From Catalimonadaceae bacterium JC749 (GTDB taxonomy: Bacteria > Bacteroidota > Bacteroidia > Cytophagales > Cyclobacteriaceae), in assembly GCA_021730635.1 (NCBI GenBank), contig JAJNNC010000001.1:62001-126000 (forward strand): a DNA stretch of 64,000 bases, given 5' to 3'. The notes beneath the pieces are model-generated. The model did not search any database and was not told where the DNA came from. It saw only the letters and a program-made list of their open reading frames with translations. The position numbers were made by a program, and so were the translations under genes. Positions 1-64,000 of this stretch are shown here, piece after piece. Positions within the stretch are counted from its first letter, which is position 1. Each line of letters begins with the position of its first letter.

Positions 1-293
1 GCCGAAGATATGTTACTGGTAGCAAAAACCAGACGGTATTCCATCCAGTTCCAGTACCAGGAGATCAGGTAGATCAGTAACTTGTGCTTGTTCTCAAAAT
101 ATCTGTAAACGGTAGCCTCTGTAGAACCAATCCGTTCGGCCAGTTTCTTAAAAGTAAAAGCTTCCAATCCTAACTCATCTATCAGTATGATACCGTTTTT
201 TACAACCTTACGGCCGATCTCTGACGATTCAGGATCCTTCAGATATATGTTCTCCCCTACCTCAAATCTAATATTTGCCAGCAAACTTTTCAT
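1..293 (-). CDS. TetR/AcrR-family transcriptional regulator (partial, C-terminus outside window)
   Basis: The reverse strand reads an open frame from an ATG at 293-291 to the window edge, about 97 residues. A TetR N-terminal helix-turn-helix is recognisable: a helix ending in KKLAERIG, then STEATVYRYFENKHKLL, the classic TetR recognition helix with the YRYF..K signature. The ligand-binding domain continues outside the window. The gene starts 14 nt after the stop of the SulP transporter gene on the same strand, so the two are probably cotranscribed and the repressor may control the shared promoter near 1945-1952. The ligand is unknown. It is too short for the ORF list only because the window cuts it. 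Confidence 0.85.
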   Translation of the reverse strand, partial: MKSLLANIRFEVGENIYLKDPESSEIGRKVVKNGIILIDELGLEAFTFKKLAERIGSTEATVYRYFENKHKLLIYLISWYWNWMEYRLVFATSNISS

Positions 294-307
294 TTAAAAT
301 TTTCCCT

Positions 308-1897
308 TTATCTCTTTTCGCTCACCTCCTGAGGACTGGGCAGTTTTAGTTTCTCCATTTTATCCAATTGGCCATCTCCTGTTAAGATTAGTTTTACATT
401 TTTGCGTTTAGCCGTGTCTTTGTAGTTTTCTATCAGCTCTTTTATATCATGATCTATAATCACGGATTTGGTAAAATCTATTTCCAAGGCTGAATTCCCC
501 GGTATGTTTCTTAGCGTTTTCATAATGCTGGCCTTATTTAGAAAAGACACCTCTTCTGCCAATACAATACGATACTTCTCTTCACCCTCTGTGGTCTTTT
601 CTTTATGCAGATAATGGGAAACATGATAGTTGTTCTTTAAAAGATAGAAAATGCCCATAACCAGGCCTATACCAATCCCTGTGAGAAGATCTGTGAGAAC
701 AATAGCGACTACAGTGGTGACGAAAGGTAAGAACTGACTCCAGCCACTCCGGTACATACTTTTAAACAAAGCCGGTTTAGCCAGTTTGTACCCGACCATA
801 ACCAATATAGCCGCAAGGCTGGCCAAAGGGATCATGTTCAATACCTCAGGGATTAACATCACGCTGATCAGGATAAATACTCCGTGAATAAAAGCAGAAA
901 GTTTGGTTCTTCCCCCTGATTGTATATTAGTAGAACTACGCACAATAACCTGCGTAACAGGTAATCCTCCTATGAGGCCTGAGACCATATTTCCTACTCC
1001 CTGGGCTTTCAGCTCTCTGTTGGCGGAACTTATTCTTTTGTAAGGATCCAGTTTGTCTGTGGCCTCCAGGCACAGTAAGGTTTCCAGACTGGCTACCACC
1101 GCCAGGGTACCAGCCAAAAACCATAGATCATACGTGAAGATCCGACCGAAATCCGGCGTGGTAAACTGCTGAAAAAAGCCCTGGATGCTGCCCGCTACAG
1201 GAAGTTCTACCAGATGATTAGCTCTTAAGGTTATATTAGGAAAATTATATTGGAACAATATGTTAAGCAAAACACCCAATACTACCACTACCAAGGGGCC
1301 CTGTATGATCTGAAAAATCTTGCTTTTCTTTAAAAGGACTCTATCCCAAAATATCAGGATAAACAGAGACAGGGCGCTGATAATGACAGCAGCAGGAGAA
1401 ACATAATTGAGCGCATTGATGAGTTCTGAGAAAGTAGTTTCTCCATCGGCTTGGACAAAGGTTAGGTCTCCTTCATAATCTTCGTCGTATCCAAAAGCGT
1501 GAGGAATTTGTTTTAAAGTAATAATAACCCCTATGCCGGCTAGCATACCCTTAATTACTGAGGAAGGAAAATAGTAAGCGATACTACCCGCCTTTAAAAA
1601 ACCCAGCGCCAATTGCATAAGGCCAGCCAGCACAACGGCAGAAAGGAACACCTCAAAATTGTTCAAACTTTCAATAGCATTTAAAACAATGACAGCCAAC
1701 CCTGCCGCAGGACCACTCACTCCCAGCTGAGAACCACTGATAAGCGTGACGACAATGCCACCCACAAAACCTGCTATGATACCCGAAAACAAAGGGGCAC
1801 CGGAAGCTAGTGCAATACCCAAACAAAGCGGTACAGCTACCAGGAATACGACAATACCTGCCGGAAAATCATACTTAAACTCTTTCAAACTCATCAT
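308..1897 (-). CDS. SulP family inorganic anion transporter with STAS domain
   Basis: This 529-aa protein is an inner-membrane anion permease. The N-terminus (FPAGIVVFLVAVPLCLGIAL, then SGSQLGVSGPAAGLAVIV) is the SulP family signature, with roughly 10-12 hydrophobic segments up to about residue 415. A C-terminal STAS-like domain (about 430-520, with the LEIDFTKSVIIDHDIKELI strand-helix pattern) follows. Bacteroidota SulP proteins with this N-terminus are commonly bicarbonate or sulfate carriers, often next to a carbonic anhydrase, but none is visible here, so the substrate is undetermined. The downstream TetR gene (14-nt gap) suggests repression by a small ligand. The second ATG of the MMS start could also be used. 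Confidence 0.9.
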   Translation of the reverse strand: MMSLKEFKYDFPAGIVVFLVAVPLCLGIALASGAPLFSGIIAGFVGGIVVTLISGSQLGVSGPAAGLAVIVLNAIESLNNFEVFLSAVVLAGLMQLALGFLKAGSIAYYFPSSVIKGMLAGIGVIITLKQIPHAFGYDEDYEGDLTFVQADGETTFSELINALNYVSPAAVIISALSLFILIFWDRVLLKKSKIFQIIQGPLVVVVLGVLLNILFQYNFPNITLRANHLVELPVAGSIQGFFQQFTTPDFGRIFTYDLWFLAGTLAVVASLETLLCLEATDKLDPYKRISSANRELKAQGVGNMVSGLIGGLPVTQVIVRSSTNIQSGGRTKLSAFIHGVFILISVMLIPEVLNMIPLASLAAILVMVGYKLAKPALFKSMYRSGWSQFLPFVTTVVAIVLTDLLTGIGIGLVMGIFYLLKNNYHVSHYLHKEKTTEGEEKYRIVLAEEVSFLNKASIMKTLRNIPGNSALEIDFTKSVIIDHDIKELIENYKDTAKRKNVKLILTGDGQLDKMEKLKLPSPQEVSEKR

Positions 1898-1923
1898 TGC
1901 TCTAGTAGTATTTATGCATTAAC

Positions 1924-1961
1924 AATAGTATTACTATTAATACACAAAAGTATTACCATTG
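1924..1961 (-). promoter_or_regulatory. Putative sulP-tetR promoter with repressor operator
   Basis: On the minus strand, TACTTTTG at 1952-1945 matches the Bacteroidetes -7 consensus TAnnTTTG and lies about 48 nt upstream of the sulP ATG. It is bracketed by direct repeats GTATTACTATT (1928-1938) and GTATTACCATT (1950-1960), the first lying within a perfect 6-3-6 palindrome AATAGT-ATT-ACTATT (1924-1938). Repeats overlapping a -7 element are what a TetR operator would look like. Assignment to the adjacent TetR protein is inference. Confidence 0.5.
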
Positions 1962-2211
1962 TTTTTGTAATGAAACAATTTTAGTATTTATTTTTACGAT
2001 GATTCGTATAAAATAGAATCAGCACAGCTATTTTCTATAAAAAAATATGAAAAAAGCTGTCATGCTCGATAAAGACCTTTCTGTATTTTACAGACAAGAA
2101 ACAGTAGTGTCTATTGCCTGACAATTGGTTTTGCAAGCATGAAAATTTCACTTGCCACCGTCAAGTATGCTTCAATTTATTACCTTTAACATACCCAAAA
2201 AACAACTTACT

Positions 2212-2616
2212 ATGGCTGAATTGAAAACTAAACCTAATGCACAAAGTGTAACCTCATTTCTCAACAATGTTGAGAATCCTCAGAAAAGGGAAGATTGCCA
2301 TACCATAGCAAATCTGATGGAACAAGTTACCGGACAGCCCCCCGTGATGTGGGGAGAAAGTATCGTCGGTTTTGGGCATTATCATTACCGCTACGAAAGT
2401 GGTAGAGAGGGCGACTGGTTTGTTATAGGCTTTTCTCCCCGGAAACAAAATCTAACGCTCTATATCATGCCTGGTGTTGAGCATAGCCAGGAATTGCTCA
2501 ATAAATTGGGGAAATATAAAACGGGTAAAGCATGCCTGTACATCAAAAAACTGAAAGATATCAACCTTGATATTCTGAAGCAATTGTTAGCTAAATCCGT
2601 ATCCATGCTGCCATAA
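2212..2616 (+). CDS. DUF1801 domain-containing protein
   Basis: This 134-aa cytoplasmic protein has the DUF1801 (YdhG/CyaY-like) pattern: an N-terminal NAQSVTSFLNNVENPQKRED helix, the PPVMWGESIVGFGHYHYRY core, then GFSPRKQNLTLYIMPG and a C-terminal GKACLYIKKLKDI strand-helix. Family members are small and their function is unproven, with iron-chaperone-like folds suggested by structure. A longer frame reaches a TTG at 2152 and an ATG at 2167, but family members usually begin near the KTKP segment, so the ATG at 2212 is preferred. It is a monocistronic gene with no obvious functional link to its neighbours. Confidence 0.8.
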   Translation: MAELKTKPNAQSVTSFLNNVENPQKREDCHTIANLMEQVTGQPPVMWGESIVGFGHYHYRYESGREGDWFVIGFSPRKQNLTLYIMPGVEHSQELLNKLGKYKTGKACLYIKKLKDINLDILKQLLAKSVSMLP

Positions 2617-2744
2617 GTTCAAAACTGCGCCTATTTTACCACATTCAAGGAGCACGCAGTTGGTACTCATGCTGGTCGGTAAAGCTTTTTTTGAGAGCTA
2701 ACCGCATCGTTTTACTAACACATTTCTACTTAAAAACGGTATAA

Positions 2745-2764
2745 ATGGCATTATTATATGCCAT
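2745..2764. promoter_or_regulatory. Perfect inverted repeat upstream of the small heat-shock gene
   Basis: ATGGCAT-N6-ATGCCAT forms a perfect 7-bp-arm palindrome with a 6-nt AT-rich spacer, about 130 nt upstream of the hsp20 ATG. This is the geometry of a dimeric repressor or activator site. The element TGCTTTTG (2842-2849), one mismatch from TAnnTTTG, lies between it and the gene. No regulator can be named. Confidence 0.35.
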
Positions 2765-2895
2765 AATGTCACTATTATTAGCTTATTTACCCTGTATTCC
2801 CGCCAAATTGTCGCTAAAATTTGGTTTTTTTCCCTTGGTATTGCTTTTGATTAGTTGGGTATGTAAACATCAACAAACAAAAAATAAATATAATT

Positions 2896-3330
2896 ATGAC
2901 ACTGATCACATATAACAACAGATTTCCCAGGTTCTTTGACGATTTCTTTACCAAGACCTTGGACCAAAGATGGAACAACAACATTAGCACAAGCTTGCCC
3001 GCCGTTAACGTAAAAGAAACAGAAGGGGGATTTGAGCTTGAAGTGGCCGCTCCCGGTTTGAAAAAAGAAGATTTTAAAGTAGAACTTAACAAAGATGTCC
3101 TAACTATTTCTTCTGAAAAAGAGTATAAGAATGAAGAAAAGGATCAGGAAGGCAAATACACCAAGCGGGAGTTTAAATATCAGTCTTTCCAACGCAGCTT
3201 TAGATTGCCGGAAGGGGTAGTGAATGGAGAAAAAATACAGGCCAAATATGAAAATGGCATTCTGTACCTGAGCTTGCCTAAGAGAGAAGAAGCCAAACCT
3301 AAAGCAGCTCGGCTGATTGATGTGGCCTAA
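2896..3330 (+). CDS. Small heat-shock protein, Hsp20/alpha-crystallin family
   Basis: This 144-aa ATP-independent holdase chaperone has an N-terminal amphipathic arm (RFPRFFDDFFTKTL) followed by an alpha-crystallin domain (about residues 36-130). The domain begins PAVNVKETEGGFELEVAAPG, contains LKKEDFKVELNKDVLTIS, and closes with the family motif KYENGILYLSLPK; the expected LPEGV precedes the last strands. Length is typical. It is followed by a strong terminator at 3360-3387, then a J-domain co-chaperone gene, which suggests a proteostasis pair that is transcribed separately. Confidence 0.95.
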   Translation: MTLITYNNRFPRFFDDFFTKTLDQRWNNNISTSLPAVNVKETEGGFELEVAAPGLKKEDFKVELNKDVLTISSEKEYKNEEKDQEGKYTKREFKYQSFQRSFRLPEGVVNGEKIQAKYENGILYLSLPKREEAKPKAARLIDVA

Positions 3331-3359
3331 GCATAAAACAAGTTAAGAAATAACCAGCG

Positions 3360-3387
3360 GGCGGGAGATAAAAACCCGCCTTTTTTT
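3360..3387 (+). terminator. Rho-independent terminator of the hsp20 gene
   Basis: A perfect 6-bp stem GGCGGG (3360-3365) / CCCGCC (3375-3380) with a 9-nt A-rich loop is followed directly by seven T residues (3381-3387). It lies 30 nt after the hsp20 stop codon. Confidence 0.9.
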
Positions 3388-3450
3388 GTAAAAGTGAGTT
3401 TCGCTTCGGGTTAGAAAAGATTGTGTGTACATGAATTACTTATATCTGGT

Positions 3451-4407
3451 ATGGAATACAAAGATTATTATAAAATTCTAGGCGTCAGCAAAGGGGCTAC
3501 CCAGGATGAAATTAAGAAAGCTTACCGCAAGCTGGCAGTAAAATACCATCCTGATAAGAATCCTGACAACAAAGAAGCTGAAGAGAAATTCAAAAATGTT
3601 GCCGAAGCCTATGAAGTGCTGAAAGATCCTGAAAAAAGGAAGCACTACGATGAATTGGGTGCCAACTGGAAATACTATCAGCAGCATGGCACAGGTACCG
3701 GGGGTTACGACTGGTCACAGTCAGGCGGCAGAGGGAGGCAAAGCTACGGTGGGTTTACAGGCGATTACGGTGATCTGTTTGGCAATGGTAGTGGTTTCTC
3801 AGATTTCTTTGAAAGCTTTTTTGGCGGTGGTTTTGGCAACAGACAAACTTATAGCAGCCAGGGTTTCAGCAGCTTTAAAGGGCAGGACTATGAGGCGCAG
3901 GTCAATATTTTGCTGGAGGAAGCTTACTATGGCACTTCTAAAGTGCTGAAGCTGGATGGTAAGAAAATCAGGATTAAGCTGAAACCGGGTATTGAAGACG
4001 GACAGACCCTAAAAATCCCCGGAAAAGGAGGGGCAGGCATACAGGGAGGCCCCGCTGGTGACTTATACCTCAAAGTACAGGTACAGAATAATACTGCTTT
4101 TGAACGCAAGGGGGATGATCTGTACGTAGAAGTACCGGTAGACCTTTATACTGCCGTGCTGGGAGGCAAAACCAGCCTTACCACCATGAAGGGTAGGGTC
4201 AATATCAATGTGCCGCAAGGTACTGAAAATGGCAAAGTGCTTAGAATGAAAGGCTTAGGCATGCCACGGTACAAAAAACCAGAGCAGCATGGCGATTTAT
4301 ATGCCAAAATCAGTGTGACACTGCCTAACAACTTAACTGCTGAAGAAATCGAATTATTCACAAAACTAAAGGCCATTCGGGAGGGTTACCATTCGCCTGT
4401 CGAGTAA
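3451..4407 (+). CDS. cbpA: DnaJ-like co-chaperone (CbpA type, no zinc finger)
   Basis: This 318-aa J-protein stimulates DnaK ATPase. The J-domain occupies residues 4-70 ([23 protein letters not shown] at 33-35). A Gly/Phe-rich linker follows at about 75-135, with many FGGGF-type repeats. The DnaJ C-terminal beta domains follow at about 145-305 ([36 protein letters not shown]). The Cys-rich zinc-finger repeats of true DnaJ are absent, so this is the CbpA/DnaJ type II architecture. The ATG at 3451 is chosen because [11 protein letters not shown] is the usual family start; the longer frame begins at a TTG. It sits just downstream of hsp20 but beyond its terminator. Confidence 0.9.
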
Positions 4408-4472
4408 AGCTGGCTTGCCATAACCATCCATGCCGGATGCTTTGCTGTTGACCATGGGCGTCCCTATTGGGT

Positions 4473-5600
4473 TCAGGAAGAATAATGATAAGGTTCTTCC
4501 GCTGCCTTACTCCGGCTTTTCTCGGCCCCCACGGCATGTTTGATCATGATGAATTCATGGATGTTTTCCACATCCACAATACCCATCAGGCTACCATTCT
4601 CGATAACAGGCATCACCATCAGACGTTTTTGCTGAAACTGTTGGTAGGCTTTTTCTAATGGCATATCATAAGACAATGTTTCCACCTGACGGTTCATCAC
4701 ATCTCCTATTTTCACGTGCTTGCCATATTCAGAAAGCGCTTTGATGATTTCGTTTTTACTCAAAGTACCGGCCACATGATCTCCCTCCAGCACCAGAAAT
4801 ACCGTAGACTGTCCGTTGAGTAATAACTCTACCGCATCAGTAAGCTCATCCTCAACGGATACCGTTCTAAAATCTTTCATAATCACATCATAAACGTGAA
4901 ATCCCTGCATCAGCGAGCGCTTTTCTGAAAAGCTGGCTTCTGCCTGTGCGCCCAAAAAGATAAAAAAGCCTATCAGCAAAAGAATAGGATTGTAAAACAA
5001 CCCAATGACCACAAAAAAGATGGCCAGCACCTGCCCTACAGAAGCAGCAATACGGGTAGCTTTTACCCAGGATAGCCTGAAAGAGAGCAGCGCACGCAGC
5101 ACACGTCCGCCATCCATAGGAAAAGCAGGAATCAGATTGAACAAGGCCAGGATGAGATTGGCGAAAAAAAGCGTATACAAAAAAGTACGACTGTCAATGG
5201 TCATCACATCGAAGTTCTCCTGGCTGAAGGGAAGAATGCTGATCATGATAAACAAACAGGCAGCAATCACCACATTGACCGCGGGTCCTGCCAGGGCCAC
5301 CACAAGTTCCTGCTTAGGGTCTTCCGGCAGGTTTTGCAATCGGGCCAACCCTCCAATAGGTAAAATGGTGATGTCCTGGGTTTGTATGCCATAGTGGCGG
5401 GCAGCCAATGCATGACCTAACTCATGTAGAAACACACAGGCAAAGATGGCCAAGATGAAAATAACTGCCCAGAAAATCTGCTCCAACGTTTGTCCTTGCA
5501 ATGCATTCTGCAGAATAATCCAGCTTACCAAAATCAAGAATGTCCAGTGTATAAATACCTTTATACCTGAGACTCTGCCTAAACTCAATGACCATTTCAT
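4473..5600 (-). CDS. Site-2 protease family zinc metalloprotease with two CBS domains
   Basis: This 375-aa multipass intramembrane metalloprotease carries the active-site HELGH at residues 59-63 and the second-site motif FPMDGG (Asp163). Transmembrane segments run from 17 to about 230. Two CBS repeats follow (about 245-300: MKDFRTVSVEDELTDAVELL; about 310-365: MNRQVETLSYDMPLEKAYQQ). This SpoIVFB/Rv2625c-like architecture is common in bacteria, and the CBS pair probably senses adenine nucleotides. The start at 5600 (MKWSLSLGRVSGI) is the conserved family start; an upstream in-frame ATG at 5789 would add 63 poorly conserved residues and overlap the divergent gene at 5770. The substrate is unknown. 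Confidence 0.9.
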   Translation of the reverse strand: MKWSLSLGRVSGIKVFIHWTFLILVSWIILQNALQGQTLEQIFWAVIFILAIFACVFLHELGHALAARHYGIQTQDITILPIGGLARLQNLPEDPKQELVVALAGPAVNVVIAACLFIMISILPFSQENFDVMTIDSRTFLYTLFFANLILALFNLIPAFPMDGGRVLRALLSFRLSWVKATRIAASVGQVLAIFFVVIGLFYNPILLLIGFFIFLGAQAEASFSEKRSLMQGFHVYDVIMKDFRTVSVEDELTDAVELLLNGQSTVFLVLEGDHVAGTLSKNEIIKALSEYGKHVKIGDVMNRQVETLSYDMPLEKAYQQFQQKRLMVMPVIENGSLMGIVDVENIHEFIMIKHAVGAEKSRSKAAEEPYHYSS

Positions 5601-5769
5601 ATCTTTTAAACGTAAGAAAGCCTGGAATAAGTCTTTATTATTATAAATGTAGCTGTCGTAAAATGGTTTAGCAACATCTGGAAGATTTGATAACTTTAAA
5701 GCAGAGCAAGAAGTTTTAAATGCTGCAGCAACATAAGCTTTCCAGCAAAAAATAGACATTTCAAAAGTA

Positions 5770-6267
5770 ATGGCTACTAAAACAATCATTGGGGTGATGG
5801 GCCCGGGCGAAAAGGCGCCCCCCTTATACCTGCAATTGGCTTATCAGCTGGGCGGGTTAATAGCGGCAGCAGGTTGGGTTACCTTGTGTGGTGGACGAAA
5901 TGCAGGGGTGATGGAAGCCGTAAGCCGGGGGGCCCACGAACATCAGGGTTTAACAATAGGCATTTTGCCAGATGCCCACCCTGACGCTGTATCGCCCTTT
6001 ATAGATATTCCGGTGCTTACCGGCATGGGAAGCGCCCGCAATAACATCAATGTATTGACCTCGCAGGTAGTAGTCGCTTGCGGAATGGGGGCGGGCACGC
6101 TCTCCGAAATTGCTTTGGCGATTAAAGCCCGGAAACCTGTTATCTTATTAGGATACCCACCGGAAGATATACTTTTCCTCCAAAAGATAGAGGCTCACAA
6201 CCAAATCAGGCAGGCTGAATCAGCCGCTGAAGTGATTGCCATCATCAAAGAAATATTGAACTTGTAG
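5770..6267 (+). CDS. TIGR00725/SLOG-family nucleotide-binding protein (LOG/DprA-like Rossmann fold)
   Basis: This 165-aa cytoplasmic protein has the SLOG pattern: IGVMGPG at the first strand, then TLCGGRNAGVMEAVSRGAHE (the GG..GVMEA motif), GLTIGILP, and a late CGMGAGTLSEIALAIKARKP stretch equivalent to the PGGxGTxxE catalytic loop of LOG proteins. The strict PGG is replaced by GMGAGT, as usual in TIGR00725. Biochemical function is unproven; nucleotide or nucleotide-sugar binding is likely. It is divergent from the site-2 protease, with about 170 nt shared upstream. Confidence 0.85.
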   Translation: MATKTIIGVMGPGEKAPPLYLQLAYQLGGLIAAAGWVTLCGGRNAGVMEAVSRGAHEHQGLTIGILPDAHPDAVSPFIDIPVLTGMGSARNNINVLTSQVVVACGMGAGTLSEIALAIKARKPVILLGYPPEDILFLQKIEAHNQIRQAESAAEVIAIIKEILNL

Positions 6268-6447
6268 CTAGGCCTCCTCAGCTTTTCAGAAATTATTTAT
6301 AGTCAGCTTCTTTGTCCTTTTCAGAGGTTTTGGGTGCTTACCGCTCAGGCTTGCTACTGCCTCTTTTGCAACCCAGGACAGACGCTGGGATAAGCAGGCA
6401 AAAAGCCCTGAAAATAAACAATTGCATTGGCTGAGCTATTGATTAGA

Positions 6448-7041
6448 ATGAAGTACACACTCACTACGATGCGTAACCATAAAATACCTCTTATTTTTTC
6501 TATTGCTATCACTGCGGGTCTGGCTTATCTGATGTTTCGCACTGTCTTACAACAAAGCGAACATCCTATCACCTTCGAGCTGTTTGCTGCCCTGATCGGT
6601 GTTTCCATCACCATACTGCTAACAAGTATTCTGCTGAAACGACAGACAGAGGCAGAACTCAAAAAAGAAGAAAACATCATGTTCCTGGATCTGAAAATGA
6701 AAATTTACCAGGAACTGATCGACCAGCTCTATGATATTATCTCTAAAAAAAAGGTGCTGGAAGAAGATATGATTGAAATACGCCTGTTGAATCAAAAATT
6801 AGCTTTCATCGCCAGTCAGGATGTGCTGATTGCTTTTCGCCAATTTTCCGAGTGTTTCGCTTCTCTGGCTGTAAAACCCGCTATTGGCAATGAAGAAATA
6901 GATTTACTCCTGGTAGAGCTCAGCGAACTCAGCTTTTTTATCCGTCAGGACCTGCTACAGAATCCTTCCCGGGCTGAAGATGATCCGGAACAGATCAGAC
7001 AGGCCATTCAGAAAAGTAATGAAAATCTGGATATAGAATAA
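6448..7041 (+). CDS. Hypothetical membrane protein with cytoplasmic helical domain
   Basis: I do not recognise the family. The 197-aa product has two N-terminal hydrophobic helices (about residues 13-31, IPLIFSIAITAGLAYLMF, and 42-62, ELFAALIGVSITILLTSIL). A charged, helix-rich C-terminal region of about 130 residues follows (KRQTEAELKKEENIMFLDLK onward), probably coiled-coil and cytoplasmic. The ATG at 6448 is preferred over the TTG at 6427, and an ATG at 6469 is also possible. It stands alone between the SLOG gene and an SDR gene. Confidence 0.65.
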   Translation: MKYTLTTMRNHKIPLIFSIAITAGLAYLMFRTVLQQSEHPITFELFAALIGVSITILLTSILLKRQTEAELKKEENIMFLDLKMKIYQELIDQLYDIISKKKVLEEDMIEIRLLNQKLAFIASQDVLIAFRQFSECFASLAVKPAIGNEEIDLLLVELSELSFFIRQDLLQNPSRAEDDPEQIRQAIQKSNENLDIE

Positions 7042-7105
7042 CTTATTTCCATAAACCAGGTTTACCTCTGTACAGCTTATTTTTTCATCTAACAGTTTTT
7101 TCGTT

Positions 7106-7897
7106 ATGCCTTCTCACTCAAAAACTGCATTAATCACAGGAGCGACCAGTGGCTTTGGTCGTGAATTTGTAAAACTTTTTGCTCAGGATGGCTATCATCT
7201 GGTGATTGTAGCCCGTCATGCTGACGATCTGGAACGGGTAGCCACTGAGGTGCGTCAGAAACATCCCCGCTGCCAGGTAACAGTTATGCCAAAAGACCTT
7301 TCTGAGGTTGGCTCAGCGCAAGCCTTATATGAAGAAGTAAAGCAACAGCAGATAACCATTAATGTACTGGTCAACAATGCTGGTTTTGGAGATCATGGTT
7401 TTTTTGCCGATACCGATCTGGAGAAAGAGTTAGCCATGATACAGCTAAACATCACGGCTTTGGTGCATCTGACAAAAGTCTTTTTAAAAGAAATGGTACA
7501 ACGCAACGAGGGGAAGATACTACAGCTGGCCTCTACAGTGGCCTTTATGCCAGTGCCTAAAATGGCTGTGTATGCGGCTTCTAAAGCTTTTGTGCTTTCC
7601 TTTACAGAAGCGCTTCAGCACGAACTCAAAGATACGCACGTCACCATGACCGCCCTATGCCCGGGAGCCAGTGATACTGATTTCTTCGAACGTGCCAATG
7701 CCGAAGACACACGGGTAGTAAAGGATACAGGACTGTCTGATCCGGCTAAGGTAGCCAAGGATGGCTATGAGGCCCTGATGAAAGGAGAAATGAGGATTGT
7801 GTCAGGCGCTAAGAATAAGATACAAGCCTGGATGTCTAACTTCGTTCCCGATAAGCTGTTGGCCGCTGGCATGGCCAAAATGATGGAAGAAAAGTAG
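7106..7897 (+). CDS. Short-chain dehydrogenase/reductase (classical SDR)
   Basis: This 263-aa NAD(P)-dependent oxidoreductase has the cofactor glycine motif TGATSGFG at residues 11-18, NNAG in VNVLVNNAGFGDHG-type context, and the catalytic triad Ser143, Tyr156, Lys160 (YAASK). The C-terminal segment resembles the DltE/YqjQ-like SDR group. The next gene, a sterol-desaturase homologue, starts 13 nt after its stop, so the two are probably cotranscribed and may act on the same lipid-like substrate. That functional link is inference. Confidence 0.9.
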   Translation: MPSHSKTALITGATSGFGREFVKLFAQDGYHLVIVARHADDLERVATEVRQKHPRCQVTVMPKDLSEVGSAQALYEEVKQQQITINVLVNNAGFGDHGFFADTDLEKELAMIQLNITALVHLTKVFLKEMVQRNEGKILQLASTVAFMPVPKMAVYAASKAFVLSFTEALQHELKDTHVTMTALCPGASDTDFFERANAEDTRVVKDTGLSDPAKVAKDGYEALMKGEMRIVSGAKNKIQAWMSNFVPDKLLAAGMAKMMEEK

Positions 7898-7910
7898 TAT
7901 ATCACTGTCA

Positions 7911-8789
7911 ATGAGCATCAGGAAAAAGATTGTATTTCCGGTCTTTGATTATATCGGAAGTCCTTTGATCGGTACGCTGGCCGTGTTTTTTCTTATCATG
8001 GAGACCCGGCATCCATTGAGAAAAAGGCGGGTCATGCGCCGGCATAGGGCTCAGCGGAATGTGGGCCTGGCAACGACTGCCTTTGTGGCCTTACGCCTTC
8101 TGCAGATTCCAGCATTTGTGTTTGTTGCCAGATGGTCTGCAACACATAAAACCGGCCTGTTGCAACGGTTTTCCATGCCTGTCTGGCTGCACTATTTCCT
8201 GGCCTTCCTCTTACAGGACTATGGCAGCTATACCTGGCACCGGCTAAATCATCGCTTACCATTTTTGTGGCGTTTCCACAATGTCCACCATATCGACCTG
8301 GATTTGGATGTGACCACGGCGCTTCGCTTCCATGCAGGAGAAATTTTACCAGGCATTTTTTACCGGGGAGCGTTTGTAGCCTTATCCGGTGCAACCCCTT
8401 TACAGGTTCTGGTCTATGAAATTGTATTTGAAGCAGCTACCCAATTTCATCACAGCAACTGGAAGCTGCCCTATCCGCTGGAAAGGTGGCTTTCTTATCT
8501 GATTGTCACGCCACGCATGCACGGGATTCATCATTCCATTGTACGCAGAGAAACTGATAGCAATTACTCCGTTGTATTTTCTTTCTGGGACCGGCTTCAT
8601 CGCACCGTCCGGCTCAATGTTCCCCAGGATGAGATTGATATTGGTGTGCCGGCTTACCGGGATTTTGAAGAACAAACGGTAAGAAATCTCCTTACACTTC
8701 CTTTCCGGCCTCAGCAGCCCTGGCAGCTACCTGATGGTACAGTGCCCGACCGCACTACCTTGGGTCAGAAAGGAAATTTAACTCCCTAA
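7911..8789 (+). CDS. Sterol desaturase / fatty-acid hydroxylase superfamily membrane protein
   Basis: This 292-aa integral membrane di-iron enzyme carries the superfamily's histidine clusters in order: HRLNH (about residue 108), HNVHH (about 122), and a late HGIHH (about 203), with a single His in LRFHAGE between them. Hydrophobic helices flank the clusters. Family reactions are O2-dependent hydroxylation or desaturation of lipids; the substrate here is unknown. It is probably translated from the same mRNA as the upstream SDR. Confidence 0.9.
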   Translation: MSIRKKIVFPVFDYIGSPLIGTLAVFFLIMETRHPLRKRRVMRRHRAQRNVGLATTAFVALRLLQIPAFVFVARWSATHKTGLLQRFSMPVWLHYFLAFLLQDYGSYTWHRLNHRLPFLWRFHNVHHIDLDLDVTTALRFHAGEILPGIFYRGAFVALSGATPLQVLVYEIVFEAATQFHHSNWKLPYPLERWLSYLIVTPRMHGIHHSIVRRETDSNYSVVFSFWDRLHRTVRLNVPQDEIDIGVPAYRDFEEQTVRNLLTLPFRPQQPWQLPDGTVPDRTTLGQKGNLTP

Positions 8790-8826
8790 ACAGCCAGAGC
8801 TTAGAGATTATGTTATCATTCACCTA

Positions 8827-9513
8827 TTAGCTACTGACTTCTTTCTTCAGCAGATCCTTATATTTTTTTTCAAATTTCTCCACCTTAGGTTTTGTCACAT
8901 TGATGATATAAGGGTTTTCAGGATGATGCTCATAGTAATTCTGATGATAATCTTCTGCCTCATAAAACGTGTCATAAGCATTGAGCTGCGTAACAATGGG
9001 CTTGTTGTACTGCCCGGACTCACTCAGTTCCTGCATATAGGCCTCTGCTTCTTCTTTCTGCTGTTGGCTATGGTAAAAGATAGCCGAACGATACTGCTTC
9101 CCTACGTCAGGCCCCTGCCGGTTGAGTTGGGTGGGGTCATGGGCCGCCAGAAAAAACACTTCTAGTAAGGTAGCATAAGACACTTCTTCCGGATTGTAAT
9201 ATATCTGAATAGATTCTGCGTGGTTTGAATTTCCTGCACTCACCTGCTCATAGGTAGGATTGGGCTCTTCTCCCCCTGCATAACCTGAAATGACACTTTT
9301 GACACCCTTCACCCGCTCAAAGATAGCTTCAGTACACCAGAAACACCCTCCGGCAAAAGTAGCCGTATCCAGGGAAGACTTCGCTTCTGCTGACAATGCC
9401 GCAGGCTCTACCGTAAAAGAAGAAGCCTCAATTTGATTGTTTTGCTGGTTAGAAGCACAGGCAGTAAATACCCAGGCAAACATGACTGCCCATACATATG
9501 ATAAAGTTTTCAT
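8827..9513 (-). CDS. msrA: Peptide-methionine (S)-S-oxide reductase, lipoprotein form
   Basis: This 228-aa enzyme reduces methionine-S-sulfoxide in proteins. The catalytic motif GGCFWC has its reactive Cys at residue 57 and a second Cys at 60, followed by TEAIFERVKGV and SGYAGGEEPNPTYEQVSAG, all diagnostic of MsrA. The first 19 residues form a lipoprotein signal (VFTAC, Cys19), so the enzyme is probably membrane-anchored on the periplasmic side, unlike cytosolic MsrA. It would need an external thiol reductant. It converges on the sterol-desaturase gene. Confidence 0.95.
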   Translation of the reverse strand: MKTLSYVWAVMFAWVFTACASNQQNNQIEASSFTVEPAALSAEAKSSLDTATFAGGCFWCTEAIFERVKGVKSVISGYAGGEEPNPTYEQVSAGNSNHAESIQIYYNPEEVSYATLLEVFFLAAHDPTQLNRQGPDVGKQYRSAIFYHSQQQKEEAEAYMQELSESGQYNKPIVTQLNAYDTFYEAEDYHQNYYEHHPENPYIINVTKPKVEKFEKKYKDLLKKEVSS

Positions 9514-9766
9514 AAAAGCGTTTTGTTGAATTATACTACTACAACGATTTCACAAAGTAAATAGTTGAAAAACATTTGTAAGGTAGGCTCAACGACAAAT
9601 CCATCAAAATATCCGGATAGGAAAGAAATAAAGTATTGCCAACTTATTGAGGTTGAAAAGCCTATCACTCACTCAGTGCTTTAATACGTCTGCCAGGCTA
9701 TGGTATAAACAGGTAAGTAAGCTATTTAAACTTTTTATCTTAGAGAATGTCATATTATAAAAAAGG

Positions 9767-10123
9767 ATGGTAAAGATTCCTATAACATGGTTTTTTTTAG
9801 GCGTGTGTCTGCTGGCATCCTGTGAGCAGCAAGAAGATACCCTCCGTGTGGATTCGCTGCCTGCCTGTTTTGAAGACAGAGCTACCGTGCAGGTGATTAA
9901 CCAGCAGGATGGCACTGTTCAATATGAAGATGGCGCCCTGGTTATCCTGGTCAAAATGTCTAACGAACAGCTGGTTCCCTGTAATCTGCCAGACACTTTT
10001 CAGGAAAATGATAAGGTGCGGTTTAGTGGCAACAAAAAAGAAATTTTCCCCAATGAACGCAGGGCCGGACAACCCTTTGAGCTTACCTACATCGAAAAGA
10101 CAGGAGAAGAAACTTCCAAGTAA
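9767..10123 (+). CDS. Small hypothetical lipoprotein
   Basis: This 118-aa product has a clear lipoprotein signal peptide (FFLGVCLLASC, Cys19). The mature part is about 100 residues and mainly beta in character (TVQVINQQDGTVQYEDGALV; NDKVRFSGNKKEIFPNER), consistent with a small OB-like or NigD-like fold. I do not recognise a specific family. It stands alone between msrA (divergent) and a TIM-barrel gene (convergent). Confidence 0.7.
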   Translation: MVKIPITWFFLGVCLLASCEQQEDTLRVDSLPACFEDRATVQVINQQDGTVQYEDGALVILVKMSNEQLVPCNLPDTFQENDKVRFSGNKKEIFPNERRAGQPFELTYIEKTGEETSK

Positions 10124-10159
10124 TCTCCCTGTTGTCTGCAGCCGGCATAAAGGAAAGCA

Positions 10160-10176
10160 ACGGGTCGGCAACCCGT
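10160..10176. terminator. Hairpin between convergent genes
   Basis: ACGGGT (10160-10165) and ACCCGT (10171-10176) form a 6-bp GC-rich stem with a 5-nt loop between two convergent genes. T-runs are weak on both sides (a CTTTT at 10182-10186 on the plus strand), so it may be a poor bidirectional terminator. Confidence 0.4.
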
Positions 10177-10184
10177 CGCAGCTT

Positions 10185-11318
10185 TTACATCAGTTGCTCC
10201 ATCGTCATGACCGGAATATCTTTGGCAGGTCCCTGAACTAAAGGTTTCCAGTTGCTTCGGCTGTGCTGGTAGCCTTCTTCGGTAAGGGGCCATAGCATGG
10301 GAGCCAGAAAAAGAATAGTGGCCCGGTATCCTTGCAGTATAGCACCCATATTACCGGTAGCCTTAGAATTAGCCGCTTCATTCTCTATTTCGAAAGGTCC
10401 GGAAAAACCCTGTTCTTTCAGCGTATCTACAAAAGCTCGCCAGTCCATACTGTCTGACCCGCCATAACCTGGCAGCATGGCTTCATAATGATGCCGGTCC
10501 CACTCGTGGGCAGGCTGCGGAATCCCTGTTTTTTCAGCCCATGTGTTATCCACTTTTTGCATGGGATACATGCCTCCCCAGTAGATCCGGGCAGGATTCT
10601 GTTTGTTGCGGGTGGCTTTCACATGTATTCTTTTAATCCGGTGCATATCCGAAGCCTTGATCACAGCTACCGGATCCGTATGCTGCCATACATCATGAGA
10701 AGGATCATAAATCTCTCCATGCGCCGGGCTGGGAATCATCTCATACATCAGTCGCCGGGCGGCCAATACGCCTGTCAGATTGTTGAAAGTAGTGGTATAT
10801 CCAGCCGAACGCCAGCCTTCCATTGGACAATTCTCATAAAGCACCGTTACACCCAAATCTTCGGCATACCGGATGATCGGCTGAAATATCTTTCGATATT
10901 CGTCCAGATTCTTCTGGAATCCATCCTCCTGATTGCCCAGCTCATGGTTGTAACCCACAAAGGTGCCTACTGTGACATCGTTTTCATTGCCCCCCAACAA
11001 ATGAGCAATCCGGATCAGGCGGAGTATATGATCCTGATTCTTTTTTCTTTGAGCAGGATCACCGCCTATACAATTTTCAAAAGCCCCAACAGAAAGGTGT
11101 AACTGTGCCTCGTTAAAAAGATCCATCACACGTCTGGCTTCTTCCGGTCCAAAATTTTCATAGTCCAGGTGTGTAGCCACATGGTCCTGGCGGGCGCCAT
11201 CGCGGCGGAAAACACAAAGGTCGATTCCCTGGGCACCCACTGCTTTTGATTTCTCTATTACCTGTGATAATGGCAATACATCAAAAGCAGAACTCATTAC
11301 CCATATTTCGTTATTCAT
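10185..11318 (-). CDS. Sugar phosphate isomerase/epimerase-like TIM-barrel protein
   Basis: This 377-aa cytoplasmic protein of the xylose isomerase-like / AP endonuclease 2 fold lacks a signal peptide. Metal-site features are visible: ENCPM after a VTVLYENC strand, DPSHDVWQHTD (Asp and His ligands), HVKATRN, and a final GFSGPFEIENEA strand with a Glu. Family members act on sugars, polyols or keto-acids, and the substrate cannot be told. It is far from the main catabolic locus at 20.9-33.1 kb, which encodes another member. Confidence 0.85.
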   Translation of the reverse strand: MNNEIWVMSSAFDVLPLSQVIEKSKAVGAQGIDLCVFRRDGARQDHVATHLDYENFGPEEARRVMDLFNEAQLHLSVGAFENCIGGDPAQRKKNQDHILRLIRIAHLLGGNENDVTVGTFVGYNHELGNQEDGFQKNLDEYRKIFQPIIRYAEDLGVTVLYENCPMEGWRSAGYTTTFNNLTGVLAARRLMYEMIPSPAHGEIYDPSHDVWQHTDPVAVIKASDMHRIKRIHVKATRNKQNPARIYWGGMYPMQKVDNTWAEKTGIPQPAHEWDRHHYEAMLPGYGGSDSMDWRAFVDTLKEQGFSGPFEIENEAANSKATGNMGAILQGYRATILFLAPMLWPLTEEGYQHSRSNWKPLVQGPAKDIPVMTMEQLM

Positions 11319-11528
11319 AGATCAGGTATTTATTACGTAAAACAATGCTTGGTGTGAACTTAAAAAAAAGCATGGAATGTTAAAAAACCTTTTTCTTTCA
11401 GTACTATTTCTTCTCTTTTATTTTCAGAACAGTTGCAATAAAATAAGTTTATATTATAAGAAAGTTTGAATTATCCTGGAATGTGAGGCAAAAAAACCTT
11501 CAGTACTTCCATCTAATAAAATAAAAAG

Positions 11529-11536
11529 TATATTTG
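11529..11536 (+). promoter_or_regulatory. Putative -7 promoter element for the TPR histidine kinase gene
   Basis: TATATTTG matches TAnnTTTG exactly and lies 26 nt before the ATG at 11563, in an A/T-rich stretch. No clear -33 TTG is present. Confidence 0.45.
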
Positions 11537-11562
11537 GATACCAAACTACTACTCCAATTTTC

Positions 11563-13656
11563 ATGAAGAGCACTCTGCTGAGCCTAGTTGCCATTTTGCT
11601 TTTCAGCACACTGTCAGCTCAAAATCTTAGTAAAATTGACAGTTTGTCTTCCTTACTTCAACAGGCTGATTCTACGACCCAGGCTGCTATTCTGAATCAG
11701 ATCGCATGGGAGTACCGATTATCCTATCCGGATAGTACGATTTTCTATTGCCAGCAGGTGATTGATCTGAAGACAAGTCAGCATGCTGTAGCCGAGGCTT
11801 TCAACTTTACGGGAATTGCCTACATGTATAAAGGCAATTACGCGGAAGCTTTCCGCTACCACCGGGAAGCTTTGGATTACGCAAAAAACATTGCAGACTC
11901 CTCACAAATGGCCCACGCCTACAACAATCTGGGCAGGCTATTTTTTACACAGGGCGATATGATTAAGTCTTATGATTTTTTCGTACAGGCCCTCCACATC
12001 TTTGAGGAAATTCAGAATGAAAAAGGTATCGGCTACTGCTACCAGAGTTTGATGCAGCTGTATAAATTGCAAAACGACCAGGAGAAAGCCCTGGATATGC
12101 TACAAAAAGCCCTGGTGATCCGCACAAACGCCGATGATGCCAGAGGACAGATATCTACATTGAAAGAACTCGCCCAATTGTATGCAAAAACCCAGGATTT
12201 TGAACGTGCCCAACATTATCTTTTTCAGGCAGAAAATATAGCCGACAGTATTGGCGATAAGATCAGTATGGCTGAAATTGATCTGGCGCTGGCTGACCTT
12301 CACTGGCATCAGCAAGACTATCAGCAGGCCATGGACAGGAGCCGCCGGGCTTTGGTGACGGCGGGTGGGTCTAACAATCAGAATCTGCTTTCTTCCATTT
12401 ACCTCATGCTGGCCAAGATTTACAATGCCCAACATGCCTATCGTAAGGCCAAGTTGTATTTTAACAAAGTCATCAGCTTTGCCAAAAAAACCGGCAACCT
12501 AAAAAACCAGAAAGAATCTTATTACTACCTGTCTGAAATCTATAAAGCAAACCAAGACTATCAGCAGGCGTTAGCCTTCCACCGTCAGTATTTGCTTCTG
12601 AAAGATTCTATTTATGATACGGATGTTGCCCGAACCATAGAGCGGCTGGAAAATCGCCTGCAAATGGAAGCAAAGGATAAAGAGTACGAACTGCTGAAAG
12701 CCGCTGCCGCTAAAAACCAGATGATTATCCGGCAGGAGCGTATCAAAAACATTGCGAAAAGCGTGATCATTGGTCTTGTATTACTGCTCTTGCTGGTGCT
12801 TTATATTTTCTATCATCGTATCCGAAAGAAAAACAGGCTGCTGCTTGAGCAGAAAGAGCAAATCGAGCAGCAAAACCATGCTATCGTGAAGCAAAATGTA
12901 AGAATCCAGGAGCAGAACCTGAGCCTGATGGAGCATAACCATAAACTGGACGAGCTCAGCCGGGAGAAGGATACGCTTATGAATATTCTCGCCCACGATC
13001 TTAAAGCGCCTTTCAACCGGATTAAGGGATTGTCCGAACTTATCCTGAGAAATTTAGGAGATGACACAGAACGTGAAAAATATGCTTACCTGGTCAAAGA
13101 GACTGCGGAAGATGGGGTAACGCTGATCAGGGATTTGCTGGATGCCAATGCTTTCGAGCGCTCCAACGATTTGCAATGCACAGAAGTGGACCTGAAAACA
13201 CTGATGGAACATTTAGCGGCCAGATACCAGGCTGTAGCCCAGCCTAAAGACATTCGTATTCATCTGAGTATACAAGATGACCTTCACTTAAAAACAGATA
13301 AGCTTTATCTGACACGCATTCTGGACAACCTGGTTTCCAATGCTATTAAGTATTCTTATACCGCTACCTCCGTTTTTCTTAAGGCATACAGCGATAAAAA
13401 AGGACAAATCAGCTTATCCGTGAAAGACGAAGGTCCGGGATTCAGCGTAGAAGATAAAAAACACCTCTATCAGAAATTCAGAAAGCTGAGTGCCCGTCCT
13501 ACGCAGGGAGAAAGCTCTCATGGCTTGGGATTAGCCATCGTGAAAACACTGGTCACCCGGCTGGAAGCCAAAATTGTGCTGATCAGCGAACCCAGGCAAG
13601 GCAGTGAATTCGTCATTACTTTTCCGGCCTATCAGGAGGAAATGATAAAAAGATAG
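11563..13656 (+). CDS. TPR-domain sensor histidine kinase
   Basis: This 697-aa membrane kinase has a signal peptide (residues 1-19, ending SAQ). A periplasmic array of about seven tetratricopeptide repeats runs from about 40 to 375. A transmembrane helix follows near 405-422 (SVIIGLVLLLLLVLYIFY), then a Gln/Glu-rich coiled coil (about 425-465). The HisKA domain has phospho-acceptor His478 (LAHDLKAPFN). The HATPase domain shows the N box (ILDNLVSNAIKYS), DEGPGFS and GLGLAIVKTL. There is no receiver or DNA-binding domain and no partner response regulator nearby, so it is probably an orphan kinase. Confidence 0.92.
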   Translation: MKSTLLSLVAILLFSTLSAQNLSKIDSLSSLLQQADSTTQAAILNQIAWEYRLSYPDSTIFYCQQVIDLKTSQHAVAEAFNFTGIAYMYKGNYAEAFRYHREALDYAKNIADSSQMAHAYNNLGRLFFTQGDMIKSYDFFVQALHIFEEIQNEKGIGYCYQSLMQLYKLQNDQEKALDMLQKALVIRTNADDARGQISTLKELAQLYAKTQDFERAQHYLFQAENIADSIGDKISMAEIDLALADLHWHQQDYQQAMDRSRRALVTAGGSNNQNLLSSIYLMLAKIYNAQHAYRKAKLYFNKVISFAKKTGNLKNQKESYYYLSEIYKANQDYQQALAFHRQYLLLKDSIYDTDVARTIERLENRLQMEAKDKEYELLKAAAAKNQMIIRQERIKNIAKSVIIGLVLLLLLVLYIFYHRIRKKNRLLLEQKEQIEQQNHAIVKQNVRIQEQNLSLMEHNHKLDELSREKDTLMNILAHDLKAPFNRIKGLSELILRNLGDDTEREKYAYLVKETAEDGVTLIRDLLDANAFERSNDLQCTEVDLKTLMEHLAARYQAVAQPKDIRIHLSIQDDLHLKTDKLYLTRILDNLVSNAIKYSYTATSVFLKAYSDKKGQISLSVKDEGPGFSVEDKKHLYQKFRKLSARPTQGESSHGLGLAIVKTLVTRLEAKIVLISEPRQGSEFVITFPAYQEEMIKR

Positions 13657-13772
13657 TAACTCTGCTTATGGCCAGTCAGCCTTCCAGTGTCTTTTTGAGT
13701 AGGTCTTTCACTTTTCACCAGTTTTCTTATGGTTTCCACAATGACCACTCTGCTTCGTGGATGCATCGGACC

Positions 13773-15128
13773 CTAGGCATGTAAAAACTCCGCTAGTTTT
13801 TTTCGGATTTTTTCCTCTTCAGGCTGGTGAGACCGCCGAGCCAGCAGCTGCTCTATCAACTGTGTCAGCCTCAGTTTGTCCGAGTGGCTTCTGATTTCCG
13901 GTGAAAACTGTTCTATCAGATCGTAAACAGCCGTGAGCAACATACCCGTCACCTGTTGGTTTTTGTTGTTTTCTAAAAGGGCTCCAACCAATAGCAATAA
14001 CTTATGAAGCACCGGAATATCCTGCCCCGCATAGTTCCGGATAGCACTAAAGCTAAAGTAAAAGAGATCTTCTATTGGTACCACGGTTGCAATCATCCGG
14101 AGCTCATGCTGATCATCTTTCAGGACGCAGCAATCAGGCAAATCGAGCCGGTGAATGAAGAGGTCTGTCAGGCGATCTATGGCCTGAATAGCCGTACCAG
14201 GATCATTGATACCCGGACTCAGGGCTTTGACAGCAATCTCTGTGAGCTGTTTAAAACCAAAAACATAATTCTGAGCCAATACCTCCTGATGGTGGAAAAC
14301 GAAAGTTTCAAAAATACTATGCTGACGCTCCTCCTCCAACGTTGAACTGATGGCAAAAAAGGGTTCTCCCCTGCTGATATATTTTCCGGCAGGAATCAGT
14401 ATTTTAACTGCTACGCCTAGCTTTTGTGTTGTTTTCAGAAAGGTGCGTTCATCTACATTGTTGTAATAGCCGGAGACAGGACTTTTAATGACATGCCAGT
14501 GTGCCGTATCAGGCAAGGTATCTTCCGATACATAGGTTTTCTTTTGTATTTCTCTTTCCAGGCTTTTCAGGGTTTTGGCGTAAATATTATTGATAATATT
14601 CCCGATCTGTATATCCTCTGAAATAGACTGAATGAAGCTGACGAAAAGTGCTAAACTGATTAAGCTCAACAGGGTGTTGATAATAATAGATAGGCTGGGT
14701 ATTTCAAATGCGTAAATCTTGGACTGTATGCTGGTCAGCACTACAAAGGTAAAGGCAATGGTACCCAGATAAAATCCCATAATGACCTGATGCGATCGTT
14801 GTCCGATGAGGCTGGGCAATACCCTGGGAGAATAATTGGAGGAAGTCTGGTTGAGCACTACCATCACCATGGTAAAGCTGAACACCATCAGAGAAATCAT
14901 GCCCCCTGCTATGGCACTCAGCAACGAACGGGCACTATCAGGGTTAATAAGGCTCTCAATACCGATCTTATAGCCCACCAGACGGTCGGGAGACCCCTGA
15001 TCCAGGTACAAAGTAAACAACGACAGCAAGAAAAGTAATACGGCAATCAGGGTAGGAACAAAAGCAATGCTGGTAATCACACGGAGGTAGAATTTATACA
15101 GCGAGTTGGTTTTGACGTATTGGTTCAT
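13773..15128 (-). CDS. DUF2254 family membrane protein
   Basis: This 451-aa protein has four N-terminal hydrophobic segments within about 170 residues and the conserved DUF2254 stretch SLLSAIAGGMISLMVFSFTM plus ASSNYSPR-like QTSSNYSPRVL. Also present is the late ALSPGINDPGTAIQAIDRL motif that marks the family. Its function is unknown; a membrane-embedded sensor or channel-like role has been guessed from topology. Both flanking genes differ in strand or spacing, giving no functional hint. Confidence 0.88.
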   Translation of the reverse strand: MNQYVKTNSLYKFYLRVITSIAFVPTLIAVLLFLLSLFTLYLDQGSPDRLVGYKIGIESLINPDSARSLLSAIAGGMISLMVFSFTMVMVVLNQTSSNYSPRVLPSLIGQRSHQVIMGFYLGTIAFTFVVLTSIQSKIYAFEIPSLSIIINTLLSLISLALFVSFIQSISEDIQIGNIINNIYAKTLKSLEREIQKKTYVSEDTLPDTAHWHVIKSPVSGYYNNVDERTFLKTTQKLGVAVKILIPAGKYISRGEPFFAISSTLEEERQHSIFETFVFHHQEVLAQNYVFGFKQLTEIAVKALSPGINDPGTAIQAIDRLTDLFIHRLDLPDCCVLKDDQHELRMIATVVPIEDLFYFSFSAIRNYAGQDIPVLHKLLLLVGALLENNKNQQVTGMLLTAVYDLIEQFSPEIRSHSDKLRLTQLIEQLLARRSHQPEEEKIRKKLAEFLHA

Positions 15129-15265
15129 AGAAGTTGTCCATCCGGGTAGCCTCGAAAAATCTAAGTAGGGGTTTGTTCCATTAATCCGTTTCCCCCACTA
15201 AATGTTTCAGCTTGAGCCCGGCAAAGGTTCAATATAGTGCAATGTATGACTCTCCGGACCTCATC

Positions 15266-16237
15266 CTATTTCGCCACAGGTAAGACGACACCCTGGTTTT
15301 TTGTCTTCAGCAGATACACACTGCCTCCGGCACATACATACAAACTGCTTCCTTCTGCTCCTCCAAAACAAACATTATAGGCAGTCGCCGGAAAAGGTTT
15401 AAAATCTATCAGCTTGTTCTCATAAGGATCAATCACATACACGCCAGTGGTTTCTCCTTCTCCGGCCGCTCCGTACAGAAGCCCCTTGGTATCGATGGCC
15501 ATACCGTCTATACCACGGTCGGGAAAACGGAATACTACCCCTGCCGGTGTCAGGCTGCCATCCGGCTGTACCTGATAACGGTGCAGCAGTTGGGTACCTC
15601 TGTCTGAAATGTACATGAGGTGCTGGTCGGGTGTGATTAGGATACCATTGGGTTTCTGTAGGTCCCGGACCACCAGCGTCACTTCGCCGGGGGCATCTAT
15701 GCGGTATACCCCACTGTAAGGCTGACTTTTTTCAGCACCCGAATCAGGATAGTAAGGATCGGTAAAATAAATTCTTCCCTGCGCGTCAACGCACAAATCA
15801 TTGGGGCCAATGAAAGGTTTGCCTCTGTATTCCGCAGCCATCACGGTGAGGGTGCCGTCTTTTTCATACCGGACAATCCGACGTTTGCCTGCCGCGGCGT
15901 CTTCAGGGTAATTGCCACTGTTCGACTGACAGATCAGCAATCGCCCTTCCTGGTCAAAAGCCAGACCGTTAGCCACACCGCTGGGTTGCAACACCACTTC
16001 CACTTTCCCGTCGGGTGTCAGCTTGCGAATCACATCATTGGGTTGATCGGAGAAATACAAATGGCCTTCCGGCCCTATGGCTGGCCCTTCGGTGAGCTTG
16101 CCTTCCTCAAACAGGCGCAGTGCCTCTGCTTTGGATTCAAAAGCAGATCGGGACGACTGGCAACTCCAGAGCAGGCAGAGGCCTACCCATCCATAAAAAC
16201 ACTTCTTCCGGAAGAAGTTTACTATACATTTTGCCAT
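15266..16237 (-). CDS. SMP-30/gluconolactonase/LRE family lipoprotein
   Basis: This 323-aa six-bladed beta-propeller hydrolase shows family motifs: LTEGPAIGPEGHLYFSD near the N-terminus (Glu metal ligand), FIGPNDLCVDAQGRIYFTDP, QKPNGILITPD (the PNG motif with Asn ligand), ISDRG and DGMAIDTKG (Asp ligand). An N-terminal segment ending LLWSC (Cys26 from the chosen start) is a lipoprotein signal, so the lactonase is exported. The ATG at 16237 is preferred because it starts just before the signal; the frame extends to an ATG at 16264. Lactone hydrolysis is the family activity and the substrate is unknown. Confidence 0.88.
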   Translation of the reverse strand: MAKCIVNFFRKKCFYGWVGLCLLWSCQSSRSAFESKAEALRLFEEGKLTEGPAIGPEGHLYFSDQPNDVIRKLTPDGKVEVVLQPSGVANGLAFDQEGRLLICQSNSGNYPEDAAAGKRRIVRYEKDGTLTVMAAEYRGKPFIGPNDLCVDAQGRIYFTDPYYPDSGAEKSQPYSGVYRIDAPGEVTLVVRDLQKPNGILITPDQHLMYISDRGTQLLHRYQVQPDGSLTPAGVVFRFPDRGIDGMAIDTKGLLYGAAGEGETTGVYVIDPYENKLIDFKPFPATAYNVCFGGAEGSSLYVCAGGSVYLLKTKNQGVVLPVAK

Positions 16238-16534
16238 AGCGATTGTCATCTTCGGGCCACACATTTATGGGGTTTCAAATATGCGTTTTTTATTATGGAA
16301 AGGAAAACGGATTCTCAGAATAAGAATTTATTCTCAAAACAAAGCGAGGATTCTACGAACAAATTCTCAATTTCTACTATACCAACTGTGATAAAATAAA
16401 AATACTGCTTGGCAAAAGCCGATGGTATTATGTTTGATATTTAACTTTTGAAAATAGCGATACATGACGCTTGCAAGCCAGACGATATTAAAGCTGTTTT
16501 TTTCATTATTTTTGTCTGATAAAGGCACAACGGT

Positions 16535-18559
16535 ATGCCTCTGAAAAGTTACAAAGAAAAGATCAGCTATCCTTCGGGCATCCTACTCCTGACCGGGCTA
16601 AACTTCCTGGGAGGAAAATCTGTATTTATTTTCGCTTATGTAGAAAATGATATTACCCTTCTCTGGCCTCCCATCGCTATCGGTCTTGCCTTCCTGTTAA
16701 GATTTGGATTAAAATACTGGCCCGGTGTCTTATTGGGAGAATTCTTCATCCATTACTCCAACGGACAATCTGCTTTTCTGGCCAGCACCACCGGTTTGGC
16801 CGAAGTTATAAGTATTGGAGTAACTATCTTTCTCCTGAGAAAAGTAGGATTCTCCAAGCGGTTTACCCGGCAACAAGATGTACTCTACTTTACTTTGTTC
16901 GGGCTGCTCGTTTGCCCTGTGACAGAGGCTTCCCTGGGTGTCAGTGCCCGTCTGCTGGATGGCATGGTTTCACTGGAGGAGTACGGTCAGGTGTGGATAT
17001 CCTGGGTAGTAGGCGATGTAACTGCCCTTATTGTATTGTTTCCTGTGCTGGTTACCTGGCCTAACCATAAGGTATTTGCCCATTGTTCTCTCCTTAAATT
17101 TTTGGAATTTCTATGCCTGCTGATGGGTCTCTCCCTGGCAAGTTATTTTGTTTTTCTCTATCCGACAGAGGCCAGCAGCAATCAGATTCCTCTTGTTTAT
17201 TTGCCCATGGCTTTCCTGATCTGGGCGGCTTTGCGGTTTGGCCCTTATCAAACAGCACTGGCTGGCCTGATCACGTCAGGGATGGCCGTTGTTGGAACTG
17301 CCCGTGGTTTCAGTCCCTTTATCCAGGAAAATGTCTTTTCCACCATCGCCTTCTTATGGGCCTACCTGATCGTCGCTTCGGTGCTGGCCCTGCTGCTGGC
17401 TGTGATTCAGGTAGAAAATCAACAAGCCCATGAAAAGGTCCAAAACAGTGAAGCCAGATTCAAAGCCCTGTCCTCTGCCGGGTTTGAGGCTATTTTTGTC
17501 AGTATGAATGGGGTAGTTGTAGATCTCAACGAAGCAGCCCTGGAGCTTTTTGGGTATGACTACCCTCAGCTCAACGGGATGCCCCTCCGACAGCTTATCG
17601 CTTCAGACTCTGTAGAAATGTTTGAGCAACATATGGCGTCAAATGAGCAAAATCCCTTTGAACTGAAAGCCTTGCGAAAAGACGGAGGTTTTTTTTTCGC
17701 TGAGTGCCGATACCGTGTCTACCAGTATGAAGAAAACAAGGTGGTCATTCTAGCCCTCAGAGACGTTACCTCCTTGAAGAAAGCCCTGGAGAAAGAACAA
17801 CACTTAAATGAAGAGTTAGCCATCCACGAAGAGGAACTCAGACAACAGCTACTCTTTGTGGAGAAAATGAATATAGAACTAGAGAAGACCAACAAAGCCC
17901 TCGACAGGTTTGTGTATAGTGCTTCTCATGATCTGCGGGCTCCCATCTCTTCTGCGCTAGGACTGATTACCATTGCCCGAATGGAAGAAGACCGAAACGA
18001 GTTAATCAACTATCTGGACATGCAGGAAAAAAGTCTGCATCGTCTGGACCAGTTTATTGGTGATATACTAAATTATTCCAGAAACAGCCGGACAGACATT
18101 CTCAAAGAGAAGATACAGTTTTCAGAACTTGTACAGGAAATTTTTAAAAATTATGAGTTTGCGAAAAACTTCGCAAAGATTAAGAAAATAATAAAGATAG
18201 AGCAGGCAGGCTTGTTTTTTTCTGACCAACGCCGGATCAGTATTATCCTGAATAACCTTATCGCCAATGCGATACAGTATTATAACCCTTATGCTACGGA
18301 ACCTTATGTAAAGGTGCAGATAGAAACCAACTGGAGTGAGGCCATCATCAAAATTATTGATAATGGAGTGGGCATCGGCGCAGAGCATCTGGATAAGGTC
18401 TTCGACATGTTTTACCGGGCCAGCACCACTAACGTAGGATCAGGGTTAGGCCTCTATATTGTGAAAGAGGTAGTAGAAAAACTGAATGGCACCATTACTT
18501 TAAAGTCAGAAATAGACAAAGGGACCAGCTTTGTCCTGACGATTCCTAATCTGATTTAA
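16535..18559 (+). CDS. MASE1-PAS sensor histidine kinase
   Basis: This 674-aa membrane kinase has an N-terminal MASE1-type sensor of about eight transmembrane helices (residues 12-290; note LLWPPIAIGLAFLLRFG and PGVLLGEF). A PAS domain follows (about 300-415), with a short coiled coil to about 450. The HisKA domain has His465 (ASHDLRAPISSALG). The HATPase domain carries NNLIANAIQYYN, DNGVGIG and GSGLGLYIVKEVV. No receiver or output domain is fused and no response regulator is adjacent. The convergent antiporter gene ends 32 nt away. Confidence 0.9.
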   Translation: MPLKSYKEKISYPSGILLLTGLNFLGGKSVFIFAYVENDITLLWPPIAIGLAFLLRFGLKYWPGVLLGEFFIHYSNGQSAFLASTTGLAEVISIGVTIFLLRKVGFSKRFTRQQDVLYFTLFGLLVCPVTEASLGVSARLLDGMVSLEEYGQVWISWVVGDVTALIVLFPVLVTWPNHKVFAHCSLLKFLEFLCLLMGLSLASYFVFLYPTEASSNQIPLVYLPMAFLIWAALRFGPYQTALAGLITSGMAVVGTARGFSPFIQENVFSTIAFLWAYLIVASVLALLLAVIQVENQQAHEKVQNSEARFKALSSAGFEAIFVSMNGVVVDLNEAALELFGYDYPQLNGMPLRQLIASDSVEMFEQHMASNEQNPFELKALRKDGGFFFAECRYRVYQYEENKVVILALRDVTSLKKALEKEQHLNEELAIHEEELRQQLLFVEKMNIELEKTNKALDRFVYSASHDLRAPISSALGLITIARMEEDRNELINYLDMQEKSLHRLDQFIGDILNYSRNSRTDILKEKIQFSELVQEIFKNYEFAKNFAKIKKIIKIEQAGLFFSDQRRISIILNNLIANAIQYYNPYATEPYVKVQIETNWSEAIIKIIDNGVGIGAEHLDKVFDMFYRASTTNVGSGLGLYIVKEVVEKLNGTITLKSEIDKGTSFVLTIPNLI

Positions 18560-18591
18560 CACCTGTATTAGCACACCTCATACCCTATTCT

Positions 18592-19860
18592 TTAGTGAAC
18601 GCTTGTCTCTGCCGGTTCACTAGCCACTCCCAATCGTTTTACCAGCTTTCCTACTGTTAACCCCTGGACAATGATAGAAAAAACGACTACAAAGTAAGTA
18701 ACAGTGATAAAGAAATCCCGCTCCATATGGTTGGCCAGTGACAGTGCCAAAGCAATGGAAATGCCGCCTCTTAAGCCTCCCCAGGTCATGATCAGATCGG
18801 TATAAGGCACAAACTCCAGCCTTCTTTTGTAAAAGTAAATCGGAAGTTTAAGCACCAGGTAGCGGGATATTAATACGATGACAATCGCCAGCAGACCTGC
18901 TATGATATACTCCTGGGCCAAGCTGATAACCAGCAGTTCCAGACCGATGAGCACAAACAGGACAGCGTTCAGCAACACATCGATCAGCTCCCAGAAGCGA
19001 TCCACATAGGCTTGTGTAAGTTGGGAAAAAGCGGTGTTTCTGGCACTGTTACCAATAAACAGACCTGCCACCACCATAGCCAGCGGACCGGAGAAATGCA
19101 GCTTACTGGCCAGCAAATACCCTCCCATCACCACTGCCAGCGTAATCATTACTTCCGTTTCATAATGATCAATGCTGCGGGTAAGCCAGTAGGTCACATA
19201 GCCGAGAGCAAACCCTAAAGCAATACCCCCCAATACCTCTTCAGCAAATAGCAGGGCCACTTCTGCAACCGTTACCTGGCCAATTCCTTTCTCTGCAATA
19301 TTGAAGATGGTCAGGAAAACCACGACGCCAATCCCGTCATTAAAAAGAGATTCTCCCACAAACTTGATCTCCAGTTTTTTAGGAACCCCCACCTGCTTTA
19401 AGATCCCCAGCACCGCAATGGGGTCTGTAGGGGAAATCAAAGCACCAAACAAAAGGCAATAGATGTAGGGGATCTCCAAATGCAGAATACTGTGAAGTGT
19501 CAGATAAAAAAGAGTGCCTACCACAAACGTGGAAGCAACCACCCCTATGGTGGCAAATACCAGGATAGGCCCTCCCTGCTCTTTGAGCCTGCTCCAGTCG
19601 GTGTGCAAAGCACCGGCGAACAACAGAAAACTCAGCATTACCTCCAGGATTAAATCTCTAAAGTCGATGCTACCGACGATATCTTCAGCATCTTGAAGCA
19701 CCGCCTGGTTAAAACTTCCGGCGATGAGCACCAGGGAGGTAAACAGGATGGCCATGATCATCAGACCGATGGTGGTGGGCAGTTTAAAAAAACGAACATT
19801 GATATAGCCGAAAATTGAAGAAATAACCACCAATAGGGTAATGATACTGAAAATATCCAT
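18592..19860 (-). CDS. CPA1-family sodium/proton antiporter
   Basis: This 422-aa inner-membrane cation/proton antiporter has about 12 transmembrane helices and CPA1 signatures: [49 protein letters not shown] (the functional Asp) and [17 protein letters not shown]. It lacks the C-terminal cytoplasmic regulatory tail found in some NhaP proteins. Its role is Na+ (or K+) extrusion and pH homeostasis, which fits a marine or saline habitat, though that is inference. Confidence 0.92.
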
Positions 19861-20397
19861 AGTAAGCTTGTGTGTGACGCTGTGTAAATCTGATAGTAAA
19901 GAAGTAAAGGTTTAACTTAACAGGGGTAAATATAAAAAACAAGCTTAAGTTTTACTGTGGGTAGCGGACAGATAGGCAGAAAAAACAAAACCCGGCATGA
20001 CCGGGCTTTATTTTAGCGGCGTACAATAATAGAAAAGAAAGCGTTTCTTTCTTTCAATGGTAATAGAACAAAGATGCCACCAGGGAAAGCAGCATCAAAT
20101 CCAAATGGGTCACACTCCTTACGTATGCAAGAAGGGTGTCTCGCTTTCTGTTTCTGTTAGCCAGGATTGAATTTTTTTTTTGGCAAATCCCATCAGTAAC
20201 TACATGATTATTAGAAAGATCCAAGTTGTCAGGGGAAAGTACAACAAAACCCCCTGTTTTACGACTAATGAAGCAAACTCGAAAGCCTATATTCTTTTTC
20301 AGGATACTCAATGCTGACCATCCTGCCAGCCCTATCATACAAAAAGACAAATGTTTTCTAATTTTTGTTAAGATTTCCTACGCTTATTCTTTCACAC
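19861..20397. other. Intergenic stretch with no confident gene
   Basis: It holds a hairpin CCCGG-CATGA-CCGGG at 19991-20005, with T/A-rich flanks on both sides, and short frames on both strands that I could not assign. It leads into a decayed gene at 20398. The low coding signal suggests an eroding region. Confidence 0.5.
19991..20005. terminator. Terminator-like hairpin
   Basis: CCCGG (19991-19995) and CCGGG (20001-20005) flank the loop CATGA. CTTTATTTT follows on the plus strand and TTTTGTTTTTT on the minus strand. Neither flanking real gene reads into it directly, so it may be a leftover. Confidence 0.4.
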
Positions 20398-20715
20398 CTT
20401 CACGCATTAAGTCTGTCATCACCGGTGATTTTAATGCCAGACCCGACAGCCAGGTATACCAGCTACTCTCACAGGGTACGTCAGCCTACGCAGGGTTGCA
20501 GGACAGTTACAAGATCGCAAAACACCCTTATGGTCCAAAATGAACTTTTAACAGCTTCGAAAAAACACCTGTGGTAAAAACGTGACCGCATCGACTATAT
20601 CTTTACCAACAAGCAGACACAAGTCAGCAAGCACATAACCATTTCTGAACAGAGAGGAGAGGTATTTCCCTCAGACCACCTCCCAGTGATGGCAGCGGTT
20701 ACTTTTGACGAATAA
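20398..20715 (+). pseudogene. Decayed endonuclease/exonuclease/phosphatase (EEP) family gene, C-terminal remnant
   Basis: Frame 3 reads SVITGDFNARPDSQVYQLL, the EEP GDFNA motif (Asp/Asn metal site). It is broken by a TGA at 20541 where GTFNSF-like sequence is expected (the reading continues TFNSFEKTPV). The frame then shifts: frame 1 reads RIDYIFTNKQ from 20590 and FPSDHLPVMAAV before a TAA at 20713-20715. RIDYIF and SDHLPV are the canonical end of EEP proteins. The first two-thirds of the gene (LNxxE motif and so on) is missing. At least one nonsense mutation and one frameshift are visible. Confidence 0.85.
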
Positions 20716-20812
20716 AGGGTAGCCTGTACCCTCAAAATACGTTCAACGAAGCTTGCCCTTCGCTGTTTTTTTGCTTATGAAGCAAGCCACTTCCTGAGGA
20801 TAAGATATTTGT

Positions 20813-20863
20813 ATAAACTGATAAAAAAGTATTGAAATACCACCCACTGTTTCCAGAAATTTG
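20813..20863 (+). promoter_or_regulatory. Putative AraC-controlled promoter of the first catabolic operon
   Basis: ATAAACTGATAAAAAAGTAT (20813-20832) is followed by TGAAATACCAC. A -7-like element GAAATTTG sits at 20856-20863, 61 nt before the first gene. The same 20-mer occurs at 28161-28180 ahead of the second operon, again exactly 43 nt before a -7-like element. The repeated placement argues for an activator site just upstream of the core promoter, most simply for the AraC protein at 27226-28101. Confidence 0.65.
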
Positions 20864-20924
20864 TAACTTCTGGTAACATTGAAGCAATCCGAAATAAGTA
20901 TTCACTAACTCATTACCTAAAACT

Positions 20925-22139
20925 ATGAAGAATACTCCCTATACAATTACCCTGCTGGGTACGGGCCTGATTGGCACTTTCTATACCATGAGTTTACACG
21001 GGCAGCGTAGGATGGACCGGGTGCATACAGTATATTCCCGTTCGGAGGAAAGGGTAAAGCAGTTCGCCGGGCAATGGGGAATCCCTCGGTGGACCACCGA
21101 CATGGCGAAGGCCATTCAATCTGATGAAACACAAGTGGTCGTGATTGGCTTACCAAACCATCTTCATCTGGAGGCTATACGCCTGGCCGCTGAAGCGGGC
21201 AAAGCGATTTTATGTACCAAGCCCCTGGGAAGAAATGCTGAAGAAGCGCTGGAAATGCTGGAGATCGTGGAGAAGGCTGGTGTTTTTCATGGGTATCTGG
21301 AAGATCTGGCCTATCCGGCCAAGACACTCAAAGCCTTAGCTTCTGTCAAGAATGGTGCGCTGGGCAAAGTGTTATGGACCCGTTCCCGGGAAGCGCATCC
21401 AGGCCCCCACAGCGACTGGTTTTGGAATCCGGAATATTCCGGTGGCGGAGCCATCATAGACATGGGCTGCCATTGTATTGAGATTGGCCGCAATTACATC
21501 GGTAAAGATATACGTCCGGTAGAAGTCATGTGCTGGGCCGATACTTTGGTGAAACCCATAGAAGCAGAAGACAATGCCATCGGATTGGTCAAATATGCCA
21601 ACGGAGCCATCAGTCAGTTTGAAGTCAGCTGGTCGTACCGGGGCGGCATGGACCTGAGAGATGAAGTGGCGGGCACAGAAGGCACCCTGCGGGTTGATCA
21701 TTTTCTGCGCACCGGACTGGAAATGTTTACCAGCGTAGGAGAACGGGGCTATGTCGCCGAAAAAGCGGAAAGTGAAACCGGCTGGCTCTTTCCGGTAGGC
21801 GACGAAGCGCATGCGCTGGGGTATCCTCCTATGTTTGAAGATATGTTTCTGGCGATGGACGAAGGCCGCCAACCTATGGAGACCTTTTACGATGGCTATG
21901 TGGTGAATGCCATTATGGATGCCTGCTATCAGTCGGCACAGTCCAAAAAATGGGAGCCTGTTGACCTGAAAGTCTGGAGAGGCCAGGAGGAAACTGCCAG
22001 ACAAACCCAGTTTCAAGAGTATGATCAGGATCATTATCTGATCAAAGAAGAGTTGCTCCAGGATGGCAGAAAAAAACTGATCCTGAAAGAAAAATCAGGA
22101 GGAAAGATCGTACAAAGGGTACAGGATTCCTCTCATTAG
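20925..22139 (+). CDS. Gfo/Idh/MocA family oxidoreductase
   Basis: This 404-aa NAD(P)-dependent dehydrogenase has a Rossmann motif [13 protein letters not shown] near the N-terminus. The cofactor-site motif is [12 protein letters not shown], where most relatives have EKP. The substrate domain contains [18 protein letters not shown], the G..D.G.H family motif. It is the first gene of a six-gene operon (gaps 20, 2, 50, 19 and 11 nt). Such enzymes oxidise or reduce sugars and inositols. With an SDR, a ROK protein, a SIS protein and an isomerase nearby, a sugar-like substrate is plausible but not shown. Confidence 0.9.
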
Positions 22140-22159
22140 AAAAGCTTGATCACGACCGC

Positions 22160-22954
22160 ATGCTTAGCAACAAACATATTGTCATCATAGGCGGCACGTC
22201 CGGTATTGGCCTTTCAGCCGCTCAGGCTTTTATCCGCCATGGGGCTAAGGTGGTGGTAGTGGGTCCGCATCCTGACACCAACCAACAGGCACAGGACCTC
22301 CTTGGGGCTCAGGGGTTGGTCTATGCAGGCGATGCGACGCAGGAAGAAACAGCGCCTGGTGCCATCGACCTATGCCTGAAACAGTGGGGAAGTTTGGATG
22401 GACTATACCATGTAGCCGGGGGTAGCGGCCGGCGACTGGGCGACGGCCCGCTGCATGAGGTTACCACAGAAGGGTGGCACAAAACTTTGAGTCTGAACCT
22501 GACTTCCGTCATGTTTTCCAACAGGGCTGCTATCAGCGCATTTCTGAAGGCTGGAAAAGGAGGCAGCATTTTGAACGTAGGCTCTGTCTTGGGCTATGCC
22601 CCTGCTCCTCAATATTTCGCCACCCATACCTACGCTACCGCGAAAGCTGCCATCATAGGCCTCTCCAAATCAGCAGCCTCCTATTATGCTAAAGATAACA
22701 TACGCATCAACGTGCTGGCACCCGGCCTGGTGGAAACACCTATGGCCCAGCGAGCTGCTGCTGATCCCGCTATTATGGATTATATCAAAACCAAACAACC
22801 GCTCGACGGTGGGAGGATCGGAAGAACACAGGACCTGGAGGAAGCTGCCTGTTATTTTATGTCTGATTATGCTACCTTTATTACCGGACAGGTGTTGGCC
22901 GTAGATGGCGGTTGGAGCCTGAGTGAAGGACAAATCTCTTCAAAGTTTATGTAA
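22160..22954 (+). CDS. Short-chain dehydrogenase/reductase (classical SDR)
   Basis: This 264-aa NAD(P)-dependent enzyme has cofactor motif GGTSGIG near residue 12, a HVAGGSG variant of the NNAG motif, catalytic Ser in LNVGSVLG, and Tyr/Lys in YATAKAA. The late APGLVETPMA and GQVLAVDGGWS motifs are characteristic. It is the second gene of the operon, with a 2-nt gap to the ROK gene suggesting translational coupling. It probably acts on a hydroxyl group of the same substrate as the neighbouring dehydrogenase. Confidence 0.92.
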   Translation: MLSNKHIVIIGGTSGIGLSAAQAFIRHGAKVVVVGPHPDTNQQAQDLLGAQGLVYAGDATQEETAPGAIDLCLKQWGSLDGLYHVAGGSGRRLGDGPLHEVTTEGWHKTLSLNLTSVMFSNRAAISAFLKAGKGGSILNVGSVLGYAPAPQYFATHTYATAKAAIIGLSKSAASYYAKDNIRINVLAPGLVETPMAQRAAADPAIMDYIKTKQPLDGGRIGRTQDLEEAACYFMSDYATFITGQVLAVDGGWSLSEGQISSKFM

Positions 22955-22956
22955 CC

Positions 22957-23889
22957 ATGGCAACAGCAATAGGAATCGATATAGGGGGTACGAATATAAA
23001 AGGGGTTGTACTCAATGCTGCAGGAAAGATCATACAGCAAACCGTGCAGGCGACCCCTTCTGATACGTCCGGAGAGAATGGTCATCTTCTGCCTTGGAAG
23101 CAGGCGGTAGCCCAGATGCTACAGCAATTGAAAGATGCCTGTGCTGGCAGGATAGATACTATTGGCTTGGCCGCACCAGGTCTTCCTAATCCTCAAAATA
23201 CAGCCATTCGGCTGATGCCGGACAGGTTGCAGGGACTGGAAAACCTGATATGGATGGATTACCTGCAGGAGCCTGAAGTGTGGGTACTCAATGATGCCGC
23301 TGCAGCGCTTATGGCGGAAGCCTCCTTTGGTGCCGGAAAGGGCCTGAAAAATATCGTGATGCTAACACTGGGTACAGGTGTAGGAGGCAGTTTGTTCATC
23401 AACGGCACATTATACCAGGGAAATTATCAGATGGCCGGCCACCTGGGACATATGACGCTGGATGCAGACCGCGACGAACAAGGGATCACCGGGATGCCAG
23501 GCACCCTGGAAGCGGCTATCGGCAATTCGACAGTGGCTAAACGCTCCCTGGGAAGGTTTGAGACAACGGATGCGCTGGTCAAAGCCCATGTTCAGGGCGA
23601 TTACTTCGCTACCTACGTGTGGTTGCACTCCGTTCGAAAACTGGCGCTGGGCATCTGCTCCCTCTGTCATTTGCTCTCACCCGACCTGGTCATTCTGGGA
23701 GGAGGCATCACCAAAGCAGGCGATGCCCTTTATCAACCTTTGCATGATTTTATAGACATCTACGAATGGAAACAGGTAGGCGAAAAAATACCCATACAGC
23801 AAGCTCACTTCAGTGATATGGCCGGTGCCATCGGCGCGGCTGCCTTCGCCCTGGGCAAATTACCCGCCACCACCCTTCCATCATCATGA
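22957..23889 (+). CDS. ROK family protein (sugar kinase-like) lacking the zinc cysteines
   Basis: This 310-aa protein has the ASKHA phosphate-1 motif IGIDIGGTNIKGVVLN, the GLAAPGLPNP segment, the catalytic-type LNDAAAALMAEASFGAGKG (Asp base), and TLGTGVGGSLFINGTLY. The ROK signature CxCGxxGCxE, which binds zinc, is replaced by a stretch ending TGMPGTLEAAIGN with no cysteine, although the preceding GHLGHMTLD is retained. Kinase activity on a sugar or amino sugar is likely but not certain. It starts 2 nt after the SDR stop. Confidence 0.85.
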   Translation: MATAIGIDIGGTNIKGVVLNAAGKIIQQTVQATPSDTSGENGHLLPWKQAVAQMLQQLKDACAGRIDTIGLAAPGLPNPQNTAIRLMPDRLQGLENLIWMDYLQEPEVWVLNDAAAALMAEASFGAGKGLKNIVMLTLGTGVGGSLFINGTLYQGNYQMAGHLGHMTLDADRDEQGITGMPGTLEAAIGNSTVAKRSLGRFETTDALVKAHVQGDYFATYVWLHSVRKLALGICSLCHLLSPDLVILGGGITKAGDALYQPLHDFIDIYEWKQVGEKIPIQQAHFSDMAGAIGAAAFALGKLPATTLPSS

Positions 23890-23939
23890 ACCATTATCGA
23901 TTAGTTTACATTTAACCCTTCAGTTCTTCAATCACTAAT

Positions 23940-24734
23940 ATGGACGTAATCAAGCAATACCTTCAGCAGTGTCGACAGATTATTGATGTCGTAGAACAAC
24001 AGTCGGACAACATCAGAAAAGCAGCTAGCTGGTTTGCTGAAACTATTCTGGCCGGACGCATGGTACATGTATTTGGCTCCGGGCACAGCCGGATTATGGT
24101 AGAAGAAATGTGGCCCCGCTATGGTTCTTTTCCCGGTTTCAATCCTATCGTGGAGCTATCCCTGACATTCCACAATCTGGTGGTAGGTGCCAACGGACAA
24201 AGGCAAGCCATGTTTCTGGAGAATGTGCCGGGCCTGGCCGAAAGAATTCTCAGGAATTTTGACATCAGCACCCAGGATACGGCTTTGATTATTTCTTCCA
24301 GCGGATGCAATGTAGTACCCATCGAGATGGCCGAGAATTTTCAGCAGAAAGGGGTGAAGGTGGTGGCACTCATCACCAAACAACATTCTGAAAAAAGCAG
24401 CAGCAAACGGGAAGATGGCAAAAAGCTCGGAGATTTTGCCGATCTCATCCTGGATACCGGCGCCCCGGCAGGCGATGCCATGGTGACCATACCCAACCTG
24501 GATACGCCCGTTTCTCCCGGTTCCACTGTGGGAGGCGCCCTATTGATCAATACGCTCAAAGCCGAAACAGCCCGGCTCCTGACAGCGGCCGGACAACCCC
24601 CCAAAGTATTGAGTGGCGCCGTCGTCGTGGGAAAAGAAAGAGCGGTCCAGTTGTTTGAAAGTGCTTATGACGAACATGCCCATCGGTTGGCAAAACTCTA
24701 CCATGCTGTGGGAAAGTATTCGGATCTATCGTAG
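23940..24734 (+). CDS. SIS-domain protein (UPF0309-like sugar isomerase-type)
   Basis: This 264-aa cytoplasmic protein has a SIS phosphosugar-binding fold: VHVFGSGHSRIMVEEMWPR (the GSGHS loop), DTALIISSSGCNVVPIEMA (the SSSG loop) and VVALITKQHSEKSSSKREDG. A final PGSTVGGALLINTLKAE helix is typical of UPF0309 and MurQ relatives. It should bind a phosphosugar, consistent with the upstream ROK protein making one. A 50-nt gap precedes it and contains the CTTCAGTTCTTCAATC element (23918-23933). Confidence 0.85.
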   Translation: MDVIKQYLQQCRQIIDVVEQQSDNIRKAASWFAETILAGRMVHVFGSGHSRIMVEEMWPRYGSFPGFNPIVELSLTFHNLVVGANGQRQAMFLENVPGLAERILRNFDISTQDTALIISSSGCNVVPIEMAENFQQKGVKVVALITKQHSEKSSSKREDGKKLGDFADLILDTGAPAGDAMVTIPNLDTPVSPGSTVGGALLINTLKAETARLLTAAGQPPKVLSGAVVVGKERAVQLFESAYDEHAHRLAKLYHAVGKYSDLS

Positions 24735-24753
24735 AGAATAACAGTTTGATACT

Positions 24754-26142
24754 ATGATGGCGTTTATCAATCATCATCAGATACCCTTACTGGCCGAAAC
24801 AGATGTACTGGTCGTAGGAGCAGGTTCTGCCGGTTGTCTGGCGGCTTTGGCGGCCAGTCATGACCGAAAATACAAGGTGATGCTGGTCGAACGGTACGGT
24901 TTTCCCGGCGGCACCTCTACCCAGATGCTGGATACCTTCTATGGTTTTTTCACCCCGGGCGATGCCCCTAAAAAGATTGTAGCAGGTTTGCCAGACACCA
25001 TTGTGCATGCGCTGCATGAAACAGGGGATATGTTTTTGCGTCCCAATACGTATGGAGCGGGCACAGGAGTAAATTATAACCCCGAACGGCTAAAGCATGT
25101 CTGGGATCAGAAAATCATAGCAGCCGGTGTTCATTTTCTGCTACACACTACGCTGGTAGATGTAGTCATAGAAGAAGCTGAACCCATAAGCTGTATCTTC
25201 TGGAATAAAAGCGGATTTTACAAGGTCAAAGCCAAAAGAGTGATTGACGCTTCTGGTGATGCCGATTTCTGCCATCTGGCCGGATATACCTACGAAGTGG
25301 CCGGCGAATTAGAACCTGCCCAAAGCATGACTACCACTTTTCGTATGAGTAATGTCAACTTAGAGAAATTTCAACAGGCAGGCGGAAAACAGATGCTGAA
25401 AGAAAAGATGAAAGAAGCTGTTGAGACCGGGAAGCATGCGCTGCCCCGTAAAGAAGGCTCCGTCCATGAAATGTGTCAGCAGGGTTGTGTTGCTACGGTA
25501 GCTGTCAAAGTAAATGATTTGCGAGCACTGGAAGTTGCAGAGCTGACACAGGCTGAGATAGAAGGAAGAAGGCAGGCTTTTATTTATGAGACTTTTTTCC
25601 GGCAGGAAATACCCGGCTATGAGGCGGCCAATATTATAGGGCTTTCTCATCAGATTGGCGTACGGGAAACCAGACGTGTCTACGGAGCATATCGGTTGAC
25701 AAAAGAAGATTGTCTGTCCGGCTCCATGCCTCCCGATCGTATCTTACTCTGCGGAGCGCCTATCGAAGATCACCGTAAAGGAAAAAATGGTGAGGACGAA
25801 ACGTTCTGGCAGTATATTCCTGGCCGTGGTGTGTATGGCGTGCCCTATGGTACTATTGTTCCGCAGGGAAGCGAATATGTCTGGGTGGTAGGCCGTTGTT
25901 TTTCCGCTACCCATGATGCGCATGCTTCCTGCCGATCTATGGCCCAGACTATGGCGATGGGTCAGGCGGCTGGTCTGGCTGCTGTACTCTCCTTAGACAC
26001 TGATACAGCGGCGCATGCTTTGGAGGTCTCCAGGCTGCAGGAAAAACTACTTCAAGTAGGCGCCATCTTGGAAATACCAGAAACCATAGCCGATACCAGC
26101 CGGAGTGGCTGGGTGCATAATTTCTCCAAAACCAGACAATAA
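24754..26142 (+). CDS. FAD-dependent oxidoreductase
   Basis: This 462-aa flavoprotein has the dinucleotide-binding motif DVLVVGAGSAGCLAALAAS at residues 14-32, then ERYGFPGGTSTQM and ASGDADFCHLAGY. The C-terminal FAD-contact stretch is VVGRCFSATHDAHASCRSMA. This is the FAD_oxidored (PF12831) type, without signal peptide or extra domains. The neighbourhood suggests oxidation of a sugar-like or cyclitol-like compound. No redox partner gene is adjacent, although a heme-binding dehydrogenase is in the second operon. Confidence 0.88.
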   Translation: MMAFINHHQIPLLAETDVLVVGAGSAGCLAALAASHDRKYKVMLVERYGFPGGTSTQMLDTFYGFFTPGDAPKKIVAGLPDTIVHALHETGDMFLRPNTYGAGTGVNYNPERLKHVWDQKIIAAGVHFLLHTTLVDVVIEEAEPISCIFWNKSGFYKVKAKRVIDASGDADFCHLAGYTYEVAGELEPAQSMTTTFRMSNVNLEKFQQAGGKQMLKEKMKEAVETGKHALPRKEGSVHEMCQQGCVATVAVKVNDLRALEVAELTQAEIEGRRQAFIYETFFRQEIPGYEAANIIGLSHQIGVRETRRVYGAYRLTKEDCLSGSMPPDRILLCGAPIEDHRKGKNGEDETFWQYIPGRGVYGVPYGTIVPQGSEYVWVVGRCFSATHDAHASCRSMAQTMAMGQAAGLAAVLSLDTDTAAHALEVSRLQEKLLQVGAILEIPETIADTSRSGWVHNFSKTRQ

Positions 26143-26153
26143 TAAATAGTCCG

Positions 26154-27125
26154 ATGGAAGTTCCTGCTTCTCCATTCGTTCGTACTGTATTAGGCGACAT
26201 TTCTCCGGAAGGCATGGGATTGACCTACTCCCATGAACACATCATCATTGAGGAAAGTTATCCCACCCTGACCAACCCTCTGTTTCTCCTCAACGATGTA
26301 GAGAAAGTATCCGAAGAACTACAGCGCTTTTATGAGGCAGGGGGGAGAACCATGGTCGATACCATGCCAGCCAATTGTGGCAGAAATGTGCGCAAACTGG
26401 CTGAAGTCTCCCGCCGTACCCGTGTCAATATTATTGCCCCTACCGGTATTCATCTCGAGCAATACTACCTGCCCCACCACTGGCGCTACGCCTACACGGA
26501 AGAGCAGCTAACGCAGTTATTGGTAGACGATGTGCTGATCGGCATCGATGCGCATGACTATAATGGCCCTTATGTACATCGTACACCACACAAAGCAGGG
26601 ATGGTAAAATTGGCTACTGGAGATGAACAGATTACCACCCATCAGGAAAAAATCTTCCATGCAGTGGTAAACACCCACCGGGAGACAGGCGTGCCTATAC
26701 TCACCCACACTAATGCTGGCAAACATGCCATCGACCAGGTTAACTTATTTGAGAAGCTGGGCGCCAACCTGCCGCATGTTGTCATTTCCCATGTAGACCG
26801 TTATCAGGACATCGGATACCACCGGGCATTGCTACAAACGGGCGTAAAAGTAGAATATGATAGTGCTTTTCGCTGGAAAAAAGGAGAAGAAAACGGCACT
26901 TACAAACTGCTGAAAGCTTTACTGCCTGAGTTTCCAGACCAGATTACCATGGGTATGGATGCTGCGAAAAACAGTTACTGGCAATCGTATGGTGGAAAGC
27001 CTGGCCTGAATTTTTTGCTCACCACTTTCAGAGAAGATTTAAGAAAAATGGATATGGAACAGTATTATGACAACATTTTTTACAAAACTCCCGCCCATCT
27101 CTACACCTTCTCCACACCCAAATAA
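26154..27125 (+). CDS. Phosphotriesterase-family metal-dependent hydrolase (lactonase-like)
   Basis: This 323-aa TIM-barrel amidohydrolase has HxH at residues 27-29 (YSHEHIIIEE). The HKAGMVKLATG segment carries the bridging-type Lys, ILTHTNAG and VISHVDR give the other two His ligands, and MGMDAAK holds the catalytic Asp. Phosphotriesterase homologues in catabolic operons are generally lactonases or esterases rather than organophosphate hydrolases, so hydrolysis of a sugar-derived lactone is the best guess. It is the last gene of the operon; downstream lies a tandem repeat that reaches the end of the convergent araC gene. Confidence 0.88.
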   Translation: MEVPASPFVRTVLGDISPEGMGLTYSHEHIIIEESYPTLTNPLFLLNDVEKVSEELQRFYEAGGRTMVDTMPANCGRNVRKLAEVSRRTRVNIIAPTGIHLEQYYLPHHWRYAYTEEQLTQLLVDDVLIGIDAHDYNGPYVHRTPHKAGMVKLATGDEQITTHQEKIFHAVVNTHRETGVPILTHTNAGKHAIDQVNLFEKLGANLPHVVISHVDRYQDIGYHRALLQTGVKVEYDSAFRWKKGEENGTYKLLKALLPEFPDQITMGMDAAKNSYWQSYGGKPGLNFLLTTFREDLRKMDMEQYYDNIFYKTPAHLYTFSTPK

Positions 27126-27151
27126 ATAGCGTCTACCTTACCTTCACCTTC

Positions 27152-27236
27152 CTTCAGTCCCTCAATCATTCCCCCCTTCAGTCCCTCAATCCTTCAATCC
27201 CTAAACCCTTCAGTCCTTCAATCCCTCAGTCCCCTC
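27152..27236. repeat. Degenerate tandem repeat CTTCAGTCCCTCAATC between convergent genes
   Basis: CTTCAGTCCCTCAATC occurs at 27152-27167 and 27176-27191, CTTCAGTCCTTCAATC at 27208-27223, with partial copies (CCTTCAATCC) between them. The array overlaps the last codons and stop of the araC gene (27226-27228), so it has altered that C-terminus. A one-mismatch copy lies at 23918-23933 in the same operon's intergenic gap. Confidence 0.75.
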
Positions 27237-28101
27237 CCCATTCTTTTTCTTTCTTATACAATAAAGGAGACTTACCTGTGATCTTTTTAAACTGCCGGTT
27301 AAAATTAGACATATTGTTGAATCCGCTTTCATAACATATCTGGGCAATATGATGCTTATCTTCTAAAAGCAGCTTGCAGGCATACCCTACTCTTATCTCA
27401 TTCAGAAAACGGGTAAAACTTTTGCGGGTACAAGCTTTGAAATACCGACAAAAAGAAGGTGTCGACATATTAGCCACTTCAGCCACGGTAGTCAAAGGAA
27501 TGTCTTTCTTAAAATTGGTCATGATGTACTCATGCACTTTGGTGATCTTGTCTGTGCCGGAGGCAGCATACTGTTGGACAAAACCCGGACTGGCCAGCAA
27601 CGCATATTCTTCTGATAAAGACAGCATCTCCAGAATGGATAACAAATGTACAATCCTGCGATGGCCGTTCATCTCCAGCATTTCGTGCATCATGGCGGCA
27701 ACCTGCTGCCGGGTTTTTCCCAATATCTTCAACCCGAACTTGGCCCTGTCGAAGAGTTGATTCACGACAATCATTTCCGGAAGATTAAAAAACTCTTTTC
27801 CCAGAAAATCTTCTCTGAAATGAATCACAATGGCCTCTGCGGTCAGAGAGGGTTCACCCTGGTAATAAGCAGGATCATTTTGGTATACATGGGGCAGATT
27901 AGGTCCTAAAAAATCCAGGTTGCCATCCGAGAAACGTGCCGTATGATCCCCTACCGTGCGCTGTCCGGTGCTTTTTACTACCAATACCAGCTCAAATTCC
28001 GGATGATAATGCCAGGGTGTGGGATAATACGGATAGATATCCTTCTGTAATACAAAAGAATAATTCGGTTCCAATGTCAGCTTTTCAAGTCTCGGCTTCA
28101 T
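27226..28101 (-). CDS. AraC family transcriptional regulator
   Basis: This 291-aa regulator has an N-terminal cupin ligand-binding domain (PTPWHYHPEFELVLVVKSTG, with HxH metal-like pattern and FLGPNLPHVY). The C-terminal AraC/XylS double helix-turn-helix (about residues 190-285) has VAEVANMSTPSFCRYFKAC and a second HTH IAQICYESGFNNMSNFNRQF followed by TGKSP. It lies between the two catabolic operons on the opposite strand, and a 20-bp sequence repeated before both operons is its likely binding site. The ligand is probably a substrate or intermediate of the pathway. Confidence 0.92.
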   Translation of the reverse strand: MKPRLEKLTLEPNYSFVLQKDIYPYYPTPWHYHPEFELVLVVKSTGQRTVGDHTARFSDGNLDFLGPNLPHVYQNDPAYYQGEPSLTAEAIVIHFREDFLGKEFFNLPEMIVVNQLFDRAKFGLKILGKTRQQVAAMMHEMLEMNGHRRIVHLLSILEMLSLSEEYALLASPGFVQQYAASGTDKITKVHEYIMTNFKKDIPLTTVAEVANMSTPSFCRYFKACTRKSFTRFLNEIRVGYACKLLLEDKHHIAQICYESGFNNMSNFNRQFKKITGKSPLLYKKEKEWGGD

Positions 28102-28160
28102 AAGGACTTATCCAATTATTGATGGTAGATAGACAACGTGAATGATACTAAAATTTTTGC

Positions 28161-28211
28161 ATAAACTGATAAAAAAGTATCAAAATACTACTGGCTGATT
28201 TTTCATATTTG
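28161..28211 (+). promoter_or_regulatory. Putative AraC-controlled promoter of the second catabolic operon
   Basis: The exact 20-mer at 28161-28180 is the same as at 20813-20832. It is followed by CAAAATACTAC and by CATATTTG (28204-28211), one mismatch from TAnnTTTG. The spacing from 20-mer to -7 (43 nt) is identical in both copies. The araC start is 60 nt away on the other strand, so the site could also control araC itself. Confidence 0.65.
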
Positions 28212-28254
28212 TATACACGAGCGCATAAGTTCAAGAACAACAGCCTCCACTACT

Positions 28255-29142
28255 ATGAACAACAACCTATTATATTCCCGCCGTCAGCTCCTCAAAACAA
28301 CTGCTTCACTGGCCTGTCTGACGGCTTTTAACCCCTCCTGCCTGTCCGTTTTTGCAGCCGACCCCCAAAAGAAATATCGTATTGGCGCTTGCGACTGGTC
28401 TATTGGTAAACAAAATGAATGGGAGGCGTTGGCTTTGGCTAAAGAAATAGGGCTGGACGGTGTGCAGGTAAGCCTGGGAAACACAGAAAACAACATGCAC
28501 CTGCGACAGAAAAAAGTACAACAGGCCTATCACAAAGCGGCTGATCAATATGGTGTGCAGGTTTCCAGCCTCGCTATCGGGGAGCTCAACCGGGTGCCCT
28601 ATAAATCTGAAGCGGTCACGGAAGAATGGGTCAGGGATAGTATTGAGGTAGCCCAAGCCATGGGATGTCCGGTGATACTGCTGGCCTTCTTTGATAAAGG
28701 CGATCTGAAAGGAGACAAGCCTGGCACAGAAGAAGTGATTCGCCGGCTGAAAAAAGTAGCCCCCAAAGCAGAAAAGGCCGGTGTGATCCTGGGGGTGGAA
28801 TCCTGGCTGAGTGCCGACGAGCACCTGGAAATCATACAGGCCGTAGGCTCAGAAAATGTAAGAGTATATTACGACGTGGCTAACGCTCATAAAATGGGTT
28901 ATGATATTTATGAAGAGATGGCTCGCCTGGGCAAAGAATATATCTGTGAGATTCATGCCAAAGAGAATGGTTATTTATTAGGACAGGGCAAAATAGATTT
29001 TGTGAAAGTGAAACACATCCTGGATGAGATGAATTACCAGGGATGGGTTATCATTGAGGGCGCTACCCCGGAGGGAGCCGACATTTACCCGTCCTATGTG
29101 GCCAACCGCCAGTATCTCCATGATCTTTTCCATGCCTCCTAA
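28255..29142 (+). CDS. Tat-exported sugar phosphate isomerase/epimerase-like protein
   Basis: This 295-aa TIM-barrel protein has an N-terminal twin-arginine signal (SRRQLLKTTASLACLTAF, cleavage near VFAAD). Metal-site residues appear in order: VILGVESWLS (Glu), RVYYDVANAHKMGYD (Asp and His), CEIHAKENG (His) and GWVIIEGATP (Glu). Tat export suggests a folded, probably metal-loaded periplasmic enzyme. It is first in a three-gene operon. Its substrate is unknown, but a 3-keto-sugar or glycoside isomerase role would suit the neighbouring dehydrogenases. Confidence 0.88.
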   Translation: MNNNLLYSRRQLLKTTASLACLTAFNPSCLSVFAADPQKKYRIGACDWSIGKQNEWEALALAKEIGLDGVQVSLGNTENNMHLRQKKVQQAYHKAADQYGVQVSSLAIGELNRVPYKSEAVTEEWVRDSIEVAQAMGCPVILLAFFDKGDLKGDKPGTEEVIRRLKKVAPKAEKAGVILGVESWLSADEHLEIIQAVGSENVRVYYDVANAHKMGYDIYEEMARLGKEYICEIHAKENGYLLGQGKIDFVKVKHILDEMNYQGWVIIEGATPEGADIYPSYVANRQYLHDLFHAS

Positions 29143-29157
29143 TGTAAAAGTTAAACG

Positions 29158-32034
29158 ATGAATGTTATGCGCCTTTTCTATTACTTTCTGGCTTTTGGGC
29201 TGCTCTCCTCCTGTATGGGAAACCAGGAGAAAACGGAAGAAACTACCCGGGAAAAACCACCCCTTTTTGTAGCAGACGATCTGGAGGTGAGTATATGGGC
29301 TGAATCTCCTCAGTTTTACAATCCTACCAACATAGACATTGATATCCGCGGCCGCGTTTGGGTTACGGAAGCTGTCAACTACCGGGATTTTAACAATGCG
29401 GACGGTCACCTGATCCATCCCAAAGGAGATAGAGTCATGATCCTGGAAGATACCAATAACGATGGACAGGCCGATACTTCCAAAGTATTCGTACAGGATG
29501 AAGACCTTCGCTCCCCCCTGGGCATTGCTGTCATCGGTAATAAAGTCATCGTATCCTGCGCTCCTTCTATCATCGTCTATACCGATGAGGACGGCGACGA
29601 CAAACCTGATCATAAAGAAGTGCTGCTGACCGGTTTTGGCGGCAGAGACCACGATCATGGCCTGCACTCCGTGATGGCCGGCCCCGATGGCCAGTGGTAC
29701 TTTAATGCAGGCAATGCCGGTCCGCATGTCGTGACCGACCAGGCAGGCTGGACACTCCGGGCCGGTAGTGTCTATACCGGCGGCACTCCTTATAACAAAG
29801 AAAATACACCTGCCCAAAAGAGTGACGATGGCAGGATATGGACAGGCGGTCTGGCTTTACGAGTCAACCCGGATGGTACAGGCCTGCAGGTGCTGGGGCA
29901 TAACTTCCGGAATTCTTATGAAGTGTTTGTGGATTCTTACGGAAACCTCTGGCAGAATGATAACGACGATGAAAAAGCTTCCTGCCGTACCAGCTGGATT
30001 ATAGAAGGCGGTAACGCAGGCTTCTTCAGCCAGACAGGCGTGCGGACCTGGCAGGCAGACCGCCGTCCGGGACAAAGCATACAGACAGCCCATTGGCATC
30101 AGGAAGACCCAGGCGTGATGCCTGTTGGCGACCTATACGGCTCAGGCTCTCCTACCGGTGTGGCCGTCAACGAAAGCGATGCCCTGGGTCAGCAGTATCG
30201 TGGACTGCTGCTGAGTGCCGATGCTGGCAGGAACATCATTTTTGGTTACTATCCTTCCCTGAAAGGAGCTGGCTTTGATTTCTCCGAAAGAACGCCCTTC
30301 ATCGCCTCAGTGGATATGGACAACGAAAATTATCGCTGGAATGAAGTGGATGAAAACCAGAGAAAGTGGTTTCGCCCCAGCGACGTGACCATCGGTACGG
30401 ATGGTGCCATCTATGTGGCCGACTGGTTTGATCCCATTGTCGGTGGCCACCAGATGCATGACAAGAAGGCTTATGGCCGTATTTACCGTATCACACCTAA
30501 AGACAAAACCTTAACATCCCCTTCTATTGACCTGACCCACACCCAAGGACAGATACAGGCATTGCTCAGTCCGGCGGTGAATGTACGCCACCAGGGATTT
30601 GTCTTGCTGAAAGAACAGGGAGAAATAGTACTGCCCGAAGTGAAAGCGCTCCTTTCTGAGGACAATCCTTACCACCGGGCTCGTGCCGTGTGGCTGCTGT
30701 CGCAGTTAGGAGCTACAGGGGTGCAGGAAGTAGCAAAGCTGTTGCAGGACCAGGACCCTCAGATCCGGATCACGGCTTTCCGTGCCTTACGACAGGCAGT
30801 GCCGGAACAGGTATTATCCTATGCGGAACCGTTAGCGGCAGACCCATCAGCGGCTGTCCGGAGGGAAGTGGCGGTAGCGCTCAGAGACATTCCTTTAAAG
30901 AATGCCCAGCCGATATTGTTAACGTTGATAGACGGCTATGAGGGAAAAGATCCCTGGTACCTAACGGCCCTGGGCATCGCCCTGCAAGGCAAAGAGGAAG
31001 CTTTCTATCCGGTACTCCTGAAGCATTTTCAGGCGAAAGAAGCTGAAAGCTGGCCCCAGCCACTCGCTGATCTGGTGTGGGAAATGCATCCTCAGGCAGC
31101 GGTACAGGCCTTACAGGCAAGAGCTACCGACAAAAAGTTGTCCGAGGAAGAAAAACGAAAAGCACTGGTCGCGTTGGCTTTTATACCTACCAGAGCCGCT
31201 GCACAGGCTGTCAGGCAACTGGCTACCAGTAACACCGCTGACATGACAACGCAGGCCAACTGGTGGTTGCAGTTTCGCAAGACCAACGACTGGCGAGCGT
31301 ACTTACAGGACTGGCAGTCGCCGGATACACAAATGCTCAAAGCGCAACCTGCCTTACTTGCCCTGAAAAAGCAGGTGATGGATACTACTTTGCAGTGGGA
31401 CAAACGATTGACATCAGCTACCAGTCTGGCCAAACAGCGGGAAGGGAAGCTTCACTTAGTGCATATGGCAGCCCTGGATTTGCTACCGGATACGATCCGG
31501 CAACAGCTCAGTGACCAGATGCTGCAAGAAACGGATCGGTATATCAAAGCATTAGCTGCCCATTATTTTGACTTCTCCGATGAACAAGAACTGCAGGTGA
31601 AAACAGTATCCGATGTATCGGCCGATCTGGAGCAGGGCAAAATACTGTTCAATAGCAATTGCCTGGTCTGCCACAAAAGAGGACAAGCGGGCAGTGAAGT
31701 GGGTCCTGACCTAAGTAATATCCATACCAAGTATGATAAGTTGGGCATGACAGAAGCCATTGTAAACCCGGATGCCGCTGTCGCTTTCGGTTATGAGCCC
31801 TGGCTGGTCACCACTAAAAATGGCGGGATCGTGTATGGACTGTTGCTGTCGGATGGGCCGGTGGTTACCGTACAGGATATTTACGGAGGCCGGTATATGA
31901 TGGAATCCTCCCTGATAGAGAGCAAAAAGCAACTACCTTTTAGTATGATGCCGGCGCCAGCCATGATGGAACTCGACGATCAGGAAGTAGCCCATATCGC
32001 CGCTTTCTTACTACAAGCTCCTACAAATAATTAA
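29158..32034 (+). CDS. PVC-type heme-binding dehydrogenase lipoprotein with HEAT repeats and c-type cytochrome domain
   Basis: This 958-aa exported lipoprotein (LLSSC, Cys19) has a beta-propeller membrane-bound dehydrogenase domain of the TIGR02604 type (about residues 40-440; VSIWAESPQFYNPTNIDID, HDHGLHSV). A HEAT-repeat stretch runs at about 460-790 (VRHQGFVLL, RARAVWLLSQLG, RITAFRALRQAV). A C-terminal cytochrome c domain has heme site C835-LV-C838-H839 followed by GPDLSNIH. It probably oxidises a sugar-like substrate and passes electrons to the respiratory chain. It follows the isomerase gene by 15 nt, which supports a shared exported pathway step. Confidence 0.9.
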   Translation: MNVMRLFYYFLAFGLLSSCMGNQEKTEETTREKPPLFVADDLEVSIWAESPQFYNPTNIDIDIRGRVWVTEAVNYRDFNNADGHLIHPKGDRVMILEDTNNDGQADTSKVFVQDEDLRSPLGIAVIGNKVIVSCAPSIIVYTDEDGDDKPDHKEVLLTGFGGRDHDHGLHSVMAGPDGQWYFNAGNAGPHVVTDQAGWTLRAGSVYTGGTPYNKENTPAQKSDDGRIWTGGLALRVNPDGTGLQVLGHNFRNSYEVFVDSYGNLWQNDNDDEKASCRTSWIIEGGNAGFFSQTGVRTWQADRRPGQSIQTAHWHQEDPGVMPVGDLYGSGSPTGVAVNESDALGQQYRGLLLSADAGRNIIFGYYPSLKGAGFDFSERTPFIASVDMDNENYRWNEVDENQRKWFRPSDVTIGTDGAIYVADWFDPIVGGHQMHDKKAYGRIYRITPKDKTLTSPSIDLTHTQGQIQALLSPAVNVRHQGFVLLKEQGEIVLPEVKALLSEDNPYHRARAVWLLSQLGATGVQEVAKLLQDQDPQIRITAFRALRQAVPEQVLSYAEPLAADPSAAVRREVAVALRDIPLKNAQPILLTLIDGYEGKDPWYLTALGIALQGKEEAFYPVLLKHFQAKEAESWPQPLADLVWEMHPQAAVQALQARATDKKLSEEEKRKALVALAFIPTRAAAQAVRQLATSNTADMTTQANWWLQFRKTNDWRAYLQDWQSPDTQMLKAQPALLALKKQVMDTTLQWDKRLTSATSLAKQREGKLHLVHMAALDLLPDTIRQQLSDQMLQETDRYIKALAAHYFDFSDEQELQVKTVSDVSADLEQGKILFNSNCLVCHKRGQAGSEVGPDLSNIHTKYDKLGMTEAIVNPDAAVAFGYEPWLVTTKNGGIVYGLLLSDGPVVTVQDIYGGRYMMESSLIESKKQLPFSMMPAPAMMELDDQEVAHIAAFLLQAPTNN

Positions 32035-32073
32035 GCGACCAAATAAAACAACATTTATTCAATCATTCAAACC

Positions 32074-33102
32074 ATGCAAAATCAACCGATCAGAACCACC
32101 GTCATTGGCAGTTACCCCTTTCCGGGATGGCTTTTATATGCTTCAGAACATTTAGACCAGTTTGGAAAAACGGACATAGCAGAGATGATAGAAGATGCCG
32201 TCACGGTGGCTGTTCATGATCAGGTGGCGGCCGGACTGGATGTGATCACCGATGGAGAACAGACCCGCCTGGATTTTAACCTTTCCTTTTACGGCTTTTT
32301 GCAAGGGATTCAGGAGAATGCCGAAGTGCCCAGAAAATGGGGGCCCCCAGCCCATGACCAAAGAGGCAAACATGCCATTGTGGAAGAAATCTCCGCACCA
32401 AAGGGATTGGGTGTGGTAGAAGAATTCAAAAGGTTACAGCGCCTGGCTCCGCAAGGTCCGGTGTTGAAAGCCAGTGTCCCCGGCCCTTTTACTCTGAGTG
32501 GCCGACTGCTGCCCAACAACCGCTACCCGGACCGGTATGCCGTCACAGAAGCCTTACTGCCCATTGTACGAAAGGAGCTGGAAGATCTGGTGGCCGCCGG
32601 TTGTCAGGAGATCACGGTAGACGAGCCTTCTATGAGCTGCTATGCCTATAAAGAGGATACCAAACGATTCGTTGATATTTTCAACCGTACGGTGGAACCG
32701 GCTGTCAACCGTTGCAGGCTTTCTACCCACCTCTGTTTTGGAAACTATAAAGGGCATGCCGTAGGCTACCGGAGAATCAAACCCATGCTGCCGGATTTCC
32801 TGGACTTCAAAGTAGACGAAGTACATGTGGAAATGGCCAGCCGGGAGTTTGCCGAAATCGAACTTACCGCTGAGTTTGCCAAAAGAATGGACGTAGCCGT
32901 AGGCATTGTGGACGTCAAAAGCTACTACATAGAAACGGTAGAAGATGTGGTGGCCAGGATCAGGCAGTGTCTGGCGCATGTTCCCGCAGAAAAACTCTCT
33001 GTAGCACCCGACTGTGGTTTGAGTCAGACCGCCCGCTGGGCCGCCCGACAGAAACTGATCAACATGGTAAAAGGCGCACAGCAAGCAAGAAAAAGCTTAT
33101 GA
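32074..33102 (+). CDS. Cobalamin-independent methionine synthase C-terminal-like (MetE-C) protein
   Basis: This 342-aa protein corresponds only to the catalytic C-terminal half of MetE. The start TVIGSYPFP is characteristic. Zinc ligands are placed as in MetE: His219 and Cys221 (STHLCFGNY), Glu253 (VHVEMAS) and Cys314 (APDCGLSQT). Stand-alone MetE-C proteins can be methyltransferases with other donors or acceptors, and the MetE N-terminal folate/homocysteine domain is missing. Its presence at the end of a catabolic operon (39 nt after the dehydrogenase) hints at demethylation of an O-methyl or S-methyl compound, but this is inference. Confidence 0.88.
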   Translation: MQNQPIRTTVIGSYPFPGWLLYASEHLDQFGKTDIAEMIEDAVTVAVHDQVAAGLDVITDGEQTRLDFNLSFYGFLQGIQENAEVPRKWGPPAHDQRGKHAIVEEISAPKGLGVVEEFKRLQRLAPQGPVLKASVPGPFTLSGRLLPNNRYPDRYAVTEALLPIVRKELEDLVAAGCQEITVDEPSMSCYAYKEDTKRFVDIFNRTVEPAVNRCRLSTHLCFGNYKGHAVGYRRIKPMLPDFLDFKVDEVHVEMASREFAEIELTAEFAKRMDVAVGIVDVKSYYIETVEDVVARIRQCLAHVPAEKLSVAPDCGLSQTARWAARQKLINMVKGAQQARKSL

Positions 33103-33124
33103 CATTAACGAAGTGCTTAAATTT

Positions 33125-33330
33125 ATAAACTAAGGAGCGTAGGGAGGGGCAAAATTGCGGCCCCAATGGAATTGCCGCAACGGAGTTGAGGGTGCGAAGG
33201 GATGTGGGTGGAATGATATTTTGCTGCGGGGTGCAGCCCCAAGACTTTTGGGTGGTTCGCCAGGGTGGCCCCGCCACTGCGATACTTTTGTCCGTCGTGG
33301 AGCGATCGATTGCAAAAGTAACAAAACAAT
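33125..33330 (-). repeat. GC-rich element open in all three minus frames (candidate dispersed repeat)
   Basis: From about 33130 to 33324 every minus-strand frame lacks stop codons, and one plus frame is also open, although the stretch is intergenic and more GC-rich than its surroundings. It contains CGCCAGGGTGGCCCCGCC and a CGATCGATTGC palindromic end. I interpret it as a mobile or dispersed intergenic element inserted after the metE-C gene, not as a gene. Copy number cannot be seen in one window. Confidence 0.45.
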
Positions 33331-33639
33331 CAGAAAACAAGCTCTTTTAGCTTTGATTCAGCTTCAAAACAATATGCTGAAAATTAAGCTATGCACTGCT
33401 GTTTAACATGATATCAATTCAACATGAGCCTCTCTTTTGTCATCACCTGACTATCCAATGCTTAGCTCAAAATAGCAAACGCAACCAATCCTTCAATTTG
33501 AAATTTTGTCAACCCCGTTGCTCGTAGAACAGCAGTCGCAGCCGTAACATGCCTTTTGTTACCGCATCACCAGCCTTTGTTACCCCATTACCACCTCTGC
33601 TTTTCTTCCTGTTTTACACCCTTTTCTTAAGTTACCAAT

Positions 33640-33696
33640 CAACCGGTGATGGTTACCAATGTCCTAGCCTGTCCATGGGTCTTTGCAGTAGCTTTG
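33640..33696 (+). promoter_or_regulatory. HTCS-cluster promoter module, copy 1
   Basis: GTCCTAGCCTGTCC (33661-33674), then 14 nt, then TAGCTTTG (33689-33696), a perfect TAnnTTTG. AACCGGT at 33641 stands where TTACCAGT is in the other copies, and intact TTACCA copies lie at 33632 and 33653. Gene-like ORFs start 29 nt after the -7 element (a 14-codon ORF) and then at 33878 (the HExxH protein). Confidence 0.65.
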
Positions 33697-33725
33697 TTTC
33701 ATTAGATTATTTAATAATAACGACT

Positions 33726-33770
33726 ATGAAAACGCAACTCACCCCGATGGCAACCCTCTCTTCTGGCTGA
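33726..33770 (+). pseudogene. 14-codon ORF after promoter copy 1 (leader peptide or gene relic)
   Basis: ATG at 33726 reads MKTQLTPMATLSSG then TGA. It occupies the position where the TIG lipoprotein gene starts after promoter copy 4 (MKKQLIF...), and the first codons are similar. It may be a truncated lipoprotein relic or a leader; the window cannot distinguish the two. Confidence 0.4.
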
Positions 33771-33877
33771 GGATCAACCCCTCAGGATACCCCTTAAAGT
33801 ATCTCTGCTTCCCAACTCATGATTTCTCTTATTCCTGAACCACTCACAGTATTCAGCACGATAAACCTTTGCCCACC

Positions 33878-34414
33878 ATGAAAAAGATCCTGTTCCTTAT
33901 CGCCATCCTCTTCACCAATCCTGTCCTCTCCCAGCCTATCGTCAAAATATGGGGCACTGAAGATACACTCACCGTACAACAGCAGATCGCTGCCCATCTG
34001 GCTGCACTAGACATATGGGAGCCGGTATATATTATGGTAGATTACACCACACAAATACCGGAGACACTGGAAGGCATCACTTTCTGCCTGAACCCGACTA
34101 CGCCTACCGCTCATCCTATTATCAAAGTGAAAGTAAATGCCCGTTTGGGTAAAAAGAAACAGGAGCTCGTGCTGGCCCATGAAATGGTTCACGTCAAACA
34201 ATATGTGAAAGGTGAACTCATGGTAGACAATGAGCAGCAGGTATTCTGGAAAGGAAGAAAGTATGGCAACCGGAATGCTGATTATCTTCAATCTCCCTGG
34301 GAAAACGAAGCGTACCAACAGGATAACCAGCTTACCCTGCAATGGAAGAAACAACAGAAAGACCCACTTAACGCCCAGGCACCCCTCACCGCCTCACATG
34401 CCAACCCTCATTGA
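33878..34414 (+). CDS. Secreted HExxH putative zinc-metalloprotein
   Basis: I do not recognise a named family. The 178-aa product has a signal peptide (MKKILFLIAILFTNPVLS, cleavage before QPIVK), then a small mixed domain. The sequence LVLAHEMVHVKQY supplies HEMVH at residues 101-105, and a later PWENEAY (Glu142/Glu144) could provide the third zinc ligand, as in minigluzincin-like proteins. The ATG at 33878 is preferred to the TTG at 33869. A paralogue with the same motifs lies at 43384-43908. It precedes HTCS A by about 360 nt and is preceded by promoter copy 1, so coexpression with the sensor cluster is likely. Protease activity is not proven. Confidence 0.75.
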   Translation: MKKILFLIAILFTNPVLSQPIVKIWGTEDTLTVQQQIAAHLAALDIWEPVYIMVDYTTQIPETLEGITFCLNPTTPTAHPIIKVKVNARLGKKKQELVLAHEMVHVKQYVKGELMVDNEQQVFWKGRKYGNRNADYLQSPWENEAYQQDNQLTLQWKKQQKDPLNAQAPLTASHANPH

Positions 34415-34504
34415 ATAAGATGGGTTTGAAAAAGAACATGGGTTGACAGAAAAATACTACCATTGGTTTTCCTGCTGCTCCCTCTGCTTGTCATTGTTAC
34501 CAAA

Positions 34505-34561
34505 TTACCAGTATCGGATACAAATGTCTTAGCCTGTCCATACAAGGATGCAGTAGCTTTA
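34505..34561 (+). promoter_or_regulatory. HTCS-cluster promoter module, copy 2
   Basis: TTACCAGT (34505-34512), 13 nt, GTCTTAGCCTGTCC (34526-34539), 14 nt, TAGCTTTA (34554-34561). An extra TTACCA lies at 34497-34502. TTCATCAGGTCATA follows the -7 element, the same 5' leader text as in copy 4. It is followed 27 nt on by a 14-codon ORF, then by HTCS A. Confidence 0.7.
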
Positions 34562-34588
34562 GTTCATCAGGTCATAAAAAAAACACCT

Positions 34589-34633
34589 ATGAAAAAGCGA
34601 CTGCTTTTCCCTTTTGCCACACATTTTCCTTAA
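34589..34633 (+). pseudogene. 14-codon relic of a lipoprotein gene ahead of HTCS A
   Basis: ATG at 34589 reads MKKRLLFPFATHFP then TAA. At the equivalent position in the second tandem unit lies the complete TIG lipoprotein gene (MKKQLIFVLALSTLF start at 50808), and the DNA both before (promoter copies 2 and 4) and after (34641-34787 against 51254-51400) is homologous. The simplest reading is that this copy lost most of the gene by deletion. A regulatory leader peptide is the alternative. Confidence 0.5.
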
Positions 34634-34640
34634 CTACTAC

Positions 34641-34787
34641 TTGCCAATGGCTTATAGAAAAAAGCCTATCGGCACTACAGAATACTATATCCGAAAATAT
34701 AGGGCTGTCTATTGATAGTTTTTATGATGAAACTTTACTACCTTTTTTTACAATTACGCTGCGTTGATCAGATGAAAACTTTTTCTA
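34641..34787 (+). repeat. Duplicated leader region of HTCS A (matches 51254-51400)
   Basis: Both copies share a CCAAT-GCTAT-AAAAAAGCC start, a TATAGGNCTGTCTNTTGATAGTTT core, ATGATGAAACTT, CACTACCTTTTTT-like sequence, and end in ATGAAAACTTTTTCT at the HTCS start. This shows that the two HTCS tandem pairs, with their upstream DNA, arose by duplication. Confidence 0.8.
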
Positions 34788-37700
34788 TAGCCGGCCTCTG
34801 TTTATGGCTTCTCCTCTGCATGAACACAGCAAGTGAGGCCCAGGTAGAAAACCTCCGTTTTGAGCGCCTGACCATAGAGGATGGACTTTCTAACAACTCA
34901 ATATGGAACCTGCTGCAGGATCATAGAGGCTACGTATGGTTTGGTACCCGCAATGGTCTGAATAAATTTGATGGCTATACTGTAACCACCTACAAACGGG
35001 AACCCAGAGATTCCGCCTCACTGCTTTCCAATGGCATCGGGGCAATGCTGGTAGATCGGGAAGGCAACCTGTGGATAGGCTTTGATGGAAATGGTATCTG
35101 CCAATATGACTACCATACGGAAAAATTTATCTGTTATCAACATCCCACCCAGCAGTATACGGGTGCCTTATCCCTGAACGAAGATCAGGAAGGCTCGCTT
35201 TGGTTAGGCTCCCTCGACGGTTTATACCGGTTCGACAAAAGTACAGGAACCTTTTCTGCTGAAAACTTCGCCCCCCTGCTGGTTCCAGAGGCAGATAGTA
35301 GCCTGGACCACAATTTTATCAATGTTATCTACAAGGATAAAAAGGAAACACTATGGATAGGTAGTCATTATGGCCTGCACCAAATGCATCTGCAACCGGG
35401 CGGTAAAGATCAGCCTTCCCAGGTAAGCTTTACCCACTACCACCATGATCCTGCCCGTCCCAACTCCCTAAGCAATAACGTAGTGCATGATATTCTGGAA
35501 GATCATATGGGTGTGCTGTGGGTCAGTACCGACGATGGATTAAACGCCTTCAACCCGGCTACGGATTCCTTTTCTCACTATACCATACAATCTACGGGTA
35601 GTAAGGCTGGCGACCTGGCCGAAGACCCTCAAGGCCATCTCTGGATAGCTGCCGACAGCGGACTGGTTCGTCTGAATAAAGAACGCACCGAGAGGGTTGA
35701 AGTCAAACACAGCCCTGAAAACCCATACAGTATCGACAAGGATCATATAGTATCATTGATGGCCGATCAGTCGGGAACGATTTGGGTTGGAACACTCTCC
35801 CATGGCATCAACAAAGCCAATATTTATCAGAAACCCTTTCAGCTTTATCAACATCATCCTTCCCTTTCTCACTCCTTAAGTCTAAACCAGGTGGTTTCTA
35901 TCACCGAAGATCAAACAGGCACCGTATGGATCGGCACTTTGGGCGGTGGTCTCAACCGCTTTGACAAGCAGAAGCAGACCTTTACCCATTACCGGCACGA
36001 CCCTGAGGACCCCCGCAGCCTGAGCGACGACTATGTATCGGATATCCTGGAAGACCAAGAGGGGAATTTGTGGATTGCGACCATGGGGGGCCATAAAACC
36101 TTTTCCCGGCTTAACCCCAACACTGGCACTTTTGAGAGTTATTCGGAAGGTGTCTACGGAAAACTGGGAGAGCATGGCGTTTTTACTATTTACGAAGATA
36201 AGGAAGGCGTGCTCTGGCTAGGCACCATGTGGGGCGTGAAAAGCTGGGATCGCAATACCGGAAAAATCATGCACTACACCCATGATCCCAACAAGCCCGA
36301 CGGACTCAGTGACCACTGGATCACGAGTATCATTGAAGATCATCAGGGAAACCTATGGATGGGCGCGGATGTGGGTTTGAACAAACTGGACCGGAAGACC
36401 GGCCGCTTTACCCAGTATAAGACTGATAGTCACAATGACAGCATCACTGCTAATGAAATCAGGTGTGTCTTTCAGGATTCTCAGAAGAACCTTTGGATCG
36501 GTACCAAGGGCGGCGGATTATGCCGCTTTGACTATGTCACCGAATCTTTTGAGGCATTCACACTAAAACAGGGCCTGCCGGATAACACAGTATATTCTAT
36601 TCTGGAAGATGAGGCTGGTAACCTCTGGCTGGGCACGAACAATGGCCTTTCCTGCTTTTCCCCGACCCGGCAAACCTTCACCAACTACGATGCATCGGAT
36701 GGTTTACAAAGCAACCAGTTTTCCATTTCTTATGGGATAGGCGCCCACGCCAAAGGCCGGGATGGCACCCTCTATTTTGGTGGTATCAATGGATTTAACG
36801 CTTTTGATCCTGCCAAAATTCAGCCCAACCCTTATGTTCCGCCGGTGGTCATTACCCAGTTCAAGCTATTTGATAAGCTGATTCCGGGCAACCATGAAGC
36901 CAAAGAGATTCACCTTGCGTATGAGGAAAACTTTTTCTCTTTTGAATTTGCTGCCCTCAATTTCATGAATGCGCAAAAGAACCAATATGCTTACCGCCTG
37001 CAAAATTTTGATTCCGACTGGGTTGACAGTGGCACCCGCCGTTATGCCAGCTATACCAACTTAGATCCTGGCAGGTATGTCTTCCAGGTGAAAGCCTCCA
37101 ACAATGATGGCCTCTGGAATGAGCAGGGAACCTCGATGATCCTCGTGATCCATCCCCCCTGGTGGCAGACCTGGTGGGCTTATGGCTTGTATGCACTGCT
37201 AGGAATCAGTATCCTGTATGGCCTGGTCTATTACCTGGTCTCCCGCGAAAGACTCAAGAACGATTTGAAACTACAGCGCTTAGAATCTGAGAAAATGCAT
37301 GAGATAGACCAGATGAAAAGCCACTTCTTTGCCAACATCTCTCATGAGTTTCGCACCCCCTTGACCCTCATTCTGGGTCCCTTGCAAAACTTTCTTGCCC
37401 ACTCCTCTGCAGAAAGCCAGGAAAAACCTGTCTACCAGATGATGCTACGCCATGCCCAACGACTGCTACACCTGATCAACCAGTTGCTGGACCTCTCCAA
37501 ACTGGAAGCTGGCAACCTGAGCCTGGAGACTAAACCCGGCAACCTCATTGCCTTTCTCAAAGGCCTGATGCTCTCCTTTACCTCGCTAGCTGAACGCAAA
37601 CACCTGCAGTATCATATGCAGTATCCCACGGAGCATCCTGTAGTTTATTTTGATGCCGATAAGCTGGAAAAGATTATAGTCAACCTGCTCTCCAATGCCT

Positions 37701-38947
37701 TCAAGTTCACCCCTGAGGCAGGCAGCATCACGGTGAGTGTGCGCTTACTGCCCACAGACCACTCAGCCTTGCCTGAGTCTGTCAGAAAAGCAGGTGCTGC
37801 TGCAAAGCTGCTGGAGCTGAAAGTACAGGACAGTGGCCAAGGCATTGCGCAAGAAGAGCAGGAGAAAATCTTTGACAGGTTTTACCAGGTAGAGGCTTCC
37901 CGTACTAGAGAACAGGAAGGTACAGGCATCGGTCTTTCTCTTGTGAAGGAACTGGTAGCCCTGCATGGAGGAGAGATCACTCTAGAGAGTCAGGAAGAAA
38001 AAGGCAGCACTTTCACGGTGAGACTGCCACTGCTGCTGGCCGACTATGAACAAATCTCTGTAGGAGAGCCTGTCAGAGAAAATGGGCAGCCAGCCTTCTC
38101 AGCTTTAGAGATGGCAAAGCATGCCATGCAAGAAAGCTCTCCTGCTGTCAGTGAGCAACCCTCTACAGAAGCCCCCCTGGTGCTCATCGTAGAAGACAAT
38201 GCCGATGTGCGGGCTTTTATCCGACAGACCCTGCAACCTGCTTATCAGACTATAGAAGCAGTAAATGGACTGGCAGGCTACCAGAAAGCCTTGGAAACCA
38301 TTCCCGATCTGATCTTGAGTGATGTGATGATGCCCAGCATGGAGATACCCAGAATGGATGGCATTGAACTTAGCCAAAGGCTCAAAGCAGATGAAAAGAC
38401 AGCCCACATCCCGGTGATCCTGCTCACGGCCAAAGCCAGTGGCTCAGACAAGATAGAAGGCCTGCAAACCGGAGCGGATGACTACATCCTCAAACCCTTT
38501 GAGGCAGAAGAGCTGTTGGTGAGGATCCATAATCTGATAGAAAGCAGAAAGAAACTAAGAGCGCACTACAGCAGGCAGATCACCCTGCAACCCAAAGCCA
38601 TTACTATCACCTCGGTGGATGAGCAGTTCTTACAGAAAGTCATGCTGGTGATAGAAGCCCACATGGATGACACAGCTTTTGGGGTAGAAGCCTTGGGCAG
38701 GGAGGTAGGCATGAGCCGTATGCAACTGTTTAGAAAACTCAAAGCCCTGACAGACTACGCTCCTGGTGATTTTATTCGGGTCAGGCGTTTGCACAGAGCC
38801 GCTGAATTGCTCAGGCAAGGCGCTGGCAACATTGCAGAGGTAGCTTTTCTGGTAGGTTTTCAGGACCCTTCTTACTTCACCAAATGCTTTCAGAAGCAGT
38901 TTAACCAAACCCCTTCTGACTATATAGCCCGCACCTTTTCTTCCTAA
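34772..38947 (+). CDS. Hybrid two-component system sensor/response regulator, HTCS A
   Basis: This 1391-aa single-chain signal protein has a signal peptide to about residue 23 and a periplasmic double beta-propeller. I counted 14 blade-end motifs of the GxLWxGT type, for example GYVWFGT and GNLWMGA. A Y_Y_Y domain, then a transmembrane helix near 805-830 (WWAYGLYALLGISILYGLV), follow. HisKA has His858 and HATPase has EKIIVNLLSNAFKFTP. The receiver has Asp1184. The C-terminal AraC helix-turn-helix contains VGMSRMQLFRKLKALTDYAP. A 15-nt tandem duplication (38333-38347, 38348-38362) adds five residues right after the phosphorylated Asp. The start at 34772 matches HTCS B; an ATG at 34712 would only add an unusual extension. 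The ligand is unknown. Confidence 0.95.
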   Translation: MKTFSIAGLCLWLLLCMNTASEAQVENLRFERLTIEDGLSNNSIWNLLQDHRGYVWFGTRNGLNKFDGYTVTTYKREPRDSASLLSNGIGAMLVDREGNLWIGFDGNGICQYDYHTEKFICYQHPTQQYTGALSLNEDQEGSLWLGSLDGLYRFDKSTGTFSAENFAPLLVPEADSSLDHNFINVIYKDKKETLWIGSHYGLHQMHLQPGGKDQPSQVSFTHYHHDPARPNSLSNNVVHDILEDHMGVLWVSTDDGLNAFNPATDSFSHYTIQSTGSKAGDLAEDPQGHLWIAADSGLVRLNKERTERVEVKHSPENPYSIDKDHIVSLMADQSGTIWVGTLSHGINKANIYQKPFQLYQHHPSLSHSLSLNQVVSITEDQTGTVWIGTLGGGLNRFDKQKQTFTHYRHDPEDPRSLSDDYVSDILEDQEGNLWIATMGGHKTFSRLNPNTGTFESYSEGVYGKLGEHGVFTIYEDKEGVLWLGTMWGVKSWDRNTGKIMHYTHDPNKPDGLSDHWITSIIEDHQGNLWMGADVGLNKLDRKTGRFTQYKTDSHNDSITANEIRCVFQDSQKNLWIGTKGGGLCRFDYVTESFEAFTLKQGLPDNTVYSILEDEAGNLWLGTNNGLSCFSPTRQTFTNYDASDGLQSNQFSISYGIGAHAKGRDGTLYFGGINGFNAFDPAKIQPNPYVPPVVITQFKLFDKLIPGNHEAKEIHLAYEENFFSFEFAALNFMNAQKNQYAYRLQNFDSDWVDSGTRRYASYTNLDPGRYVFQVKASNNDGLWNEQGTSMILVIHPPWWQTWWAYGLYALLGISILYGLVYYLVSRERLKNDLKLQRLESEKMHEIDQMKSHFFANISHEFRTPLTLILGPLQNFLAHSSAESQEKPVYQMMLRHAQRLLHLINQLLDLSKLEAGNLSLETKPGNLIAFLKGLMLSFTSLAERKHLQYHMQYPTEHPVVYFDADKLEKIIVNLLSNAFKFTPEAGSITVSVRLLPTDHSALPESVRKAGAAAKLLELKVQDSGQGIAQEEQEKIFDRFYQVEASRTREQEGTGIGLSLVKELVALHGGEITLESQEEKGSTFTVRLPLLLADYEQISVGEPVRENGQPAFSALEMAKHAMQESSPAVSEQPSTEAPLVLIVEDNADVRAFIRQTLQPAYQTIEAVNGLAGYQKALETIPDLILSDVMMPSMEIPRMDGIELSQRLKADEKTAHIPVILLTAKASGSDKIEGLQTGADDYILKPFEAEELLVRIHNLIESRKKLRAHYSRQITLQPKAITITSVDEQFLQKVMLVIEAHMDDTAFGVEALGREVGMSRMQLFRKLKALTDYAPGDFIRVRRLHRAAELLRQGAGNIAEVAFLVGFQDPSYFTKCFQKQFNQTPSDYIARTFSS

Positions 38948-38951
38948 GCCT

Positions 38952-41900
38952 ATGAAAACTTTTTCTATAGCCTGTCTCTGTTTATGTCTTCTCCTCTGCA
39001 TGAGCGCAGCAAGTGAGGCCCAGGTAGAAAACCTTCGTTTCGAGCAACTGACCATAGAGGATGGACTTTCCAATAATTTTGTGGTGACTATACTACAGGA
39101 TCGTAGAGGATATGTATGGTTTGGGACTGCCAATGGCCTGAATAAATTTGATGGCTATACTGTAACCACCTACAAATGGCAACCCGGGGATTCCACCTCC
39201 CTGCCTCACAATGGCATCAAGGCAATGCTGGTAGACCATGAAGGCACTTTGTGGGTAGGATATAATGCGAATGGTATTTGTAAATTTGACTACGATACGG
39301 AAAAATTTATCTGTTATCAGCATCCGGTCAAGCAGCTTGCGGCTGCCATATCCCTGAACGAGGATCAGGAAGGCTCACTTTGGATAGGTTCATACTTCGG
39401 TTTATACCGGTTCGATAAAAGCACCGGAACTTTTTCTGCTGAAAACTTCGCTCCTCCACTACTTCCCGAGGCAGATAGCAGCCTAACAAATAATTTGATC
39501 AATACTATTTATAAGGATAAAAGAGGTACGCTATGGATAGGTAGTGGTTATGGCCTGCATCAGATGCATTTACAACCGGGCGGTAAAGATCAACCTTCCC
39601 AGGTAAGCTTTACCCACTACCGCCACGATCCTGCCCGCCCCAACTCGCTAAGCAATAATATGGTGATTGATATTCTGGAAGATCACAAGGGTGTGCTGTG
39701 GGTCAGTACCGAAAATGGATTAAACGCCTTCAACCCGAATACGGATTCCTTTTCTCACTACTACTACTATCCTATAAAAGCTACAAATATGGGTGGTGAT
39801 CTGGCCGAAGACCTCCAAGGTCATCTCTGGATAGCTGCCGACAGCGGACTGGTTCGTTTGAATAAAGAACGTACCGAGATAGTTGAGATAAAACACATTC
39901 CTGAAGATCCTTACAGTATCAACAAGGATCACATGATATCGCTGTTGGCCGATCGGTCGGGAACGATTTGGGTTGGAACCATGACTCATGGCATCAACAA
40001 AGCCAACATTTATCAGAAACCCTTTCAGCTTTATCAGCATCATCCTTCCCTTCCCCACTCCTTAAGTCTAAACCAGGTGTTATCTATTACAGAAGATAAA
40101 ACCGGTACGGTATGGATCGGCACTTACGGCGGCGGTCTCAACCGTTTGGATAGACAAACCAATACCTTTACCCACTACCGGCACGACCCTGAAGATCCCC
40201 GCAGCCTAGGTGACGATAACGTTTCCAAAATCCTGGAAGACCGGCACGGGAATCTGTGGATTGCGACCACGGGGGGCAACAAACCTTTCTCCCGGCTCGA
40301 CCCGGGCACCGGCACTTTTGAGAGTTATTCGGAAGGTGTCTACGGAAAACTGGGAGAGCATGGCGTTTTTACTATTTACGAAGATAAGGAAGGCGTGCTC
40401 TGGCTAGGCACCATGTTGGGCGTGAAAAGCTGGGATCGCAATACCGGAAAAATCATGCACTACACCCATGATCCCAACAAGCCCGACGGGCTTAGTGACC
40501 ACTGGGTAAAGATGATCATAGAAGATCATCAGGGAAACCTATGGATGGGCGCGGATGTGGGTTTGAACAAACTGGACCGGAAGACTGGCCGCTTTACCCA
40601 ATACAAACATGACAGTAACGATGACCAAAGCATTGGCTCTGATGGAATCAATTGTGTCTTCCAGGATTCCCAGAAAAACCTGTGGATTGGCACCAAAGGC
40701 AGCGGATTATGCCGCTTTGACTATGTCACCGAATCCTTTGAGGCTTTTCCACTAAAACAGGGCCTGCCCGAATACACAGTGTATTCTATTCTGGAAGATG
40801 ATGCAGGGAATCTGTGGCTGGGTACCGATAAAGGTCTTTCCTGCTTCTCCCCTACTCAGCGAACCTTTATCAACTACGATGCATCAGATGGTTTGCAAAG
40901 CAACCAGTTTTCCATTTCTTATGAGATAGGCGCCCATGCCAAAGGCCGGGATGGCACCCTCTATTTTGGTGGTATCAATGGATTTAACGCTTTTGATCCT
41001 GCCAAAATTCAGCCCAACCCTTATGTTCCGCCGGTGGTCATTACCCAGTTCAAGCTATTTGATAAGCTGATTCCGGGCAACCATGAAGCCAAAGAGATTC
41101 ACCTTGCGTATGAGGAAAACTTTTTCTCTTTTGAATTTGCTGCCCTCAATTTCATGAATGCGCAAAAGAACCAATATGCTTACCGCTTGCAAGGCTTTGA
41201 CAACGATTGGATTGACAGTGGCACCCGCCGCTACGCCAGCTATACCAACTTAGATCCTGGCAGGTATGTCTTCCAGGTGAAAGCCTCCAACAATGATGGC
41301 CTCTGGAATGAGCAGGGAACCTCTATGACCATCATCATCCATCCTCCCTGGTGGCAGACCTGGTGGGCTTATACACTCTATGCCCTGCTGGCTCTGGGAG
41401 CTATCCTCTCCATCCGTCACTATGAAATGAAACGCTTCAAGCTCCGACAAAGAGCAGCCTACCTATCGGAACTAGATCAACTCAAGAGCCGCTTCTTTGC
41501 CAACATCTCTCATGAGTTTCGCACCCCCCTCACCCTGATCCTGGGACCGGTCAAACAACTGATGGATCATTACCCCAGTCAGCAAGATCAAGAATGGCTC
41601 AGCGGTATTCAGCGCAATGCCCAACGATTGTTGCACCTGGTCAACCAGTTGCTGGACCTCTCCAAACTGGAAGCTGGTAAACTCAAACTAGAAGCTGTGA
41701 AAAGTGACATCATCGCCTTTCTCAAGGCCCGGGCTTATGCCTTCTCCTCCCTGGCCGACCACAAAAATATTCACTTTTCAGTGGAACTGCCCAACGAAAA
41801 GACCGGGGCTTATTTTGATAGAGATAAACTGGAGAAAATCATCAACAATCTGCTTTCCAATGCCTTTAAATTCACGGCAGAAGGAGGCTTAGTCACACTG

Positions 41901-43070
41901 AAGGGGCAACTTGTTTCCCAGGATCATAAGGAGTGGATCCAAATTCAGGTGGCTGATTCAGGAAAAGGAATCCCTGCCGAAGAAATTACCAAAATCTTCG
42001 ATCGCTTCTACCAGGTGGATAGTTCTCAGACCCGGGAACAGGAAGGCACAGGCATTGGGCTGGCCCTGACCAAAGAACTGGTAGAATTACATTATGGCAC
42101 CCTCCAGGTGGAAAGCACGCCAGGACAAGGCACCCTCTTTACGCTTTTGTTGCCATTGGGTAAAGAGCATCTCAAAGAGGAAGAGATCATCCAGGAATTA
42201 CCCCTGCCACCCGATGAAATAGCATCAGATGAAGCAAAAATACATCCTTCAGCAATACAGTCCCATCTACCAGACAAATACCAGGAAGAAGCCACAGAGC
42301 AGGCAACAGAAAAACCAGTGGTATTAATTGTAGAAGATCATCAGGAAGTGAGAAGATTTATCTGTGAAACCATCCACCCTCATTATCAGGTCATAGAAGC
42401 CGCCAATGGCAAGGAAGGGATGCAAAGAGCCAAAGCCCTCTTGCCTGACTTAATCATTAGTGATGTGATGATGCCCTACATGGATGGCTATCAGCTCTGT
42501 GAAAAGATCAAGACTGATGAGCTGACCAGCCATATCCCCCTCATCCTGCTCACAGCCAAGGCAGATAGGCAGAGCAAACTCACTGGATTGGAAACAGGAG
42601 CTGATGATTATCTTGCCAAACCCTTTGATGCTGAAGAGTTGCTGCTCATCGTCAGGAACCATATTGAAGAACGTAGAAAGATGCGGGAACACTACAGCCG
42701 ACAGATCACCCTGCAACCCAAAGCCATTACTATCACCTCGGTGGATGAACAGTTCTTACAGAAAGTCATGCTGGTGATAGAAGCCCACATGGATGATGCA
42801 GCCTTTGGGGTAGAAGCCTTGAGTCTGGAAGTGGGTATGAGCCGTATGCAACTGTTTAGAAAACTGAAAGCTTTGACAGACTACGCGCCTGGTGATTTCA
42901 TCCGGTTCAGGCGTTTGCACAGAGCCGCTGAGCTGCTCAGACAAGGGGCCGGTAACATTGCAGAAGTGGCTTTCCAGACAGGTTTTCAGGATCCTTCTTA
43001 CTTTACTAAGTGCTTTCAGAAACAGTTTAACCAAACTCCTTCCGAATTTCTGGCTGATACACTTTCTTAG
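38952..43070 (+). CDS. Hybrid two-component system sensor/response regulator, HTCS B
   Basis: This 1372-aa protein has the same order as HTCS A: signal peptide, 14-motif propeller sensor, Y_Y_Y, transmembrane helix, HisKA (His854), HATPase, receiver (Asp1171, normal MPYMDG), AraC helix-turn-helix. It starts 4 nt after the HTCS A stop (TAAgcctATG), so the two are translationally coupled. The sensor and Y_Y_Y part is very close to A, including identical DNA around 40920-41190 against 36730-37000. The receiver and output DNA instead matches HTCS E (42400-42860 against 58779-59240). This makes the gene a mosaic. Confidence 0.95.
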   Translation: MKTFSIACLCLCLLLCMSAASEAQVENLRFEQLTIEDGLSNNFVVTILQDRRGYVWFGTANGLNKFDGYTVTTYKWQPGDSTSLPHNGIKAMLVDHEGTLWVGYNANGICKFDYDTEKFICYQHPVKQLAAAISLNEDQEGSLWIGSYFGLYRFDKSTGTFSAENFAPPLLPEADSSLTNNLINTIYKDKRGTLWIGSGYGLHQMHLQPGGKDQPSQVSFTHYRHDPARPNSLSNNMVIDILEDHKGVLWVSTENGLNAFNPNTDSFSHYYYYPIKATNMGGDLAEDLQGHLWIAADSGLVRLNKERTEIVEIKHIPEDPYSINKDHMISLLADRSGTIWVGTMTHGINKANIYQKPFQLYQHHPSLPHSLSLNQVLSITEDKTGTVWIGTYGGGLNRLDRQTNTFTHYRHDPEDPRSLGDDNVSKILEDRHGNLWIATTGGNKPFSRLDPGTGTFESYSEGVYGKLGEHGVFTIYEDKEGVLWLGTMLGVKSWDRNTGKIMHYTHDPNKPDGLSDHWVKMIIEDHQGNLWMGADVGLNKLDRKTGRFTQYKHDSNDDQSIGSDGINCVFQDSQKNLWIGTKGSGLCRFDYVTESFEAFPLKQGLPEYTVYSILEDDAGNLWLGTDKGLSCFSPTQRTFINYDASDGLQSNQFSISYEIGAHAKGRDGTLYFGGINGFNAFDPAKIQPNPYVPPVVITQFKLFDKLIPGNHEAKEIHLAYEENFFSFEFAALNFMNAQKNQYAYRLQGFDNDWIDSGTRRYASYTNLDPGRYVFQVKASNNDGLWNEQGTSMTIIIHPPWWQTWWAYTLYALLALGAILSIRHYEMKRFKLRQRAAYLSELDQLKSRFFANISHEFRTPLTLILGPVKQLMDHYPSQQDQEWLSGIQRNAQRLLHLVNQLLDLSKLEAGKLKLEAVKSDIIAFLKARAYAFSSLADHKNIHFSVELPNEKTGAYFDRDKLEKIINNLLSNAFKFTAEGGLVTLKGQLVSQDHKEWIQIQVADSGKGIPAEEITKIFDRFYQVDSSQTREQEGTGIGLALTKELVELHYGTLQVESTPGQGTLFTLLLPLGKEHLKEEEIIQELPLPPDEIASDEAKIHPSAIQSHLPDKYQEEATEQATEKPVVLIVEDHQEVRRFICETIHPHYQVIEAANGKEGMQRAKALLPDLIISDVMMPYMDGYQLCEKIKTDELTSHIPLILLTAKADRQSKLTGLETGADDYLAKPFDAEELLLIVRNHIEERRKMREHYSRQITLQPKAITITSVDEQFLQKVMLVIEAHMDDAAFGVEALSLEVGMSRMQLFRKLKALTDYAPGDFIRFRRLHRAAELLRQGAGNIAEVAFQTGFQDPSYFTKCFQKQFNQTPSEFLADTLS

Positions 43071-43383
43071 CTAATCATGCAAAGAAGACCAAAATACCAT
43101 CTTCATTACAAATCATACCACCCGAATTACCCGGTTTCAACTACACTGGGCTATCCATTCTTCAGTAGCACCAACAAGCAATATAACACCTCTTTAATTT
43201 ACTGAATTGAGGAAATGAGATTTTGTTACCAGTATATGATACTATACTACTAGCCCCTCTACGCGCGCTGTTTTTGCCATGAAAACACGCCATGATTATA
43301 CCAGTCGTTGAGACTATCCGCCTACCCTCTCCCACCCGCAGGACCATAGCTTTGCTTCATTAGTAACGCTAACTCTCCACACG
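43071..43383. other. Intergenic leader with diverged promoter copy
   Basis: TTACCAGTATATGATAC near 43224 and CTAGCCCCTC near 43250 resemble the upstream half of the HTCS module. A perfect -7 element TAGCTTTG lies much further on at 43347-43354, followed by TTCATTAG and, 29 nt later, the ATG at 43384. The box-to-promoter spacing is lost here. Confidence 0.5.
43347..43354 (+). promoter_or_regulatory. -7 promoter element for the second HExxH gene
   Basis: TAGCTTTG matches TAnnTTTG and is followed by the same GCTTCATTAG-like leader text as at 33696, ending 29 nt before the ATG. The GTCCTAGCCTGTCC box is missing upstream. Confidence 0.5.
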
Positions 43384-43908
43384 ATGAAATCACTATTATT
43401 ACTGGCACTTGTTATTTTCGCAATGAATGATACTTTCGCCCAACCCGTGATTAAAGTCCGGGGCAGTGAGGATTCTGTTGCTCACCTTTCTCAAATCATA
43501 AAATGTCTGGATTATCTGGATATTCGGGAAAACATCTGTTTAAACGTATACTTCTCGAGTCACCTGTCCAATCAGTTGGATGGAACAACCTATGTGCAAC
43601 CAGCGCCAGCTCTTAATGGACGCCAATTAGTCAAAGTCATCGTCATACGGATAGCCTCGAGTCTGACTAAGGAGAAACAAAGTCTGGTGCTGGCACACGA
43701 AATGATCCATGTCGGGCAGATTATCCGGGGCGAACTCGAGTTCGACAAGCAGCAGGTAATCTGGAAAGGGCGAAAGTACCTGGATCGTCTCCTTGAGCCG
43801 CGAAGAACCCCCTGGGAACTGGAAGCGTATCGTCAGGATCGTGCGTTGGCAGCCATCAGCACCTTACCGACGGTTACCCTACCCATGGCTTCTCATACCG
43901 CCTATTAA
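43384..43908 (+). CDS. Secreted HExxH putative zinc-metalloprotein (paralogue)
   Basis: This 174-aa paralogue of the 33878 product has a signal peptide (ending TFAQ), then QPVIKVRGSEDS, where the first protein has QPIVKIWGTEDT. HEMIH is at residues 105-109 within LVLAHEMIHVGQIIRGEL. WKGRKY and the PWELEAY acidic motif (Glu145/Glu147) follow. Conservation of the HExxH, WKGRKY and PWExEAY positions while the rest has drifted supports a metal-dependent function. It lies 70 nt before HTCS C, the second case of this pairing. No name can be given. Confidence 0.75.
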   Translation: MKSLLLLALVIFAMNDTFAQPVIKVRGSEDSVAHLSQIIKCLDYLDIRENICLNVYFSSHLSNQLDGTTYVQPAPALNGRQLVKVIVIRIASSLTKEKQSLVLAHEMIHVGQIIRGELEFDKQQVIWKGRKYLDRLLEPRRTPWELEAYRQDRALAAISTLPTVTLPMASHTAY

Positions 43909-43978
43909 AATGATCCATTTTATATCTCCTTTCTTTTTCTTAAATTAACCCTGGGTTCTTCCCATATCATCTATCATT

Positions 43979-46900
43979 ATGAAGGTGACAGTCAACGCAT
44001 TTTTTGCAGCTATCTGCCTAGGCTGTGCTGTAAACGCTCACCTGCTGGCACAGCCGGAAAACCTCCGTTTCGAGCAATTGACTATTGAGCATGGACTTTC
44101 CAATAATTTTGTGTCAAAAATACTACAGGATCGTAGAGGATATGTGTGGTTTGGTACTGCCAATGGCCTGAATAAATTTGATGGGTATACTTTCACTACT
44201 TACAAACGGAAACCCGGGGATTCTACTTCATTGCCTAACAGTGGAATTGGGCAAATGCTGGTAGACCAGGAAGGTACCTTGTGGATAGGATATGGTGGGA
44301 ATGGTATTTGTAAATTTGACTACGATACTGAAACATTTACCTGTTATAAGAATTCTATCAAGCAGTATGCGGGTGCTATATCCCTGAATGAAGATCAGGA
44401 AGGCTCGCTTTGGATAGGTGCTAGGGATGGTTTATATCGTTTCGACAAAAGCACCGGAACGTTCTCTTCTGAAAACTTCGTCCCCCAACTGGTTCCAGCG
44501 GCAGATAGCAGCCTGGTGTCCAATGTCATCAATGCAATCTACAAAGATAAAAAGGGAACATTATGGTTAGGTAGTCATTATGGGCTGCACCAAATGCATC
44601 TGCAACCGGGCGGTAAAGATCAGCCTTCCCAAGTGAGCTTTACCCACTATCGCCATGACCCTGCCAACCCAAACTCTTTGAGTGATAATGTGGTGATTGA
44701 TATTCTGGAAGATCACAAGGGTGTGCTTTGGCTCAGTAATGAAAATGGATTAAACGCCTTCAATCCGGCTACAGCTACCTTTTCTCAATACTACTACTAT
44801 CCTTTAAATGCTACGAATTTGAGCGGCGATCTGGCCGAAGACCTCCAGGGTCATCTCTGGTTGGGTACCGACAGCGGACTTGTTCGCCTGAATAAGGAAC
44901 GCACCGAGATAGTTGAGTTCAGAAACATCCCTGAAGATCCCTATAGTATTAACAACAATCACATTATATCTATACTGGCCGATCGGTCGGGAACGATTTG
45001 GGTAGGAACACTCACCCAAGGCATCAACAAAGCCAGCATTTATCAGAAACCCTTTCAGCACTATCAGCTTCATCCTTTCCTGCCCCAATCCTTAAGTTCA
45101 AATCTGGTGGGCTCTATGACCGAAGATAAAACCGGTACAGTATGGGTCGGCACTTTTGGAGGAGGTCTCAATCGCTTTGACAAGCAAACGCAAACCTTTA
45201 CCCATTACCGGCACGACCCTGAAGATCCCAGGAGCCTGGGCGACGACAACGTATCCAAAATCCTGGAAGACAGGGAGGGCAATCTGTGGATTGCTACGCT
45301 ATACGGTAACAAACCATTCTCCCGGCTCGACCCGGGCACCGGCACTTTTGAGAGTTATTCGGAAGGTGTTTACCAAAAGCTGGGCGAGCATGGCATCTTC
45401 ACCCTGTATGAAGATAAGGAAGGCGTGCTCTGGCTAGGGACCATGTGGGGCGTGAAAAGCTGGGATCGCAAGACGGGCAAGATCATGCACTATACCCATG
45501 ACCCCCCTGACGGCCTCAGCGACTCCTGGGTAAAGACGATCATAGAAGATCATCAGGGAAACCTATGGATGGGCACTGACAAGAGTTTGTATAGACTGAA
45601 TCGGAAGACCGGCCGCTTTACCCAATACAAACATGACAGTAACGATGACCAAAGCATTATTTCTGATGAAATCAAGTGTATCTTCCAGGATTCCCAGAAT
45701 AACCTGTGGATTGGCACCAAAGGCATTGGATTATGTCGCTTTGACTATGCCACCGAATCTTTTGAGGAGTTTACACAAAAACGGGGACTGCCCGACTACA
45801 CAGTGTATTCTATTCTGGAAGATGATGCAGGCAACCTCTGGCTGGGTACCGATAAAGGCCTTTCCTGCTTTTCCCTTACCCGGCAAACCTTTACTAATTA
45901 CGATGCATCAGATGGTTTGCAAAGCAACCAGTTTGCCATCTTTTATGAGATAGGCGCTCATGGTAAAGGCAGCGACGGTACGCTGTACTTCGGTGGTATC
46001 AACGGGTTTAACGCTTTTGATCCTGCCAAAATTCAGCCCAACCCTTATGTTCCGCCGGTGGTCATTACCCAGTTCAAGCTCTTTGACAAAGTCATGCCCG
46101 GCAGCCATGAAGCCAAAGAGATTCACCTTGCGTATGAGGAAAACTTTTTTTCCTTTGAATTCGCCTCCCTCAATTTTATGAATGCGCAAAAGAATCAGTA
46201 TTCCTACCGCCTGCAAAATTTTGATTCCGACTGGGTTGACAGTGGCACCCGCCGCTACGCCAGCTATACCAACTTAGATCCGGGCCGGTATATCTTCCAA
46301 GTAAAGGCTTCCAACAATGATGGCCTCTGGAATGAGCAGGGAGCCTCTATGACCATCATCATCCATCCGCCCTGGTGGCAGACCTGGTGGGCATACACCT
46401 TGTATGGTTTGCTGGCTTTGTGTATACTTTGGACAGTCCGCTATTACGAGATCAAACGGGTCAAGCTCCGACAAAGAGCGGCCTATCTCACTGAACTTGA
46501 CAGTGTCAAGACCCGCTTTTTCGCCAACATCTCTCATGAGTTCCGTACCCCCCTCACCCTCATCCTGGGGCCGTTGAAAGATATGTATGATGATACTTTT
46601 AAAGGCGACCGCAAAGCGGTTTTTGGCGTAATGATCCGCAACGGGCAGCGCCTGCTCAACCTCATCAACCAATTATTGGATATCAGCAAACTGGAAGCAG
46701 GCAAGATGCAGTTACAAGCTACCTACACCGATCTGGTTGCTTTACTCAGGCATATTGCGGCTGCCTATGAGTCTATTGCTGCTGATAAAAAGATCAAATA
46801 TTTCTTCTATCCCGAAATGCCAGAACTTATGCTGTATGCAGACCAGGAGAAGATAGAAAAGATCGTCCATAACCTTTTGTCCAATGCTTTTAAATTTACG

Positions 46901-48067
46901 CCTGAGAAAGGAGAAGTCATCCTCTACCTGAAATCAGAGGAAAAGCAGTGGGCGCTGATCTCGGTGAAGGATACCGGCACAGGCATCCCTGCTGAAGAAC
47001 TGGATAAAGTCTTTGATCGCTTTTATCAGGTCGATAGTTCTCAGATCCGGGCCCATGAAGGCAGTGGACTGGGCATGGCCCTGGCCAAAGAGTTGACAGA
47101 GCTGCATCATGGCCACATCACCGTGGACAGCAAGGAAGGGAAAGGCACCACCTTCACGGTGTGGCTGCCATTGGGCAAAGCCCATTTGTCAAAAAAAGAA
47201 ATTCGTGATCATGTGAAAGTGGAACTTCCGGAAAGAGTCGCTCTTGATCAGTTAACAGATAGGGAGGTAGTGGAAGAGAAAACAATACCGGTGGATGCAA
47301 ACAGTAATAACCCCCTCCTTCTGGTGGTAGAGGACAATACAGACATGCGCCATTACATTCTCAATATCTTGGAAGCTCATTATCAGGTGAGGGAAGCGAA
47401 AAATGGTCAAGAAGGAATTGTCATGGCCCGGGAACTGCTGCCCGACTTAATCATTAGTGATGTGATGATGCCTGAGATGGATGGCTACCAACTCTGCCAA
47501 CAACTCAAAACCGATGAGCTCACCAGCCATATCCCTATCATCCTGCTCACGGCTAAAGCTGACCAAAAAAGCAAGCTATCCGGCCTGGAAATCGGAGCGG
47601 ATGACTACCTCTATAAACCCTTTGATGGAGATGAGTTACGCCTGATCGTGAGAAACCGCATTGCCGAACGGCAGAAAATGCGCGAGCACTACAGCCGACA
47701 AATGATCCTGGAACCCCAATCCGTCCTGGTAGCTTCGGTGGATCAGCAATTCCTGCAGCGAGTGGTGCAGATCGTAGAGGACCATATGGCCGATACTTCA
47801 TTCGGGATAGACGTTTTCACCCGTGAAGTCGGCATGAGCCGGGCCCAGCTTTTCCGCAAGCTCAAAGCCCTGACCGATTATACGCCCGGGGATTTCATCC
47901 GGGTCAGGCGTTTGCACAGAGCCGCTGAGCTGCTCAGGCAGGGAGCCGGTAACATTGCCGAAGTGGCCTTTCAGACAGGCTTCCAGGACCCTTCTTACTT
48001 CACCAAGTGCTTTCAGAAGCAGTTTAAGCAAACTCCTTCCGAGTTTCTGGCTGCTCGCTCGGTTTGA
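43979..48067 (+). CDS. Hybrid two-component system sensor/response regulator, HTCS C
   Basis: This 1362-aa protein has the same architecture: signal peptide (MKVTVNAFFAAICLGCAV, unlike A and B), 14-motif propeller sensor close to A and B, Y_Y_Y, transmembrane helix, HisKA (His853), HATPase (GSGLGMALAKELTELH), receiver (Asp1161, MPEMDG), AraC helix-turn-helix (VGMSRAQLFRKLKALTDYTP). The kinase-receiver half is the most diverged of the five. The final 50 residues remain nearly identical to B and D, consistent with conserved DNA recognition. It is a single gene, not in a tandem pair, and follows the HExxH gene. Confidence 0.95.
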   Translation: MKVTVNAFFAAICLGCAVNAHLLAQPENLRFEQLTIEHGLSNNFVSKILQDRRGYVWFGTANGLNKFDGYTFTTYKRKPGDSTSLPNSGIGQMLVDQEGTLWIGYGGNGICKFDYDTETFTCYKNSIKQYAGAISLNEDQEGSLWIGARDGLYRFDKSTGTFSSENFVPQLVPAADSSLVSNVINAIYKDKKGTLWLGSHYGLHQMHLQPGGKDQPSQVSFTHYRHDPANPNSLSDNVVIDILEDHKGVLWLSNENGLNAFNPATATFSQYYYYPLNATNLSGDLAEDLQGHLWLGTDSGLVRLNKERTEIVEFRNIPEDPYSINNNHIISILADRSGTIWVGTLTQGINKASIYQKPFQHYQLHPFLPQSLSSNLVGSMTEDKTGTVWVGTFGGGLNRFDKQTQTFTHYRHDPEDPRSLGDDNVSKILEDREGNLWIATLYGNKPFSRLDPGTGTFESYSEGVYQKLGEHGIFTLYEDKEGVLWLGTMWGVKSWDRKTGKIMHYTHDPPDGLSDSWVKTIIEDHQGNLWMGTDKSLYRLNRKTGRFTQYKHDSNDDQSIISDEIKCIFQDSQNNLWIGTKGIGLCRFDYATESFEEFTQKRGLPDYTVYSILEDDAGNLWLGTDKGLSCFSLTRQTFTNYDASDGLQSNQFAIFYEIGAHGKGSDGTLYFGGINGFNAFDPAKIQPNPYVPPVVITQFKLFDKVMPGSHEAKEIHLAYEENFFSFEFASLNFMNAQKNQYSYRLQNFDSDWVDSGTRRYASYTNLDPGRYIFQVKASNNDGLWNEQGASMTIIIHPPWWQTWWAYTLYGLLALCILWTVRYYEIKRVKLRQRAAYLTELDSVKTRFFANISHEFRTPLTLILGPLKDMYDDTFKGDRKAVFGVMIRNGQRLLNLINQLLDISKLEAGKMQLQATYTDLVALLRHIAAAYESIAADKKIKYFFYPEMPELMLYADQEKIEKIVHNLLSNAFKFTPEKGEVILYLKSEEKQWALISVKDTGTGIPAEELDKVFDRFYQVDSSQIRAHEGSGLGMALAKELTELHHGHITVDSKEGKGTTFTVWLPLGKAHLSKKEIRDHVKVELPERVALDQLTDREVVEEKTIPVDANSNNPLLLVVEDNTDMRHYILNILEAHYQVREAKNGQEGIVMARELLPDLIISDVMMPEMDGYQLCQQLKTDELTSHIPIILLTAKADQKSKLSGLEIGADDYLYKPFDGDELRLIVRNRIAERQKMREHYSRQMILEPQSVLVASVDQQFLQRVVQIVEDHMADTSFGIDVFTREVGMSRAQLFRKLKALTDYTPGDFIRVRRLHRAAELLRQGAGNIAEVAFQTGFQDPSYFTKCFQKQFKQTPSEFLAARSV

Positions 48068-48618
48068 CAGCATTCATTTCTGGGCTGTATGCAATGATCT
48101 ATCCCAACAGGCAGCGGTTGAGGATGACTGTTTCTCATAGCCTTTCCATAATGGACAGAAAGATATGCCTGATTATTTTCCCGCTGATCCATCCTTTTCT
48201 ACCAGTTGATACTAATTTACCAGTTTTGGATACAATCGTCCTAGCCTGTCCCTGGCATTTAACTATAACTTTACCAATGTCTGCAAGCAAAGGACCAATT
48301 CGTTTTGTTGGTTTAAGGGTTATGCGTTTCGTAAAATTTCATACTATCAGGAAACCTGGGTCTGAGTAGATTCGGGTTTCTTTGATGAAAACTGAAGACA
48401 GGCTAGCCTATCGCTGAAGGTAGCTTCAGTAAGGCGTATGGCTCAGGCTTATCTCAGGGGATAATGGTCATTAAAAATCACAACCTATTTATCTACTATG
48501 ATAATGAAAAGAGGTATATTCATAACAAGCTTATGTTCAGGCAGCTGCGACACACTTTTCTGGTGATATCCTGCCCCACCACACTGACAAAACAATTAAT
48601 CTTCTAACAGATCAAACG
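48068..48618. other. Intergenic stretch with promoter module copy 3
   Basis: The only clear element is the promoter module at 48217-48273. A palindrome AGGCTAGCCT occurs near 48398. No gene is supported; short frames lack homology and start context. The next gene begins 345 nt after the -7 element, so a relic gene may have occupied the gap. Confidence 0.5.
48217..48273 (+). promoter_or_regulatory. HTCS-cluster promoter module, copy 3
   Basis: TTACCAGT (48217-48224), 13 nt, GTCCTAGCCTGTCC (48238-48251), 14 nt, TAACTTTA (48266-48273). Spacing is identical to copies 2 and 4. The -7 element is weaker (final G replaced by A), and TTCATCAGG is absent downstream. It lies upstream of the TPR gene. 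Confidence 0.6.
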
Positions 48619-50295
48619 ATGAAAACAAATACGAAACGCCCAGGGAACTGCTTCTTCTCAGCCCTGGTATTGGTTATCCTCCTCTCTCTGTGGTATCCCT
48701 CACTGTTAAAAGCACAGCATCATTCGGCAGCACAGCCAGATACCAAACCTGCCACGCTGCTGCCAGGGATGGGCAATGATCACCATCCTATCACAACAAA
48801 GAACCCGGAAGCGCAGCGTTTCTTCGATCAGGGCTTGATGATGATCTTCGGCTTTAACCGTCCGGAAGCGGTACGCTCCTTCCGCCGTGCCGCGGAACTG
48901 GACCCACAGGCAGCCATGCCTCACTGGGGATTGTCTTTGGCCCTGGGCCGACACCTGAATATGGATACGGATATGGACGTGCAGGCACAGGAAGCGCACC
49001 AGGCTATCCAGAAGGCAGTGGCGTTGCGTGCAAACGCCTCGCCCGTCGAACAAGCTTATATTCAGGCCCTGGCCAAACGTTGCTCAGGGGAAACGAATGC
49101 GGATTGGGAAAAGATAGACCAGGATTACCACGATGCCATGCAGGGGTTGATGCGACAGTACCCCGATGACCTGGATGCGGCTTCTCTTTATGCAGAGAGT
49201 GTGATGAATCTGAACCGTTATAGATGGTACGATGCCAAGGGCAACCCTTCAGAAGAAGCGGAGGAGAGTCGTCTTTTGCTGGAGACTATCATGAGACGCA
49301 ACCCCGACCATGCACTGGCCAATCACCTCTATATTCATTTGCTGGATACCTCTCCTCACCCTGAACATGCCCTGGCCTCTGCCTACCGCCTGGCGAATCT
49401 GGTACCGGGCGCCGGACACCTGGTGCACATGCCCAGCCATATTCTGATGACCCTGGGCGACTATGAAATGGTGGCAAAAGTGAATGAACAGGCCGTGCAG
49501 GCGGACCAGGAGTACCTGAAACGAACAGGAGTAAGCGGAAACATTTACACCCATATGTATTATCCCCACAACCTCCATATGATCGTCCGGGCACGGATGG
49601 AGCAGGGCCGATACAATGAGGCCAAACAAGCGGCTGACAAAATCAAGGAGTTCCTGGAACCTGATTTTGATAAAGATCCCATGATGATTGATTACTTCCT
49701 GCCCAATGTGCTCTTTGTGCTCCTGCGCTTTCAACAATGGGATGAGGTGCTGGCTATGCCCATGCCACACGACCGTATGTATATGACCAAAGCCCTCTGG
49801 CATTATGGGCAGACCCTGGCCTTAGCGGCCAAAGGCCGTAGGGAGGAAGCCACCGCAGCAAAAGCGGCCTTTTCAGAGGCCAGAAGTAAGGTGCCATCAG
49901 ATTGGATATGGATGTTCAACGCAGCAGATACCATGTTAAACCTGTCAGCTATCATTCTGGAAGCCCGGCTGGCTTCAGACGAACAAACAGCCCTTACGCA
50001 CTGGAAGAGGGCAGTTGCTGCCCAGGATGCCCTCAATTATGAGGAACCGCCGGCCTGGTATTATCCGGTGCGAGAGTCGCTGGGAAGTGCGCTTTTACGT
50101 GCAGGACAAGCCGCAGAGGCAGAAGCCGTATTTCGTGAAAACCTGAAGCTGCATCCCCGCAACGGACGCTCCCTTTTCGGACTGCTGGAGAGCCTGAAAG
50201 CACAGCAGAAAAATGAGGAGGTTCAATGGATTCAAAGGGAATTTGACAATGTCTGGAAACCGTCGCCCCTATCGTTACAGATCGATGACTTCTAG
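48619..50295 (+). CDS. Secreted tetratricopeptide-repeat protein
   Basis: This 558-aa protein has a signal peptide (SALVLVILLSLWYPSLLKAQ). TPR-like helical repeats spread from about residue 55 to 540, for example RFFDQGLMMIFGFNRPEAVR, then SFRRAAELDPQAAMPHWGLS, and a C-terminal EAVFRENLKLHPRNGRSLFG pair. The middle carries NHLYIHLLDTSPHPEHAL and a MPSHILM segment common in a family of Bacteroidota periplasmic TPR proteins. No enzyme motif is seen, so it may be a scaffold. It lies inside the HTCS cluster downstream of promoter copy 3, suggesting a shared regulon. Confidence 0.8.
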   Translation: MKTNTKRPGNCFFSALVLVILLSLWYPSLLKAQHHSAAQPDTKPATLLPGMGNDHHPITTKNPEAQRFFDQGLMMIFGFNRPEAVRSFRRAAELDPQAAMPHWGLSLALGRHLNMDTDMDVQAQEAHQAIQKAVALRANASPVEQAYIQALAKRCSGETNADWEKIDQDYHDAMQGLMRQYPDDLDAASLYAESVMNLNRYRWYDAKGNPSEEAEESRLLLETIMRRNPDHALANHLYIHLLDTSPHPEHALASAYRLANLVPGAGHLVHMPSHILMTLGDYEMVAKVNEQAVQADQEYLKRTGVSGNIYTHMYYPHNLHMIVRARMEQGRYNEAKQAADKIKEFLEPDFDKDPMMIDYFLPNVLFVLLRFQQWDEVLAMPMPHDRMYMTKALWHYGQTLALAAKGRREEATAAKAAFSEARSKVPSDWIWMFNAADTMLNLSAIILEARLASDEQTALTHWKRAVAAQDALNYEEPPAWYYPVRESLGSALLRAGQAAEAEAVFRENLKLHPRNGRSLFGLLESLKAQQKNEEVQWIQREFDNVWKPSPLSLQIDDF

Positions 50296-50710
50296 GAAAG
50301 AGCCAGGATTTTTCGCCTGACATCATCATGAGGGTGCCCTGCTACTGGCCGGAAAAGCGAAGGAAGTAGCATTGTTTTTCTATGAAGCGATAAACCCGAC
50401 CACGCGGGACGGATGCGACAGTGAGACTACGAATAGAAGAACTGTAGTGAACAAGCAGCGGTAACACTTCCCTACCTTTAAACATTGTATGGAATACCTA
50501 AAGTGTTTCCTAACTTTCCCCTCTGAGGAAGGATCCGCTCGCCCATGATCACACCGAGTCTTCCCTGCATCCATGCTGGCGAAGACATATTGTTTTTATG
50601 GGGCAACAGCAGACGGAACCTACCTTTTGGTGCCCTATGACCAGCTGTTTTTGCAAAACTACCATGCATGCCTGCCATGCTTCTTCTACCCCCAGGTGTT
50701 TGTTGCAAAT
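50296..50710. other. Intergenic stretch without supported genes
   Basis: No frame has convincing start context or homology, and the strand-mixed short frames look like chance. The stretch leads into promoter module copy 4 at 50711. Confidence 0.5.
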
Positions 50711-50767
50711 TTACCAGTAAAAGTAGCAGGTGTCCTAGCCTGTCCATAGCCCTGTCCTGTAGCTTTG
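50711..50767 (+). promoter_or_regulatory. HTCS-cluster promoter module, copy 4
   Basis: TTACCAGT (50711-50718), 13 nt, GTCCTAGCCTGTCC (50732-50745), 14 nt, TAGCTTTG (50760-50767), the best match of all copies. CTTCATCAGGTCATA follows, as in copy 2. The TIG lipoprotein ATG lies 40 nt downstream. Confidence 0.7.
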
Positions 50768-50807
50768 CTTCATCAGGTCATACTTCAACTGTTAAATGAT
50801 AACTCCT

Positions 50808-51179
50808 ATGAAAAAGCAACTTATCTTCGTTTTAGCCCTCTCCACCCTTTTCCTGGCTGCCTGTGCAGAAGAAATGCTATACCCTCTCGCTTCTGATGCT
50901 GCTGTCACGCCTAAAGTTAAAATGACATCCTTTTATCCTGAAGAAGCGGCCATTGGAACAGCCGTCACCCTATTTGGAGAAAACTTCAGTCTCTCCCTTG
51001 CAGATAACTATGTTACCTTCGATAGTGTCAGGGCAGAGGTGATACAAGCACAAACAGGAACCGTAGTGGTGCGTATCCCTGACACTTTAGCACCCGGTGA
51101 TTACACCATCAGTTTGTTGGTACATGAACAATGGGTGAGTTCCGCAAAAGCTATTAAAGTAGTTGATCCAAGGTTGTAA
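50808..51179 (+). CDS. IPT/TIG-domain lipoprotein
   Basis: This 123-aa lipoprotein (TLFLAAC, Cys19) has one immunoglobulin-like IPT/TIG fold: MTSFYPEEAAIGTAVTLFGENF, then NYVTFDSVRAEVI and VVVRIPDTLAPGDYTISLLV. Such domains bind carbohydrate or protein at the cell surface in Bacteroidota. It is directly upstream of HTCS D, separated by a leader, and downstream of promoter copy 4; HTCS A has only a relic at this place. It could present ligand to the adjacent HTCS sensors, which is inference. The ATG at 50808 is preferred over the frame start at 50796. Confidence 0.85.
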   Translation: MKKQLIFVLALSTLFLAACAEEMLYPLASDAAVTPKVKMTSFYPEEAAIGTAVTLFGENFSLSLADNYVTFDSVRAEVIQAQTGTVVVRIPDTLAPGDYTISLLVHEQWVSSAKAIKVVDPRL

Positions 51180-51253
51180 TGGCTTCAGGTATCTGCCCTA
51201 CTGCGCTCTTAGTACATATACTTTTCAGTAATTTCAGACATCAAAGTAATAGC

Positions 51254-51400
51254 TTTCCAATAGCTATTGAAAAAAGCCCATGAGCAAAAATTAAGTACAA
51301 TATTTATAAATATAGGACTGTCTGTTGATAGTTTATATGATGAAACTTCACTACCTTTTTTCACGTGATTAACCTGCGCTGGTGATGAAAACTTTTTCTC
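51254..51400 (+). repeat. Duplicated leader region of HTCS D (matches 34641-34787)
   Basis: Counterpart of the HTCS A leader with the same order of short conserved blocks, ending in ATGAAAACTTTTTCT at the start codon of HTCS D. Confidence 0.8.
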
Positions 51401-54400
51401 TCATAGGGTTCATCAGTTTGTTGCTTCTCTCTTGTATCCAACTCAGGGGACTTACCCAGCCGCAAGACATCATCTCCCGCACCTATACCATGAAAGAAGG
51501 ACTCTCCCATGATGCCATACTTTGCTTGTTGCAGGATAGCCAGGGTTTTATTTGGGTAGGTACGCCATCGGGTCTGAACAAATTTGACGGGTATCATTTT
51601 ACCACCTATTTGGAAAATCCTTCAGACTCTAACAGCCTAACTAATGGTTGGGTAAACTGTTTGTGGGAAGACAAGCAGCAAAGATTATGGATTGGGACTA
51701 CAAAAGGGCTTGATTTATTGGATCTTAAAACTGAAAAGTTTTATCATCTGGTACTGGATACGCTGGATTCAGTCAAGGAATTTAATATGGGTGTTCATGG
51801 TGGTGTGAATAAAATACGGGAACGGGAAGACGGGAAACTCTGGATCTGTACCGGTCAGGGAGTGTATCTGGCTGATCCGCAAACGCTTTCTGTCAAAAGA
51901 ATCATTTATTTTCCTCAGGAGGCCGATGGAAATACTTTTACCGACATTGCTGAAGCCCGGGATGGTTCCCTATGGATAGCAAACAGGAAAGGACTCTTTC
52001 ACAGGGATGCGCATACCGGACAAACGACCCGTTACCGGCATGATCCTTCGGATTCGCATAGCCTGGCGCACGATGTGGTCAGTACGGTGTATATAGATCG
52101 TTATGACAGAGTATGGGCAGGAACAGAAAAAGGCTTTGATTTATTTAATCCTGAGGATCAGTCATTTACGCACTTTTTACAAAGAGAGTTACAATTTGTT
52201 GGTTCCCAGCTTGAGGTACATGCTTTGTTAGAATATCCTGATGGAACATTTTGGGTGGGATCCACTCGTGGATTGTTTGCCTTTGATCCTGAGACCGAAA
52301 AGTTTGATTCAATAATGGATCGGTATATCTGGTCTTTTTTGAAAGACAGACAAGGTAACATTTGGGTAGGGACTGACTATGGACTGCATCAAATAGCACC
52401 TCAAAGTAAAAAATTTAACATTTACCGGCAGTTTGGACAAACGGATGTGGCTGATGTTAGAGTTTATGCAGAAGATGTAGACCATCATTTATGGATCGCC
52501 GGCCTCCGTCCCAATCATTATCTTTTTCGGTTTGATCCTTCTTCCAGGCGTTTCTTCCAGTTTCTGCATGATCCGGAGAATCCCCAAAGTTATTCAGGCA
52601 ATAGTATCAGAGGCATTATTCCTGATCATGAGGGAGGGGTCTGGCTGGCTTCCTATTTCAAACTGGAGAAATTCGATCCGCAATACCAGACCTTCTCAAG
52701 CATTGCTCTACCTTTTGAGCCTACAACGATACTCAAAGATTCCCAGGGGAAGATCTGGCTGGGGGGATGGGCGGAAGCAGGAATATATGATCCACAAACA
52801 GAAACGTATGAGCGGTTACCGGCTTTTCCCCGTACCACAGTTAATTCTTTTTTGGAAGACCGGGAGGAAAATATTTGGGCCGGGACTGACGTGGGGCTCA
52901 TCAGGTATAGTTTGAAAACCGGGCAACTGGATATTTTCAAACATGATCCTGCTGACCCTCAAAGTTTATCCAATAATCGTGTCTACCATCTGATGATGGA
53001 TCAGGATGGAATCATATGGATGGGCACTTTCGGGGGGCTCCATCAAATGATCCCAGGCACAGAAAAGGCTAAACCAAGATTCATCCATTGGCGAAGCTTT
53101 AATTCCGATCTGCCCAGTGATAATGTATATTCTGTTATTGATGGCGGAGACGGCACCCTTTGGATGAGTTGTGGCAACAGGATCTCTCATTTCTTTCCAC
53201 AGACAGGCCAGTTCCGCAATTATGACTATGATGACGGACTGCATGGTCAAAGTGTGTTCAAAGGTCTGAGAAGCCATAACGGCGAAATGTTTTTCAGTAG
53301 TAAAGATGGCCTGATTGTCTTTCATCCTGATAGCCTTCAGGACAATCCTTACATTCCTCCGGTAGCCATTACTGGATTTTCTATCAATAGTCAGCCAGTA
53401 CCAGTACGTGGAAGTTATGTAGATACCCTGCAATGGGAAACACCCTTGGCTCATACCATGCCCTACACGAATGAGATAGAGCTTAGCTATCAGCAGAATG
53501 ATTTTTCTTTGGAATTTGCCGCTTTGAACTTTGTCAACCCTGGAAACAATCTCTACAAATACAAGCTGGAACCCTATGAAAAAGACTGGATTGAAACTAC
53601 GGCTGGTACCCGTATCGCTCGTTATACAAACATCAGTCCAGGTACATATACTTTCCGGGTCATCGGTTCCAATAACGACGGCTTGTGGAATGAGGAAGGC
53701 AGCAGCCTGAGCATCATCATCCATCCGCCCTGGTGGCAGACCTGGTGGGCTTATACAATCTATGCCTTGCTAGGAATCAGTATCCTGTTTGGCCTGGTCT
53801 ATTACCTGGTCTCCCGCGAAAGACTCAAGAACGACTTGAAACTGCAGCGCTTAGAAGCCGAGAAAATGCATGAGATAGACCAGATGAAAAGCCGCTTCTT
53901 TGCCAACATCTCTCATGAGTTCCGTACCCCGCTAACTTTGATCCTGGGTCCTTTGAAAGCCTTGCAGGAGGGCACTCTCACCGGTGATCCAAAAGCTGTC
54001 TTTGCTGTGATGAGCAGAAATGCCCAGCGACTGCTCAGGCTCATCAACCAGTTGTTAGACTTCAGCAAACTGGAAGCAGGTAAGATGCAACTGCAAACCA
54101 CTCAAACCGATCTGGTCCTCTTGCTCAGGCACATTGTCTCCGCCTATGAATCCCTGGCTACTGAGAAAAAGATCAAATACTTCTTCTATGCGGAAGTAGA
54201 GGAACTCATCATGCAGCTAGACCAGGAGAAAGTGGCTACCATCATCCATAACCTCTTGTCCAATGCTTTCAAGTTCACTCCAGCAGGAGGAGAAATAATC
54301 CTGCACCTGAAAGTAGAGGAACCATGGGCTACTATCACAGTCAAGGATACTGGCATAGGCATCCCTGCTGAAGAGCTGGACAAGGTCTTTGACCGTTTCT

Positions 54401-55452
54401 ATCAGGTAGACAGCTCTCAGACCAGAGAACAGGAAGGCAGTGGGCTGGGCATGGCATTGGCCAAAGAACTCACAGAGCTGCATCAGGGTCAGATTAGGGT
54501 GGAAAGCCAGCAAGCAAAAGGCAGCACCTTCACTCTCTGGCTACCTTTAGGCAAAGCATCTCTACATCCAGAACAGATCAGAGAGACAGCAGAAGTAAAA
54601 ACCAGTGAAGGGTATTTTGTTGATCAGCCATTGACCAGAGAGATAGCAGCAACGGAAGAGGAAACTACCACCATAGAAGCTAATGATCATCCGCTCATCC
54701 TGGTGGTAGAAGACCATGCTGACATGCGTCACTACATCCGCAGTATCCTGCAAAGTCATTATCAGGTGCAGGAAGCCGCCAATGGTGTAATAGGATTACA
54801 GATGAGCAGAGAAGGCTTGCCTGACTTAATCATCAGTGATGTGATGATGCCCCAGATGGATGGCTATCAGCTCTGTGAAAAGATAAAAACCAATGAGCTG
54901 ACCAGCCATATTCCCATCATCCTGCTCACAGCCAAAGCAGATAGGCAGAGCAAACTCACTGGATTAGAAACCGGGGCGGATGACTACCTGGCCAAACCCT
55001 TTGAAGCAGAGGAGTTGCTGGTGAGGATCTATAACCTGATAGAAAGCAGAAAGAAACTAAGAGCGCACTACAGCAGGCAGATCACCCTGCAACCCAAAGC
55101 CATCAGCATCACTTCTGTGGATGAACAGTTTTTACAGAAAGTCATGCTGGTGATAGAAGCCCACATGGATGACACAGCTTTTGGGGTAGAAGCCTTGGGC
55201 AGGGAAGTAGGCATGAGCCGTATGCAGTTACTCAGAAAGCTGAAAGCACTAACTGATCAACCACCGATAGATTTTATCCGGGTCAGGCGTTTGCACAGAG
55301 CCGCTGAGCTGCTCAGACAAGGGGCTGGCAACATTGCAGAAGTAGCTTTTCAGACAGGTTTCCAGGACCCTTCTTACTTCACCAAATGCTTCCAAAAACA
55401 GTTTAACCAAACTCCTTCTGAATTTCTGGCAGCCCGCACCTTTTCCTCCTAA
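51385..55452 (+). CDS. Hybrid two-component system sensor/response regulator, HTCS D
   Basis: This 1355-aa protein (start ATG 51385, with a GTG just before) has a diverged propeller sensor compared with A-C; its blade motifs include GFIWVGT, QRLWIGT and GTLWMSC. Y_Y_Y, a transmembrane helix, HisKA (His844), HATPase, receiver (Asp1152, MPQMDG) and AraC helix-turn-helix (VGMSRMQLLRKLKALTDQPP) follow. The kinase region DNA is almost identical to E (53750-54140 against 57770-58160, one mismatch seen in about 400 nt). The C-terminal ARTFSS end matches A. This indicates recombination among paralogues. Confidence 0.95.
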   Translation: MKTFSLIGFISLLLLSCIQLRGLTQPQDIISRTYTMKEGLSHDAILCLLQDSQGFIWVGTPSGLNKFDGYHFTTYLENPSDSNSLTNGWVNCLWEDKQQRLWIGTTKGLDLLDLKTEKFYHLVLDTLDSVKEFNMGVHGGVNKIREREDGKLWICTGQGVYLADPQTLSVKRIIYFPQEADGNTFTDIAEARDGSLWIANRKGLFHRDAHTGQTTRYRHDPSDSHSLAHDVVSTVYIDRYDRVWAGTEKGFDLFNPEDQSFTHFLQRELQFVGSQLEVHALLEYPDGTFWVGSTRGLFAFDPETEKFDSIMDRYIWSFLKDRQGNIWVGTDYGLHQIAPQSKKFNIYRQFGQTDVADVRVYAEDVDHHLWIAGLRPNHYLFRFDPSSRRFFQFLHDPENPQSYSGNSIRGIIPDHEGGVWLASYFKLEKFDPQYQTFSSIALPFEPTTILKDSQGKIWLGGWAEAGIYDPQTETYERLPAFPRTTVNSFLEDREENIWAGTDVGLIRYSLKTGQLDIFKHDPADPQSLSNNRVYHLMMDQDGIIWMGTFGGLHQMIPGTEKAKPRFIHWRSFNSDLPSDNVYSVIDGGDGTLWMSCGNRISHFFPQTGQFRNYDYDDGLHGQSVFKGLRSHNGEMFFSSKDGLIVFHPDSLQDNPYIPPVAITGFSINSQPVPVRGSYVDTLQWETPLAHTMPYTNEIELSYQQNDFSLEFAALNFVNPGNNLYKYKLEPYEKDWIETTAGTRIARYTNISPGTYTFRVIGSNNDGLWNEEGSSLSIIIHPPWWQTWWAYTIYALLGISILFGLVYYLVSRERLKNDLKLQRLEAEKMHEIDQMKSRFFANISHEFRTPLTLILGPLKALQEGTLTGDPKAVFAVMSRNAQRLLRLINQLLDFSKLEAGKMQLQTTQTDLVLLLRHIVSAYESLATEKKIKYFFYAEVEELIMQLDQEKVATIIHNLLSNAFKFTPAGGEIILHLKVEEPWATITVKDTGIGIPAEELDKVFDRFYQVDSSQTREQEGSGLGMALAKELTELHQGQIRVESQQAKGSTFTLWLPLGKASLHPEQIRETAEVKTSEGYFVDQPLTREIAATEEETTTIEANDHPLILVVEDHADMRHYIRSILQSHYQVQEAANGVIGLQMSREGLPDLIISDVMMPQMDGYQLCEKIKTNELTSHIPIILLTAKADRQSKLTGLETGADDYLAKPFEAEELLVRIYNLIESRKKLRAHYSRQITLQPKAISITSVDEQFLQKVMLVIEAHMDDTAFGVEALGREVGMSRMQLLRKLKALTDQPPIDFIRVRRLHRAAELLRQGAGNIAEVAFQTGFQDPSYFTKCFQKQFNQTPSEFLAARTFSS

Positions 55453-55456
55453 GCCT

Positions 55457-58400
55457 ATGAAAACTTTTTCTCTCATATGGTTCATCAGTTTGTTGCTTCT
55501 CTGCTGTATGAGAGGGATAAGTTATGCTCAGACAAAAAACCTTCAGTTTGAATATCTTCAACAGGGGCTTCCCAAAACGGGTATCAGTAGCATACTTCAG
55601 GATCAGGAGGGTTTTATGTGGTTTGGTACCGAGGATGGCTTGTATAAATACGATGGGCACAAAGCTACGACCTATCAAGCCGATCCTGCTAACCCGGATC
55701 ATACGCTACGATCTAATTATATAAGAGCCATCCACGAAGACCAGAAGGGAAGACTCTGGGTCGCCACATATGGAGGCGGATTACATCAGGTAGATAAACG
55801 AACCGGAAAAGTCATTTACCCTATTAATTCGGGACAAATAAATGAATGGAATGAGCTTTATCTTTTTACTATTGTTGAAGATGAACACGGAATCTTGTGG
55901 CTGGGTTCTTCCTTGGGCTTAGTCAGTTTTGATCCGGCTACTGAAAAGTATAGCTTGTACCCTTCACCCAATAGGGAAATCATTTTCTCTTTAAAGAAAG
56001 ATGAGCATGGCATATTGTGGGCAGTCAATCCAGAAGGGATGTATCGCTTTGATCCTACTACGGGTACATTTATGCTATTTCCAGTAACTGCCTTATCTAG
56101 ATCTAATCATGTAGATAAGAAAGGAAACGCCTGGATAGGTACCTGGGGAGAAGGATTATTCCACATGGATACCCATACACCTGGTCAGTTTACGCCTTAT
56201 AATCCGGGAGGCTTGATTAAAAACATCATAGTAGACATTTATGAAGCAGATGGTTTGTGGCTGGCCACCAGTGAAGGATTGCAGCACATAGAGGTTAGCA
56301 CTGATCAAGTCACTACGTATCAATCGGATCCTTCCCAGCCAGGCAGTCTGAGTAGCCATATCATTTGGTCTGTTTACAAAGACCGTACAGGTAATCTGTG
56401 GGTAGGCACTTCTAATGGCGTAAATAAAGCCAGTACACGTACCAAACCTTTTTATACCCACCAGATCATCCCGACTCCCTCTTCTTTCCACCGCCCGGAA
56501 AACGAAATTTCTGCTGTATTGGAAGACCATACGGGCACACTCTGGCTCAGTAGTGCCGCTAAAGGATTATACCGGCTAGATACCCAGACACATCAACTCA
56601 CTTACATAGTAGTCAATCCTGATGATAAGCGTACCATGCTGTACAGTCAAGAGTGGCCATTAATAGAAGACCAGCAAGGCCAGCTTTGGGTAGGCACAGA
56701 TATGGAAAAAGGACTCTACCGCTTAGATCGGGCTACCGGAAGATTTATCCGTTACGCTTGTGAAATCTTCATCAGAATGCTGGATGTTGATGCTTCCGGC
56801 AAACTCTGGATCGGTGGGCGTTACAACGAAATGGCTTCTTTTGATCCGGCAACAGAGCAATTCACCTACTATATAGCTAGTAAAAAAGACTCTATGAGTT
56901 TAATTCCAGGAAAAATTAACGACTTGATGGTGAGCCGTATGGGAGACGTGTGGGCGGCTACCGAGAACGGCATAAGTCGCCTGAATCCTGCAACTGGTAA
57001 GTTTACCCGCTACCAGTCTAATTCAAAGGCACCCAAAGGGCACTTGAATGATCATTATGTGCTCTCGCTCTACGAAGACCAGGAAGGCATCCTCTGGGTA
57101 GGTACTCACCAGGGAGGATTGAATCGGTTGGACCCCCATACTAACACCTTTACCTACTTTACTACACAGCATGGGCTACCCAGTAACCAGATAAGGAGCA
57201 TCATTGGGGATGAAAAAGGTAATTTGTGGATGGGTACCAGCCAGGGATTAAGCCGCTTTAATCCCAAAATGCATACATTCCGCAACTTCAATATTAGTGA
57301 TGGTTTGCCAGGCAATGAATTTTATGGAGCCGGTGGAGTCGGTAGTGTATTTAGCCGTAATGGGAAATTGATGTTTGGCAACATGGACGGTTTAGTTACC
57401 TTTTACCCCGATAGCATCCAAGAGAATACTATCCTCCCACCCGTCTACATCACGGGTTTTACTGTGATGCAACAGGAAAGGGAGATACCCGCTACTCACA
57501 TAGAGCTTCCCTACAATGAGAACTTTCTTTCTTTTGAATTTGTAGCCCTCAACTATGACGCTCCTGAGAAAAACCAATATGCCTATAGGCTGGAAGGCCT
57601 AGACAAGGCTTGGGTTGACAGTGGCACCCGTAAATTTGCCAGCTACACTGCCTTAGCCCCGGGAGAATACACCTTCCGAGTGAAAGCCTCTAACAATGAT
57701 GGAATCTGGAACGAGCAGGGTGCTTCCTTATCCCTTACCATTCTGCCTCCTTGGTGGCAGACCTGGTGGGCTTATACAATCTATGCCTTGCTAGGAATCA
57801 GTATCCTGTTTGGCCTGGTCTATTACCTGGTCTCCCGCGAAAGACTCAAGAACGACTTGAAACTGCAGCGCTTAGAAGCCGAGAAAATGCATGAGATAGA
57901 CCAGATGAAAAGCCGTTTCTTTGCCAACATCTCTCATGAGTTCCGTACCCCGCTAACTTTGATCCTGGGTCCTTTGAAAGCCTTGCAGGAGGGCACTCTC
58001 ACCGGTGATCCAAAAGCTGTCTTTGCTGTGATGAGCAGAAATGCCCAGCGACTGCTCAGGCTCATCAACCAGTTGTTAGACTTCAGCAAACTGGAAGCAG
58101 GTAAGATGCAACTGCAAACCACTACCACTGATCTGGTCCTCTTGCTCAGGCACATCACCTCAGCCTATGAATCCCTGGCTACTGAGAAAAAGATCAAATA
58201 CTTCTTCTATGCGGAAGTAGAGGAACTCATCATGCAGCTAGACCAGGAGAAAGTGGCCACCATCATGCATAACCTCTTGTCCAATGCTTTCAAGTTCACG
58301 GCTGAAGGTGGAGAGGTGATCCTGCACCTGAAAACAGAGGGGCAATGGGCTCTTGTCAGTGTGAAAGATACCGGCATGGGTATAGCTGCTGAAGAACTGG

Positions 58401-59458
58401 ACAAGGTCTTTGACCGCTTCTACCAGGTAGACAGCTCTCAGACCAGAGAACAGGAAGGCAGTGGGCTGGGCATGGCATTGGCCAAAGAGCTCACAGAACT
58501 GCATCAGGGTCAGATTAGGGTGGAAAGCCAGCAAGCAAAAGGCACTACCTTCACTCTCTGGCTACCTTTAGGAAAAGCATCTCTACATCCAGAACAGATC
58601 AGAGAGACAGCAGAAGGAAAAGCCAGTGAGGGGTATTTTGTTGATCAGCCATTGGCTAAAGAGATAGAAGAAGAGACTACCACCCCAGCAGCCCATGATC
58701 ATCCGCTCATCCTGGTGGTAGAAGACCATGCTGACATGCGCCACTACATACGCAGTATCCTGCAAAGTCATTATCAGGTCATAGAAGCAGCCAATGGCAA
58801 GGAAGGGATGCAAAGAGCCAAAGCCCTCTTGCCCGATCTGATCCTCAGTGATGTGATGATGCCCTACATGGATGGCTATCAGCTCTGTGAAAAGATAAAA
58901 ACCAATGAGCTGACCAGCCATATCCCCCTCATCCTGCTCACGGCTAAAGCAGATAGGCAGAGCAAACTCACTGGACTGCAAACAGGAGCCGATGATTATC
59001 TTGCCAAACCCTTTGATGCTGAAGAGTTGCTGCTCATCGTCAGGAACCATATTGAAGAACGTAGAAAGATGCGGGAACACTACAGCCGACAGATCACCCT
59101 GCAACCCAAAGCCATTACTATCACCTCGGTGGATGAACAGTTCTTACAGAAAGTCATGCTGGTGATAGAAGCCCACATGGATGATGCAGCCTTTGGAGTA
59201 GAAGCCTTGAGTCTGGAAGTGGGCATGAGCCGTATGCAGTTACTCAGAAAACTGAAAGCCCTGACCGATCAGGCACCTAATGATTTTATCCGGGTCATCC
59301 GTTTGAAAAGAGCGGCTGAACTTCTTTCACAAGGCGCTGGCAACATTGCAGAGGTAGCTTTTCTGGTAGGCTTCCAGGACCCTTCTTACTTCACCAAATG
59401 CTTCCAAAAACAGTTTAACCAAACGCCTTCTGACTATATCGCTGCCCGCTCCCTTTGA
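55457..59458 (+). CDS. Hybrid two-component system sensor/response regulator, HTCS E
   Basis: This 1333-aa protein starts 4 nt after HTCS D (TAAgcctATG, the same junction as A to B). The sensor is the most divergent (start NLQFEYLQQGLPKTGISSIL; blades such as GFMWFGT and GILWAVN), followed by Y_Y_Y, transmembrane helix, HisKA (His827) and HATPase. The receiver (Asp1132, MPYMDG) has DNA matching HTCS B, and the AraC helix-turn-helix carries IRVIRLKRAAELLSQGAGNI. The last lines resemble A (VAFLVGF, QTPSDYIA). It follows the same module order but is assembled from pieces of several paralogues. Confidence 0.95.
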   Translation: MKTFSLIWFISLLLLCCMRGISYAQTKNLQFEYLQQGLPKTGISSILQDQEGFMWFGTEDGLYKYDGHKATTYQADPANPDHTLRSNYIRAIHEDQKGRLWVATYGGGLHQVDKRTGKVIYPINSGQINEWNELYLFTIVEDEHGILWLGSSLGLVSFDPATEKYSLYPSPNREIIFSLKKDEHGILWAVNPEGMYRFDPTTGTFMLFPVTALSRSNHVDKKGNAWIGTWGEGLFHMDTHTPGQFTPYNPGGLIKNIIVDIYEADGLWLATSEGLQHIEVSTDQVTTYQSDPSQPGSLSSHIIWSVYKDRTGNLWVGTSNGVNKASTRTKPFYTHQIIPTPSSFHRPENEISAVLEDHTGTLWLSSAAKGLYRLDTQTHQLTYIVVNPDDKRTMLYSQEWPLIEDQQGQLWVGTDMEKGLYRLDRATGRFIRYACEIFIRMLDVDASGKLWIGGRYNEMASFDPATEQFTYYIASKKDSMSLIPGKINDLMVSRMGDVWAATENGISRLNPATGKFTRYQSNSKAPKGHLNDHYVLSLYEDQEGILWVGTHQGGLNRLDPHTNTFTYFTTQHGLPSNQIRSIIGDEKGNLWMGTSQGLSRFNPKMHTFRNFNISDGLPGNEFYGAGGVGSVFSRNGKLMFGNMDGLVTFYPDSIQENTILPPVYITGFTVMQQEREIPATHIELPYNENFLSFEFVALNYDAPEKNQYAYRLEGLDKAWVDSGTRKFASYTALAPGEYTFRVKASNNDGIWNEQGASLSLTILPPWWQTWWAYTIYALLGISILFGLVYYLVSRERLKNDLKLQRLEAEKMHEIDQMKSRFFANISHEFRTPLTLILGPLKALQEGTLTGDPKAVFAVMSRNAQRLLRLINQLLDFSKLEAGKMQLQTTTTDLVLLLRHITSAYESLATEKKIKYFFYAEVEELIMQLDQEKVATIMHNLLSNAFKFTAEGGEVILHLKTEGQWALVSVKDTGMGIAAEELDKVFDRFYQVDSSQTREQEGSGLGMALAKELTELHQGQIRVESQQAKGTTFTLWLPLGKASLHPEQIRETAEGKASEGYFVDQPLAKEIEEETTTPAAHDHPLILVVEDHADMRHYIRSILQSHYQVIEAANGKEGMQRAKALLPDLILSDVMMPYMDGYQLCEKIKTNELTSHIPLILLTAKADRQSKLTGLQTGADDYLAKPFDAEELLLIVRNHIEERRKMREHYSRQITLQPKAITITSVDEQFLQKVMLVIEAHMDDAAFGVEALSLEVGMSRMQLLRKLKALTDQAPNDFIRVIRLKRAAELLSQGAGNIAEVAFLVGFQDPSYFTKCFQKQFNQTPSDYIAARSL

Positions 59459-59496
59459 CAATTTGACAAAAAGCAGCGGAATCGTACCTTTGTCTC

Positions 59497-60366
59497 GTGG
59501 CAGAACAACTGATTCAACCTTTACAGAAAGACGACACGTTGCTGCAAGACGTGCAACAAACCGCTTCTTCCCGGGAAGCGCATTTCCACTTGTGGTGGCT
59601 GGGGCAAAGCGGCTACCTCGTGCAATGGCAGGGAAAACACCTGCTCCTTGATCCTTACCTGTCGGATTCACTGACGAAGAAATATGCCGACACGGAAAAG
59701 CCGCATATCCGCATGACAGAGCGGGTGATAGATCCGGGCCGTCTTAACTTTATTGATGTGGTTACCTCTAGTCATAACCATACCGATCACCTCGACGGAG
59801 AAACGCTGATCCCTCTGTTGCAGGCCAATCCGGACATTGCCTGTATTATTCCGGAAGCCAACCGGGATTTTGTAGCCGAGCGGCTGCGGCAGGAACCTTC
59901 CTTTTTTACCGGCCTCAACGACGGTGACACCCTGGAGGTAAAAGGCTTTCGTTTTACAGCCGTGCCTGCCGCCCATAATACGATAGAAAGAGATGAGGCA
60001 GGCCGCTGTAAGTTTCTGGGATACGTCATACAGTTTGGCCCCTGGACGCTCTACCACAGTGGGGATACCCTCTGGTATGAAGACATGGTCAACCGGCTCT
60101 CTCCTTTTGCGATAGATGTCGCCCTGCTGCCTATCAACGGCCATGATCCGCGCCGCAAGGTAGCCGGTAACCTGAATGCACAGGAAGCGGTGCAACTAGC
60201 CCAACAGATAGGAGCACGCCTGGTGATTCCCTGCCATTATGATATGTTCACTTTCAACACGGCTGACCCTGCCGATTTTATCCGGGCAGCGGAATCTCAT
60301 CATCAGCCCTATCGGGTGTTGCAGGGTGGCGAACGTTGGAGCAGCCATCACTTATCACCACGCTGA
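59497..60366 (+). CDS. MBL-fold metallo-hydrolase (UlaG-like)
   Basis: This 289-aa cytoplasmic metallo-beta-lactamase-fold hydrolase has HxHxDH at residues 93-98 (SSHNHTDHLDG). Further ligand motifs are AVPAAHNT, LYHSGDTLWYEDM and IPCHYDMFTFN, and LWWLGQSGYLVQW is typical of the L-ascorbate-6-phosphate lactonase (UlaG) group. The GTG at 59497 is the only good start before the conserved core, so it is accepted. It lies 38 nt after HTCS E, so it could be cotranscribed and be a target of the cluster. The substrate is not known. Confidence 0.88.
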   Translation: MAEQLIQPLQKDDTLLQDVQQTASSREAHFHLWWLGQSGYLVQWQGKHLLLDPYLSDSLTKKYADTEKPHIRMTERVIDPGRLNFIDVVTSSHNHTDHLDGETLIPLLQANPDIACIIPEANRDFVAERLRQEPSFFTGLNDGDTLEVKGFRFTAVPAAHNTIERDEAGRCKFLGYVIQFGPWTLYHSGDTLWYEDMVNRLSPFAIDVALLPINGHDPRRKVAGNLNAQEAVQLAQQIGARLVIPCHYDMFTFNTADPADFIRAAESHHQPYRVLQGGERWSSHHLSPR

Positions 60367-60475
60367 GCTTTCTCTCTTTTCAGTGGTTTGATAATAGAGG
60401 CTAATAGTCTGGCAAAAAATGATAATATTCTATATTGCAAGACCTATAGCTACTAATACAACTTAGTCAACGTTC

Positions 60476-61687
60476 ATGATGACCAAACTATCTGCCACCT
60501 TATTTTTTCTGCTATTACTTTTCAGACAACACGCTCCTGCACAGGCTTTAGAAAAACCAGACTCTATAGACATTAGCTATGGTAACAGAGGTATTGAATT
60601 TCAAAGTCCCGATGATCGCTTCCTACTACAAATTCAATCGCGGCTGCAGTTTCGCTATGCGGTACCTTCCGACCAGGATCCCATTACCTTTGATGACTTC
60701 CAGCTGCAAAGAAGACATACCTTCAAGATTAACCGTGCCCGTCTGAAAATAGGGGGGCATGCCTTTCAACCCTGGCTGAAATACTATTGGGAGTATGAAC
60801 TTTCTCAAGGCAATCTGCTGGATTTTCGCATCATGGTGGAGAGATGGCCTTTCTTCAACATTAAAATCGGACAATGGAAGACAGAGTATAACCGGGAAAG
60901 GGTGATCTCATCAGGGCAGCAGCAGATGCTGGAGCGCTCCCTGATCAACCGCCCTTTCACCCTGGATCGTCAGCAGGGTATTTCTTTGTATGGCCGTCTG
61001 CAGGCAGCAGGAAGTGCGGATTTTCATTACTGGTTTTCTGTGCTTACCGGCACAGGCAGAGGAGCAACCATCAATGATGATGCCCATCTGCTCTATACAG
61101 CCCGTGTGCAGTGGAACTTTACAGGACAGCTCTTGGAGATGACGGGTTCCGATGTAACTTATCGGGAGCAGGGAGCAGGCAGCCTGGCCTTGGCAGCAGC
61201 GACCAACCGTAGTGCGTACACTCGCTTCTCACAGGCTGGGGGTGGACAATTAGAAGGGTTTGCATCCGCACAGCCCGGTCAGTATCGTACCCATCAGTGG
61301 GTAGCAGAAAGTGCCTGGATGAAGAAGGGGTTTTCCTTTCAGCAGGAGTTTCACTGGAAACAGATCCATGATTTTGTCAGTGAAGAAACGACCACCTTGA
61401 TGGGCAACTATGTGCAGGCAGGATACTTTTTCCACTCTCTATGGGAGTGGGTACCACAGCCTCTGGAACTAGCAGCCCGCCATACCTGGTTTCAGCAGGA
61501 TTTGTTCGATGCCAATGCATCTATGAACAATGCCTTGGAACAGGGATTTTCTTTTGCCGCTAACTGGTTCTTTCAGCAGCACCGCAATAAGCTGACGGCC
61601 GATGTAGCCTATCTTCATTTTTCTGAAGCTATACAGGAACCAGCCAGTGGTTGGCGTTTTCGCTTTCAGTGGGATATATCTCTGTAA
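60476..61687 (+). CDS. OprP/OprO-type porin
   Basis: This 403-aa outer-membrane beta-barrel has a signal peptide (residues 1-22, ending APAQA). The OprO/OprP-like start SYGNRGIEFQSPDDRFLLQI is followed by RRHTFKINRARLKIGGHAF and NIKIGQWKTEYNRERVISS, and alternating hydrophobic strands run to a C-terminal FRFQWDISL ending in a hydrophobic residue. Such porins often carry phosphate or other anions. Phosphate regulation is not evident from the sequence. The second ATG at 60479 is equally possible. Confidence 0.88.
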   Translation: MMTKLSATLFFLLLLFRQHAPAQALEKPDSIDISYGNRGIEFQSPDDRFLLQIQSRLQFRYAVPSDQDPITFDDFQLQRRHTFKINRARLKIGGHAFQPWLKYYWEYELSQGNLLDFRIMVERWPFFNIKIGQWKTEYNRERVISSGQQQMLERSLINRPFTLDRQQGISLYGRLQAAGSADFHYWFSVLTGTGRGATINDDAHLLYTARVQWNFTGQLLEMTGSDVTYREQGAGSLALAAATNRSAYTRFSQAGGGQLEGFASAQPGQYRTHQWVAESAWMKKGFSFQQEFHWKQIHDFVSEETTTLMGNYVQAGYFFHSLWEWVPQPLELAARHTWFQQDLFDANASMNNALEQGFSFAANWFFQQHRNKLTADVAYLHFSEAIQEPASGWRFRFQWDISL

Positions 61688-61851
61688 GGAGAAAGACACC
61701 CATGAGAAAAACCTATTCTTATGTTCCGTATTCCATGCAGGAATTCTAGCTTCGGAGAAGCAAAACGCCTAATATTTTCTAGCAACTTTTTTATAGAATA
61801 AGTTGAATATCAAATCATTTTTTCATAAATTTTGTTATATAATACTTCATG

Positions 61852-61885
61852 TTAACTTAACATTGTTAACATTAACTTAACATTG
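61852..61885 (+). promoter_or_regulatory. Direct repeats upstream of the small membrane protein gene
   Basis: TTAACTTAACATTG occurs at 61852-61865 and 61872-61885, 20 bp apart (two helical turns), with a partial TTAAC between them. Repeats on one face of the helix suggest a regulator site. The gene starts 38 nt later. Confidence 0.45.
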
Positions 61886-61922
61886 AATTACATTTTTTAA
61901 ACGAAACAGAAAGGAGGAAGCG

Positions 61923-62063
61923 ATGAAAAAGACACCGTATGAAGCAAGAGCAAAATATGGACTCAACCGGTTCATGTTTGGAAAAGCCAAAAAGAAATCC
62001 AGGCCTTTTTACTGGATTCTCATTGTGCTGTTTTTGGCATTGTCGTTATTGCTAAGCCTGTAA
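61923..62063 (+). CDS. Small (46-aa) single-pass membrane protein
   Basis: ATG at 61923 reads a 46-aa protein with a charged N-terminal half (YEARAKYGLNRFMFGKAKKK) and a C-terminal transmembrane helix (FYWILIVLFLALSLLLSL). It is preceded by AAAGGAGGAAG (61910-61920), a near-perfect Shine-Dalgarno sequence with a 2-nt gap, far stronger than at other genes here. The length is below usual gene-calling limits. No homologous family is recognised. It stands alone, with direct repeats upstream, so tight regulation is likely. A membrane-stress or regulatory role is only a guess. Confidence 0.75.
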   Translation: MKKTPYEARAKYGLNRFMFGKAKKKSRPFYWILIVLFLALSLLLSL

Positions 62064-62158
62064 GTGCATCAGCATTCAATGGCGGTAATATGGGCTTTAC
62101 AGCCATCTCACACCGCTTTTAATAGTAAGGCTGATCAGCTGAAAGGGCTTTTCGTCAG

Positions 62159-62376
62159 CCGGTTCTGAAGGATCGTCATTCTTTGCCATAATACCTCATA
62201 CCCAACATATCGGCATGTATTCATAACAGGTTCGGAAGTTATACCCGTTGCGTTAGGAGGTTTCTTCCGAACCGGTTGTAACTGCAGGCAATATATCAGA
62301 GAGATTCCTGCCTGCGCAGGAATGACGGTTGAAATGAGATATGACATAAACCTGGTTCGGAAATAACTTCCGAACC
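62159..62376. repeat. Palindrome-rich intergenic region
   Basis: GGTTCGGAAG (62229-62238) and CTTCCGAACC (62264-62273) form a 10-bp perfect inverted repeat. GGTTCGGAA (62354-62362) and TTCCGAACC (62368-62376) form a 9-bp one around ATAAC. A related GGTTCTGAAG stands at 62160. A REP-like palindrome lies between them. All use the same GGTTCGGAAG arm, so this is one family of hairpins inserted or duplicated here. Confidence 0.7.
62304..62323. repeat. REP-like palindrome
   Basis: ATTCCTGCCTGCGCAGGAAT has 8-bp perfect arms and a CTGC loop, followed by GACGG. The minus-strand reading gives the peptide VIPAQAGIS, a known by-product of this type of dispersed repeat in many bacteria. It is probably a short extragenic palindrome; copy number is not visible here. 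Confidence 0.7.
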
Positions 62377-62862
62377 CTATAGAATTTCAGACCCTGCATT
62401 GCCATATGCTATTCAGGTAATAAGAAAACACTAGCAGTCGATGGTGAAATTTACAGAAAAAATATGATGCTGCCAGCGTTTTATCAGACTACGAACCTAT
62501 TTCTTTGCATAAAATCATTATGTGATTTTATTAGAAACTAAGCACCCTTTTCTCTCAATTTACGGGTAATTTGACACTTTTTCCACAAGTTATCCTACCT
62601 ATTCAGAGAATATATGATTACTGCCGTTATTTATTATAAGAACTATATGCATACATACTGCGAAAAATAAGGTTACGTCTCCCATGAAATCAAGCTACAG
62701 AAAGCACCTCAGTAGCGCTTTCAACAAACCTGCCCTCACTGCACCCGTCTGCACCCTTTTCTACTGTTTCTCTTGCATAAGCCTGCATCCTGCCCTTTCC
62801 CGGCTGTCCCGGTTTTGCTTCGTTGCTATCAGAAAATTATTAACCATTAAACGCAAAAGCAT
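62377..62862. other. Intergenic stretch with no confident gene
   Basis: AT-rich, with poly-T and poly-A runs. A 65-codon frame at 62684-62881 overlaps the next gene and lacks good coding signs, so no gene is called. Confidence 0.5.
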
Positions 62863-63564
62863 ATGCTGCAATACTCTTTAGTAAATAACCCGCTTACGCC
62901 CAATCCTACCGATTTAAGGGCTATCATTCAGCAATACAAAAGAAAAAAGATAGCAGATATTGTCAAGCAGCTCACGGTGCCGGGTTCTATTCTGAAAGAA
63001 ACAGAATGTGAGGCTGTCATCAAACGCTTCTTACAGATCATCGCAGATAACCTGCAGGAAGGGATAGGCCTCGATTCTGAGTTCCTGATCATCTCGCAAA
63101 CCATCAGCGGTGTCTTTAATCACGAAAACGATCCCTTTGACCGCAGCCGTCATCAGGTCAATATGACGGTTAGACCCGGTGCTGCTTTTCAGCAGGCACT
63201 GGATCAGGCGAAGCCTATCAAAACGGATAACCATATACCTACGCCTGCCATTAAATCTGTTTTTGATGTGAAGACCAAAAGCAATGAGCAGCTCACGGCC
63301 GACCGTATGTTTGACATTTATGGCAGCCAGCTCAAGATAGAAAATGCAGAAGACCCGGCGCAGGGCGTATTCCTGGTGAGCACCCAGAAAGAAAAAGAAG
63401 TAAAGGTAGAATATATTCACCACAACGGCTACCGGAAGTTACAGGTAGAGCTTCCGGCGGGTTTGAAGACCGGCGAGAAGTACCGTTTGGAAATACGCAC
63501 CACCGTGAATGGCGGCAAAGAAATACGCACAGGCAGTTACCACAAAGTATTGTCTGTGGCATAA
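62863..63564 (+). CDS. HU-like DNA-binding domain protein with DUF4469 C-terminus
   Basis: This 233-aa protein combines an N-terminal Bacteroidetes-type HU/IHF-like region (about residues 1-125: SLVNNPLTPNPTDLRAIIQ, TEDDIVK-like helices, VFNHENDPFDRSRHQVNMTV) with a C-terminal Ig-like DUF4469 domain (about 140-230: FDIYGSQLKIENAEDPAQGV, LQVELPAGLKTGEKYRLEI). Members usually accompany mobile or defence loci, but none is visible here. It probably binds DNA as a nucleoid-type or regulatory protein. A clear terminator follows. Confidence 0.85.
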   Translation: MLQYSLVNNPLTPNPTDLRAIIQQYKRKKIADIVKQLTVPGSILKETECEAVIKRFLQIIADNLQEGIGLDSEFLIISQTISGVFNHENDPFDRSRHQVNMTVRPGAAFQQALDQAKPIKTDNHIPTPAIKSVFDVKTKSNEQLTADRMFDIYGSQLKIENAEDPAQGVFLVSTQKEKEVKVEYIHHNGYRKLQVELPAGLKTGEKYRLEIRTTVNGGKEIRTGSYHKVLSVA

Positions 63565-63587
63565 GACTTCTTTTTTACGTGCCAGGA

Positions 63588-63619
63588 AACCTTTGGGTCA
63601 AAAGCTCAAAGGTTTTTTT
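63588..63619 (+). terminator. Rho-independent terminator of the HU-like gene
   Basis: AAACCTTTGGG (63588-63598) pairs with CTCAAAGGTTT (63605-63615), with one G-T pair. The second arm runs into a seven-T tract ending at 63619. It lies 24 nt after the stop. Confidence 0.85.
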
Positions 63620-64000
63620 GTGCCCTCTCCCACCCGTCTATCACAGGCTGTATCCTTTGTAAGCTCCTGACAGTATGCTATCCATCTCCTTCCTGGCATA
63701 CAGGGAAACCCCTTCCTTGCATACTATCTACTGCCTAATCATTACGCTAGTAAGAGGCTGTACTGCATACAGACCAAGCCTTAGGTTGCAGGCAAGGCAA
63801 CCCTTTCCCTGTATACAGACCTCTTCCGGTAGAGGAGCATGGACTATTTTATTATGTCAAGCGGGGGAGAGAACCCCTGAAGCAAGTGCCGTGGGTTTGA
63901 GCAATAACTAATATTTAGCAAGCCATTTTCTGAATAACCACAGCTTATTTCATCAAAATTTGATACCTTTTACAACAGAAAAGATACTACAGCAACCTAT
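63620..64000. other. Terminal intergenic stretch without supported genes
   Basis: It contains three copies of a GCATACAG/GTATACAG core near 63700, 63764 and 63815 and an inverted repeat GGTTGC/GCAACC (about 63784-63802). Frames here are short and lack homology. The window ends before the next gene. Confidence 0.5.

Follow-up and report, generated by a model that had tools for sequence, protein, structure and literature searches.

A small gene for a 46-residue protein with one predicted transmembrane helix lies downstream of a tandem TTAACA box whose units are phased at 11 bp, and the same box recurs in the promoters of RprX-type sensor kinase genes. The gene (61923-62063, forward strand, ATG start) is located in a 64,000-nucleotide stretch of the Catalimonadaceae bacterium JC749 genome (positions 62,001 to 126,000 of contig JAJNNC010000001.1), here called the window. 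We tentatively favor a joint model, to which we give slightly less than even confidence, in which an RprXY-type two-component system represses through the TTAACA box a small inner-membrane protein that restrains a membrane partner.

A sequence-only reading of the window had proposed an overlooked, real protein and had staked this on conservation in relatives. The genome itself contains a second copy (paralogue L002) that is 69% identical to the window protein, and a search with a profile built from seven members found relatives in 24 of 390 Cyclobacteriaceae genomes and 12 of 84 genera, counting its own genome. Phylum-wide, the profile matched two of 395 genomes, namely the own genome and, as a weak partial match, one other; the two named records found with the protein are Cyclobacteriaceae metagenome-assembled genomes. 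By these searches, the small protein is conserved in one bacterial family. The profile search returned 31 places, of which 27 were counted as copies: one had no locus, and L139-L141 were excluded (E 3e-5 to 4e-4, longer frames), while the weak short copy L137 was retained. For L117 the script assigned the start to a TTG that precedes the ATG by 24 nt.

Across the seven aligned members, M1, K3, Y6, E7, K11 and G20 are invariant. The two copies of the own genome differ with dS 0.81 and dN 0.11. Nine of ten further pairs have dS above 2 or saturated with dN of 0.08-0.24, the tenth (L120-L121) being near-identical. Synonymous changes greatly exceed amino-acid changes, which indicates purifying selection on the protein. 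One might still regard the ORF as spurious, as it is short and has no family match, but conservation of start, length and core residues together with the low dN makes this highly improbable. The conservation that the earlier reading had asked for is present, and from these comparisons we conclude that the ORF at 61923-62063 is a genuine gene. Searches of Pfam, NCBIfam and PHROGs returned nothing beyond weak, chance-level matches (best E 0.0051, below the cut-off where one is given), none of the seven members matched the Pfam DUF1127 profile at E up to 1, and no publication on the protein was found in the open-licence literature; it was previously unnamed and no curated family covers it. A phage origin of the gene was considered and rejected, with no match in phages.

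The first 28 residues contain ten lysines or arginines and one glutamate (net charge +9) and the remainder forms a single hydrophobic C-terminal stretch, in agreement with the basic N-terminus and single helix described earlier. Segment 1-28 is predicted to be cytoplasmic. As this positive segment lies beside the helix, the protein is predicted to sit in the inner membrane with its N-terminus inside.

The gene is preceded by a Shine-Dalgarno site, AAAGGAGG, at 61910-61917 on the forward strand. The motif had been recognized correctly from the letters alone, but it is separated from the ATG by 5 nt (AAGCG) and not by 2 nt as claimed. Its rarity holds for the window, where GGAGG was found at none of 36 ORFs of at least 150 aa when scanning 4-18 nt before any start within the first 40 codons; AAAGGAGG also occurs at three other places in the window. 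Within the family AAAGGAGG is kept in L001, L002, L127 and L129. AAAGGAG is found in L120, L121, L122 and L131 as well as at the ATG of the G001 copy (L003/L117), and GGAGG in L005; in the remaining rows of the copy comparison none of these strong motifs was seen. The case shows that a strong Shine-Dalgarno site in raw sequence can flag a genuine missed gene.

Upstream of the gene the TTAACA tandem box, a predicted response-regulator operator, spans 61852-61882 (forward strand), with an exact TTAACA-N5-TTAACA at 61866-61882 and TTAACTTAACATTG before it. TTAACTTAACATTG occurs twice without mismatch, at 61852-61865 and 61872-61885, as a direct repeat of 14 nt with 20 nt from start to start. The TTAACA units begin at 61866 and 61877, and an additional TTAACA at 61857 is 9 bp off. 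In the paralogue three units are found in 11-bp phase. The helically phased repeats pointed out earlier are therefore real, but the conserved unit is TTAACA with a period of 11 bp and not the 14-mer. A pair of units at spacing 11 with no more than one mismatch was found within 150 nt upstream of 18 of the 27 copies, and in 10 both units are perfect. Other spacings from 7 to 23 occurred in 0-4 copies, except for spacing 22, equal to two periods, in eight. At the same stringency Markov shuffles gave a mean of 0.18 copies (maximum 2) and reversed sequences none; at two mismatches the count was again 18 copies, against seven for reversed sequences and a shuffle mean of 1.44. Nine copies lack the box (L116, L117, L118, L119, L131, L132, L134, L138 and L142).

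The box is also found beyond the small gene. In the 19 small-gene genomes searched for a triple unit allowing one mismatch, 18 matches were obtained compared with one for the reversed pattern; they represent 14 distinct places, two of which are copies of the small gene. Four relatives searched at two mismatches yielded 23 sites (5 reversed), and the own genome 45 sites at three mismatches (28 reversed) and eight exact pairs (4 reversed). With looser patterns the excess over the reversed control shrinks and the noise grows.

The repeats could instead work at the level of the mRNA leader, for instance through a protein or structure that controls the Shine-Dalgarno site. The box is within the predicted leader, the RNA fold has a z of -2.46 and the repeats form a short hairpin. 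Against this, the box also occurs in reversed orientation before genes of a different family and in regions that separate divergent genes, as DNA operators do, and nothing in the window matches an Rfam family at gathering score, so that an RNA family was rejected as well. We consider control in the leader very unlikely, though less so than a spurious ORF, and treat the box as a DNA operator in the following.

TAnnTTTG is the -7 consensus of Bacteroidota promoters. A putative -7 element, TAAATTTTG, is located at 61826-61834 on the forward strand and matches this consensus with one extra base. A TTG at 61803-61805 on the same strand, a putative -33 element, is part of a block conserved in the alignment of L001, L002 and L117. 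The paralogue L002 has an exact TAATTTTG 30 nt before the box core. In eight of the 18 boxed copies an exact TAnnTTTG starts 8-15 nt before the first unit, compared with a mean of 0.17 (maximum 2) for shuffled flanks; it is missing there in the other ten, and the match in the window is imperfect. A promoter and terminator scan found promoter-like sites no commoner than chance. With TAnnTTTG just upstream, the transcription start would fall within the box, an arrangement that speaks for repression. We infer that the box lies on or after the transcription start in a repressor-like position. The sequence-only reading had suggested that the protein is highly expressed or tightly controlled. High expression finds no support, since the strong Shine-Dalgarno site is kept in only part of the family and the box sits where a repressor would bind; a real small protein under tight control is supported by conservation, purifying selection and the conserved operator-like box.

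Tandem boxes commonly serve as activator sites, and the opposite sign of control was also considered. The protein would then be a negative-feedback subunit induced by its own two-component system, with MgrB-like logic, in keeping with its small size, its single helix and the box it has in common with a kinase gene. At the equivalent upstream place, an exact TAnnTTTG was found in none of 21 other box genes; five of the 21 have one nearby, four of these downstream of the box (L108 +59, L110 +71, L163 +70, L111 +59) as expected for activation, and L162 at -17. One-mismatch versions near the upstream place occur in L112 (-9) and L165 (-6). At the small gene itself, however, TAnnTTTG precedes the box in the eight copies mentioned, and across the boxed copies the distance from the beginning of the last TTAACA unit to the start codon is 18-64 nt, with an overlap with the Shine-Dalgarno site in L122. 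In most copies this leaves little space for a downstream promoter. We rate activation as unlikely, and repression is the sign that we carry forward.

Which regulator binds the box is suggested by the sensor kinase genes. Among 35 promoters of RprX-type kinase genes, drawn from 37 loci (L260 and L269 yielded none) and including two split ORFs, L247 and L250, whose upstream stretch is inside the gene and not a true promoter, 18 have an 11-bp TTAACA pair at 11/12 or better, 13 of them perfect. The own-genome kinase promoter (L111) has a box at 11/12. Spacings 8, 9, 12, 13 and 14 gave 0-2 promoters and spacing 10 gave 15. The box often sits in the region that separates the kinase gene from a divergently oriented one. 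In the kinase loci 20 of 160 other ORFs score as well, 17 of them facing an RprX-type kinase gene with which they share the intergenic region. The own-genome regulator encoded at G000:C2 (L111) scores about 257.5-257.7 bits with the RprY model and 183.6 with the PhoB model. It is the best RprY match in this genome, yet it remains below the 370-bit equivalog cut-off, which is reached in none of the 24 small-gene genomes. Regulators matching the RprY model were found in all 24, with at least 228 bits in 18. In the passages of PMC6032018 and PMC5706477 retrieved with motif words, no RprY operator sequence was found.

Presence of the box tracks the regulator to some extent. A boxed copy of the small gene was found in 16 of the 18 genomes with an RprY match of at least 228 bits compared with one of the six others (Fisher 0.003), in a table compiled by hand, with a cut chosen post hoc and with related, non-independent genomes, three of which (g13) are close relatives. 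G160, with a partial match of 223 bits, has a perfect box at its kinase gene and none at the small gene, and would weaken the association. In G102, which has no strong RprY match, the box is on the weak short copy L137. The g13 genomes have no strong RprY match and yet retain a perfect or almost perfect box next to a different gene (L198-L200). Together with the kinase promoters, these data suggest that the small gene is controlled by an RprXY-type two-component system. A box common to kinase promoters and a missed small gene defines a directly testable regulon in Bacteroidota.

Spacing differs between two sets of kinase genes. In the first, with the highest RprY scores, 10-bp pairs (11/12 or better) are found in 10 of 15 and 11-bp pairs in four; in the second (RprY 219-287 bits, including the own genome and also counting G160 and the regulator-less L280), 11-bp pairs are found in 14 of 20 and 10-bp pairs in five. 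The sets therefore overlap, each including some pairs of either spacing. The 10-bp pairs of the highest-scoring set are at L245, L246, L248, L249, L252, L253, L254, L255, L256 and L257. A tree of 34 regulators, omitting those of L257, L259, L262, L265, L276 and L279 (not recognized) and L280, places the own RprY-type regulator near ones with 11-bp kinase boxes, with a weak support of 83/38 for its own fork; one fork further out the support is 95/88 and the group takes in one row without a box. It is conceivable, though we think it improbable and somewhat more so than activation, that RprXY paralogues in Cyclobacteriaceae are largely separated by spacing, 10 bp in the highest-scoring set and 11 bp in the other, and that the 11-bp set silences a small protein which restrains kinase or transporter through its basic segment, as a double-negative switch. 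We know of no such switch.

An alternative to RprY is PhoB. The TTAACA box would then be a Pho box and the small protein would belong to a phosphate-starvation regulon, acting like the PhoR-binding DUF1127 proteins. Box-like sites were found upstream of both own-genome Na/Pi symporter genes, at a PhnZ-like phosphonate oxygenase gene (L112; 219 bits, cut-off 214.6) and at a GDPD-like gene. In relatives they were found at PhoD (L161), at a PlcP/LpxH-like phosphoesterase with four units (L158) and at a Porin_O_P / Na-Pi pair (L159), and a Porin_O_P gene adjoins the window copy. Pho boxes consist of two 11-nt direct repeats (PMC4415409), and 11-nt tandem repeats are present upstream of the small gene. 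For a PhoP of the Bacteroidota species Riemerella anatipestifer, TTTAACA is given as the most conserved letters (PMC9603813). On the other hand, no pair with up to two mismatches was found around the own phoB-like gene (L167) and no triple with up to four mismatches in the own pst region (L047), unlike the perfect pairs at many rprX-type promoters. In 30 Na/Pi loci four distinct genes, two of them own, reached at least 15/18, the same number as in the reverse-strand control; most Na/Pi genes of relatives show no such box, and most matches at phosphate genes have two or three mismatches. Due to the boxes at some phosphate genes PhoB stays a rival, with a chance that we rate as low and similar to that of activation. 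The pstSCAB-like operon (L047:812-4428; G000:C1 about 130.8-134.4 kb) lies about 5-8 kb past the window end, carries no TTAACA boxes and has an Rrf2-like regulator gene as well as TonB-receptor-like genes in its vicinity.

Returning to RprXY-type repression, we suggest the following mechanism. An OmpR-family response regulator would bind the tandem TTAACA units phased at 11 bp and thereby control the small-gene promoter; most likely this is the RprXY-type regulator encoded at G000:C2 (L111), where the same box precedes its own kinase gene. With the box immediately after the -7 element, binding of the phosphorylated regulator would prevent initiation. The small protein would be made as long as the kinase is silent, and its production would stop once the kinase fires. 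The basic segment of the protein, next to the membrane, probably docks onto a partner there, and our guess is that this is either its sensor kinase or a transporter for a nutrient. Docking would hold the partner in its resting state, giving a double-negative switch. The protein may therefore be a small modulator in the inner membrane that acts on a kinase or transporter, and it is a candidate small-protein modulator in Bacteroidota.

MgrB, SafA and MgtS are small membrane proteins controlled by two-component systems. Compared with them by features and not by sequence, the protein described here also has some tens of residues, one membrane helix and predicted OmpR-family control, but its basic domain is predicted to be cytoplasmic and the box position suggests repression and not induction. 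RprXY of Bacteroidota resembles the proposed system in that the own genome has an RprY-type regulator and a kinase gene, although this regulator is below the equivalog cut-off. Small DUF1127 proteins bind the sensor kinase PhoR (PMC12501420). They share a length below 50 residues and a positive charge with our protein, kinase binding having been shown for the DUF1127 proteins (PMC12501420); in contrast to them it has a predicted membrane helix, and none of the Pfam matches of the seven members is to DUF1127. R. anatipestifer PhoP binds the promoter of its own operon in DAP-seq (PMC9603813) and resembles the proposed regulator in its TTTAACA core and in having its own promoter as a target, a comparison by motif and not by orthology. 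The Pho box of PhoB shares the 11-nt tandem direct repeats, but its unit is CTGTCAT in E. coli (PMC4415409) and TTAACA here, and the own phoB-like gene and pst region have no box.

Two recurrent gene arrangements surround the small gene. In the first, its neighbors are an M20 amidohydrolase-like gene, which it faces, and some way upstream a gene for a polytopic membrane protein; this was found at C8 of the own genome and in G001, G013, G113, G155 and the g92 genomes. In the second, it follows a Porin_O_P outer-membrane porin gene, as for the window copy (porin at 60476-61687, forward strand) and one copy in G155, a member of another genus, where a 50% identical porin is directly upstream of copy L178. 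The remaining copies are in other settings. The eight loci of the neighbor alignment were chosen because the membrane-protein gene precedes the small gene. The membrane-protein neighbor was considered as a PiT phosphate permease and this was rejected, with a PHO4 profile comparison probability of 6.9% and no PDB match; its AlphaFold model has a pLDDT of 40. A divergent polytopic membrane family (L045:5826-6968 and relatives, own-genome L191, L190) likely has a distant PiT relation at the level of the family, as two of six members match PHO4 (best 9.9e-8).

Further sequence features were observed in the window and in other loci. In the window several imperfect inverted and direct GGTTCGGAAGTTA-like copies are found at 62213-62376, downstream of the small gene. 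In L108 in-phase (C/T)TAACA-like units (L108:2733-2782) lie upstream of an own-genome SusC-like receptor gene and are followed by TACTTTTG, a TAnnTTTG match, in an activator-like arrangement. Strong reversed TTAACA boxes adjoin genes for an exported protein of about 256-283 aa in L146, L198, L199, L200, L203, L205, L206 and L214. This protein has a YDC[IV][TS]G[ST]AxYAL-like motif (YNCLTSTALYA in L203), and AAAGGAGG-like Shine-Dalgarno sites precede its genes in L146, L199 and L206. By eye, this gene and an aldehyde dehydrogenase-like gene point away from each other in L203, L205 and L206, and a possible relative in the own genome is found at L043:2588-3382.
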